DNA of 43,081 bases from NCBI GenBank assembly GCA_948470755.1, contig CAOKPU010000020.1:1-43081 (forward strand). The letters are read 5' to 3'. Shown in pieces: positions 1 to 43,081 of the stretch (within the stretch, counting starts at the first letter, position 1; each line of letters opens with the position of its first letter). A program made the translations under genes and the position numbers. The notes beneath the pieces are model-generated. The model had not been told where the DNA came from, ran no database searches, and saw only the letters and a list, made by a program, of their open reading frames with translations. The stretch comes from an uncultured Lachnospiraceae bacterium (GTDB taxonomy: Bacteria; Bacillota; Clostridia; Lachnospirales; Lachnospiraceae).

Positions 1-15
1 CGTTTGCACAAATCT

Positions 16-75
16 AGTGTGCCATCTGCCAGACGGGGCCGCCGGATGGGCTTTTTGACACCCGAATCCTTATAG
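16..75. repeat. Dispersed intergenic repeat, copy A
   Basis: This stretch shares a core with 38093-38148. Both contain GGCCGCCGG (37-45 here), then a short G-rich run, a TTTTGAC block, a CCC-AA-CC block and a TATA-G end. Copy A carries AGTGTGCC and TGCC (16-30) on its left, and copy B carries the reverse complement (GGCA, GGCACACT) on its right. A complete unit may therefore have complementary ends that pair into a hairpin, with each copy keeping one end. No reading frame of note lies here. It is either a small non-autonomous mobile repeat or a conserved RNA element. Confidence 0.55.
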
Positions 76-133
76 GTAATTTTTATAAAAGAAAAATATG
101 TCGTATGATTAACGAAGGATTTTCTGATAAATT

Positions 134-1321
134 TTAAAGAAGAAGTTCTTCGCGGTTATTATACTTTGCCAATAATTCGTGGATTTTTTCCGTAGGGGTG
201 GATACATTTGCCATGGATGAATCATGGTTCATAAAATCGATAATGGAAGCAAGGAATTTGCTCATATCGGCTTCCACATAATAGGGGCGGTCTTTTAGCT
301 CCGGAGGCTGATAGGTCAGATTAGTGGTAACGATTTTATCAAAATAGCATTTTTCATAGGCTTCGTCGAAAGAAGCAAGCCCATCGGTGAACAGGCCGAA
401 GGTACAGCAGATGAATACCCTCTTTGCATTCATTGCCTTTAGCTGTTTGGCGGTATCTATCATGCTTCCTCCGGAAGAAATCATGTCATCAATAATAATG
501 ACGTCTTTGCCGTCGATATTATCGCCCAGGAATTCATGGGCGACGATGGGGTTTTTCCCGTTTACGATTGTGGAATAATCCCTGCGTTTATAGAACATGC
601 CCGTATCAACGCCGAGTACATTGGCGAAATAAACGGCGCGGTCAAGGGCTCCTTCGTCAGGGCTGATGACGACCGTATGATCTTTGTCAATAAGAAGATG
701 CTCTTCGGTATGGAGCAAAGCCCGGATGAACTGATAGGGCGGGGTAAAATTATCAAAACCGGAAAGAGGGGCGGCATTCTGGACTCTTGGGTCATGGGCG
801 TCGAATGTAATAAAGTTGGAAACTCCCATATTGCTTAATTCTTCGATAGCATAAGCACAGTCTAAAGATTCCCGTCCGGTCCTTTTGTGCTGGCGGCCTT
901 CATATAAGAAAGGCATAATGACATTGATCCTATGCGCTTTTCCACATGCGGCAGCGATAAGCCGTTTCAAATCTTGATAATGGTCATCTGGGGATTTATG
1001 GTTGATATAGCCGTTCATTTTGTATGTGATGCTGTGATTGCAGACGTCTACAAGGAAAAAGAGATCTTTTCCGCGAATAGATTCGTGAAATACGCCTTTG
1101 CCTTCACCGGTGCCGAAACGGGGGCAGGAGATGGTTGTAAGATAATTGTCTTCTACATATCCCTGAAAAGCGGGATCGCTTTTGGCAATATTATTTACTG
1201 TTTTCCTAAATTCAATCAAATAACGGTTAATGCTGTCTGCCAGTTTTGCAGCGGATTCGGTGGCCACGATTTTTAAAGGCGCAACCGGAATGGCAGCTTC
1301 CAGTTCATGTAAATTGGGCAT
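134..1321 (-). CDS. prs: Ribose-phosphate pyrophosphokinase (PRPP synthetase)
   Basis: It makes PRPP from ribose 5-phosphate and ATP in the cytosol, feeding purine, pyrimidine, NAD, histidine and tryptophan synthesis. The PRPP-binding loop DVIIIDDMISSGGSM is at residues 273-287, and the segment RQHKRTGRES (about 143-152) matches the ATP-binding flexible loop region. At 395 residues it is about 80 longer than the usual bacterial enzyme of about 315; the extra length is N-terminal and between the loops. The ATG at 1321 is preceded by a GGAGG about 5 bases upstream. The gene is divergent from the radical SAM/PDZ gene and has its own promoter. The family is certain; the reason for the long form is unknown. 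Confidence 0.93.
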   Translation of the reverse strand: MPNLHELEAAIPVAPLKIVATESAAKLADSINRYLIEFRKTVNNIAKSDPAFQGYVEDNYLTTISCPRFGTGEGKGVFHESIRGKDLFFLVDVCNHSITYKMNGYINHKSPDDHYQDLKRLIAAACGKAHRINVIMPFLYEGRQHKRTGRESLDCAYAIEELSNMGVSNFITFDAHDPRVQNAAPLSGFDNFTPPYQFIRALLHTEEHLLIDKDHTVVISPDEGALDRAVYFANVLGVDTGMFYKRRDYSTIVNGKNPIVAHEFLGDNIDGKDVIIIDDMISSGGSMIDTAKQLKAMNAKRVFICCTFGLFTDGLASFDEAYEKCYFDKIVTTNLTYQPPELKDRPYYVEADMSKFLASIIDFMNHDSSMANVSTPTEKIHELLAKYNNREELLL

Positions 1322-1363
1322 AATAACCTCCGTATGTAAAAAGTGTATTGCTATATACTTTCA

Positions 1364-1393
1364 TTTATATCATTCCTGATAGTGACACGTCAA
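1364..1393 (-). promoter_or_regulatory. Sigma-A-type promoter of prs
   Basis: On the minus strand TTGACG (1393-1388) and TATAAA (1369-1364) are 18 bases apart, each matching five of six consensus positions. The predicted start lies near 1357, leaving a leader of about 35 bases before the prs ATG. Confidence 0.6.
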
Positions 1394-1410
1394 GAAAATT
1401 CTAGTAGAAT
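1382..1410 (+). promoter_or_regulatory. Sigma-A-type promoter of the radical SAM/PDZ-der-plsY-gpsA run
   Basis: GTGACA (1382-1387) and TAGAAT (1405-1410) are spaced by 17 bases, five of six matches each. The -35 box abuts that of the prs promoter on the other strand. Its position excludes the in-frame upstream ATG at 1343 as the start of the next gene and supports the start at 1451. Confidence 0.6.
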
Positions 1411-1450
1411 AGATGGGGACAAGCCAATCAAAGGGCAAAGGAGGCTGGCT

Positions 1451-2803
1451 ATGAAAGGAAAAGGGCATACGATAAAGAAGGTGGAAGAGGGCAGCATTGC
1501 AGAAGAAATCGGGATAGGGCCCGGAGACAGGCTCCTGCAGATCAATGGGGAAGAAGTAACGGATATTTTCGACTATCAATATCTGCTGCAGGATGAATAT
1601 ATCGAAACGCTGGTGGAAAAGCCGGACGGTGAAGAATGGCTGTTTGAAATAGAAAAGGGCTATGAAGAAGATCTTGGGATCATTTTTGAAAACGGGCTGA
1701 TGGATGAATACCGGTCCTGTTGTAATAAATGTATTTTTTGTTTTATCGACCAAATGCCCAAAGGGATGCGGGAAACGCTTTATTTTAAGGATGATGATTC
1801 GAGGCTGTCTTTTCTTCAGGGGAATTATGTGACCTTGACAAATATGTCGGATAACGATATTGCAAGGATTATTAAATATCGTTTGTCTCCTATCAATATT
1901 TCTTTTCAAACGACTAATCCAAAGTTAAGGTGTATGATGTTGAATAACCGTTTTGCCGGTGAAGCATTGAAAAAAGCGGACATGCTTTATGAAGCGGGGA
2001 TTGCTATGAATGGGCAGATCGTCCTTTGTAAAGACGTTAATGATAAAGCGGAACTGGAGAGGACGATTTCGGATCTGACAAAATATCTGCCGGTTTTGGA
2101 AAGCGTATCCGTAGTGCCGGTAGGATTGTCAAAGTACAGGGAAGGGCTTTATCCTTTAGAGCCGTTTACGGAAGCGGACGCTAAGGAAACGCTGGGAATA
2201 ATCCACAAGTGGCAGGAGAAGATTTATCCTTTGTATGGGCTGCATTTTGTTCATGCCAGCGATGAATGGTATCTTCTGGCCGGGGAAGATTTACCGGAAG
2301 AAGAAAGATATGACGGCTATCTCCAACTGGAAAACGGCGTCGGGATGCTCAGGCTTTTATTGGATGAATTTGAAACGGCTATGGAGGAAGCAAAAGATGA
2401 AAAAAGGATAATGGCAGAGAAAGATGGAGGCGGGGGAAAAAGGCTTGTTTCCCTTGTTACCGGCAGATTGGCATATCCTTATATCCTCTCCATGGCAAAA
2501 CGTATGGAAGAAGTTTTTGGTTTTCTTGAAATACAAGTTTTTGAGATTGTCAATGAATTTTTTGGGGAAAAGATTACCGTATCCGGCCTTCTGACAGGGC
2601 AGGATATTGAAAAGCAGTTAAAGGGCAAACGGTTAGGGCCCCGGATCCTCCTTCCGGAAAACGTATTGCGCAGCGGGGAAGCTGTTTTTCTGGATGATAT
2701 GACGGTGGAAGAACTGGAAAAGTCTTTACAAGTGAAGGTAGATATTGTAAAATCAAGCGGACGTGATTTTATAGATGCAATATTGAAAGATAAGATGGAA
2801 TGA
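1451..2803 (+). CDS. PDZ-domain radical SAM-like protein of the DUF512 family
   Basis: Start 1451 was chosen because AAAGGAGG lies just upstream and the promoter is at 1382-1410; an in-frame ATG at 1343 lies before that promoter. The 450-residue product begins with a PDZ-like domain (about residues 8-70, with EIGIGPGDRLLQING), then a cysteine cluster C90-x3-C94-x2-C97 of the radical SAM type, and ends with the DUF512 domain. Such proteins are widespread in Clostridia and sit next to der, as here (38 bases upstream). A role in ribosome or GTPase maturation is often guessed from this neighbourhood, but the reaction is not known. The family assignment is firm; the function is open. Confidence 0.85.
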   Translation: MKGKGHTIKKVEEGSIAEEIGIGPGDRLLQINGEEVTDIFDYQYLLQDEYIETLVEKPDGEEWLFEIEKGYEEDLGIIFENGLMDEYRSCCNKCIFCFIDQMPKGMRETLYFKDDDSRLSFLQGNYVTLTNMSDNDIARIIKYRLSPINISFQTTNPKLRCMMLNNRFAGEALKKADMLYEAGIAMNGQIVLCKDVNDKAELERTISDLTKYLPVLESVSVVPVGLSKYREGLYPLEPFTEADAKETLGIIHKWQEKIYPLYGLHFVHASDEWYLLAGEDLPEEERYDGYLQLENGVGMLRLLLDEFETAMEEAKDEKRIMAEKDGGGGKRLVSLVTGRLAYPYILSMAKRMEEVFGFLEIQVFEIVNEFFGEKITVSGLLTGQDIEKQLKGKRLGPRILLPENVLRSGEAVFLDDMTVEELEKSLQVKVDIVKSSGRDFIDAILKDKME

Positions 2804-2841
2804 TGCAGGCCGTATAAGGCGGAATTAAAACGAGGTGAAAA

Positions 2842-4176
2842 ATGGGAAAAAAGAAAAAGCCGATTGTTGCAGTAGTAGGAAGGCCGAACGTAGGTAAATC
2901 CACACTGTTTAATGCATTGGCCGGAGAAAAAATATCCATAGTGAAAGATACGCCGGGAATTACAAGGGATAGGATTTATGCGGATATCACCTGGCTGGGC
3001 ATGTCGTTTACATTGATTGATACAGGAGGAATAGAGCCGGACAGCAAAGATATTATTTTATCGCAGATGCGCGAGCAGGCGCAGATAGCCATTGATACGG
3101 CGGACGTCATTATGTTTATGACTGATGTAAAGCAGGGGCTGGTGGATGCGGATGCGAAAGTGGCGGACATGCTAAGAAGGTCAATGAAACCCGTAGTGCT
3201 TGTGGTAAATAAAGTGGACCGCTTTGAGAAGTATATGGCGGATGTGTATGAGTTTTATAATCTCGGCATTGGGGATCCCCATCCGGTGTCGGCGGCAAAC
3301 AGGCTGGGCATTGGGGAGATATTGGATGAGGTGTCTTCTTATTTTGGACAGACAGAAGATGACGGGGAAGAAGATGACAGGATTAAGGTTGCGGTGATCG
3401 GGAAGCCCAATGTGGGGAAATCATCCATTGTAAACCGGCTGATCGGCGAGAACCGGGTGATCGTATCGGATATCGCCGGGACCACCAGAGATGCCATAGA
3501 TACGCAAGTAAGGCATAACGGCAAGGAATATGTATTGATTGATACGGCCGGGTTACGGCGGAAGAATAAAATAAAAGAGGAGCTGGAACGGTATATGATC
3601 ATCCGGGCCGTCAGCGCGGTGGAACGCGCCGATATCGCAGTGCTTGTCATCGACGCCACGGAAGGGGTTACGGAACAGGATGCCAAGATTGCCGGGATTG
3701 CCCATGAACGGGGCAAGGCGGTAATTGTAGCGGTGAACAAATGGGATGCTGTGGAAAAGGATAACCATACTATGAAGAAGTTCACCTCCAGGGTAAGGGA
3801 AGTCCTGTCTTTTATGGCTTATGCGGAGATTTTGTTTATTTCTGCCGTTACCGGGCAGCGTCTGACAAAATTGTATGAAACGATAGATATGGTGAACGAA
3901 AACCATTCCATGCGCATTTCTACAGGGGTTTTAAATGAGATTATGGCAGAAGCGGTTGCTTTACAGCAGCCTCCTTCCGATAAGGGCAAGAGGCTTCGGC
4001 TGTATTATATTACCCAAGTAGCTGTGAAACCGCCCACTTTTGTTATTTTTGTCAATGATAAGGAACTGATGCATTTTTCATATACCCGGTATATTGAAAA
4101 CCAGATAAGGGAGACTTTCGGGTTCAGGGGGACTCCGTTAAAATTTTTTATCAGGGAGAGGAAGGAGAGACCATAA
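2842..4176 (+). CDS. der: Ribosome assembly GTPase Der (EngA)
   Basis: A cytosolic double GTPase needed for maturation of the 50S ribosomal subunit. Two complete G domains are visible: the first P-loop GRPNVGKST near residue 13 with DTPG, the second GKPNVGKSS near residue 187 with DTAG and NKWD. A KH-like C-terminal domain ends in a basic tail. The length of 444 residues is normal. GAGGTG precedes the ATG. It ends one base before the GTG of plsY, so the two are probably translationally coupled. Confidence 0.96.
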
Positions 4177-4177
4177 A

Positions 4178-4828
4178 GTGGAGCGTATTGTATGTTTGGG
4201 CATCGGATATTTATTCGGGCTGTTTCAGACGGCATATATTTATGGCAGGATGCATGGCATTGACATCAGGCAGCACGGAAGCGGCAACGCAGGGACTACC
4301 AATACCTTACGCGTATTCGGAACGAAAGCGGGGCTGATCGTTTTTGCCGGCGATGTGTTAAAGTGCGTCCTGGCAGTAGTGATCAGCACGGCGCTGTTTG
4401 GGAAAAGCCATCCGGATATGATTTATTTATTTAAAATGTATGCGGCTGCGGGGGCGATTTTAGGACATAATTTCCCGTTTTATCTGAATTTCAAGGGAGG
4501 AAAAGGCATTGCGGCGACAGCAGGCCTTATCCTGTCGTTCCATCCGGCATTCCTTCCTGTAGGCATTCTTGTATTTTTTGGAATATTTTTTACAACCCAT
4601 TATGTATCGCTGGGATCCTTGCTTGTATATGCGGCTTTTATGATTGAGATTACGGTTTTAGGGCAGAGGGGCCTGTTTACCGGTATGAGCCAGCCCTATT
4701 TGATAGAATTATATATGGTTGCGGCGTTTTTGACAGTAATGGCTTATTACAAACACCGGGAAAATATAAAACGGCTGTTAAAAGGAGAAGAGCGCAAGAC
4801 CTATCTTATAAAAAAAGAAAAAGGATAA
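4178..4828 (+). CDS. plsY: Acyl-phosphate:glycerol-3-phosphate acyltransferase PlsY
   Basis: An integral membrane enzyme that transfers an acyl chain from acyl-phosphate to glycerol 3-phosphate, the first step of phospholipid synthesis. The family motifs GSGNAGTTN (near residue 33) and GHNFPFYLNFKGGKG (near 93-107) are present, among several hydrophobic segments. It has 216 residues, near the family's 200. The start is GTG at 4178, directly after the der stop, with GGAGAGGAAGGAGAG upstream inside der. The next gene, gpsA, makes its substrate glycerol 3-phosphate, so the pair forms a functional unit. The basic lysine-rich tail is typical of the cytosolic end. Confidence 0.95.
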   Translation: MERIVCLGIGYLFGLFQTAYIYGRMHGIDIRQHGSGNAGTTNTLRVFGTKAGLIVFAGDVLKCVLAVVISTALFGKSHPDMIYLFKMYAAAGAILGHNFPFYLNFKGGKGIAATAGLILSFHPAFLPVGILVFFGIFFTTHYVSLGSLLVYAAFMIEITVLGQRGLFTGMSQPYLIELYMVAAFLTVMAYYKHRENIKRLLKGEERKTYLIKKEKG

Positions 4829-4864
4829 AAGCAGGAGGACGGAAAGGGAAAAGGAGGAAGAACC

Positions 4865-5875
4865 ATGGCTGATATCAGTGTAATCGGAGCCGGGAGCTGG
4901 GGGATCGCTTTGGCTTTGCTGCTCCATAAAAATGGCCATCATATTACGGTATGGTCTGCGATAAAAGAAGAAATCGATATGCTTATCAAAGAACATGAAC
5001 ATAAAGAGAAACTTCCGGGGGTAAAATTACCTGAAGATATGGTATTTACCGCCGATTTGGAAGCATCTGTAAACGGGAGGGATATCCTGGTCCTTGCCGT
5101 TCCTTCGCCTTTTACAAGGAGTACGGCCCATAGTATGAAAGAGTATGTATCCGACGGGCAGATTATCGTCAATGTGGCAAAAGGGATAGAAGAAAAGAGC
5201 CTGCTCACCCTTTCCCAGATTATTGAAGAAGAAATCCCCCAGGCTAAAGTAGCGGTATTGTCCGGGCCTTCCCATGCGGAAGAAGTAGGCCGCGGCATTC
5301 CCACCACAATCGTAGTGGGGGCAAGGCAGAAGGCGACGGCCGAGTATTTACAGAATATTTTTATGAATGAGGTATTCCGCGTTTATATCAGCCCGGACGT
5401 GTTGGGTATTGAATTAGGTGCGGCTTTGAAAAATGTAGTGGCGTTGGCTGCCGGGATTGCCGACGGGCTGGGATATGGAGATAATACGAAAGCGGCGTTG
5501 ATTACGAGAGGGATCACGGAAATAGCCCGGCTGGGAACGGCGATGGGCGGAAGGTTTGAAACGTTCTGCGGCCTTACCGGGATCGGGGACTTGATCGTGA
5601 CCTGCGCTTCCATGCATTCCAGGAACCGCAGGGCGGGAATCCTGATCGGTAAAGGATATTCCATGGAAGAGGCCATGAAAGAAGTGAAAATGGTAGTGGA
5701 AGGGGTTTATTCGGCGAAGGCGGCAATGGATCTGGCAAAAAAATATGATGTGCAGATCCCGATTATAGAGCAGGTCAACGCAGTATTATTTGACGGTAAG
5801 GAAGCAGGGGCGGCTGTGAAGGAATTGATGATCCGGGATAAGAAACTGGAGAATTCGGATATCCCATGGAATTAA
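4865..5875 (+). CDS. gpsA: NAD(P)H-dependent glycerol-3-phosphate dehydrogenase
   Basis: It reduces dihydroxyacetone phosphate to glycerol 3-phosphate for phospholipid synthesis. The N-terminal Rossmann motif is GAGSWG at residues 8-13, and the catalytic-domain signature ALKNVVALAAGIADGLGYG surrounds the active-site lysine near residue 190. The length of 336 is standard. AAGGAGG lies 7 bases before the ATG. It follows plsY by 36 bases. In many Firmicutes spoIVA follows at once or after small genes; here three other genes intervene. Confidence 0.96.
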   Translation: MADISVIGAGSWGIALALLLHKNGHHITVWSAIKEEIDMLIKEHEHKEKLPGVKLPEDMVFTADLEASVNGRDILVLAVPSPFTRSTAHSMKEYVSDGQIIVNVAKGIEEKSLLTLSQIIEEEIPQAKVAVLSGPSHAEEVGRGIPTTIVVGARQKATAEYLQNIFMNEVFRVYISPDVLGIELGAALKNVVALAAGIADGLGYGDNTKAALITRGITEIARLGTAMGGRFETFCGLTGIGDLIVTCASMHSRNRRAGILIGKGYSMEEAMKEVKMVVEGVYSAKAAMDLAKKYDVQIPIIEQVNAVLFDGKEAGAAVKELMIRDKKLENSDIPWN

Positions 5876-5883
5876 GCAGACTA

Positions 5884-5912
5884 TTGATTTCTAACTGTTT
5901 CTATCGTAATAT
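5884..5912 (+). promoter_or_regulatory. Possible weak promoter before the MoxR-VWA pair
   Basis: TTGATT (5884-5889) and TAATAT (5907-5912) are 17 bases apart, four of six matches each. It is the best candidate in the 84-base gap after gpsA, but it is weak and the pair could be read from the gpsA transcript. Confidence 0.3.
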
Positions 5913-5959
5913 ATAAGAAAATGCAGGGCGCAATGGGCGGCGCAGAAACGAGGATAAGA

Positions 5960-6781
5960 ATGAGCAATTTGAAACAAGGATTTTCCGGTACATCTGAATA
6001 TGTGGCATCCGAACAGCTAATGGCAAGCGTAAATGTGGCGATCGCACTGCAAAAGCCTTTGCTGATCAAGGGCGAACCGGGGACAGGGAAAACAATGCTG
6101 GCGGAGGCAGTGGCAAAATCCCTTGGGAAAAAGCTGATTGTCTGGAATATCAAATCTACTACGAAAGCACAGGAGGGGCTGTATGTATACGATACGATCC
6201 AGAGGCTTTACGACGGCCAGTTTGGGGAAGAAGGAGTAGATGATATTGCCAGATATATCAAACTGGGGAAATTAGGGGAGGCTTTTGAAAGCGAAGAACA
6301 AGTAGTGCTGCTGATTGATGAAATAGACAAGGCGGATCTGGAATTTCCCAATGACCTTTTGTGGGAATTGGATCAGATGGAATTTTACATCCATGAAACA
6401 AAGCGGACGGTAAAGGCGAAGAACAGGCCGATTGTCATTATCACTTCCAACGCGGAGAAGGAACTGCCGGATGCATTCCTTCGCAGATGTATTTTCCATT
6501 ATATTGATTTCCCCGGCGAAGAACTAATGGAAGAGATTGTACGGACACATTTCCCGGATATCGAAGATAAGTTATTGAAAAACGCAATGGATGTGTTCTA
6601 TTGGATCCGATCTATTAAGGATATCCGTAAAAAACCAAGCACTTCCGAATTGATCGATTGGGTCAACGCGCTTCAGATAGGAGGGATCCCCCTCGAAAAG
6701 CTGCAAAAGGAACTTCCGTTCGTAGGCGTTATTGTAAAAAAGGATGAGGATCTGGAAACAGTGAGGGATAGGGTGAATTAG
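5960..6781 (+). CDS. MoxR-type AAA+ ATPase
   Basis: A cytosolic AAA+ ATPase of the MoxR group, usually a chaperone that works with a VWA-domain partner on metal-cofactor or complex assembly. Walker A GEPGTGKT is at residues 38-45 and Walker B LLIDEID near 118. An in-frame ATG at 5921 lacks a ribosome site, whereas the ATG at 5960 has GAGG six bases upstream, so 273 residues is preferred. The VWA gene begins 5 bases after the stop, which strongly suggests a pair. The client protein is not apparent: no dehydrogenase or chelatase gene is adjacent. Confidence 0.85.
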   Translation: MSNLKQGFSGTSEYVASEQLMASVNVAIALQKPLLIKGEPGTGKTMLAEAVAKSLGKKLIVWNIKSTTKAQEGLYVYDTIQRLYDGQFGEEGVDDIARYIKLGKLGEAFESEEQVVLLIDEIDKADLEFPNDLLWELDQMEFYIHETKRTVKAKNRPIVIITSNAEKELPDAFLRRCIFHYIDFPGEELMEEIVRTHFPDIEDKLLKNAMDVFYWIRSIKDIRKKPSTSELIDWVNALQIGGIPLEKLQKELPFVGVIVKKDEDLETVRDRVN

Positions 6782-6786
6782 AGCGT

Positions 6787-7989
6787 ATGTTTGGGAAATT
6801 TTTTGACACGTTAAAGGCGAAAGGCTTAGAGGTAACTTTGAGCGAATGGCTTACGCTGCAGGAAGCTTTGGATAAAGGGCTTTGCAATAGCAGCCTTACC
6901 CAATTTTATTATGTGGCGAGGATGATCCTTGTAAAAAGCGAGACGGAATATGATAAGTTCGATTTGGCTTTTGAAGAGCATTTTAAAGGAGTACAGTCGG
7001 AAAATGAAGTGACTTCCCAAATGCTCCGGTGGCTGGACAAGTCCGATATGATGGAACTGGCCCATGAGGAGGCAAGGGATCATCTGAATCGGATGGAAGA
7101 GGTCCAAATCGATAAAGAGGATGTGGAAGAGAAATTCAAACAGAGGCTGAAGGATCAGGACAGCGAACATAACGGGGGCAGTTATTGGATTGGAACGATG
7201 GGGAAGACTTCCTTTGGAAATACAGGCGGCAATGTAGGGGGCGTCCGTGTAGGAGGGACGACCGGCTACCAGTCCGCGTTCCAGGTGATCGGAGCCAGGA
7301 AATACAGGGATTTCAGGGAGGATAAAGTGATTGACAACCGGCAGTTCCAGCAGGCGTTGCGCAGGCTCCGCCAGTTTTCCACCAAATTGGATATTCCGAA
7401 AACAGAGTTGGATATTGACGGTACGGTGGACAAGACCTGCAATAACGGAGGCTGTCTGCAGATCGTGATGGACAAACCCCGGAAAAACGCGGTGAAGCTT
7501 TTGTTGTTGATGGATTCAGGCGGAACGATGATCCCATATACTACTTTATTGAGCGAGTTATTCCAATCGGTGCATAAATCCAACCACTATAAGGATGTAA
7601 AGACTTATTTTTTCCATAACTGTATATACAGCAAATTATATAAAACGCCGGAATGCGAAAACGGCGATTGGATTGATACGGAATGGATGTTCCGCAACCT
7701 GGACAGCGATTATAAAGTAATTATCGTAGGGGATGCGGCAATGGCTCCGGAGGAATTATATTCAACCACCGGGAATTACCGGGGCCCTAATGGCGGCTTG
7801 TCCGGCATGGACTGGCTCTTGCTGATGAAACGGCATTATAAGAAAATTGTTTGGCTGAATCCTAAGATGGCTCCTGGCCATGCCCCCTGGCGGGAAGCGG
7901 AAACGGCTATTAAAAATACTTTTCCAATGTATAAGCTGACGGTGGATGGGCTGAATCAGGCTATGGTAAAGCTGATGGTAAATAAGTAG
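6787..7989 (+). CDS. VWA-domain (CoxE-like) protein, partner of the MoxR ATPase
   Basis: A 400-residue soluble protein. The N-terminal half is helical and acidic. A glycine-rich linker near residues 136-160 follows, and a VWA domain begins around residue 237 with the metal-site motif LLLMDSGGTM. The MIDAS reads D-S-G-G-T instead of the usual D-x-S-x-S, a form seen in the CoxE group. The immediate upstream MoxR gene fits the known MoxR/VWA pairing, in which the VWA protein recruits the target. There is no signal peptide or membrane segment, so it should act in the cytosol. The substrate is unknown. Confidence 0.8.
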   Translation: MFGKFFDTLKAKGLEVTLSEWLTLQEALDKGLCNSSLTQFYYVARMILVKSETEYDKFDLAFEEHFKGVQSENEVTSQMLRWLDKSDMMELAHEEARDHLNRMEEVQIDKEDVEEKFKQRLKDQDSEHNGGSYWIGTMGKTSFGNTGGNVGGVRVGGTTGYQSAFQVIGARKYRDFREDKVIDNRQFQQALRRLRQFSTKLDIPKTELDIDGTVDKTCNNGGCLQIVMDKPRKNAVKLLLLMDSGGTMIPYTTLLSELFQSVHKSNHYKDVKTYFFHNCIYSKLYKTPECENGDWIDTEWMFRNLDSDYKVIIVGDAAMAPEELYSTTGNYRGPNGGLSGMDWLLLMKRHYKKIVWLNPKMAPGHAPWREAETAIKNTFPMYKLTVDGLNQAMVKLMVNK

Positions 7990-8007
7990 AAGGCGGGATG
8001 GAAGCTG

Positions 8008-8056
8008 ACGCAGCCGCGCTTTCGCGCGAATGTATGTTTGCGTACGCTTTTTATTT
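8008..8056 (+). terminator. Hairpin with T-run upstream of tyrS
   Basis: ACGCA (8008-8012) pairs with TGCGT (8039-8043), enclosing CGCGC/GCGCG (8015-8019/8024-8028); TTTTTATTT follows from 8048. It sits between the VWA gene and tyrS and may end the MoxR-VWA transcript or attenuate tyrS. The 85-base gap is too short for a T-box. Confidence 0.5.
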
Positions 8057-8074
8057 GGAAGGAGAAAAAAGGAA

Positions 8075-9298
8075 ATGACAGTATTTGACGAGTTAAAGGC
8101 AAGAGGGCTGCTGGCGCAGCTTACGGATGAGGAAGAAATTAAAGAGCTGATCAACCACGGCAAGGCAACTTTTTACATTGGGTTCGACCCTACGGCGGAC
8201 AGCCTTCATGTAGGGCATTTTATGGCTCTTTGCCTGATGAAGCGGCTGCAGATGGCAGGGAATAAACCGATTGCGCTGATAGGGGGAGGAACGGCCATGA
8301 TCGGCGACCCTTCCGGCCGGACCGATATGCGTTCTATGATGACTCCGGAAACGATACAACATAATTGCGACTGCTTTAAAAAGCAGATGAGCAAGTTCAT
8401 TGATTTTTCCGAAGGGAAAGCGATGATGGTGAACAATGCGGATTGGCTGCTTGATCTTAATTATATTGACGTTTTAAGGGAAGTAGGGGCGCATTTTAGC
8501 GTGAACCGTATGCTGACGGCGGAATGCTATAAGCAGCGTATGGAAAAGGGGTTAAGTTTTCTGGAATTTAACTATATGATCATGCAGAGTTATGATTTTT
8601 ATGTGTTGTATCAAAAGTACGGCTGCAACATGCAGTTTGGCGGCGATGACCAGTGGAGCAATATGCTTGGGGGGACTGAACTGATCCGGAGGAAACTGGG
8701 GAAAGATGCATACGCCATGACGATTACTTTGCTGCTGAATTCCGAAGGGAAGAAAATGGGGAAGACGCAGAAAGGAGCCGTATGGCTTGATCCTGATAAG
8801 ACTTCTCCTTTTGACTTTTTCCAATACTGGAGGAACGTGGCCGACGCGGATGTACTCAAATGCATCCGTATGCTCACCTTCCTGCCGTTAGAGCAAATTG
8901 ATGAGATGGATAAATGGGAAGGAAGCGAATTAAATAAGGCGAAAGAAATCCTTGCTTATGAACTGACAAAATTAGTCCACGGGCAAGAGGAAGCCGAGAA
9001 AGCGCTGGAAGGGGCAAGGACGTTATTTTCCAGCGGGAACGCAGCGCAGATGCCTACAGTTGTCCTGACAGAAGGAAATTTTATGGAAGATAAGATCGAC
9101 ATCCTTACGATGCTGACGGTATCCGGTTTGGTTGCTTCCCGTTCGGAAGGGCGCCGGGCAGTGGAGCAAGGGGGCGTCAGCATAGACGGGGAAAAAGTGA
9201 CGGACATTAAGGCTGTTTTTGAAAAGGAAAAACTGGCCGGAGACGGACTTGTCTTAAAAAGAGGCAAAAAGAGTTTTAAAAAGATCATTTTCCAATAG
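8075..9298 (+). CDS. tyrS: Tyrosyl-tRNA synthetase
   Basis: It charges tRNA-Tyr. The class I signature appears as LHVGHF near residue 49 and the second signature as KKMGKT near residue 227, followed by a C-terminal S4 RNA-binding domain (about 340-405). Start 8075 gives 407 residues and has GGAAGGAG ahead of it; an in-frame start at 8030 lies inside the upstream hairpin. It is separated from the VWA gene by a terminator-like hairpin and followed by one overlapping the spoIVA control region, so it appears to be a single-gene unit. Confidence 0.96.
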
Positions 9299-9327
9299 AA
9301 GCCGGAACACAACGGTTAAGAATCAAA

Positions 9328-9356
9328 GAATAATGTAAAGTTCCTCTGCATATATT
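9328..9356 (+). promoter_or_regulatory. Sigma-E-type promoter of spoIVA
   Basis: GAATAAT (9328-9334) and CATATATT (9349-9356) are 14 bases apart. The -10 box matches six of eight positions of the sigma-E form CATACAAT and the spacing fits. SpoIVA is a known mother-cell sigma-E product in Bacillus. The predicted start is near 9363, 25 bases before the ATG. Confidence 0.5.
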
Positions 9357-9387
9357 GTAACAGCAAATATGGAAGGGGAACTTTTTT
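9337..9387 (+). terminator. tyrS terminator overlapping spoIVA promoter and ribosome site
   Basis: AAAGTTCC (9337-9344) and GGAACTTT (9377-9384) form an 8-bp stem, with CATAT/ATATG (9349-9353/9367-9371) inside, followed by a run of six T ending at 9387, immediately before the spoIVA ATG. The stem includes the spoIVA ribosome site GGAAGGGGAA and its -10 box. Confidence 0.6.
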
Positions 9388-10869
9388 ATGGATGCGTTGC
9401 ATACACATAACTTATACAAAGACATTCAATCCCGTACCGGAGGGGAAATCTACATAGGAGTGGTGGGGCCGGTAAGAACCGGGAAGTCTACCTTTATCAA
9501 ACGTTTTATGGACATTATGGTGCTTCCTTATATGACGCAGGAGCATGAAAAAGTAAGGGCGCAGGACGAACTGCCGCAAAGCGCAGGTGGAAAGACCATT
9601 ACCACGACAGAGCCAAAATTTATTCCAAAGGAAGCGGCTAAAATTACATTAAACGATGATATTGACGTAAATGTACGGCTGATTGATTGCGTAGGCTATA
9701 TGGTAGACGGGGCCAGCGGGCATATGGAAGAGGACGCGGAACGGATGGTAAAAACCCCGTGGTCCGCCGATGAAATCCCTTTTACCCAGGCTGCGGAAAT
9801 TGGCACGAGGAAGGTGATCAACGATCACTCAACCATAGGAATCGTCATTACATGCGACGGAAGTTTTGGGGAAATCCCGAGGGAAAACTATATTCCGGCT
9901 GAAGAACGGACGATTTCGGAACTGAAAAAAATACATAAACCTTTTATCCTCTTAGTGAATTCGGAAAGGCCTTATTCGGAAGAAACAAAAAAACTGACGG
10001 AAGATCTTGCGAAAAAATATCAGGTCAGCGCGATGGCTGTAAACTGCGAGCAATTGAAAAAAGATGATATTCATACGATAATGGAAAATATCCTTTATGA
10101 ATTCCCGCTGACCATGATTGAGTTTTACATGCCTAAATGGGTGGAAATGCTTCCGAACACTCATAAGATGAAAGCGGATATCATAGGCAGGATCAAAGAA
10201 TTGATGGGGCATCTTGGCTGCGTGAAGGATGTGGCGGGGAACGGCATCAACTTAGAAAGTGAATATATACGCAAATGCAAAATGGACGGAGTGGATATGG
10301 CGACAGGATGTGTATCCGTGTCCCTCGATGTGGATGATTCCTATTATTATGAAATGCTCAGCGATCTGATTGGGGAAAGTATTACGGGGGAATATCAGCT
10401 TTTGTCAGTATTAAGGGAAATGGCAAAGATGAAAAAGGAATATGTCAAAGTCCTTCACGCTGTGGAAGCCGTCCGCTGCAAAGGATACGGAGTCGTAACC
10501 CCTGACAGGGATGAGATTACCCTGGATAAACCGGAGGTGATCCGCCACGGCAATAAATTCGGCGTGAAGATCAAAGCGGAAAGCCCCAGTATCCACATGA
10601 TACGCGCCAATATTGAGACGGAAATATCGCCTATTGTAGGAACGGAACAGCAGGCCGAAGATTTGATCCGCTATATTTCCGATGCGGGGACGAGCGAAGA
10701 GGGGATATGGGAAACAAACATCTTCGGAAAAACGGTGGAGCAGCTTGTCAACGATGGAATTACAGGGAAAATAGCCATGATCGGAGAAGAAAGCCAGGTA
10801 AAATTGCAGGAAACCATGCAAAAAATCGTGAATGACAGCAACGGTGGAATGGTTTGTATTATCATATAA
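9388..10869 (+). CDS. spoIVA: Stage IV sporulation protein A (spore coat base ATPase)
   Basis: SpoIVA polymerises with ATP hydrolysis on the outer forespore membrane and forms the platform on which coat and cortex assemble. The P-loop GPVRTGKST is at residues 27-35 and the N-terminus DIQSRTGGEIYIGVVG is typical. Its 493 residues match the usual 492. The C-terminus ends in hydrophobic VCIII, the membrane-targeting region of the family. It has a sigma-E-type promoter and a strong terminator of its own, so it is probably monocistronic. It is one of the clearest signs that this organism forms endospores. Confidence 0.97.
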   Translation: MDALHTHNLYKDIQSRTGGEIYIGVVGPVRTGKSTFIKRFMDIMVLPYMTQEHEKVRAQDELPQSAGGKTITTTEPKFIPKEAAKITLNDDIDVNVRLIDCVGYMVDGASGHMEEDAERMVKTPWSADEIPFTQAAEIGTRKVINDHSTIGIVITCDGSFGEIPRENYIPAEERTISELKKIHKPFILLVNSERPYSEETKKLTEDLAKKYQVSAMAVNCEQLKKDDIHTIMENILYEFPLTMIEFYMPKWVEMLPNTHKMKADIIGRIKELMGHLGCVKDVAGNGINLESEYIRKCKMDGVDMATGCVSVSLDVDDSYYYEMLSDLIGESITGEYQLLSVLREMAKMKKEYVKVLHAVEAVRCKGYGVVTPDRDEITLDKPEVIRHGNKFGVKIKAESPSIHMIRANIETEISPIVGTEQQAEDLIRYISDAGTSEEGIWETNIFGKTVEQLVNDGITGKIAMIGEESQVKLQETMQKIVNDSNGGMVCIII

Positions 10870-10883
10870 GATGGGATGAGGGG

Positions 10884-10935
10884 ATACGGTTTTTTGGCGG
10901 GAAGCCCTGCCGGAAAACCGTATATTTATTTCCCT
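10884..10935 (+). terminator. Intrinsic terminator of spoIVA
   Basis: ATACGGTTTT (10884 onward) pairs with AAAACCGTAT (ending 10923), with an inner GGC/GCC pair, followed by ATTTATTT. It lies 15 bases after the spoIVA stop. Confidence 0.8.
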
Positions 10936-11017
10936 TTTGGATATCGTTCATCCTCTGCCATAAAAATACGTTCCCATTTTTGACCAAGGGTTCTTTTTGA
11001 AACTAAAATTCCTACAG

Positions 11018-11046
11018 TTGCCTTTTTTGATATCTCATGGTATATT
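11018..11046 (+). promoter_or_regulatory. Promoter of the purine salvage cluster
   Basis: TTGCCT (11018-11023), a 17-base spacer and TATATT (11041-11046), the latter preceded by TGG. Matches are four of six and five of six. A TTGACA at 11054-11059 is also present but has no good -10 box before the gene. Confidence 0.45.
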
Positions 11047-11083
11047 ATTACTATTGACAAACGGAAAAGGGATGGTTATTGAT

Positions 11084-11908
11084 ATGGGTAAAGAATATGA
11101 AAAACTTTTAAAATGTTATGAAAGCCTGCGGGAAAAAGTAAAATTTGAACCTAAGGTAGCGATCGTGCTGGGATCAGGGCTTGGTAATTTTGCAGACAGT
11201 ATACAGATTGTGGAGGAACTTTCCTATGGCGATATCGAAGATTTTCCGGTTTCTACCGTGCCGGGCCATGCAGGAAAGTTTATTTTTGGATATCTTGGAG
11301 CCGTACCGGTGGTGTGCATGAAAGGCAGAGTGCATTATTATGAAGGATATCCGATTGGGGATGTGGTGCTTCCGGCCCGCCTGATGAAAATGATGGGGGC
11401 GGAAATCTTGTTTTTGACGAATGCGTCCGGTGGAGTCAACGACACGTTCCGTGCAGGGGACCTGATGATGATTACAGATCATATTTCCTGTTTTGTGCCA
11501 AATCCTTTGATCGGGCCGAATATAGAAGAATTGGGGACTCGTTTCCCGGATATGAGTTCCGTATATGATAAGGGATTACAGGAGATTTTAAGACAGACAG
11601 CAAAAGAGCATGGCATTCCGATGAAAGAGGGGGTTTATCTACAGTTGACAGGGCCGTCCTTTGAATCGCCGGCGGAAATCCGCATGGTACGTACCCTGGG
11701 TGCGGATGCGGTAGGTATGAGCACCGTAGTGGAAGCGATTGCCGCAAACCATATGGGGATGCGGATCTGTGGGATTTCATGTGTATGCAATCTTGCGGCG
11801 GGAATGACGGAAAATCCGTTGACCCATGAAGAAGTACAGGAGGCGGCGAATAAGACTGCCCCTTTGTTTACGAAGTTAGTGGCGGAATCCGTAAAAAAAT
11901 TCCTATAA
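11084..11908 (+). CDS. punA: Purine-nucleoside phosphorylase
   Basis: It splits purine (deoxy)nucleosides with phosphate into base and (deoxy)ribose 1-phosphate. Trimeric PNP-family motifs are visible: VLGSGLG near residue 27, the phosphate-binding histidine segment GRVHYYEGYP near 82-91, TNASGG near 112, and the substrate loop TGPSFESPAEIR near 188-199. Start 11084 gives 274 residues, the normal size; ATG at 11072 (four residues longer) is equally possible, and the frame is open further up to 10997. It precedes an MTA/SAH-deaminase-like amidohydrolase and a purine permease, consistent with a purine salvage unit. Confidence 0.92.
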   Translation: MGKEYEKLLKCYESLREKVKFEPKVAIVLGSGLGNFADSIQIVEELSYGDIEDFPVSTVPGHAGKFIFGYLGAVPVVCMKGRVHYYEGYPIGDVVLPARLMKMMGAEILFLTNASGGVNDTFRAGDLMMITDHISCFVPNPLIGPNIEELGTRFPDMSSVYDKGLQEILRQTAKEHGIPMKEGVYLQLTGPSFESPAEIRMVRTLGADAVGMSTVVEAIAANHMGMRICGISCVCNLAAGMTENPLTHEEVQEAANKTAPLFTKLVAESVKKFL

Positions 11909-11951
11909 GATACGACAACGCGGCAGACCTTGAAAGGGGATGGGATACAGC

Positions 11952-13253
11952 ATGAATATCCGTTTTTATAATGCACTGGTATTGACAATGGAAGAGGACA
12001 GGCCTATTTTTAAAGGGGAAGTCTGGGTAAAGGATGAAAAAATCCTATATGTTGGAACCGGCATGGATGAAGATAAGCTTTTGGGATGTTGGAAAGAGGC
12101 TTGCATCATATGGGATGAGGAAGTGGACTGCCAGGGCAATCTTTTGATGCCCGGATTTAAGAACGCCCACACACATTCCGGCATGACGCTGCTGCGTTCT
12201 TACGCCGATGACCTTCCTTTGCAGTCATGGTTGAATGAACAGGTGTTTCCTATAGAAGCGAAAATGTCAGCCGAGGATATTTATCATTTAACGAAGCTGG
12301 CCATTTTAGAATATCTGACCAGCGGGATAACGGCTATTTTTGAAATGTATCTGACGCCGGAGAGTATTGGAGAAGCCTGCGTGGATATGGGGATGCGTTG
12401 CGTTCAGACAGGGGGAGTCAATAACTTCAGCCAGTCGGTGGAACTTTTGGAGAAATGGTATGAAGGGCTGAACGGGAAACATCCGCTGCTTTCTTTCCTG
12501 CCCGGTTTTCATGCGGAATATACTTGTTCAAAAGAATTGCTGGAAAGGATCGCTGCTTTTGCCAAAGAGAAGAAAGCCCCTGTTTATACGCATTTATCCG
12601 AAACAGAAACAGAAGTAGAGGGATGCAGGGAACGTTATGGCATGACGCCGGGTATCTTTTTGGATTCTCTTGGGATGTTTGAATATGGCGGGGGAGTTTA
12701 TCACGGGGTGTGGCTTACGGCGGAGGAAATGGCTCTTTTTAAGGAAAAGGGCGTCAGCGTGATCACGAACCCCGGCTCGAATACAAAGCTTGCCAGCGGG
12801 ATTGCGCCTATAAGCGGTTTTCTGAAAACAGGGCTGAATGTAGCGATCGGTACGGACGGGCCGGCCAGCAATAATTGCCTGGACATGTTCCGGGAAATGT
12901 TTCTTGTGACGGGGCTGGCAAAATTAAAGACGAAAGACGCTTCCGCAGTGGATGCAACGGAAGTATTGAAGATGGCCACCGTAAACGGGGCGGCGGCGAT
13001 GAAGCTGGAAGAGGCCGATGTGCTGGCGGAAGGGAAGCTGGCGGATATGATTATGATGGATTTACATATGCCGAATATGCAGCCGCTTAACAATATCGCA
13101 AAAAATATTGTATACAGCGGCAGCAAGCAGAATGTAAAAATGACGATGATCCATGGGAAAATCTTATACCGGGATGGAAAGTTCTATGTTCCGGATAGAC
13201 CGGAGGACATTTATCGGAAGGCAAATGAAATCATAAACAAACTGAAAGAGTAA
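11952..13253 (+). CDS. Amidohydrolase of the MTA/SAH deaminase type
   Basis: A metal-dependent hydrolase of the MtaD/SsnA group, which deaminates 5'-methylthioadenosine, S-adenosylhomocysteine or related adenine compounds. The metal-site HTH motif lies in GFKNAHTHSGMT (about residues 64-75). Further metal ligands fit GFHAEYTC (near 182), YTHLSE and GTDGPASNN (near 300-308). The length of 433 is typical. Start 11952 was preferred over ATG at 11940 because the N-terminus MNIRFYNALVLTM fits the family and a GGGGATGGGA stretch precedes it. Its position between punA and a purine permease supports an adenine-nucleoside substrate, but the exact one cannot be read from sequence. Confidence 0.82.
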   Translation: MNIRFYNALVLTMEEDRPIFKGEVWVKDEKILYVGTGMDEDKLLGCWKEACIIWDEEVDCQGNLLMPGFKNAHTHSGMTLLRSYADDLPLQSWLNEQVFPIEAKMSAEDIYHLTKLAILEYLTSGITAIFEMYLTPESIGEACVDMGMRCVQTGGVNNFSQSVELLEKWYEGLNGKHPLLSFLPGFHAEYTCSKELLERIAAFAKEKKAPVYTHLSETETEVEGCRERYGMTPGIFLDSLGMFEYGGGVYHGVWLTAEEMALFKEKGVSVITNPGSNTKLASGIAPISGFLKTGLNVAIGTDGPASNNCLDMFREMFLVTGLAKLKTKDASAVDATEVLKMATVNGAAAMKLEEADVLAEGKLADMIMMDLHMPNMQPLNNIAKNIVYSGSKQNVKMTMIHGKILYRDGKFYVPDRPEDIYRKANEIINKLKE

Positions 13254-13343
13254 AGCCAAACGATATTTATTTTTGGTTGATAGGCAGAAATGCTTTTCAA
13301 TAGATGTTTTTAACTTTTTATTTATTAGGAGGTATAAGGAGAT

Positions 13344-14714
13344 ATGTTGGAACAATTCTTCAAATTGAAAGAAAACAAGACAGACATTAAGACCGAAGTT
13401 ATGGCTGGTATTACTACCTTCATGACGATGGCTTATATTCTGGCAGTAAACCCCAGCATCCTTTCCGCTGCGGGAATGGATGCCAATGCGGTGCTGATTG
13501 CTACGGCGTTAGCTTCTTTTGTGGGTACTGCGCTGATGGCCCTGCTGGCTAATTATCCATTTGCGTTGGCGCCGGGCATGGGATTAAATGCTTATTTTGC
13601 ATTTACGGTAGTGTTGCAAATGGGATATTCCTGGCAGATCGCGTTGCTGGCTGTGTTTGTGGAGGGGCTTGTTTTTATTGTGCTTTCCCTGACAAATGTG
13701 CGGGAAGCGATTTTTAATGCCATCCCTATGACTTTAAAGTCAGCGGTAAGCGTGGGCATCGGTTTGTTTATTGCATTTATCGGTTTGCAGAATGCAAAAC
13801 TCATTGTAAACGAGGATTCTACATTGCTTACCTATCAGAAGTTTGCAGGAGAGGAATTCTCCACGGTTGGGATTACGGCTTTGCTTGCCTTGATCGGGGT
13901 ATTGATTACCGCCGTATTTTTGATCAAGAATATAAAAGGCGGCATTTTGCTTGGGATCGTTGCTACATGGGTGCTTGGCATTATCTGTGAACTGGTAGGG
14001 ATTTATGTGCCGAACCCGGATGCGGGCTGGTTTTCTACTATTCCCCATGCCATTGTAAGCTTTGACTTTTCGGCGATAGGAAGTACATTCGGGCAGGTAT
14101 TTAAGGCTGATTTTTCCTCAGTGAAAGTATTGGATTTCGTAGTTATCATGTTCTCTTTCCTGTTTGTAGACCTGTTTGATACTTTGGGAACCCTGATCGG
14201 CGTCTCCTCCAAAGCAAATATGCTGGATAAGGATGGGAAGCTTCCCAGGATCAAAGGCGCGCTTTTAGCAGACGCGATTGCAACCAGCGTAGGCGCCGTT
14301 CTGGGTACATCCACCACAACTACTTATGTGGAAAGCGCATCCGGTGTAACAGAAGGGGGCAGGACCGGGCTTACCGCCATCGTAACCGGCCTGTTATTCT
14401 TGTTGGCATTGATTTTCTCCCCGCTGTTTTTAACGATACCGTCATTTGCAACGGCTCCTGCCTTGATCATCGTTGGTTTCTATATGATGGGTTCCGTAGC
14501 GAAGATCGACTTTAATGATATGACGGATGCAATCCCGGCATTCCTTTGCATTATTGCAATGCCTTTGGCCTACAGCATTTCGGAAGGAATTGCCATCGGC
14601 GTGATTTCCTGGACGATTATCAGTTTAGTATCCGGTAAAGCAAAGGAAAAGAAAGTAAGCATATTAATGTATGTCCTTACCGTATTGTTTATTTTGAAAT
14701 ATATATTCCTATAA
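13344..14714 (+). CDS. NCS2-family purine permease (guanine/hypoxanthine or adenine type)
   Basis: A polytopic membrane transporter, 456 residues, with about 12 to 14 hydrophobic segments. It begins with the AzgA/PbuG-type signature KTDIKTEVMAGITTFMTMAY and keeps FALAPGMGLNAYFAF near residue 72-86 and a TSTTTTYVESASGVTEGGRTG substrate region near 320-340. It imports purine bases with protons. GGAGG and AAGGAG precede the ATG. The 90 bases before it contain no recognisable purine riboswitch. It follows the amidohydrolase and ends at a strong terminator, closing the purine cluster. Confidence 0.9.
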   Translation: MLEQFFKLKENKTDIKTEVMAGITTFMTMAYILAVNPSILSAAGMDANAVLIATALASFVGTALMALLANYPFALAPGMGLNAYFAFTVVLQMGYSWQIALLAVFVEGLVFIVLSLTNVREAIFNAIPMTLKSAVSVGIGLFIAFIGLQNAKLIVNEDSTLLTYQKFAGEEFSTVGITALLALIGVLITAVFLIKNIKGGILLGIVATWVLGIICELVGIYVPNPDAGWFSTIPHAIVSFDFSAIGSTFGQVFKADFSSVKVLDFVVIMFSFLFVDLFDTLGTLIGVSSKANMLDKDGKLPRIKGALLADAIATSVGAVLGTSTTTTYVESASGVTEGGRTGLTAIVTGLLFLLALIFSPLFLTIPSFATAPALIIVGFYMMGSVAKIDFNDMTDAIPAFLCIIAMPLAYSISEGIAIGVISWTIISLVSGKAKEKKVSILMYVLTVLFILKYIFL

Positions 14715-14770
14715 AAATAGGGATAGTTACTGTATTAACCGTTTGTTTTTACAAAATAAGGAAAAGGGAA

Positions 14771-14806
14771 GGAAGCATTCACAAAAAATGGATGCTTCCT
14801 GTTTTC
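14771..14806 (+). terminator. Terminator after the purine permease
   Basis: GGAAGCAT (14771-14778) and ATGCTTCC (14792-14799) form an 8-bp stem with a 13-base loop, followed by TGTTTTC. The T-run is imperfect but the stem is strong. Confidence 0.65.
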
Positions 14807-14820
14807 GATAAGGATAAAAA

Positions 14821-15546
14821 ATGAAAGTGACTTATATTTACCATAGCGGTTTTGCCGTAGAATTGGATAGTTGTGTACTGTTGTTCGATTATTACAAGGG
14901 AGAGCTTCCTTGCTGGAAAAGAGAAAAGGCGGTTTATGTATTTGCTTCCCATAAGCATCAGGATCATTTTCAATTAAAGATTTTTGATTTGGCGACAGAA
15001 TACCCGAAGACTCATTTTTTTCTCGGCAGCGACATTAAGCTGGGCAGGAAATATTTGGAGCGGAATCACTTGGGGCCTTCGGTGAAAGAAAAAATAACTA
15101 ATGTAGGAAAAAACAAAAGCATAACTTTTGATGAGATAGAGATACTTTCGCTTTGTTCTACCGATGAAGGGGTGGCTTTTATCGTAAAAGCGGATGGCCG
15201 CAGCATTTATCATGCAGGGGACTTAAACTGGTGGCATTGGGAAGGGGAATCCGTTCTTTTTAATGAGAATATGGGGAAAGCTTATAAAAAGGAAATTGAT
15301 TCTATAAAAGGGATGCATTTCGATGCGGCATTTGTCCCACTGGATCCAAGGCTTGGGAAGGCTTATGGCTTTGGGATGGACTATTTTTTGGAACATACGG
15401 ATGCAGATAAAGTTTTTCCTATGCATATGTGGGAAAAATACGGATGTATCAGAAAGTATAAACAAACATTGACAGGCCGGAAGCATGAAAAACAAATCAT
15501 GGACATTGACAGGCCGGGACAGGAGTTTGAGGAATGGAATATATAG
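14821..15546 (+). CDS. Metallo-beta-lactamase-fold hydrolase (UlaG-like)
   Basis: A 241-residue soluble protein with the di-metal motif SHKHQDHF (about residues 43-50), later ligand candidates at HAGDLNWWHW (near 132) and a C-terminal MHMW histidine (near 202). It belongs to the broad UlaG/L-ascorbate-lactonase-like branch of the fold, whose members hydrolyse lactones, phosphodiesters or other esters; the substrate cannot be told. AAGGA precedes the ATG, just after the permease terminator. Its last 13 bases overlap the start of the MutS-like ATPase gene, so the two are co-expressed and possibly coupled. Confidence 0.85.
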   Translation: MKVTYIYHSGFAVELDSCVLLFDYYKGELPCWKREKAVYVFASHKHQDHFQLKIFDLATEYPKTHFFLGSDIKLGRKYLERNHLGPSVKEKITNVGKNKSITFDEIEILSLCSTDEGVAFIVKADGRSIYHAGDLNWWHWEGESVLFNENMGKAYKKEIDSIKGMHFDAAFVPLDPRLGKAYGFGMDYFLEHTDADKVFPMHMWEKYGCIRKYKQTLTGRKHEKQIMDIDRPGQEFEEWNI

Positions 15547-17231
15547 TGTTTGCGTGGGTGATTTTTGCAATCATTGCTTTGATCATGTCCAAAGGCTTTT
15601 TGGATGAAAAGAAAAAAAGGAAAGAATTTATTTTTTGGCTTCGCAATCATTACGGGGAGCTGCCAAAACGGGACGGGTACCGGGAAGGGGAGATGAATAA
15701 GATTTCCCGTTATTTTCAGGTGCATAAAAAGGCAAGCTTCCATATCGATGATATTACATGGAATGATTTGAATATGGATGAGGTGTTTTGGAGGATGAAC
15801 TATACATTTTCTGCAGCCGGGGAGGAATATTTGTATTATCTTCTCCGGACACCTATGCAGGATATGGAAAGGGCTGCTTTGTTGGAACGGCAAATAGAAT
15901 ATTTTATGGAACATAAGGAGGAGCGGATCGCGTTTCAGGCTTTTTTTTCGGAAATCGGAAAAACAGGAAAATATTCAATATACGATTATCTGGATCATTT
16001 GGATTTGCTGGGGGAACGGAATAACCGGATGCACTATGCCGGTAATCTGGCGATTATTTTGTCGTTGATTATCATGTTCTTTAACGTACAGTACGGCACC
16101 CTTCTTTTAGTCGTTGTAATGGGGCGTAACATCATCGCATATTTTAAATCTAAAAATGAAATCGATCCTTATGTGACCAGCTTTTCTTATATTTTAAGGT
16201 TGATGCAGAACGCTGAAAAAATGGAAAGGATGCCAGTGGGAGCATTTGCCAAAGAAGTGGAAGAGCTAAAAAAGTGCCGGAAAACGTTGGGGAAATTTAA
16301 GGCCGGTTCCTATATTATTATGTCTGCATCCAGGATGAGCGGATCGGGTAATCCATTGGAAATTGCCCTGGACTATGTCCGGATGGTCTTTCATCTGGAT
16401 TTGATCAAGTTTAACCAGATGCTTGCGGAAGTGCAAAAGAACAAAGCATCCATCGACCGGATGATGACCCTGACCGGTTATATGGAAACGGTGATTGCCA
16501 TCGGGGCTTTCCGTGCATCGCTGGGAGTATACTGCATTCCCCGGTTTGACAGACGCAGAGGGATGAAGGCGGAAAATCTTTATCATCCTCTGCTGGAAGA
16601 TCCGGTGAAAAACAGTATTTTGACGGAGAAAGGAGTGTTGATTACCGGCTCCAACGCTTCCGGTAAATCCACATTCTTAAAAACAGTGGCCGTCAATGCG
16701 ATTCTTGCCCAGACGATATATACATGCCTGGCAGACAGCTATAGCGCAGGTTTCTACCGGATCATGTCGTCCATGGCGCTAAGGGATGACCTGTCAGGGG
16801 GGGACAGTTATTATATTGTGGAAATAAAATCTTTAAAAAGAATCTTAAATGAAATAGGGGAAGAGGGCAACCCAGTGCTTTGCTTTGTGGATGAGGTGTT
16901 AAGGGGAACGAATACCGTAGAGCGTATTGCCGCATCCACCCAGATTTTAAAAAGCCTTTCCAAAGCCTCCGTCCTTTGTTTTGCGGCAACCCATGACATC
17001 GAACTGACACATTTGCTGGAAAAGCATTATAATAATTATCATTTTGAAGAAGAGGTGATGGGCAAAGATATTGTCTTTCATTACCGGCTGCTGAAAGGGA
17101 GGGCAGTCACAAGGAATGCCATTAAACTGCTTGGAGTAATGGGGTATGATGAAGAGATCATACAGGAAGCGGAAGCGCTTGCAGAAGGATTCTTAAAGAG
17201 CGGAAGCTGGGATGAAAAGATGACTTGTTGA
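15534..17231 (+). CDS. Membrane-anchored MutS-like ATPase
   Basis: A 565-residue protein with a MutS-type C-terminal ATPase: Walker A GSNASGKST near residue 373, Walker B PVLCFVDEVLRGTNT near 445-459, and the AATHD histidine motif near 485. The mismatch-recognition domains are absent. Instead there is an N-terminal hydrophobic helix (about residues 2-19) and a hydrophobic pair near 168-205, suggesting membrane association. Such MutS-related ATPases are annotated as mismatch repair proteins but are unlikely to do that. The start at 15534 has GAGG upstream and overlaps the metallo-hydrolase gene by 13 bases. The function is unknown. Confidence 0.82.
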   Translation: MEYIVFAWVIFAIIALIMSKGFLDEKKKRKEFIFWLRNHYGELPKRDGYREGEMNKISRYFQVHKKASFHIDDITWNDLNMDEVFWRMNYTFSAAGEEYLYYLLRTPMQDMERAALLERQIEYFMEHKEERIAFQAFFSEIGKTGKYSIYDYLDHLDLLGERNNRMHYAGNLAIILSLIIMFFNVQYGTLLLVVVMGRNIIAYFKSKNEIDPYVTSFSYILRLMQNAEKMERMPVGAFAKEVEELKKCRKTLGKFKAGSYIIMSASRMSGSGNPLEIALDYVRMVFHLDLIKFNQMLAEVQKNKASIDRMMTLTGYMETVIAIGAFRASLGVYCIPRFDRRRGMKAENLYHPLLEDPVKNSILTEKGVLITGSNASGKSTFLKTVAVNAILAQTIYTCLADSYSAGFYRIMSSMALRDDLSGGDSYYIVEIKSLKRILNEIGEEGNPVLCFVDEVLRGTNTVERIAASTQILKSLSKASVLCFAATHDIELTHLLEKHYNNYHFEEEVMGKDIVFHYRLLKGRAVTRNAIKLLGVMGYDEEIIQEAEALAEGFLKSGSWDEKMTC

Positions 17232-17249
17232 AGATTCTCTCATGACGGC

Positions 17250-17279
17250 TTGACGATTCCATGGAAAAAGTGGTATGAT
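17250..17279 (+). promoter_or_regulatory. Strong promoter of the 59-residue membrane protein
   Basis: TTGACG (17250-17255), an 18-base spacer and TATGAT (17274-17279), five of six matches each. The predicted start is near 17286, leaving a 48-base leader. Confidence 0.65.
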
Positions 17280-17333
17280 TAAAAACATAGGAACATTCGG
17301 GAATCTGGAAAATAGACAGGAGGGGTTGTTGGA

Positions 17334-17513
17334 ATGGCGAATGTAATCTTATTTTTAAATTCCTTTTTTTCGTATTTGCTGGTATTTGTAATTATTGTGG
17401 CATTGGTGATTGTAGCCTGTGTCCTTGGCGCAAAATGGAGAAAAAGTTCAGATGCTAAAAACGGCGGGACGGGAAGCCCGGTTTTGCCGGATACCGTAGA
17501 CTTAAAAGAATAA
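17334..17513 (+). CDS. Small single-pass membrane protein, 59 residues
   Basis: This short gene begins MANVILFLNSFF, has one hydrophobic segment (about residues 10-31), a basic flank AKWRK and a soluble acidic tail ending in VDLKE. GGAGGGG lies 9 bases before the ATG. It is framed by its own strong promoter and a strong terminator, so it is an independent small gene despite its size. It resembles short Lachnospiraceae membrane proteins sometimes mislabelled in databases; that recollection was not checked. No function is known. Confidence 0.72.
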   Translation: MANVILFLNSFFSYLLVFVIIVALVIVACVLGAKWRKSSDAKNGGTGSPVLPDTVDLKE

Positions 17514-17549
17514 AGAAAAATAGGGGTCTTAGTTTTTTGCAGGAAGGCA

Positions 17550-17578
17550 GGGTGTTCATTTGATGGACACCCTTTTGT
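17550..17578 (+). terminator. Terminator after the 59-residue membrane protein
   Basis: GGGTGT (17550-17555) pairs with ACACCC (17567-17572) with further pairs inside, then TTTTGT. Confidence 0.75.
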
Positions 17579-17612
17579 ATGGGAATCGGAAAATAAGAGG
17601 GAAGGAGAGAAA

Positions 17613-18326
17613 ATGGGTAGATTTGACACAATACTTTGGGATGTGGATCAGACCCTTTTGGATTTTAAAAAGTCCGAAAGCTATGCCGTCAGGTACTGCT
17701 TTCAAAAGTTTGGAAAGGAAGCAAGCGATGAAACGGTTGCCGTTTATTCGGCGATCAACGAGAATTTCTGGAAACGGATAGAAAAAGGGGAGATCAATAA
17801 AAAAGAAGCTTTGGTAGAACGGTTCCGCACCCTGTTTAGAAAAATAGGAGAGATGGATATAGAGGCTGAGGATTTTCAAAAAGAGTATGCGGACGCCCTT
17901 GGGAGCGTTTATTATTTTCAGGATGATTCTTATAATCTGTTAAAGCGTTTAAAAGGGACATGCCGTCAGTATTTAGTAACCAATGGGGTAACGTTTACCC
18001 AAATGAAAAAATTAAGGTTGTCGGGATTGGATAAGCTGGCAGACGGCATTTTTGTTTCGGAGCAGATCGGGGTCCCTAAACCGCAGAAAGATTTTTTTGA
18101 ACGGTGTTTTTTAGAGATTCCCGGTTTTTTGCGGGAAAGAACGATAATTGTGGGGGATTCCTTAAGCAGCGATATGAAAGGCGGTAATAATGCTGGGATC
18201 GCTACGTGCTGGTATAACCCGGCGGGACTGGAGAACCGTTCCGATGCCAGGATAGACTATGAAATTAAGGATTTAAGGCAAATATGGGATGTTTTGGGAT
18301 ATAAGCCGGATGAAAAATGCTTTTGA
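17613..18326 (+). CDS. HAD-superfamily phosphatase (YjjG-like)
   Basis: A cytosolic 237-residue HAD hydrolase. Motif I is LWDVDQTLLDF (about residues 7-17) with nucleophile and acid aspartates, motif II is TNG near 115, the motif III lysine is in GVPKPQK near 145, and motif IV is VGDSLSSDMKGG near 173-184. The helical cap between motifs I and II and the overall pattern match YjjG/YfnB nucleotidases, which dephosphorylate pyrimidine nucleoside monophosphates, but the substrate is inferred from similarity only. AAGGAG precedes the ATG. The aminotransferase gene follows by 56 bases. Confidence 0.85.
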   Translation: MGRFDTILWDVDQTLLDFKKSESYAVRYCFQKFGKEASDETVAVYSAINENFWKRIEKGEINKKEALVERFRTLFRKIGEMDIEAEDFQKEYADALGSVYYFQDDSYNLLKRLKGTCRQYLVTNGVTFTQMKKLRLSGLDKLADGIFVSEQIGVPKPQKDFFERCFLEIPGFLRERTIIVGDSLSSDMKGGNNAGIATCWYNPAGLENRSDARIDYEIKDLRQIWDVLGYKPDEKCF

Positions 18327-18382
18327 CTGTTGATAATGCCTGAAAAAGAAAGCGGAGTACGAAGAAAGGATATGATCTATTG

Positions 18383-19564
18383 ATGGAATTAAGATTTGCG
18401 GACAGGATGAAAGAATTTGAAGAAGGGATTTTTCAAGTATTGAATGAGAAAAAAAATGAAAGGCTTGCCCAAGGCAAGACCGTATATAATCTTTCGGTCG
18501 GCACCCCGGATTTTAAGCCGGCCCAGTATATTATAGATGCGGTGGCGGAAGCGGCGCGAAAACCGGAAAATTATAAATACGCCTTGGCGGATCTTCCGGA
18601 ACTGACCAAGTCGGTCATAAACAGGTTCAGGAAACGATATGGAGTGGAGCTTGTGGAAGAAGAAATTATGTCTGTCTATGGATCCCAGGAGGGAATAACC
18701 CATATCGGGCTTTCTTTATGCAATCCGGGGGATGGTGTGCTGGTGCCGGATCCGGGGTATCCTATTTTTGCCATAGGCCCTTCTTTGGCAAATGCCCGGT
18801 TGATTCCCTATGCGCTGACGCCGGAAAATGATTATCTTCCTGATTTGGAGGGGATGGATGAAGAAGTATTGGCGGATGTAAAATTTATGATCGTATCCTA
18901 TCCCATGAATCCTATCTGTAAGACGGCTCCCAGAAGTTTTTATGAAAAGCTGATTCCATGGGCAAAGGAAAAAAATATTATGATCGTCCATGATAATGCA
19001 TATTCGGATATTATCTATGACGGGAGGGAAGGGATTTCCATTCTTTCGATACCGGAAGCAAAAGAGATATGTGTGGAATTTTACTCTTTATCCAAGTCTT
19101 ATAATTATACGGGGGCGCGGATGGGGTTTCTTGTAGGGAACCGGGAAATGATCGCGAATTTTAGAAAACTGCGTTCGCAAATCGACTATGGGACTTTTTT
19201 GCCGGTGCAATATGGAGCTATCGCGGCTTTGAACGGGCCGGACGACCAGATTAAATCCCAATGCATGGAATATCAGAAAAGGAGGGATGCTCTTTGCAAA
19301 GGCCTGCGTTCCATCGGTTGGAATATAAAGGACAGCGAAGGGACTATGTTTGCCTGGGGGGCTATCCCGAAGCAATATGGAAGCGATGATGTAGCTTTTG
19401 TTATGGAGTTGATGGAAAGATCAGGGGTGCTTTGTACGCCGGGAAGCAGTTTTGGATCTCTTGGGAAAGGTTATGTCCGTTTTGCCTTAACGATGCCCGT
19501 GGAAAAAATAAACGAGGCAGTAGCTGCAATTGCGGCATCCGGAATGATATCGCCGCGAGAATAA
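18383..19564 (+). CDS. PLP-dependent class I/II aminotransferase
   Basis: A fold-type I aminotransferase of about 393 residues. The substrate-binding N-terminal SVGTPDFKPA (near residue 36), the cofactor-contacting HDNAYSDIIYD (near 203-213) and the PLP lysine in SLSKSYNYTGARMGF (near 232-246) are all present. The layout is like LL-diaminopimelate aminotransferase and alanine/aspartate aminotransferases, and the exact amino donor cannot be decided. TTG at 18380 and ATG at 18383 are both possible starts behind GAAAGGA; ATG was chosen. There is no obvious biosynthetic partner nearby. Confidence 0.86.
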   Translation: MELRFADRMKEFEEGIFQVLNEKKNERLAQGKTVYNLSVGTPDFKPAQYIIDAVAEAARKPENYKYALADLPELTKSVINRFRKRYGVELVEEEIMSVYGSQEGITHIGLSLCNPGDGVLVPDPGYPIFAIGPSLANARLIPYALTPENDYLPDLEGMDEEVLADVKFMIVSYPMNPICKTAPRSFYEKLIPWAKEKNIMIVHDNAYSDIIYDGREGISILSIPEAKEICVEFYSLSKSYNYTGARMGFLVGNREMIANFRKLRSQIDYGTFLPVQYGAIAALNGPDDQIKSQCMEYQKRRDALCKGLRSIGWNIKDSEGTMFAWGAIPKQYGSDDVAFVMELMERSGVLCTPGSSFGSLGKGYVRFALTMPVEKINEAVAAIAASGMISPRE

Positions 19565-19692
19565 ATTGATAAGATGGAAAAATTGAAAAAATTTTTAATC
19601 GCGAGATTTGTGTTGCCGCAAACTCATTATGCGCAAAAGCAGCGCAGAAATGGAGATAAATAGGGAAATCGGTTTACATACATAATTGTCTA

Positions 19693-19721
19693 TTGACAGA
19701 GGAAAGCCTATACACTATACT
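19693..19721 (+). promoter_or_regulatory. Promoter of nrdDG
   Basis: TTGACA (19693-19698), exactly 17 bases, then TATACT (19716-19721): eleven of twelve consensus positions. The predicted start is near 19728. The first NrdR-like box covers the -10 element. Confidence 0.75.
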
Positions 19722-19727
19722 ATAGAA
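19712..19727. promoter_or_regulatory. NrdR-like box 1 over the -10 element
   Basis: ACACTATACTATAGAA resembles the 16-base NrdR box (consensus close to ACACWATATATWGTGT). It overlaps the nrdDG -10 box, as expected for a repressor that senses dATP/ATP and controls ribonucleotide reductase genes. Confidence 0.6.
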
Positions 19728-19761
19728 TGACCACTAAATATTGGTGGCCGCTGCGAGTTTA

Positions 19762-19777
19762 TCACTACATATAGTGA
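19762..19777. promoter_or_regulatory. NrdR-like box 2 within a palindrome
   Basis: TCACTACATATAGTGA matches the NrdR box well and is the core of a perfect 9-bp-arm palindrome (TTATCACTA at 19759-19767 and TAGTGATAA at 19772-19780). It starts 50 bases after box 1, about five helical turns, wider than the usual three. Confidence 0.6.
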
Positions 19778-19787
19778 TAATATGTAT

Positions 19788-19828
19788 ACGCATAACGCGT
19801 GCTAAGCACCCGTCATGCGTTTTTATAT
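19788..19828 (+). terminator. Intrinsic terminator-like hairpin in the nrdD leader
   Basis: ACGCAT/ATGCGT (19788-19793/19815-19820), ACG/CGT (19795-19797/19811-19813) and GTGC/GCAC (19799-19802/19806-19809) stack around a TAA loop, with T at 19820-19824 and TATAT beyond. It lies downstream of the predicted start site and 30 bases before the nrdD ATG, so it could stop transcription before the gene. Confidence 0.65.
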
Positions 19829-19857
19829 CATTGGGAAATTTAACAGGAGGTTGTGGA

Positions 19858-22044
19858 ATGAGTAAAGAGGCCGCTGCAGCAGATCCCGTATTAAATTACG
19901 GGGAAACATTTAAGCCGCAAAGACCGGTCCAGGTAATCAAGAAGGATGGGAGCTTGGAGGCTTTTAATGTGCAGAAGGTAATTGATGCGGTAGGGAAAAG
20001 CGCTTACCGTGCATTAACCAAGTTTACGGAAGAAGAAAAACAGCATATCTGCCAATATGTCGTCGATAAAGTTATGGAGCTGGAACAGGATGAAATCCCC
20101 ATTCCCATTATGCATAACATTGTAGAAAGCGCTTTGGAGAACGTAAAGCCCATTGTTGCAAAGAGTTATCGGGATTACCGCAACTATAAACAGGATTTCG
20201 TGCGCATGATGGATGATGTGTATAAAAAAAGCCAGTCTATCATGTATGTGGGCGATAAGGAGAACGCTAATACGGACAGCGCCTTGGTGTCTACAAAAAG
20301 AAGCCTGATCTTTAATCAATTTAATAAGGAGCTGTATCAGAAATTCTTTATGACGACAGAGGAAATCCAGGCCTGCCGCGACGGATATATTTATGTCCAT
20401 GATATGTCGGCCCGCAGGGATACAATGAACTGTTGTCTGTTCGATGTATCCAATGTGCTGACCGGCGGCTTTGAGATGGGGAATATCTGGTATAATGAGC
20501 CGAAAACGCTGGATGTGGCTTTTGATGTGATCGGGGATATCGTCCTTAGCGCGGCAAGCCAGCAATATGGCGGCTTTACTGTGCCGGAAGTAGATAAGAT
20601 TTTAGAGCCTTATGCAGAAAAGACATATCAGAAAAGCCTGGAAAAATATAATCGCCTGGGCATCGGCGAGCAAACGGCAAAAGCGGAGGCTTATGCGGAT
20701 GTCGTCCGGGAATTCGAGCAAGGGTTCCAGGGATGGGAATATAAATTCAATACGGTGGCCAGCAGCCGGGGCGATTATCCTTTTATTACGGTAACGGCGG
20801 GGATTGGGACAGGGCGTTTTGCAAAATTGGCCAGCATCTGCATGTTGAATGTAAGACGTAAAGGGCAGGGGAAGAAGGAATGCAAGAAACCGGTCCTTTT
20901 CCCTAAAATCGTATTTTTGTATGATGAGAATCTCCATGGGCCGGGAAAGCCGTTAGAGGATGTGTTTGAGGCGGGCGTGCAATGTTCTGCAAAAACAATG
21001 TATCCGGATTGGCTGAGCCTGACAGGGAAAGGGTATATCGCCAGCATGTATAAGCGTTACGGCAAAGTGATTTCCCCTATGGGATGCCGCGCGTTCCTTT
21101 CCCCATGGTATGAGCGGGGTGGGATGCATCCGATGGATGATGAGGATGTTCCGGTTTTTGTGGGCCGTTTTAATATTGGCGCCGTTTCCCTTCATCTGCC
21201 CATGATCCTTGCCAAGTCGCGACAGGAAAGCAAAGATTTTTATAAAGTTTTGGATTATTATCTGAATCTGATCCGCCAGCTTCATATACGTACATATGCA
21301 TATCTTGGGGAAATGAGGGCGTCTACCAATCCTTTGGCTTATTGTGAAGGCGGGTTTTTAGGGGGCAATTTAAAATTAAGCGATAAAATCAAACCGATCT
21401 TAAAATCAGCGACGGCCAGCTTTGGCATTACGGCTTTCAACGAACTGCAGGAATTGTATAACGGGAAGTCCCTTGTAGAGGACGGACAGTTTGCAATGGA
21501 AGTTTTAGAGCATATTAATAAAAAAATTAATGAGTTTAAAGAAGAAGATGGGAACCTATATGCCATTTATGGAACTCCCGCAGAGAATCTTTGCGGGCTT
21601 CAGGTAAAGCAGTTCCGGGCGAAATACGGTATTGTGGAAGGGGTGTCCGACAGGGAATATGTCTCCAACAGTTTTCATTGCCATGTGACGGAAGACATTA
21701 CCCCTATTGAAAAACAGGATTTGGAATACCGTTTCTGGGAGCTTGCAAATGGAGGGAAAATCCAATATGTGAAATATCCGATCGATTATAATTTGGAAGC
21801 GATTAAGACCCTGATCCGGCGCGCCATGGATATGGGATTCTATGAAGGGGTGAATTTGTCCCTTGCTTATTGTGACGACTGCGGGCATCAGGAGCTGGAA
21901 ATGGATGTATGCCCCAAATGCGGCAGCCGGAATTTGACGAAAATAGACCGCATGAACGGTTATCTGTCTTATTCAAGAGTGCATGGCGATACAAGGCTCA
22001 ATGAAGCGAAAATGGCGGAAATTGCAGAAAGGAAGAGCATGTAA
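19858..22044 (+). CDS. nrdD: Anaerobic (class III) ribonucleoside-triphosphate reductase
   Basis: An oxygen-sensitive glycyl-radical enzyme that reduces ribonucleoside triphosphates to deoxy forms. The 728-residue product has an N-terminal ATP-cone (about residues 22-110, VIKKDGSLEAFNVQKV), the large barrel domain, a zinc site of two CxxC pairs (CDDC and CPKC, near 675-695), and the glycyl-radical segment RMNGYLS near 702-708. Start 19858 has AGGAGG upstream; the in-frame extension to 19741 would include the operator and the hairpin. The activase gene nrdG follows by 2 bases. The ATP-cone indicates allosteric control by ATP/dATP. Confidence 0.96.
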   Translation: MSKEAAAADPVLNYGETFKPQRPVQVIKKDGSLEAFNVQKVIDAVGKSAYRALTKFTEEEKQHICQYVVDKVMELEQDEIPIPIMHNIVESALENVKPIVAKSYRDYRNYKQDFVRMMDDVYKKSQSIMYVGDKENANTDSALVSTKRSLIFNQFNKELYQKFFMTTEEIQACRDGYIYVHDMSARRDTMNCCLFDVSNVLTGGFEMGNIWYNEPKTLDVAFDVIGDIVLSAASQQYGGFTVPEVDKILEPYAEKTYQKSLEKYNRLGIGEQTAKAEAYADVVREFEQGFQGWEYKFNTVASSRGDYPFITVTAGIGTGRFAKLASICMLNVRRKGQGKKECKKPVLFPKIVFLYDENLHGPGKPLEDVFEAGVQCSAKTMYPDWLSLTGKGYIASMYKRYGKVISPMGCRAFLSPWYERGGMHPMDDEDVPVFVGRFNIGAVSLHLPMILAKSRQESKDFYKVLDYYLNLIRQLHIRTYAYLGEMRASTNPLAYCEGGFLGGNLKLSDKIKPILKSATASFGITAFNELQELYNGKSLVEDGQFAMEVLEHINKKINEFKEEDGNLYAIYGTPAENLCGLQVKQFRAKYGIVEGVSDREYVSNSFHCHVTEDITPIEKQDLEYRFWELANGGKIQYVKYPIDYNLEAIKTLIRRAMDMGFYEGVNLSLAYCDDCGHQELEMDVCPKCGSRNLTKIDRMNGYLSYSRVHGDTRLNEAKMAEIAERKSM

Positions 22045-22046
22045 GA

Positions 22047-22577
22047 ATGAGATATCACAACATAACCAGGGATGATATGTTAAACGGCGACGGGCTGCGT
22101 GTAGTCTTATGGGTCGCCGGTTGCTCTCATTGCTGCAAGGAATGCCATAATCCCATTACATGGGATCCGGACGGCGGGCTTCCGTTTGATGAAAAGGCAA
22201 AAAAAGAAATTTTTGACCAACTGGATAAGCCCTATATATCAGGGATTACATTCTCCGGCGGCGATCCCCTTCATGCGGCTAACCGTATGGAGGTGCGCAG
22301 CCTGATGGCGGAGATCAAAGAAAAGTATCCTGGCAAAACGATTTGGCTTTATACCGGGGATTTATGGGAAAATATATCCCATTCTTCTATGATGCGGTAT
22401 GTTGACGTCCTGGTGGACGGTGAGTTTCAGGCGGAATTAAAAGATGCAAAACTTTTGTGGAAGGGGAGCAGGAATCAAAGAGTGATTGATGTGCAAAAAT
22501 CTCTGCAATTAAAAGAAAGCGGTGCTTTTATACTGCACTGCGGAGATTATTCCGCACGGCCGGATGAGACTGACTGA
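22047..22577 (+). CDS. nrdG: Anaerobic ribonucleotide reductase activating enzyme
   Basis: A radical SAM enzyme that installs the glycyl radical on NrdD. The [4Fe-4S] motif C-x3-C-x2-C is in AGCSHCCKECHNP (near residues 25-36), and the SAM-binding TFSGGDPL lies near 70-77. At 176 residues it is slightly longer than the E. coli protein (154). It begins 2 bases after the nrdD stop, so expression must be tied. It is followed by the long structured gap at 22578-22879, and its last bases contribute one arm of the first hairpin there. Confidence 0.95.
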   Translation: MRYHNITRDDMLNGDGLRVVLWVAGCSHCCKECHNPITWDPDGGLPFDEKAKKEIFDQLDKPYISGITFSGGDPLHAANRMEVRSLMAEIKEKYPGKTIWLYTGDLWENISHSSMMRYVDVLVDGEFQAELKDAKLLWKGSRNQRVIDVQKSLQLKESGAFILHCGDYSARPDETD

Positions 22578-22830
22578 GTCAATCGCCGCATAAAGGCGAC
22601 GGTCAGTCAACAACCCCGATACAGGCATACAGGGCATTAGGCAAGCGACGATGCAGGGCATAATACATCTTCGATGTGTAGGGATATGGCCCTTGCGGCA
22701 GTCGTCAAATGCCTGCAAGGAGCCGCTTGCCCCGTTGCTTGCGGGAATCGATATCGCCGTTGAGAGCTGAATGCAAAAAGCCTGTCCGACTGCTGCTGAT
22801 CCGACAGTCTTGGTTAAAAACCGATACAAA
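22568..22830. other. Highly structured, non-coding element between nrdG and dut
   Basis: The 302-base gap holds no credible gene but much potential structure. GACTGAC/GTCAGTC (22568-22574/22602-22608) encloses TCGCC/GGCGA (22583-22587/22595-22599). A rod-like hairpin runs from CAGGCAT (22622-22628) to ATGCCTG (22709-22715), with inner pairs GACGA/TCGTC, GCAGGGC/GCCCTTGC and TACATC/GATGTG. GCAAG/CTTGC (22715-22719/22726-22730), CCCG/CGGG (22731-22734/22742-22745) and GACTG/CAGTC (near 22788-22808) follow. CAGGGCAT occurs twice (22630, 22654). G+C reaches about 62% at 22681-22740. It could be an unrecognised structured RNA, a leader of dut, or a decayed mobile repeat; it matches no class I recognise. 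Confidence 0.5.
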
Positions 22831-22879
22831 AGAGCGGCAGCCTGGTTCATGGCCGGGCGGATCAAAGAGGAGATGGAAC

Positions 22880-23314
22880 GTGAAGAAAATCAAGATAAAA
22901 TATTTTACGGAAGAAATAGAAAAATTGACATATATAGGCGGCAGATCGGATTGGATCGATCTGCGGGCGGCGGAAAGCGTGGATATGAAAAGCGGGGAAT
23001 TTAAACTGATCCCGTTAGGGGTGGCGATGGAGCTTCCGGAAGGATATGAGGCCCATATTGTACCACGGAGCAGTACATTTAAGAATTTTGGAATCATTCA
23101 GACGAATCATCAGGGCGTGATTGATTCTTCTTATTGCGGTGATGATGACCAGTGGTTTATGCCGGCTTATGCTTTAAGGGATACGCATATTGAAAAAAAC
23201 GACAGAATTTGCCAATTCCGTATTATGGAAAACCAGCCGGAGCTGGTATTTGACGAGGTGGATTTTTTAAAAGGAGAAAACAGGGGCGGTTTTGGAAGCA
23301 CCGGGAAAAACTAA
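22880..23314 (+). CDS. dut: dUTP diphosphatase (trimeric type)
   Basis: It hydrolyses dUTP to dUMP, keeping uracil out of DNA and supplying the dTMP route. All five trimeric dUTPase motifs are seen in 144 residues: IDLRA near 29, [10 protein letters not shown] near 63, GVIDSSYCG near 81 with the catalytic aspartate, DRICQFRI near 111, and RGGFGSTGK at the end. Motif III continues as GDDDQW rather than the common GEI form. The start is GTG at 22880 with GAGGAG upstream; an open frame reaching to 22709 runs through structured sequence and is not believed. Its position after nrdDG makes functional sense: dNTP supply and clean-up. Confidence 0.9.
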
Positions 23315-23364
23315 AGATATTTTGAGACGAAAAGAAGAAAATAGGCAGGAAAAGGAATAGATCA

Positions 23365-23393
23365 GTATAAGAAACTCTTTCTACGACATAATA
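23365..23393 (+). promoter_or_regulatory. Sigma-G-type promoter of the SpoVAF-like gene
   Basis: GTATA (23365-23369), a 17-base spacer and CATAATA (23387-23393) fit the forespore sigma-G pattern GnATR - CATnnTA. The predicted start is near 23400, 33 bases before the ATG. Confidence 0.6.
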
Positions 23394-23432
23394 AAAGGGA
23401 AAAAGATGTTGGACGGAAGGAGTTTTTTAATT

Positions 23433-24896
23433 ATGGAAACAGAAACAAAAGGTACGAGAAACGGAAAAGGGGAGATAAAACCGGGAAATATTTCTTCGTC
23501 CTTGGAAGAAAATATGCGTTATCTGAATGAAGAGCTTGGAACGGGCGTCAGTTTCGATATTATTTACCGTATTGTGCAGGTAGGGGGGAAGAATGCCTGT
23601 ATGTACTTAATAGACGGTTTTTGTAAGGATGAACTGATGCAGAAAATGCTGCAGTACTTTATGGATATCACTCCGGAAGAAATGCCGAAGGATGCCCATG
23701 AGATGTCAAAAAAGAGCATTCCTTATGTAGAAGTGGATATGGCCGCCGAGTGGGAGAAGATCATCTGTTCTATTCTATCCGGCGTCTTTGCCTTTTTTAT
23801 CGATGGATATGAGCAATGTCTGCTAATCGATTCGAGGACCTATCCGGCCAGAAATGTTTCCGAACCGGAGAAAGACAAAGCTCTTAGGGGATCTAAAGAC
23901 GGTTTTGTGGAAACGGTTGTTTTTAATACGGCCCTGATCCGCAGGCGGATCAGGAGTACGGATTTAAGGATGGAAATGTTTCAGGCGGGGGAAAGTTCCA
24001 GAACGGATATTGTGTTGTGCTATATGGATTCCCGCGTGGATCATGATTTTTTGGAAGAATTGAAAACAAAAATCAACCATATACAAGTGGATGCCCTTAC
24101 GATGAATCAGGAAAGTTTAGCGGAATGTCTGTTTGCCAGGAAATGGTTCAACCCCTTTCCTAAGTTTAAGTTTACGGAACGGCCTGATACGGCGGCCGCG
24201 CAGGTATTGGAGGGGGATGTAGTGATTTTAGTGGATAACTCGCCTTCCGCCATGATTACCCCCACTTCTATTTTTGATATTGTGGAAGAAGCGGACGACT
24301 ATTATTTTCCGCCGATTACAGGTTCCTACTTAAGGTTGTCCCGTTTTTTGATTTCCCTTATGACCTATTTTGTGACTCCGTTGTTCCTGCTGTTGATGCA
24401 GCATCCGGAATGGATACCGGAGAGCTTCCGTTTTATTGTAGTAAAGGATACGGTGAATATCCCTTTAATATGGCAATTCCTCCTTTTAGAACTGGCAATC
24501 GACGGGCTGCGTTTGGCGGCAGTTAATACCCCTAATATGCTCAGCACCCCGCTTAGCGTTATGGCTGCCCTTGTATTGGGCGAATTTTCCGTAAACAGCG
24601 GGTGGTTCAACGCGGAAGTCATGCTGTATATGGCATTTGTGGCTATTGCAAGCTATACACAGCAGAATTATGAATTAAGCTATGCAATAAAATTTATGAG
24701 AATCATCAACCTAATATTGACACAGCTTTTTGGGCTTTTTGGATTTGTTGCGGCGGTGGTTTTCCTTTTGGCAGCGTTAATCTCAAACCGGACGGTATCG
24801 GGAAAAAGTTATGTATATCCTCTGATCCCTTTGAATCTGAAACAGTTGGGAAAACGCATGATCCGTTACCGATTACCCCATTCTGAAAAAGAATGA
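23433..24896 (+). CDS. spoVAF: SpoVAF/GerA-family spore protein
   Basis: A 487-residue membrane protein of the GerA germination-receptor A-subunit family. A long soluble N-terminal part opens with MRYLNEELGTGVSFD, close to SpoVAF. The family core VDNSPSAMITPTSIFD lies near residue 270-285, and four to five hydrophobic segments lie in the last 200 residues. The frame is open from 23406, but GGAAGGAG sits before the ATG at 23433. SpoVAF sits with SpoVA channel proteins in the spore inner membrane and aids dipicolinic acid release on germination. Here it stands alone, without a spoVA operon or gerB/gerC, under a sigma-G-type promoter. A GerAA subunit is the alternative. Confidence 0.8.
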   Translation: METETKGTRNGKGEIKPGNISSSLEENMRYLNEELGTGVSFDIIYRIVQVGGKNACMYLIDGFCKDELMQKMLQYFMDITPEEMPKDAHEMSKKSIPYVEVDMAAEWEKIICSILSGVFAFFIDGYEQCLLIDSRTYPARNVSEPEKDKALRGSKDGFVETVVFNTALIRRRIRSTDLRMEMFQAGESSRTDIVLCYMDSRVDHDFLEELKTKINHIQVDALTMNQESLAECLFARKWFNPFPKFKFTERPDTAAAQVLEGDVVILVDNSPSAMITPTSIFDIVEEADDYYFPPITGSYLRLSRFLISLMTYFVTPLFLLLMQHPEWIPESFRFIVVKDTVNIPLIWQFLLLELAIDGLRLAAVNTPNMLSTPLSVMAALVLGEFSVNSGWFNAEVMLYMAFVAIASYTQQNYELSYAIKFMRIINLILTQLFGLFGFVAAVVFLLAALISNRTVSGKSYVYPLIPLNLKQLGKRMIRYRLPHSEKE

Positions 24897-24897
24897 T

Positions 24898-24926
24898 TTG
24901 AATTTTTACGGCTGGGATGATAAAAT
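24898..24926 (+). promoter_or_regulatory. Promoter of degV
   Basis: TTGAAT (24898-24903), 17 bases, TAAAAT (24921-24926): four of six and five of six matches. It begins right after the SpoVAF-like stop codon. Confidence 0.5.
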
Positions 24927-24960
24927 AAAATACTAAGGACTGTTTAAGGAGGGAATTATT

Positions 24961-25830
24961 TTGTCGGAATTTAAAATTATCACCAATACAACCGCGGATT
25001 TGCCATTGGACTATGTGAATGAAAATCATTTAGGCTTAATGGTTTTTAACTATACGATACAAGGGGAGACCTACAGCAAAGGGCATGAACTGGGGTGGAA
25101 GGAATTCTATGCATTAATGAGGGAAGGGAATATGCCTACTACATCCCAGGTAAACCCGCAGGAATGCCGGGGATATTTTGAAGAATATTTAAAGGGAACG
25201 GACAAGCTGCTGTATATTTGTTTTTCTTCAGGTTTGAGTGGGACCTATGGCAGCGCATGTATCGCGGCAGATCTGGTAATGGAAGAGAATCCTGGGTGCG
25301 AAATCCGGATTATCGACAGCAAATGCGCTTCCATGGGAGAAGGGCTGCTGGTCCATAAGGCGGTGCAGCTTCAAAAAGAAGGAAAATCCATGGATGAGGT
25401 GGCCGCATGGGTGACGGAAAACGTTCCCCATCTGGTACATATTTTTACTGTAGATGATTTAAACCACCTTTACCGGGGCGGAAGAGTGAGCAGGACGGCT
25501 GCCGTCATCGGGACGGTAGTGGGCATTAAGCCTATCCTCCATGTGGATGATGAAGGGCATTTGATTCCCATAAGTAAAGTAAGGGGAAGGAAAAAGTCTT
25601 TGAGCGCCCTTGTGGATTATATGGAAAAGAAGATAGGAAAATACAGGGATGAAAATGATATAGTATTTATCAGCCACGGGGATGCTCTGGAAGATGCGGA
25701 ATTTGTAAGAGATATGGTTAAGGAAAGGATGGGGATAGACAGCTTTATGATCAACAACATTGGGCCGACCATCGGTGCCCACTCCGGGCCGGGGACGATC
25801 GCTTTGTTTTTTATGGGGGAATCAAGATGA
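24961..25830 (+). CDS. DegV-family fatty-acid-binding protein
   Basis: A 289-residue cytosolic protein of the DegV (FakB) family, which binds a fatty acid and presents it to the kinase FakA for phosphorylation. The N-terminal ITNTTADLP (near residues 7-15), TTSQVNP (near 60), SSGLSGTY (near 88-95) and the C-terminal GAHSGPGTI (near 276) are family hallmarks that line the lipid pocket. The start codon is TTG at 24961, with AAGGAGG well placed upstream. FakA is not in the window. It has its own promoter and a strong terminator hairpin behind it. Confidence 0.9.
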   Translation: MSEFKIITNTTADLPLDYVNENHLGLMVFNYTIQGETYSKGHELGWKEFYALMREGNMPTTSQVNPQECRGYFEEYLKGTDKLLYICFSSGLSGTYGSACIAADLVMEENPGCEIRIIDSKCASMGEGLLVHKAVQLQKEGKSMDEVAAWVTENVPHLVHIFTVDDLNHLYRGGRVSRTAAVIGTVVGIKPILHVDDEGHLIPISKVRGRKKSLSALVDYMEKKIGKYRDENDIVFISHGDALEDAEFVRDMVKERMGIDSFMINNIGPTIGAHSGPGTIALFFMGESR

Positions 25831-25900
25831 TCCTTTCAGGAAACGTTCGGAAAACAGGGGATTAAAGCGGATGACGTTTGCCGTGAGGGATAGAAGGCGG

Positions 25901-25957
25901 ATACCCCGTTGCCTGTAGCAATGCAAAATGGATGTTTCTACAGGCTGAGGGGTATTT
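25901..25957 (+). terminator. Terminator between degV and the cotJ operon
   Basis: ATACCCC/GGGGTAT (25901-25907/25949-25955) and GCCTGTAG/CTACAGGC (25911-25918/25938-25945) form a 15-bp interrupted stem. The T-run is short (TATTTC). It should block read-through from degV into the convergent cotJC. Confidence 0.7.
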
Positions 25958-26003
25958 CATGTGTTCAAATGCTTTTAAAGCATATTTGGCTGATGTCTTT
26001 CTA

Positions 26004-26609
26004 TTACTCCTTGCATCTGTCAAATTCCGGGTTGAATGCATAGAAGTTTTTAGAGTCTAGTTTATCCTGCACAATCCGCAGCCCTTCACCGAATCTCTGG
26101 AAGTGGACGATTTCCCTTGCGCGTAAGAAGCGGATAGGATCGCATACTTCCTGGTCATGGACAAGGCGCAGGATATTATCGTAGGTAGAACGCGCTTTTT
26201 GTTCTGCCGCCATATCCTCTACCAAATCAGTGATGGCGTCCCCTTTGGATTGGAATACGCAGGCATTGAAGGGAACCCCGCCGGCCGACTGCGGCCAGAG
26301 TCCCAGCGTGTGGTCAACATAGTATTTGTCAAAACCGGATGCTTCGATTTCCTCCATGGAAAGGTTTTTGGTAAGCTGATATACGATAGCGGAAATCATT
26401 TCCATATGGGCTAATTCTTCTGTGCCGATATCTGTCAGCAGGCCTGCCACCTCATTATACGGCATGGTATAACGTTGGGATAAATAACGCATGGATGCAG
26501 CCAATTCGCCGTCAGGGCCGCCAAACTGGCTAATGATAACTTGGGCAAGTTTTGCATTAGGCTGCGTGATCTTTACCGGAAACTGTAACCTTTTTTCATA
26601 ATTCCACAT
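26004..26609 (-). CDS. cotJC: Spore coat protein CotJC (manganese-catalase family)
   Basis: A ferritin-like, manganese-catalase-family protein of 201 residues found in the inner spore coat of Bacilli and Clostridia. The helical metal-binding pattern is visible: E35 region, TDIGTEELAHMEM near 58-70, and EDMAAEQKARSTYD near 132-145. AAGGAGG precedes the ATG. It is the last gene of the cotJA-cotJB-cotJC operon, 3 bases after cotJB. It probably protects the spore from peroxide or serves as a coat scaffold. The C-terminus DRCKE is unremarkable. Confidence 0.95.
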   Translation of the reverse strand: MWNYEKRLQFPVKITQPNAKLAQVIISQFGGPDGELAASMRYLSQRYTMPYNEVAGLLTDIGTEELAHMEMISAIVYQLTKNLSMEEIEASGFDKYYVDHTLGLWPQSAGGVPFNACVFQSKGDAITDLVEDMAAEQKARSTYDNILRLVHDQEVCDPIRFLRAREIVHFQRFGEGLRIVQDKLDSKNFYAFNPEFDRCKE

Positions 26610-26612
26610 AAC

Positions 26613-26882
26613 TTAACATCCTCCTTCCCATGGCATTGGCTGCAATGCCCATTTCCATTCTTTACTGCATGTATCTGCAACGGAGAGGGAGAGAGGGCCG
26701 TACTTTGCAGCATAATCACGCATCATTTGGTTTTTCATGCGCATGTAGTGGTTGAAATACTCCATAGCCTCCCTGTCAAAAGGATGGGTATCCAGATACT
26801 CTGTCATTTCAACGGTTACGAAATCGACAATCCCAATATTACGGAGCATGTTTTCCTGCTCCGAATTCATTCTGCCGCTCAT
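26613..26882 (-). CDS. cotJB: Spore coat protein CotJB
   Basis: An 89-residue coat component. The start ATG at 26882 overlaps the TGA of cotJA (ATGA) and has GGAAGGAG upstream, so the in-frame extension to 26942 is rejected. The central segment MEYFNHYMRMKNQMMRDYA matches the CotJB family, and PMPWEGGC ends it. It needs CotJA and CotJC for incorporation in Bacillus. Three bases separate it from cotJC. Confidence 0.92.
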   Translation of the reverse strand: MSGRMNSEQENMLRNIGIVDFVTVEMTEYLDTHPFDREAMEYFNHYMRMKNQMMRDYAAKYGPLSLSVADTCSKEWKWALQPMPWEGGC

Positions 26883-27049
26883 TTTACACATCTCCTTCCT
26901 GTAAACGGTTTGGTCAGTTCCGGAAAGATTGTGCCAGTACAATAGGCTTTATCCAGATCTTCATATATCTGCGTAAGATGCTGCCACGGCACATAAGCCA
27001 TAGCTAACGGGAAACGGTCAAAATATTCGTTAAAATTATAATCCTGCAT
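26879..27049 (-). CDS. cotJA: Spore coat protein CotJA
   Basis: A 56-residue gene, first of the cotJ operon. It reads MQDYNFNEYFDRFPLAMAY, then VPWQHLTQIYEDLDKAY, then GTIFPELTKPF, the typical CotJA pattern of a VPWQ motif followed by a short helix and FPEL-KPF. Its stop overlaps the cotJB start by four bases. A ribosome site AAAGGAG lies before the ATG. With cotJB and cotJC it builds an inner-coat complex. Confidence 0.9.
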   Translation of the reverse strand: MQDYNFNEYFDRFPLAMAYVPWQHLTQIYEDLDKAYCTGTIFPELTKPFTGRRCVK

Positions 27050-27085
27050 AATACTCCTTTCATAGATTTTAAATATTTCTAATAT

Positions 27086-27093
27086 ACTATATG
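27086..27093 (-). promoter_or_regulatory. Possible sigma-E -10 element of the cotJ operon
   Basis: Read on the minus strand, CATATAGT at 27093-27086 matches six of eight bases of the sigma-E -10 form CATACAAT, 36 bases before cotJA. No convincing -35 was found. In Bacillus subtilis cotJ is sigma-E-dependent. Confidence 0.35.
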
Positions 27094-27254
27094 ATAGGTC
27101 TTTTTTATCGTGTTAAATTTTTGCTTTTTTGTATTATAAAGTTCATATATGATTTTCACCCGAATCTTTTTGAACGGCCCGCGTCCGATATCAGGGCGGA
27201 CAGTTTACGGCATCCGAAACATGACGGAGGAGCAAGGGGGATATCCGGAGCGTA
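27094..27254. other. Gap between cotJ and feo promoters, no gene seen
   Basis: The left half is A+T-rich, the right half G+C-rich with small inverted repeats such as GTCCG/CGGAC (near 27182-27200). No ORF with a ribosome site and no clear RNA class was recognised. Confidence 0.4.
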
Positions 27255-27283
27255 TTGACATTCTTCCCGGAGCGTTTTATAAT
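27255..27283 (+). promoter_or_regulatory. Perfect consensus promoter of feoAB
   Basis: TTGACA (27255-27260), 17 bases, TATAAT (27278-27283): twelve of twelve consensus positions. The predicted start is near 27290, within reach of the Fur-like box. Such a strong promoter implies tight repression when iron is plentiful. Confidence 0.85.
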
Positions 27284-27295
27284 AAAACGAAAAAA

Positions 27296-27310
27296 TGAGA
27301 ATGAATATCA
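27296..27310. promoter_or_regulatory. Fur-like operator downstream of the feo promoter
   Basis: TGAGAATGAATATCA fits the Fur 7-1-7 inverted repeat TGATAAT-n-ATTATCA in twelve of fourteen arm positions. It spans about +6 to +20, where bound repressor would block RNA polymerase. Confidence 0.6.
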
Positions 27311-27335
27311 AAAGCGATTGAGCAAAGGTGGAAAC

Positions 27336-27626
27336 ATGACTCTTTATGATGGACAAAAAGGCGGGGTATATGAAGTGAATGGGGTTTACGTAGAGGAACC
27401 CATAACGAGGAGGCTGCAGGCATTAGGGTTAAATGACGGGACAAAAGTGAAAATTTTAAACCGTAAAAAGGGAGGGGCATTGATCATTCAAGTAAGAGGG
27501 ACAAGGCTGGCATTAGGGAAACATATTTCTTCCGGCATTGAGGTAAAAGATCAAGCGTTTTACAGCGTAGATTTTGACCATAAAACAAAGGAGGGAAGCG
27601 GCAATGATCGACAGGGAAATGATTGA
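27336..27626 (+). CDS. feoA: Ferrous iron transport protein FeoA
   Basis: A 96-residue SH3-like protein that assists FeoB. The core ITRRLQALGLNDGTKVKILN is followed by strands GGALIIQVRG and RLALGK, the usual FeoA fold. The true start is ATG 27336 behind AAAGGTGG; the frame open from 27255 contains the promoter. The C-terminal 23 bases overlap feoB. Confidence 0.9.
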   Translation: MTLYDGQKGGVYEVNGVYVEEPITRRLQALGLNDGTKVKILNRKKGGALIIQVRGTRLALGKHISSGIEVKDQAFYSVDFDHKTKEGSGNDRQGND

Positions 27627-29631
27627 CAAGGAAAAGACCGTGCATGTGGCGTTTGTAGGTAATCCCAATTGCGGGAAAACGACGCTTTTTAATGCAATTA
27701 CCGGATCGAAGTTAAAAGTTGCCAATTGGCCGGGGGTTACGGTGGAGAGGATGGAGGGAGAGGCGGAGTACGAAGGCTTTCACCTGACGTTGGTGGACAC
27801 CCCGGGGATTTATTCCCTTACCTGTTATACGATAGAAGAAAAAGTAACCAGACAATGCGTGATGGATGATGATATTGAAGTGATTGTAAATATCGTGGAC
27901 GCTTCTTCTTTAGAGAGAAACCTTTATTTGACGATGCAGTTGCTGGAGCTTGGAAAGCCGATGGTGCTTGCCCTCAATATGATGGATATAGTGGAAGAGC
28001 GGGGGATGGAAATCGACTTGCACCGCCTGCCGGAACTTTTGGGGGATATTCCGGTAGTACCCGTTTCCGCAGCCAAAAGAACCGGGTTAGATATCCTTCT
28101 TCATGCAGTTGTCCATCACTATGAGGAAGGGCCTAAGGGTAACGTCCTTTCTTATGGGGAGGAAATTGAAGATAAGCTGGCCAAGCTGGAAGTGATGATG
28201 CAGGCGCATTATCCGGCTCATTCTTCGGTGCGTTGGCACGCAATAAAACTGTTGGAAGACGATGAAGAAGTAAGGGAGGAACACCCTATTTCGGTAACCA
28301 ATGTGGTAGGACGGAGCTACGAAAAAGAAATTATCCAGGCAAAATATAACTACATAGAACATATTGTAAACGAAACTTTGTTCCATAAAGAGAAAAAAAA
28401 GGAACGGACGGATAAAATAGATGCGCTGCTAACCCATCCTGTTTGGGGAGTCCCCATGTTTTTGCTTATTATGTGTTTTGTCTTTTTCTTAACCTTTGCA
28501 GTAGGGGATTTCTTAAAAGGCTATTTTGAAATGGGGCTGGATAAACTTTCGGAAGGCGTGTCTTCATTCCTCTTATCCATAAATGTAACCGGTTGGATGC
28601 GGTCCCTTGTGGTAGACGGGATTATCGCGGGGGTGGGGGGAATCCTTACTTTTATCCCCAATATTTTTATTCTATTTCTTGCCCTTGCCATTTTGGAAGA
28701 CAGCGGTTATATGTCGCGGGTAGCTTATGTCATGGACAATATTATGGGGAAGGTCGGCCTCTCCGGCAAGGCTTTCCTTCCGATGATCTTAGGCTTTGGA
28801 TGTACTGTGCCTGCGATTATGGCAACCCGGGCTTTGGAAACGGAACATGACCGGAAAAAAACGATGATTGTCACCCCGTTTATGTCCTGTTCGGCAAGGC
28901 TGCCCATTTACGTCCTGTTTTCGGATATGTTTTTTGGCGAATATGCGGTAATTGCAGCTTTTTCCATGTACGTGATCGGGATGGCGATAGCGATTCTGGT
29001 AGCGAGAGCCATTCATAAACTGGAAAAGGGAAAAGAAAACAATTCCCTTTTGATCGAACTTCCGGAATACAAACGGCCAAATCCAAGGACCATACGGATT
29101 TATGTATGGAATAAGTTAAAAGATTATTTGTCCAAAGCGGGAACCACTATTTTTATTGCATCTATTGTCATATGGTTTGTGTTGAACTTTGGTTCCTCCG
29201 GCTTGGTGGAAAATCCGGCGGACAGCTTCGGCGCGGCAATCGGCCGCTTCCTTGTACCTCTTCTTGTTCCGGCAGGCCTTGGTATGTGGCAGATTGTTGT
29301 AGCTCTCATATCCGGCATTTCTGCAAAAGAAGTAGTGGTTTCCAGTTTTGCCGTCCTGTTTGGAGTAGCCAATGCCAATTCCCAAGCCGGGATGCAGGCA
29401 ATTGTCAGGAACATACAAAGTATGTACCCTGGCTTTGGCCCTTTGAATGCTTTTTCCCTTATGGTGTTCTGTCTGCTTTATGTACCCTGTATTGCGACGG
29501 TAGCCACTATAAAAAAAGAAAGCGCTTCATGGAAGTTCACATTAGGGATGATTGTTTTCCAACTTCTGTTCGCATGGACGGTTTCTGTCATCATATACCA
29601 GTGCGGAACCCTGATACTGTCCATACTTTGA
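27604..29631 (+). CDS. feoB: Ferrous iron transporter FeoB
   Basis: The Fe(II) importer of the inner membrane, 675 residues. An N-terminal G domain has GNPNCGKTT at about residues 19-27, DTPG near 68 and NMMD near 125. A helical spacer follows, then a membrane domain from about residue 280 with two Gate-type repeats, including LGFGCTVPAIMATR near 394-407 and the matching late repeat with SGISAKEVVVS near 567. AAGGAGG precedes ATG 27604. It overlaps feoA, so it is co-translated. A supply of Fe(II) suits the Fe-S-rich hydrogenase encoded next, and also NrdG and MiaB. Confidence 0.95.
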   Translation: MIDREMIDKEKTVHVAFVGNPNCGKTTLFNAITGSKLKVANWPGVTVERMEGEAEYEGFHLTLVDTPGIYSLTCYTIEEKVTRQCVMDDDIEVIVNIVDASSLERNLYLTMQLLELGKPMVLALNMMDIVEERGMEIDLHRLPELLGDIPVVPVSAAKRTGLDILLHAVVHHYEEGPKGNVLSYGEEIEDKLAKLEVMMQAHYPAHSSVRWHAIKLLEDDEEVREEHPISVTNVVGRSYEKEIIQAKYNYIEHIVNETLFHKEKKKERTDKIDALLTHPVWGVPMFLLIMCFVFFLTFAVGDFLKGYFEMGLDKLSEGVSSFLLSINVTGWMRSLVVDGIIAGVGGILTFIPNIFILFLALAILEDSGYMSRVAYVMDNIMGKVGLSGKAFLPMILGFGCTVPAIMATRALETEHDRKKTMIVTPFMSCSARLPIYVLFSDMFFGEYAVIAAFSMYVIGMAIAILVARAIHKLEKGKENNSLLIELPEYKRPNPRTIRIYVWNKLKDYLSKAGTTIFIASIVIWFVLNFGSSGLVENPADSFGAAIGRFLVPLLVPAGLGMWQIVVALISGISAKEVVVSSFAVLFGVANANSQAGMQAIVRNIQSMYPGFGPLNAFSLMVFCLLYVPCIATVATIKKESASWKFTLGMIVFQLLFAWTVSVIIYQCGTLILSIL

Positions 29632-29741
29632 TGCATACCGATGTAGGAAGCGGAAACCTTAGACGCACCGTACTTTTCCGGGGAAAGCCGAAAAATACCT
29701 TGATTTCTTCCTTCTTTTGTGTAAAAATAATGAATAGCGCA

Positions 29742-29759
29742 ATGATAAATTATTAACAA
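29742..29759. promoter_or_regulatory. Rex-like operator before the hydrogenase gene
   Basis: ATGATAA-ATTA-TTAACAA resembles the clostridial Rex site TTGTTAA-n4-TTAACAA in twelve of fourteen arm positions. Rex, a NADH/NAD sensor, often controls hydrogenase genes. The region is A+T-rich, so chance similarity is possible; no firm promoter was placed. Confidence 0.3.
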
Positions 29760-29816
29760 TGTTTTGGGAATATCTATTCATAAATGGAATTTTTTCCCGC
29801 AAATAAGGAGAAAACT

Positions 29817-31319
29817 ATGAGAGGTATTGATACACAGGTCCGGAAGATACGCAGGCGTATTTTCAAGGAAGTAGCCAATCTCGCTTATACGTCGGAGGAT
29901 TTGATCAATGACGTGGAAGCATTGCCTTATAAGATAGTAGATTATGACGAATCCCAATATGGCAACATTTACAGGGAGCGCGCCATTGTAAGGGAACGCA
30001 TCCGGCTTGCCATGGGGCTTTCGTTGCGGCCGGAAAATGCCCCGGTGCATGTAACCCAGGGCCTGGCTGAAAGCAATATTGATGAAAAGTATTATGAACC
30101 GCCGTTAATGCAGGTGATCCCTTCGGCATGCAATGCCTGTCCGGAGAACCGTTATGAAGTGACGGACCGGTGTATGGGCTGCGTAGCCCATCCGTGCAGG
30201 GAAGTCTGCCCAAGAGGGGCGATTTCCATGAAAGACGGCAAATCCATTATTGACCAGGAAAAATGCATTAAATGCGGGAAATGTAAAACAGTCTGCCCTT
30301 ATGACGCCATTTCCCATCAAGTCAGGCCGTGCCTTTCGGCTTGCGGCGTCAATGCGATTAAGAACGATGAAAAAGGAAGGGCCGTCATTGATTCCGGCCT
30401 GTGCGTTTCCTGCGGACAGTGCATGGTAAACTGCCCTTTTGGCGCAATTGCAGATAAATCCCAGATCTTCCAGCTTATCCGTAAAATGCAGTCGGGAAAG
30501 AAAATTATTGCTCAGGTTGCTCCGGCTTTTGTGGGACAGTTCGGCAAGAATGTAACGCCGGATATGATAAAGACGGCTTTAAAGGAATTAGGCTTTTTTG
30601 ACGTATATGAGACGGCGATCGGTGCGGATATGGGAGCTATGGCAGAAGCGGAGCATTATGTCCATGCGGTGGCGACAAAAGAGCTGCCTTTCCTTTTAAC
30701 GTCTTGCTGTCCGTCATGGTCCATGCTGGCCAAGAAATTTTTCCCGGAAACCATAGACAAGATATCCAATGCATTAACGCCTATGGTTGCCACTGCCCGT
30801 AAGATAAAGGAAGACCACCCTGACGCAAGCGTTGTGTTTATCGGACCATGCGCTTCCAAAAAACTGGAAGCTTCCAGAAGGACTGTGCGTTCCGATGTGG
30901 ATTTTGTCATTACATTTGAGGAACTTGCGGGTATGTTTGAAGCCAAGGGCATCCATTTAAATGACATTGACGCGACGGCGGAAATGAACGATGCGACCGG
31001 AGCCGGACGTGGATACGGCGTAGCAGGAGGCGTAGCGGAGGCGATCGAAGAATGCATCCGGGAATATTATCCGGATGTGGAAGTCAATATAGAACATGCG
31101 GAAAGCCTTGCGGAATGCCGGAAGATACTTATGTTAGCCAAGGCCGGAAAGAAAAACGGATGTCTGATCGAAGGGATGGCCTGCCCGGGCGGTTGTGTAG
31201 CCGGGGCAGGGACCAATATCCCTATTCCACAGGCTGCAAAAGAAGTGGCAGGCTTTAAAGCGGCGGCGGCAAAGAAAATACCTGAGATGGGGACACGGAA
31301 AGGAATAGAAAATACATGA
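29817..31319 (+). CDS. [FeFe] hydrogenase, probably group B
   Basis: A 500-residue cytosolic iron-only hydrogenase with a ferredoxin-like N-terminal half rich in CxxC motifs (cysteines from 105 to 206, enough for three or more [4Fe-4S] clusters) and the H-cluster domain. H-cluster motifs are TSCCPSW at 295-301, GPCASKK at 343-349 and EGMACPGGC at 452-460. Serine in TSCCPSW and GPC in place of MPC point to the less studied group B, thought to couple ferredoxin and H2. The start ATG 29817 has AAGGAG upstream. No maturase (hydEFG) is in the window. Its stop overlaps the gltX start (ATGA). Confidence 0.9.
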
Positions 31320-32776
31320 CAAGAATAAGAACGCGATATGCCCCAAGCCCTACCGGACGTATGCATGTGGGCAATTTAAGGACGGCTCTTTACGCTTACT
31401 TGATCGCAAAACATGAAGGAGGGGATTTTATCCTCCGGATAGAAGATACCGATCAGGGACGCTATGTGGAAGGAGCGGTGGAGATTATTTACCGCACACT
31501 GGAAAAAACAGGGTTGGTTCATGATGAAGGCCCGGACAAGGACAAGGGCGTGGGGCCTTATGTCCAAAGCGAACGGCAGGCCAAAGGGATCTATCTGGAA
31601 TACGCCAAACGATTGATTGACAAAGGGGAAGCTTATTATTGCTTTTGCGATAAAGAAAGGCTGGCATCCTTAAACCGCACGGTAGCCGGAAAAGAAATCA
31701 ATGTCTATGACAAACATTGTCTGCATTTATCCAAAGAAGAGGTAGACGAGAAACTGGCTTCCGGCATCCCTTATGTCATCCGCCAGAATAATCCCTCCGA
31801 AGGGACGACGACGTTCCAGGATCAGATATACGGGGACATCACAGTGGACAATTCGGAATTGGATGACATGATCCTGATTAAGTCCGACGGTTATCCTACG
31901 TACAATTTTGCCAATGTGGTAGACGACCATTTGATGGGGATTACCCATGTGGTAAGAGGAAATGAATACTTATCCTCCTCGCCCAAGTATAACCGGCTTT
32001 ACGAAGCCTTTGGGTGGGAGGTTCCGGTTTATGTGCATTGCCCTCTGATTACGGATGAAGAGCATCATAAATTATCCAAACGCTGTGGACATTCTTCTTA
32101 TGAAGATTTGATCGAGCAAGGGTTTTTATCGGAAGCCGTCGTAAATTTCGTGGCTCTTTTGGGATGGAGCCCGGAGGGGAACGAAGAGATTTTTTCTCTG
32201 GATGAGCTGGTAAAAGCCTTCGATTACCATCATATATCGAAATCGCCCGCTGTCTTTGATTATACAAAGTTAAAATGGATGAATGGGGAATATATGAAAG
32301 CCATGGATTTTGACGCATTTTATCCCATGGCGGAACCTTATCTGAAAGAAGCGGTTTCCAAAGACTTAGACTTTAAGAAAATAGCGCAGATGGTAAAAAC
32401 AAGGATTGAAGTTTTCCCTGATATGAAAGAAATGGTAGATTTCTTCCAGGAACTCCCGGCCTATGATGCCGCCATGTATACTCATAAAAAAATGAAAACC
32501 ACGGCGGCTTCTTCTCTGGAGGTATTAGAGGAGCTCCTTCCGGTAATAGAAAAACAAGAAAAATTTGACAATGATTCCCTTTATCAGATGCTTGTTTCCT
32601 ATGTGGAAGAAAAGGGATGTAAAAACGGCTATGTAATGTGGCCGGTCAGGACAGCGGTATCCGGCAAACAGATGACGCCTGCCGGAGCAACGGAAATTAT
32701 GGAGATTCTTGGCAAAGAAGAGTCCATTGCCCGCATCCAAAAAGGGATTGCGTTATTAAAAAATGTCTGCGGATAA
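31316..32776 (+). CDS. gltX: Glutamyl-tRNA synthetase
   Basis: It charges tRNA-Glu. The class I motifs are [13 protein letters not shown] (residues 8-20) and KLSKR near 246, followed by the helical anticodon-binding domain. The length of 486 residues is typical. Whether it also mischarges tRNA-Gln (non-discriminating, feeding GatCAB) cannot be read here. The ATG overlaps the hydrogenase stop and the end overlaps the helicase start by 14 bases, so three unrelated genes are chained into one transcript. Confidence 0.95.
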
Positions 32777-34661
32777 GCGACAGAAGAATGCGGCAGGGGA
32801 AGCTTCTTTGGCGCAAAAAAAAGCAATTGAACACGCTTCCGGGCCAATGCAGGTTTTAGCAGGCCCCGGAAGCGGTAAGACTTTTCTGATGATCCGGCGG
32901 ATCCGTCATCTGATCTGCCATCATGGGGTCCCCCCGGATAAAATCCTTGTTATCACATTTGCCAAATCGGCTGCTTTGGAAATGCAGGAACGATTTCTCG
33001 CCTTGACCAAGGGCGGGTACCCATCCGTTTCTTTTGGCACGTTCCATGCCGTTTATTATCATATCTTAAAATCCGGCCGCAAAAAAGAGAATCCCATTCC
33101 TATATCGTCCAAAGAAAAAACAGAATATTTAAAACACAGCCTTACCCTGCACGGTATAGAAGATACAGATCAGGATACTATGGAAAAATTGTTTCATGAA
33201 ATAAGCAAGGCGAAAAATATGGCTGTTATCGATTTAAACCGTGAGTTTCCTGTCAAAACGGGTTATTGTACGGGTAGAGCGGAAGAAGGAGAACCCATTT
33301 TAAAATATTTTCCTTCTATCCTGAAAGAATATTGCCGCATTATGGAAGAAAACCAAAAACTGGATTTCGATGATATGATTCTTCTTTGCGATAAGATGCT
33401 TACAGAAGATCCCCAATTGCTTTCGTATTGGCAGGCGCGCTTTTCTTATATACTTGTGGATGAATTCCAGGATATCGGGCCTCTTCAATACCGGATCCTC
33501 CAAAAATTAGCCGCACCGGAAGACAATCTGTTTGTGGTGGGGGATGACGACCAGTCTATTTATGGGTTTAGAGGAGCAGGGCCGGATATTATGCGTCAGT
33601 TTATCGAAGATTACAGTATGGCCCGTCAGGTTTCTTTGGAAATCAATTACCGTTGTAAGGAAAAAATCGTCCGCACCTCTTCTTTATTGATCGAAGATAA
33701 CCGGAATCGGTTTGCCAAAAGCTTGCGGGCGGGAAAAGAAGGCGGAGGAGTGGTAAAACTCTGTCAATTTTTATCTTGGGAGGAAGAAGCCCATTATCTT
33801 ATGGAAAAACTGGGGGAGATGACAAAAGAAGAACTTGGAAGGACGGCAGTGATTTACCGTACCAATGCCCAGTCAGGCGGAATCGCCAGGCTCCTTGCCC
33901 AATACGGGATACCCTTTCGGATATTTGGAAAAACGCATCATCTGCTGGGACATGCGGTCGCCAGGGATTTCCTGGCCTACCTGCAATTGGCCCGGGATGT
34001 TTCCGGTGCATCAAAACAAGAAGGAAAACGAAGCGACTTTTTCCGGATTATGAATAAACCATGCCGCTACATCCATAGGGATGCCGCAGCATATGACGAG
34101 TTGTCGGAAGCGGCCCTTTTGCAGTATTATCGAAAAACTCCTTATATGCAGAAAAGGATACGGCTTCTTTTTGCAGACTTAAGGAAAGCAGCGCAATTAA
34201 GGCCGTATCTGGCCACGGATTACGTTAGAAAGAAAATGGGATATGACTCTTTCCTTTGCGGGAAGAAAGAAGGGGGGATGACATGGACGGAAATTGCAGA
34301 CGCCATACAGGAAACGCAGCGGGGATTCCTTTCTTTTGAGGAATGGAAGGCCTATGTCGTATCCTGCACGGAACAGGGGGAAATGGTGAAGGAAACCGGT
34401 ATAAAAACAGAGGGTGTTACCCTAATTACCATGCATAGCGCAAAAGGTTTGGAGTATGATAATGTATTTTTACCCGATGTCAATGAAAAAACAATCCCAC
34501 ACAGCAAGGCGGTAGCCCCGGAACAAATAGAAGAAGAACGGAGGCTTTTGTATGTTGCCATGACAAGAGCCAAAGAACGTTTAGAAATCCTCTGTTCCGG
34601 GCCGCCATCGTTTTTTCTGGAAAAACTAAAACGATCCTCTTTTCTTACGTTTCATCCATAA
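32763..34661 (+). CDS. UvrD/PcrA-type superfamily 1 DNA helicase
   Basis: An ATP-driven 3'-5' DNA helicase, 632 residues, shorter than PcrA (about 740). Helicase motifs in order: I GPGSGKT (34-40), II VDEFQD near 230, [16 protein letters not shown] near 259, [11 protein letters not shown] near 295, [17 protein letters not shown] near 555, and [18 protein letters not shown] near 595. The C-terminal tail that binds partners in PcrA/UvrD is missing, suggesting a distinct accessory helicase. Its start lies inside gltX. The 3' end overlaps the opposite-strand DUF1292 gene by 17 bases. Confidence 0.88.
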
Positions 34662-34983
34662 ATTCATCGAATTCCGCATTATCGAGATATTCGTCAAAAG
34701 CATCCGTTATCAATTCGTATTCGTCTTCGCTTTCGATGTATTCAAGGACAGGTTCTGTATTTGCATCATTGGGGTCTTCATAATAACGGTAAAACCATAC
34801 TTCCCCATCGCTGTTTTTCCCGTTTTCGTCTAAAGGGAGCAAGACGATGTAATCTTTTCCCTGGCATTCCAGTATGGTGACGATTGCGCAAGTGACATGG
34901 GAGCCATCATCCAAATCAAGCTCTACGGTCATTTCCTCGTCTTCCGTGCCGTCAGGTTCCGTATTTACGTTAAATTTTTTCAT
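34645..34983 (-). CDS. DUF1292 family acidic protein
   Basis: A 112-residue, very acidic protein with the DUF1292 core (MTVELDLDDGSHVTCAIV, YIVLLPLDENG, VWFYRY). AAGGAG precedes the ATG at 34983; the longer frame up to 35064 reaches the promoter and is rejected. Related proteins occur beside alaS-ruvX-type operons in many Firmicutes but have no assigned function. It stands alone here, with a good promoter, and is convergent with the helicase. Confidence 0.85.
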   Translation of the reverse strand: MKKFNVNTEPDGTEDEEMTVELDLDDGSHVTCAIVTILECQGKDYIVLLPLDENGKNSDGEVWFYRYYEDPNDANTEPVLEYIESEDEYELITDAFDEYLDNAEFDEFMDET

Positions 34984-35035
34984 AAAAACTCCTTTCTTAT
35001 GTAATCTTTCCCTATATTGTTGTAAATTTATCCTC

Positions 35036-35064
35036 ATTGTACTAGCAGAAATGGGAATTATCAA
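35036..35064 (-). promoter_or_regulatory. Promoter of the DUF1292 gene
   Basis: On the minus strand TTGATA (35064-35059) and TACAAT (35041-35036) are 17 bases apart, five of six matches each. The predicted start is near 35029. Confidence 0.65.
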
Positions 35065-35258
35065 TAATTTTCATCTGTTTTCACACAAAAAAGTATTTTT
35101 ATGATATACTATATGCTATCATGATATTAAATTTGGGGCGAGGTTCTTATATATGGGGAAAGGCTTCTGCCATCTGGCAGGAAGCAGGCGGTACGGATGG
35201 TAAATCGGATCGTTGGAGAAGGAAAATAACGGATAAAAAACAGGAATGGGGGTTTGAT

Positions 35259-37163
35259 ATGTATACAATTGATGGCAGGCAGAGAAATAAACCATATCCG
35301 TTAGGGGTAAATATAGAGTTTGATTATACTTATTTTTCGGTGGTAATGAAGGAAGGAAAGGATTGCGGCATTATCCTGTATGATAAAAAAACAGGAAGGG
35401 AAAAAAGGATCCCTTTTTGCGAACAAAATAAGTTTGGATCGATTTACAGTATGGCTGTCAAAGACCTGGACGCAGATCGTTATTCCTATAACTTTTATGA
35501 TGGAGGCTTGGTTTTTACAGACCCTTATGCAAAAGTAATCCATGGACATGAAAAGTGGGGGAAGCAAGCTTCCATGTTGAAAGGAGGTTTCTTAGCAAAG
35601 GATTACCCTTGGGAAAAGGATAAACCCGTTAAGATTCCATATGAGGACAGTATTATTTACTGCCTGAACGTAAGGGCTTTTACAAAGCACAAATCTTCCG
35701 GAGTCCTCCACAAAGGGACGTTCAGGGGCATTATCGAAAAGATCCCCCATCTGAAAGAATTAGGGGTTACAACGGTAGAATTGATGCCGGCATATGAGTT
35801 TGACGAGATCGAAAAGCCCAAGGCAGGAATAACCATTGACGATCTTTACAGCCAGTTTGCGAAAGAGCCGGACATAAAAGGGAAGCTTAACTGCTGGGGC
35901 TATAAAGAGGGTTATTATTTCGCGCCGAAAGCTGCTTTTGGCGCGGATAAGGACGTAACATGGGAATTTAAAGATATGGTAAAAGCGCTGCATGAAAACG
36001 GGATGGAAGTCATTATGCAGTTTTATTTCCCCAATACGGTAAAGCAGGGGGTCATTTTTGACGTGGTAAAATACTGGGTATTGGAGTATCATATAGACGG
36101 AGTGCATCTAAAAGGGGAACGGATCCCGCTTCATGTGATCGGTACAGAACCCCTTTTAACGGATACGAAGCTTTTTTATTACGATTTCCCTTATGAGCAG
36201 ATTTACGGGGAAAATGAAATGCCGAAATTCCGCAATCTTGCTTCATATAAGGATGATTACATGCATACAGTACGCCGCTTTTTAAAAGGGGATGACGGCA
36301 TGTTGGAGAATTTCTTGGAACTGCAGAGGAGGAATCCCGGAAAATACGGCATAATCAATTATGTGACCAATTATGATACATTTACATTGGCGGATATGGT
36401 GTCTTATGAAAAAAAACATAACGAAGCCAATGGGGAAAACAACGTAGACGGAAGCGATTGCAATTTAACATGGAATTGCGGGATAGAAGGGAACACGCGG
36501 AAAAAAAATATTGCCAGCCTGCGTAAACGGCAAATGAAAAACGCCCTTACGATGCTTTTTATGTCGCAGGGGACTCCTCTCATTTACAGCGGCGATGAAT
36601 TAGGGAATTCAAGGTTTGGGAATAACAACCCTTATTGCCAGGATAATGAAACCGGCTGGATAAAGTGGAATAGGAACCGGCTGGGAGAAGAAATTTTTTC
36701 CTATCTGAAAGATTTAATCCGTCTTAAGAAGGCGCATAGGATACTGCATCAATCCAACGAATTAAAAATCCTGGATTATACCGGCTGCGGATATCCGGAC
36801 TTATCTTATCACGGCGAAGAAGCATGGAGGCCGGATCTGAATCATTACAGCCGGCATGTCGGTGCAATGTACTGCGGATGTTATGCCAAAAACAGGAAAG
36901 GTGAGGAAGATAATTTCTTTTACATTGCATATAATATGCATTGGCACCCCCATGTATTTGCACTTCCAAAACTTCCAAAAGGGATGGAATGGAGCCTTTT
37001 TACAGATACTGGGGCTGATGGAGGAGCGGATACAGGGCAGGAAACAGAAAAGGGGAAACAATATGTGGATGTGAAGCCAAGATCAATCCGGATTTACATA
37101 TCAAAACAGGAGGAAGGCGCGGTTGTCAAAAACAAAAACCAATATATCAGAAGCGCTTTTTAA
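35259..37163 (+). CDS. GH13 glycogen-debranching-enzyme homologue lacking catalytic residues
   Basis: A 634-residue protein of the GlgX/isoamylase branch of GH13: N-terminal CBM48-like domain (about 5-110), then an alpha-amylase barrel including the branch-typical EKKHNEANGENN (near 381) and SQGTPLIYSGDE (near 430). The four catalytic regions are altered. Region I reads MQFYFPNT, with Q254 for Asp and N259 for His. Region II reads DGVHLKGE, with K285 for the nucleophile Asp. Region III has Y308 where the acid Glu is expected. Region IV reads VTNYD, with Tyr for His and only D373 kept. It should bind glucan without cutting. The start 35259 is the first ATG with a G-rich site (GGAATGGGGG). Confidence 0.85.
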   Translation: MYTIDGRQRNKPYPLGVNIEFDYTYFSVVMKEGKDCGIILYDKKTGREKRIPFCEQNKFGSIYSMAVKDLDADRYSYNFYDGGLVFTDPYAKVIHGHEKWGKQASMLKGGFLAKDYPWEKDKPVKIPYEDSIIYCLNVRAFTKHKSSGVLHKGTFRGIIEKIPHLKELGVTTVELMPAYEFDEIEKPKAGITIDDLYSQFAKEPDIKGKLNCWGYKEGYYFAPKAAFGADKDVTWEFKDMVKALHENGMEVIMQFYFPNTVKQGVIFDVVKYWVLEYHIDGVHLKGERIPLHVIGTEPLLTDTKLFYYDFPYEQIYGENEMPKFRNLASYKDDYMHTVRRFLKGDDGMLENFLELQRRNPGKYGIINYVTNYDTFTLADMVSYEKKHNEANGENNVDGSDCNLTWNCGIEGNTRKKNIASLRKRQMKNALTMLFMSQGTPLIYSGDELGNSRFGNNNPYCQDNETGWIKWNRNRLGEEIFSYLKDLIRLKKAHRILHQSNELKILDYTGCGYPDLSYHGEEAWRPDLNHYSRHVGAMYCGCYAKNRKGEEDNFFYIAYNMHWHPHVFALPKLPKGMEWSLFTDTGADGGADTGQETEKGKQYVDVKPRSIRIYISKQEEGAVVKNKNQYIRSAF

Positions 37164-37166
37164 AGA

Positions 37167-37694
37167 ATGAAAGCTTGGAAGCATTTTAAAACGATTACGT
37201 ATCACAAATATCTTGTTATGAAAGGCTGTTTTCAAGTGGGCCTTTATTATCAGGGGATTATGCATGATTTATCCAAATACAGCCCGTCAGAGTTCCTGGT
37301 AGGCGCAAAATACTACCAGGGCGACAGAAGCCCCAATAATGCTGAAAGGGAAAATATCGGCTATTCCAGCGCATGGCTGCATCACAAAGGGCGGAATAAG
37401 CATCATTATGAATATTGGATTGATTACAGCACCAAAAATATTCCGGGAGGCATGGCTCCCGCCCCTATGCCAAACCGTTATATCGTGGAAATGCTAATGG
37501 ACCGTATTGCCGCAAGCAAAGTTTATAAAAAAGGGGCCTATACGGACCGCAGCCCTTTAGAATATTATTTATCAGGAAAAGATCCTGCCCCTTTGCATAA
37601 AAAAACGAAGATGATTTTGGAAAAACTGCTCTATATGCTGGCGGAAGAAGGGGAAGATAGGACTTTTGCATATATAAGGAACAAAATCCTCTAA
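37167..37694 (+). CDS. DUF5662 family protein
   Basis: A 175-residue protein of the DUF5662 family: N-terminal WKHFKTITYHKYLVM, then MHDLSKYSPSEF near 32-43 with an HD dipeptide, then HHKGRNKHHYEYW near 70-82. The histidine/aspartate pattern suggests a metal-binding helical fold akin to HD hydrolases, but no reaction is established. It starts 3 bases after the stop of the degenerate GH13 gene and has little ribosome site of its own, so it is probably translated by coupling with it. Confidence 0.82.
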   Translation: MKAWKHFKTITYHKYLVMKGCFQVGLYYQGIMHDLSKYSPSEFLVGAKYYQGDRSPNNAERENIGYSSAWLHHKGRNKHHYEYWIDYSTKNIPGGMAPAPMPNRYIVEMLMDRIAASKVYKKGAYTDRSPLEYYLSGKDPAPLHKKTKMILEKLLYMLAEEGEDRTFAYIRNKIL

Positions 37695-37725
37695 GAAAGC
37701 TTTTTGAAAACTTTCCGGTAAAGGG

Positions 37726-37753
37726 AACTCTTTATGCGGTACGGCATAAGATA
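37726..37753 (+). promoter_or_regulatory. Sigma-K-type promoter of the cysteine-rich protein
   Basis: AAC (37726-37728), 16 bases, CATAAGATA (37745-37753). The -10 box fits the late mother-cell form CATAnnnTA exactly. The -35 of sigma-K is short (AC), so it adds little. The predicted start is near 37761. Confidence 0.45.
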
Positions 37754-37780
37754 AAGTATAGCATAAAGGAGTTGAAAAGT

Positions 37781-38017
37781 ATGAATAATTGTCTGATTTT
37801 GTTACTTTTGCTTTGCTGCTGCCAAAATAACGGCGGATGCAGGGAAGGCAACGACGGTTGCGGCAGTATGATTCCTGATAACTGCGGCTGTGGTTCCGGA
37901 AGGGATTCCAGATGCGACGGCAGAGGCAAAGATAGGGATGATTCCTGCAGGGACAGAGGATTTGCCCCGTTCCCGTCACCCGGAAGTACTTGCGGATGTG
38001 AGGAAAAAAATTCATAG
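37781..38017 (+). CDS. Small cysteine-rich protein, possible spore coat component
   Basis: A 78-residue protein with 12 cysteines. It begins MNNCLILLLLLCCCQNN, a short hydrophobic stretch ending in three cysteines, then a low-complexity Gly/Asp/Arg-rich tail with GC, CGC and DSC repeats. AAAGGAG lies ahead of the ATG; an in-frame TTG at 37772 is less likely. The composition recalls short high-cysteine Clostridia proteins sometimes labelled chorion-like. With the sigma-K-type promoter and strong terminator it is plausibly a late, disulfide- or metal-cross-linked coat protein. This is inference. Confidence 0.68.
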   Translation: MNNCLILLLLLCCCQNNGGCREGNDGCGSMIPDNCGCGSGRDSRCDGRGKDRDDSCRDRGFAPFPSPGSTCGCEEKNS

Positions 38018-38039
38018 AAACAAAAATGTGATAAGCAGG

Positions 38040-38090
38040 AAGGGAACCGCTGCCGTAAATGCTATATTTTCGGCAACGGTTCCCTTTTCA
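38040..38090 (+). terminator. Terminator after the cysteine-rich gene
   Basis: GGGAACCG/CGGTTCCC (38042-38049/38077-38084) and TGCCG/CGGCA (38051-38055/38071-38075), then TTTT. A strong intrinsic terminator. Confidence 0.85.
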
Positions 38091-38092
38091 TA

Positions 38093-38148
38093 GGATGAGG
38101 CCGCCGGGGGCCTTTTGACGCCCAAACCCTATAAGAGGCAGGCACACT
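38093..38148. repeat. Dispersed intergenic repeat, copy B
   Basis: It shares with 16-75 the core GGCCGCCGG (38099-38107), TTTTGAC (38113-38119), CCC-AA-CC and TATA-AG elements. GGCA-GGCACACT (38137-38148) at its right end is the reverse complement of the left end of copy A. It lies between the cysteine-rich gene's terminator and the trpS promoter. Confidence 0.55.
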
Positions 38149-38159
38149 GCGCGCAGAAC

Positions 38160-38188
38160 TTGACGGATAAGGGAAGCGATGCTAAACT
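38160..38188 (+). promoter_or_regulatory. Promoter of trpS
   Basis: TTGACG (38160-38165), 17 bases, TAAACT (38183-38188): five of six and four of six matches. The leader of about 25 bases is too short for a T-box. Confidence 0.5.
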
Positions 38189-38220
38189 GTTACAAAGATA
38201 TAGCAATGGAGGCAATTGAT

Positions 38221-39225
38221 ATGATAGATGGAAAAAAAGTGCTTTTTAGCGGGATGCAGTCAACGGGAAACCTGACCTTGGGCAATTATCTGGGGGCTCT
38301 TAAAAATTGGGTGGCGCTAAGCGATGAGTATGAGTGTTTTTATTCCGTAGTGGATATGCATTCTATCACAGTCAGGCAGGAGCCGGCCGGACTGCGCAAG
38401 AGGGCAAGGAACCTGTTGACATTATATATAGCGGCAGGGCTGGATCCTGATAAAAACTGTATTTATTATCAGTCGCACGTGTCAGGCCATGCGGAACTGG
38501 CCTGGATATTGAACTGCTTTACTTATACCGGGGAGCTGAACCGGATGACCCAGTTTAAGGATAAAGCTGCGAAACATGCGGATAACATCAATGCAGGCCT
38601 CTATACTTACCCGGTCCTGATGGCGGCGGATATCCTGCTGTATCAGGCGGATGTTGTTCCTGTAGGTAAAGACCAACTGCAGCATTTGGAGATTACGAGG
38701 GATATCGCGCAGCGTTTCAATGCCATTTACGGGGATGTATTTACCATACCGGAGCCTTATATGGGAAAAGCAGGGGCAAATATCCGCAGTTTACAGAATC
38801 CTGAAAAGAAAATGTCTAAATCGGATGAAAACGCCAACGCCAGCATTTATCTAATGGACGACCCTGATACGGTAATCCGCAAGTTCAAACGGGCAGTTAC
38901 GGATCTGGATGCGTCGGTACGATACCGGGAAGAACAGCCAGGCATAAAAAACCTGATTGAGATTTATTGTGCATGTACCGGGAAAACGCCGGCTGAGACG
39001 GAAAAAGAGTTTGACGGCAAAGGTTACAGTGAATTCAAACTGGCAGTAGGGGAAGCGGTTGCCGGAGTGTTAAAGCCAATACAAGACCGGTTTTATGAAC
39101 TGTCTAAGGACAAGGCGTATATTGACGGCATTATCAAAAAAAATGCGGAAAAAGCCGACTATTATGCGATGAAGACATTGCGCAAAGTGCAAAAGAAAGT
39201 AGGTTTCCCGGAAAGGGTGCGTTGA
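38221..39225 (+). CDS. trpS: Tryptophanyl-tRNA synthetase
   Basis: It charges tRNA-Trp. The class I signature appears as STGNLTLGNYLGAL (about residues 13-26) and the second as KKMSKSDENAN near 198, both typical of bacterial TrpRS. ATG 38221 follows GGAGG by 8 bases and gives 334 residues, the normal size; the frame open from 38179 overlaps the promoter. Next comes the nuclease-fold gene after 61 bases. Confidence 0.96.
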   Translation: MIDGKKVLFSGMQSTGNLTLGNYLGALKNWVALSDEYECFYSVVDMHSITVRQEPAGLRKRARNLLTLYIAAGLDPDKNCIYYQSHVSGHAELAWILNCFTYTGELNRMTQFKDKAAKHADNINAGLYTYPVLMAADILLYQADVVPVGKDQLQHLEITRDIAQRFNAIYGDVFTIPEPYMGKAGANIRSLQNPEKKMSKSDENANASIYLMDDPDTVIRKFKRAVTDLDASVRYREEQPGIKNLIEIYCACTGKTPAETEKEFDGKGYSEFKLAVGEAVAGVLKPIQDRFYELSKDKAYIDGIIKKNAEKADYYAMKTLRKVQKKVGFPERVR

Positions 39226-39286
39226 CGGACGGCATATGCTGCCCTCCAAACTATCTGATTGGTTTCAGGCAAAAATATAGGACGAG

Positions 39287-40072
39287 ATGGATGAGAAAAG
39301 ATTTGAAGAGGCAAAAAACAAAATAATCGGAAAGTCAAAAAACAGGGAAGGGATCGGGACCCTGAAAGAGAAAACGGTTCATGCAGTACTTAAATATTAT
39401 TATGCACCGGATGAGAAAATGCATGAAGTGCCTATCGGACACTATGTGGCGGACATCTATACGGGAAAAGCCATTTTGGAAATACAGAACGGTAATTTTT
39501 ATAAAATGCGTTCAAAACTCGATGCGTTTTTAAAAGAATACCCTGTAACAATTATTTATCCGATCCCGCATAAAAAGTGGATTATCTGGATGGATGAAGA
39601 AACAGGGGAACTTTCCCCGAAAAGAAAAAGCCCGTTGACCGGGACTGCTTATAAGGCGTTTGCCGAGCTGTACCGGATAAAAAACTATCTGGATCACGAA
39701 AGGCTGCGCTTTATCTTTCCGTTAGTGGATATGGAAGAGTACCGTCTGCTGAATGGCTGGAGCAAGGATCGTAAAAAAGGCTCCTGCCGTTTCGACCGGC
39801 TGCCGGTTGCTTTATTTGATGAAGTAGTAATTGACGGGAAAGATGATTATCTGCAGTTCCTTCCCGACCGGCTGCCGGATGCATTTACTTCCAAAGATTT
39901 AGCTAAAATAGCTAAAATCCCCATAAAAACAGCAAGAACAGCTCTTCATATCATGACCTGTCTGGGGGTTACGGAACAAATTGGCAAGTCCGGGAAGTCT
40001 TATCTGTACCGGATATTAATCGGCAGGAATCCAAAATCAGGATTTAATGTTGTTGAAAGGATAAATGGATGA
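39287..40072 (+). CDS. Uncharacterised protein with nuclease-like fold and winged helix
   Basis: A 261-residue basic protein not assigned to a known function. The N-terminal half fits a PD-(D/E)XK-type core: a helix with E28, then VADIYTGKAILEIQNGNF (about 54-71) with D56 and E65-x-Q67, then a strand VTIIYPI. The C-terminal part (about 199-245) reads as a winged helix (TSKDLAKIAKIPIKTARTAL and a GKSYLYRI wing). The design suggests a DNA-binding nuclease or a nuclease-derived regulator. Its stop overlaps the miaB start (ATGA), and mutS follows, so it belongs to a tRNA/DNA-maintenance run. Confidence 0.6.
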   Translation: MDEKRFEEAKNKIIGKSKNREGIGTLKEKTVHAVLKYYYAPDEKMHEVPIGHYVADIYTGKAILEIQNGNFYKMRSKLDAFLKEYPVTIIYPIPHKKWIIWMDEETGELSPKRKSPLTGTAYKAFAELYRIKNYLDHERLRFIFPLVDMEEYRLLNGWSKDRKKGSCRFDRLPVALFDEVVIDGKDDYLQFLPDRLPDAFTSKDLAKIAKIPIKTARTALHIMTCLGVTEQIGKSGKSYLYRILIGRNPKSGFNVVERING

Positions 40073-41529
40073 TAATGGACAAAGGGATAGATTTTGATAG
40101 GATTGATTTAAACAGCCAGCCGCCTGCCGCAGAGCCTTGGCGGCAATATTATTTTATAGCCGGATTAAGAAAGTATGTGAAAGAAGAAAGCGAACGCATG
40201 GGCCGCCGCTTAACGGCAAATGTTACTACCTTCGGATGTCAGATGAACGCCCGGGATAGTGAGAAACTGTCAGGCATATTGGAATGCGCCGGCTATCTGC
40301 TGACAGAAACGGAAGAAGCGGATTTGGTCATTTATAATACATGTACGGTCCGTGATAATGCGAACCAGCGGGTTTATGGAAGATTAGGACATATAAACAG
40401 TATTAAAAAGAAAAATCCACATATGAAAGTTGCATTATGCGGCTGCATGATGCAGGAAGAAAGCGTCATTGAAAAAATAACAAAAAGCTATCGTTTTGTG
40501 GATTTGATTTTCGGCACACATAATATTTTTCAGTTTGCAGAACTGTTATGCACGATGTTTGAGTCCGACAGGACGGTGATCAATATATGGAAAGATACAG
40601 ACCAAATTGTGGAAGATTTACCGACAGACCGGAAATATCCTTTCAAATCAGGGATTAATATTATGTTCGGCTGCAATAATTTTTGCAGCTACTGTATTGT
40701 ACCTTATGTCAGGGGGCGGGAACGGAGCAGGGATCCTGAGGATATCCTAAAAGAAATTGAAGCTTTGGCAGCCGATGGCGTAGTGGAAATCATGCTTCTT
40801 GGGCAAAATGTGAATTCTTATGGGAAGAACCTGATCCCTCCCGTCAGTTTTGCAAAATTGTTAAGAAAAGCAGAGGAAATTGATGGAATTGAAAGAATCC
40901 GTTTTATGACCTCCCACCCGAAGGATTTGTCAGAGGAACTGATAGAAGTGATGAAGCAATCCAAAAAAATATGCCGTCATCTGCATCTGCCCCTCCAATC
41001 CGGTTCTACACGCATCCTACAGGCGATGAACCGCCGTTATACGAAGGAGCAGTATTTGGATCTGGTGGGAAAAATCAGGAAAGAAATCCCCGATATAGCC
41101 ATTACCACCGATATTATTGTAGGTTTTCCCGGCGAAACGATGGACGATATAGAAGAAACCATTGATGTAGTAAAAAAAGTGCGGTATGAGAATGCGTTTA
41201 CCTTCATCTATTCCAAGCGGACGGGTACCCCTGCGGCTTCCATGCCGGATCAGGTCCCTTCTGAAGTCATAAAGCAAGGTTTTGATAAATTATTATCAAC
41301 CGTCCAGGAGGTTGCGAAAGAACGGGCGGCGCTGCTTCGGGGGAAAGTCCTTCCGGCCCTTGCGGAAGAAATGAATGATCAGGACGGTACCCTTATTACC
41401 GGCCGCCTGTCTAACAATATGATCGTACATTTTCCCGGCAGCCCGTCTTTACTTGGAAAAATCATCCATGTCCGGTTAAAGGAATGCCATGGTTTTTATT
41501 ATTTAGGGGAAATAGCAGAAGGATTATAA
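40069..41529 (+). CDS. miaB: tRNA-2-methylthio-N6-dimethylallyladenosine synthase MiaB
   Basis: A radical SAM methylthiotransferase that converts i6A37 to ms2i6A37 in tRNAs. The N-terminal UPF0004 domain has TFGCQMNARDSEK (near 52-64) plus further cluster cysteines NTCTVRDNA and LCGCMMQ. The radical SAM motif is GCNNFCSYCIVPYVRGRE (near 201-218). A TRAM domain closes it. It is longer than E. coli MiaB because of about 40 extra N-terminal residues. AAAGGA precedes the ATG at 40069, which overlaps the upstream stop; ATG 40075 is an alternative. The order miaB-mutS is common in Firmicutes. Confidence 0.95.
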   Translation: MIMDKGIDFDRIDLNSQPPAAEPWRQYYFIAGLRKYVKEESERMGRRLTANVTTFGCQMNARDSEKLSGILECAGYLLTETEEADLVIYNTCTVRDNANQRVYGRLGHINSIKKKNPHMKVALCGCMMQEESVIEKITKSYRFVDLIFGTHNIFQFAELLCTMFESDRTVINIWKDTDQIVEDLPTDRKYPFKSGINIMFGCNNFCSYCIVPYVRGRERSRDPEDILKEIEALAADGVVEIMLLGQNVNSYGKNLIPPVSFAKLLRKAEEIDGIERIRFMTSHPKDLSEELIEVMKQSKKICRHLHLPLQSGSTRILQAMNRRYTKEQYLDLVGKIRKEIPDIAITTDIIVGFPGETMDDIEETIDVVKKVRYENAFTFIYSKRTGTPAASMPDQVPSEVIKQGFDKLLSTVQEVAKERAALLRGKVLPALAEEMNDQDGTLITGRLSNNMIVHFPGSPSLLGKIIHVRLKECHGFYYLGEIAEGL

Positions 41530-41530
41530 T

Positions 41531-41559
41531 TTTACAAACAAAATATTTTGTGCTATATT
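41531..41559 (+). promoter_or_regulatory. Promoter of mutS
   Basis: TTTACA (41531-41536), 17 bases, TATATT (41554-41559): five of six matches each. The predicted start is near 41566, within the 85-base gap after miaB. Confidence 0.65.
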
Positions 41560-41614
41560 ATGAACGGATACGCAACATATATTATGATTCTAAAGAAAAG
41601 CAGAGGAAACAAAA

Positions 41615-43081
41615 GTGGCAGAACTGACGCCTATGATGCAGCAATACATGGAAACCAAAAAAGAATACAAGGACTGTATTCTTTTTTATCGGCTCGGCGA
41701 TTTTTATGAAATGTTTTTTGATGATGCGCTTACCGCGTCAAAAGAACTGGAAATCACTTTAACCGGAAAAAACTGCGGCCTGGAAGAGCGGGCCCCCATG
41801 TGCGGTATTCCCTATCATGCGGTAGACGGCTATCTAACGAAATTAGTATCCAAAGGTTATAAAGTGGCTATCTGTGAGCAGATGGAAGATCCAAAACAGG
41901 CGAAGGGCCTTGTAAAACGCGAGGTGACACGTATTGTTACGCCGGGAACCAATTTAAATATCCAGTCGTTGGAAGAAACAAAAAATAATTTTATAATGTG
42001 TATTGCTTATTTTCCTAACCGTGCGGGGATTTCCGTGGCGGATGTCACTACAGGGGATTATTATTTGACGGAAACCGATGATTTACGCAGGCTGATGGAT
42101 GAAGTCAATAAATATATGCCTTCGGAAATTATCTGTAACGATGCCTTTATGATGAGCGGGGCGGATATCGACGATTTACGTAATCGATTAAAAATCACGG
42201 TTTATCCCCTCGAAGCCCATTATTTTGATGATGATGCCTGTAAAAAATGCCTGATGCGGCACTTTCACGTGCATGCCCTGACAGGATTAGGGATTGAAGA
42301 TTTCCCGGCAGGAATGACGGCATCAGGAGCGTTGCTTCAATATTTGTACCATACACAAAAAAATTCCCTTTCCCACTTTACACATCTTTATCCTTACCTT
42401 ACCAATAAGTATATGCTTCTCGACAGTTCTACAAGAAGAAATCTGGAGTTGACGGAAACGTTGAGGGAAAAGCAGAAGAGAGGTTCTTTGATATGGGTAT
42501 TGGATAAAACAAAAACAGCTATGGGGGCAAGGACTCTTAGAAGCTATATCGAACAGCCGCTGATTCATATGGAAGAGATCCTTATGCGCCAGGAGGCTGT
42601 GGAAAAACTGTCTGAAAACCCTGTAGCCAGGGATGAGCTTAGAGAATATCTGAATCCTGTTTATGATTTGGAACGGCTGCTTGGCAAGGTAAGTTATAAA
42701 ACAGCAAACCCAAGGGATCTGATTGCCCTTCGCAATTCTTTGGAAATGCTGCCTCATATAAAAACAGTGCTGCAGGATTTAGACTGCGGGATCCTCCAAA
42801 AGATAAATCAGGATATGGATGGTTTGGACGATATTTTTGCTTTGATCGATGGGGCCATCATGGAAGAACCTCCTATACTGGTAAGGGAAGGCGGCATAAT
42901 CCGGGAAGGCTTTGACGCCACGGTAGATAACCTTAGGAACGCAAAGACGGAAGGGAAGAACTGGCTTGCGCAGTTGGAAGAAGAAGACAGGGAAAGGACA
43001 GGGATTAAAAACCTAAGGATCAAATTCAATAAGGTCTTTGGCTATTATTTTGAAGTGACAAACTCCTATCTTTCCATGGTG
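41615..43081 (+). CDS. mutS: DNA mismatch repair protein MutS, 5' part
   Basis: The frame is open from the GTG at 41615 to the window end, 489 codons of an expected 870 or so. It begins VAELTPMMQQYMETKK and has the mismatch-contacting F-Y-E motif in GDFYEMFFDD (near 28-37), so it is a true mismatch-recognition MutS, unlike the MutS-like ATPase at 15534. Connector and core domains continue to YYFEVTNSYL at the edge. AGAGGA precedes the GTG start. The ATPase domain lies outside the window; mutL would be expected further on. Confidence 0.95.
   Translation, partial: MAELTPMMQQYMETKKEYKDCILFYRLGDFYEMFFDDALTASKELEITLTGKNCGLEERAPMCGIPYHAVDGYLTKLVSKGYKVAICEQMEDPKQAKGLVKREVTRIVTPGTNLNIQSLEETKNNFIMCIAYFPNRAGISVADVTTGDYYLTETDDLRRLMDEVNKYMPSEIICNDAFMMSGADIDDLRNRLKITVYPLEAHYFDDDACKKCLMRHFHVHALTGLGIEDFPAGMTASGALLQYLYHTQKNSLSHFTHLYPYLTNKYMLLDSSTRRNLELTETLREKQKRGSLIWVLDKTKTAMGARTLRSYIEQPLIHMEEILMRQEAVEKLSENPVARDELREYLNPVYDLERLLGKVSYKTANPRDLIALRNSLEMLPHIKTVLQDLDCGILQKINQDMDGLDDIFALIDGAIMEEPPILVREGGIIREGFDATVDNLRNAKTEGKNWLAQLEEEDRERTGIKNLRIKFNKVFGYYFEVTNSYLSMV

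Follow-up and report, generated by a model that had tools for sequence, protein, structure and literature searches.

A decayed copy of a dispersed, probably IS200/IS605-like mini-transposon between nrdG and dut of an uncultured Lachnospiraceae bacterium

The window, the whole 43,081-nucleotide stretch analysed here, belongs to contig CAOKPU010000020.1 of an uncultured Lachnospiraceae bacterium. In this window, nrdG and dut were found to be separated by 302 bases, from the nrdG stop codon at 22577 to the GTG start codon of dut at 22880 (Table 1). A match to dut was found in 13 of the 15 other genomes of the genus. When positions 22560-22880 were folded as RNA, the + strand gave -118.7 kcal/mol (z -3.12, with none of 100 shuffles as good) and the - strand gave z -1.37 (8 of 100 shuffles as good). 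The structured, non-coding stretch proposed in the original prediction was therefore recovered, and so was its rod-like hairpin at 22622-22715, the segment 22618-22719 folding at -33.9 (z -2.53, 2 of 200 shuffles as good). A local rise in G+C was present, with a maximum of 57% in 100-base windows and not the 62% first reported, and the 8-base direct repeat CCGATACA was present at 22616 and 22821, with no larger unit seen around it. Upstream of its start codon, the dut frame has no stop codon as far as an ATG at 22709, which lies within the decayed element. Because the sequence of relatives has the dut start at the equivalent of 22880, positions 22709-22879 were not counted as coding. Automatic annotation may add a false N-terminal extension to dut at this open frame.

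Table 1. Features of the nrdG-dut region, in coordinates of the window
Feature	Position	Strand	Basis and remarks
nrdG, anaerobic ribonucleotide reductase activating protein	22047..22577	+	ORF; upstream neighbour; PF13353 Fer4_12 is the best Pfam match (E 1.6e-47); name from the original prediction and context
Separate hairpin	22567..22608		Overlaps the nrdG stop codon; outside the repeat family; fold z -5.15
Mobile repeat, decayed long-form copy (~141 bases)	22605..22745	- (transposon orientation)	Similarity to own-genome copies
Domain 1, right end (RE)	22605..22689	-	Palindrome family ending ..TTGACT; aligned with other copies
Domain 2, left end (LE), decayed	22690..22745	-	CCCGCGAGCAACGAGCCAAG, variable hairpin, ATTTGGCGACTGCCGCGAGGG; BLAST-found copies aligned
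Former target flank TCGATT	22746..22751	-	Compared with family TTTATT or TTGATT; flank profile, own-genome flanks and empty site
Remainder of the gap	22752..22879		No excess structure; outside the repeat family
dut (dUTPase)	22880..23314	+	Downstream neighbour; PF00692 (E 6e-12)

No Rfam family matched the window at its gathering score. Three sub-threshold matches were obtained for 22400-23000 at E<=10, none of them overlapping 22605-22745. Eight loci holding other copies of the repeat described below gave no Rfam match, and one canonical copy gave three matches that were far below the gathering score. The coherent unit of the gap is 22605-22745, and the remaining bases do not belong to it. 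In most full-length matches the repeated stretch starts at query position 46, which corresponds to 22605. The hairpin at 22567-22608 was not recognised when the shorter nrdG-dut gaps of the relatives were looked at by eye. On the other side of the repeat, 22750-22879 folded no better than chance (z -0.20), and 22752-22879 had only short, weak matches elsewhere.

When 22560-22880 was used as the query in a genome-wide search, significant matches elsewhere were found only for approximately 22605-22750. The three longest own-genome matches were 83%, 86% and 80% identical over 129-148 query bases, the first two values being those of the two best other copies, and partial matches were present too. 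With the copy of a relative as query, the own genome yielded 27 matches at E<=0.01, including the window copy and two copies that were counted as two pieces each, and 41 matches at E<=10, the weakest of which were at chance level. Neither own-genome search gave a second match in the window. Across 16 genus genomes, the number of matches at E<=0.01 was 20 to 45 in eight genomes, 1 to 4 in G005, G009, G014 and G015, and zero in G007, G008, G011 and G012; the counts for G001, G002, G003, G006 and G010 are lower bounds, 40 of their 48-117 candidates having been scored. The best full copies in G006 were 93-98% like the query copy, indicating recent activity in that genome.

Beyond the genus, 69 of 299 genomes of the family, sampled at one per genus with the own genome included, matched at E<=1e-6; at most two candidates per genome were scored, so that this survey counts genomes and not copies. 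A pattern scan of named genomes gave at least 120 stretches. Among the 80 matches listed, 64 were named as Lachnospiraceae or carried a genus name that we take to belong there, and the other 16 carried broader or other labels, including Muribaculaceae, Gastranaerophilales, Oscillospiraceae and Clostridiaceae bins. Two IMG/VR contigs (L230 and L231) held an exact pattern match; these contigs are classed as viral and are perhaps prophage flanks or phage-borne copies. Neither the window copy nor a canonical copy gave a match at E 1e-5 when used as a query against phage and plasmid collections.

In the 13 genus relatives whose dut locus was compared (14 loci), no copy of the element was found in the interval from nrdG to dut. 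The distance between the two genes was -14 to 155 bases in 12 relatives (G011 was not readable and was left out) compared to 308 bases here by the same measure. Similarly, the flanks of one G006 copy lay about 320-335 bases apart, of which the element makes up ~149, and were 13-97 bases apart in all nine genus relatives that matched both sides. The flanks of these empty sites were too diverged for exact junctions, and presence or absence alone is clear from them; the pair L231 and L131 was too diverged for an empty-site reading. The dispersed copies, together with the absence at the locus in relatives, indicate a mobile element and not a conserved RNA of the operon.

The orientation of the neighbouring genes was determined around 94 copies with a crude ORF finder. 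Twenty-one copies lay in an ORF call, and the 73 classed as intergenic comprised 25 '<E<' and 24 '>E>' co-directional, 15 divergent and 9 convergent cases. An RNA of the nrd-dut operon, either cis-regulatory or stand-alone, as first proposed with a link to dNTP metabolism, would fit the strong structure, the compensatory changes and the strand-biased folding of the repeat. In contrast, its absence from the locus in 13 relatives, its copies elsewhere in the genome, the even split between the two co-directional arrangements and the lack of an Rfam match all speak against such an RNA. This reading is largely refuted by the empty loci and the dispersed copies, and we give it hardly any credence. 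Absence from the locus in close relatives had itself been named in the original prediction as a refuting outcome, and it was observed. It was the second option of that prediction, a decayed mobile element, that was supported.

For the family as a whole, 124 distinct cores were gathered, with the right end in reach in 115 and a clear left end in 82, and the ends of the repeat are sharp. Read in the - orientation, TTTATT is followed by domain 2, composed of CCCGCGAGCAACGAGCCAAG, a variable hairpin and ATTTGGCGACTGCCGCGAGGG, and then by domain 1, which runs from TCAAATACCCCG to CGGGGTATTTGA(C/T)T at the right terminus. Domain 1 occurs as a simple 36-base hairpin or as a longer form with inner hairpins, and minimal copies of 53 bases consist of the two ends alone. 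The window copy has the long form, with an inner ATACATC/GATGTGT hairpin. Its hairpins are partly broken, which we take to be why stacked, irregular helices had been described there. We infer that the copy between nrdG and dut is a passive, old and decayed insertion in an intergenic gap.

Pairing in the subterminal hairpin at each end was counted on ungapped alignments of 48 distinct sequences among the 55 domain 2 copies of the commonest length (of 115) and of 21 simple domain 1 copies. Approximately the same proportion of cells was paired in the two hairpins (92.7% and 92.6%). Two-sided changes were found in 80 cells of domain 2 and 22 cells of domain 1, compared to 29.6 and 5.7 in shuffled alignments, respectively, and in neither hairpin did any of 500 shuffles score as high. 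Shifting the pairing partners abolished the covariation signal in both. A further measure for domain 2, that of further pair types, was not above the shuffles (17 compared to 18.2). The compensatory changes of domain 2 all lay in the upper, variable hairpin; the copies had been gathered with a 20-base domain 2 pattern, which by design fixes 19 of the 27 invariant columns of the domain and leaves its right arm no room to vary. Another set, of 48 distinct genus stretches, was collected by BLAST, and in it the lower stem of domain 2 paired in 666 of 720 cells and showed no clear compensatory change. Covarying base pairs, which had been suggested as a check on the original prediction, therefore do exist, but among dispersed copies, and as such they speak for recognition of the hairpins as much as for an RNA.

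Two further observations concern domain 2. The inner-loop columns 18 and 55 were C/C in 29, T/A in 16 and otherwise occupied in 3 of 48 copies, a joint change that may reflect a non-canonical contact or a lineage effect. In L196, L225, L163 and L230 domain 2 was the same, but its partner was a domain 1 palindrome of unrelated sequence (..GTGCTGAGCAAGCGCCACTGGCGCTTAGCACC and variants), which suggests module exchange.

The two strands differed in folding. The - strand of L165 gave z -7.75 compared to -4.55 for the + strand, and the values for L119, in which domain 1 is partly cut, were -2.24 and -1.00, respectively. Mispairs on the - strand were G-T in 28 and A-C in 7 cases in domain 1. In domain 2 the numbers were 65 and 39, with 41 contributed by one pair and 33 by its neighbour, and in the genus stretches they were 61 and 29, with 38 of the G-T mispairs coming from one pair. 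Domain 1 thus provides fair evidence for the strand, and domain 2 weak evidence. A repeat kept and spread through a function of its RNA (in processing, in protecting 3' ends or as a trans-acting RNA), and not by transposition, would agree with the covariation in both hairpins and with the conservation of domain 2 stretches in the BLAST-gathered genus copies too. Such a function would sit less well with the lack of a gene-orientation bias, with the 21 of 94 copies in an ORF call and with the lack of a match in 4 of 16 genomes of the same genus, and we regard it as very improbable.

The flanks were compared in the 82 copies with a clear left end. On the + strand, GGGAAT was followed by A, A and A in 90, 98 and 86% of 81 copies, respectively, which on the - strand corresponds to TTT ahead of ATT and CCC, with the junction between the last two. 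No shared flank of at least 5 bases was found at any of 40 placements. A 3-base flank match occurred in 5 of 82 copies at one placement, compared to 1.4 expected, and was near expectation at the others. Many copies elsewhere with flanking target duplications had been named as the mark of a mobile repeat; the copies were found and the duplications were not, and their lack fits a single-strand (HUH) transposon. Two apparent duplications were seen by eye in genus copies outside the 82, GGGGA at L004 and ATCCTA at L009. These two cases, the high copy number, the short and modular build and the 53-base deleted versions with the two ends alone would suit a terminal-repeat MITE of a DDE transposase, of the BOX, ERIC or bcr1 kind. 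We nevertheless consider a MITE highly improbable, given that the 82 copies share no such flank and that the ends are two different hairpins and not plain inverted copies of each other.

One copy, in Blautia parvula, sits inside an IS200-like tnpA gene that has uninterrupted homologues for comparison; the closed genome of this species gave a single match. The filled site reads CAGCTTCA on the left, the element from AATCAAATACC to CTCGCGGG, and AATAAATGGACTG on the right. The empty site in L258 reads CATTCAAATAAATGAACAG, and the letters TTTATT are uninterrupted there. L279 and L255 also align across the site without the element, with three bases differing after TTCAAA, and L254 aligned poorly. 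The junction is exact but for a 3-base ambiguity (AAT). Of the 82 copies, 59 have AGT and 18 have AAT as the corresponding left-end bases, indicating that AAT is not a general 3-base duplication. These findings fit insertion directly 3' of TTTATT; this is the one usable empty site, its homologues are all diverged and the TTTATT letters are found in L258 only, so that the conserved flank could partly be element. Own-genome copies had two flank types, TTTATT and TTTGATT, which appear to track element sub-types.

An element whose active strand lies on the lagging-strand template is expected to have a particular orientation to replication, on the assumption that the leading strand is G-rich. The - strand was the G-rich strand in 63 of 98 elements at loci of at least 7 kb (sign test p 0.006, Wilcoxon 0.012), as judged from local GC skew, with several loci coming from one genome and hence not fully independent. 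For IS608 and ISDra2, the active strand has been placed on the lagging-strand template (PMC6006769). By analogy, the excess of G-rich - strands would be in the direction expected if the active strand of the present element lay on that template.

Candidate partners were sought among Y1 transposases. One clade of Y1_Tnp (PF01797) proteins of about 154 aa was defined by eight loci with at least 65% identity to L239 (L239 included) and two fragments. It was present in G004 (fragment), G005, G010, G013, G015, G067, G068 (fragment), G301 and G339; the TnpA of L242 and L249 carries a stop and that of L293 is truncated. In L252, L253 and L257, the sequence after tnpA runs to TGCTTGCACCGGGGTAGTTGATT, beyond which similarity is lost, and this point marks the right terminus; the right ends of L249 and L293 are alike (GGGGTAGTTGAAT and GGGATAGTTGATT). 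Altogether the right terminus was found in 5 of the 10 clade loci; L239 has the hairpin without the terminus, L242 has a weak form, L240 is cut by the contig end, and the fragment L244 and L250 are without a terminus. Ahead of tnpA, TTGAAT occurs in 5 of the 10 loci and TTTAAT in one, followed by GGGTACATTCCCCG or GGGTCTAATTCCCCG; TTGAAT is absent from L239, L242 and L250, and L253 is cut.

Domain 1 of the element was identical to the right end of this clade at 19 of 21 positions in the three loci tested. It matched the left end of L293 at 23 of 26 positions and that of L252 over 22 positions with one gap, and for each of these comparisons none of 2000 block shuffles was as good. From this likeness, domain 1 would appear to be one end of an IS of the clade, or an end pair with an internal deletion, although the resemblance to the two ends could partly be due to selection for similar hairpins. 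Domain 2 was not found at IS200 ends when 80 Y1 loci were scanned, the sole exception being a match with four errors approximately 830 bases downstream of the Y1 gene in L309, where a domain-2-like hairpin stands by itself at positions 2540-2760. None of the 80 loci showed a Y1 gene bordered by the entire element, and a long autonomous copy, its two ends enclosing a gene, was not found in 122 loci of up to 14 kb. L220 was considered as an autonomous copy and rejected; the locus combines a complete copy with an unrelated frame of 564 aa and a second, decayed hairpin.

The distribution of the enzyme and that of the element were compared. G067 and G301, the two family genomes with an intact close TnpA, both carry the element, with 30 and 66 candidates, respectively, and no match to the element was found in the fragment-bearing G068. 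Carriers with the close clade were G010, G013, G067, G301 and G339. A Y1_Tnp was found in 13 of 21 named carriers and in none of the other 8, and the own genome (G000), G001 and G006 gave no Y1_Tnp match. Conversely, G007, G008, G011 and G012 have Y1 genes and no match to the element, and a simple correlation between copy number and Y1_Tnp was not seen. Multi-copy IS genes can be lost from draft assemblies, and a copy may persist after its enzyme has gone; the missing Y1 is still the main gap in the argument.

The several carrier genomes without a Y1 gene, and the failure to find domain 2 at IS200 ends, would be explained if mobility depended on a different enzyme, one that makes no target duplication, such as a Y2/IS91-like HUH enzyme or an IS110/IS607-type recombinase, the likeness of domain 1 to IS200 then being convergent. 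Such convergence would have to extend to both halves of domain 1, which resemble both IS200 ends in position and in sequence, and to flanks of one style, TTGAAT for the IS and TTTATT or TTGATT for the element. Another enzyme is thus unlikely, although we give it some weight.

The findings are best explained by a non-autonomous, single-strand-DNA mini-transposon that is IS200/IS605-like (PATE/REP-like), of which the copy between nrdG and dut would be old and decayed. We consider this reading probable. Membership in the IS200/IS605 group itself is likely but not proven, and our confidence is held down by the target motif, which rests on one homologue, and by the lack of covariation in the lower stem of domain 2. 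In the proposed mechanism, a Y1 (HUH) TnpA supplied in trans would bind both hairpins on one strand, and its cuts would directly follow the TT(T/G)ATT flank on the left and TTTGA(C/T)T on the right. The element would then leave as a single-stranded circle and re-insert 3' of a new TT(T/G)ATT, probably in the lagging-strand template. A broader and rather doubtful idea is that of a family-wide, two-part single-strand transposon, in which domain 2, as a conserved and structured module with a hypervariable hairpin tip, would serve as a portable left end or targeting module on two unrelated types of domain 1, served by several unrelated Y1 transposases and persisting in genomes without one of their own.

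An earlier description of the repeat was not found in Rfam or in the openly accessible literature searched, and it appears to represent a mini-transposon family that is common among gut Lachnospiraceae and has not been described before. A tempting, riboswitch-like reading of the nrdG-dut gap is thereby replaced by a mobile element. Repeats of this kind can change the ends of genes and the gaps between them, mislead the annotation of RNAs and operons, and serve as strain markers. Together with its partner IS clade, the element would offer a testable case in Firmicutes of single-strand DNA elements mobilised in trans.

Among known systems, BOX- and bcr1-type repeats of Firmicutes are, like the present element, modular, structured, mobile, intergenic and present in many copies; bcr1 carries a target duplication, and the sequences of both probably differ from that of the element. 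The IS200 clade of L239, L252 and L253 is similar to the element in that its right-end hairpin and terminus CGGGGTAGTTGATT, and the left-end core GAGGGTCTAATTCCCCGCTGCTTGCA of L293, resemble domain 1. It differs in carrying tnpA, in the flank TTGAAT instead of TTTATT and in that domain 2 was not found there. REP and REPIN sequences with their RAYT (TnpA-REP) transposases resemble the element in having dozens of mostly intergenic, palindromic copies per genome with variable tips and with deleted and solo forms; a difference is that a flanking transposase gene of the RAYT kind was not seen with the whole element among the 80 Y1 loci. The GTAG or CGTC foot of REP sequences was not seen by inspection in the consensus or the aligned copies, and GTAG/CGTC repeats are reported from other phyla in a survey whose main text mentions neither 'Firmicutes' nor 'Clostridi' (PMC3733652). 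Palindrome-associated transposable elements (PATEs) are described in one account as derivatives of IS200/IS605 elements that consist of the ends only and are often moved by a trans-acting transposase (PMC7290912). Unlike in PATEs, the candidate autonomous IS was not found to carry the left domain of the present element at its ends, and the element also differs from them in forming one family across many genera of Lachnospiraceae. As far as that account goes, the element shares with PATEs its short, gene-less build, its hairpin ends, the apparent lack of a target duplication and, judging by one empty site, a possible insertion 3' of a short motif.
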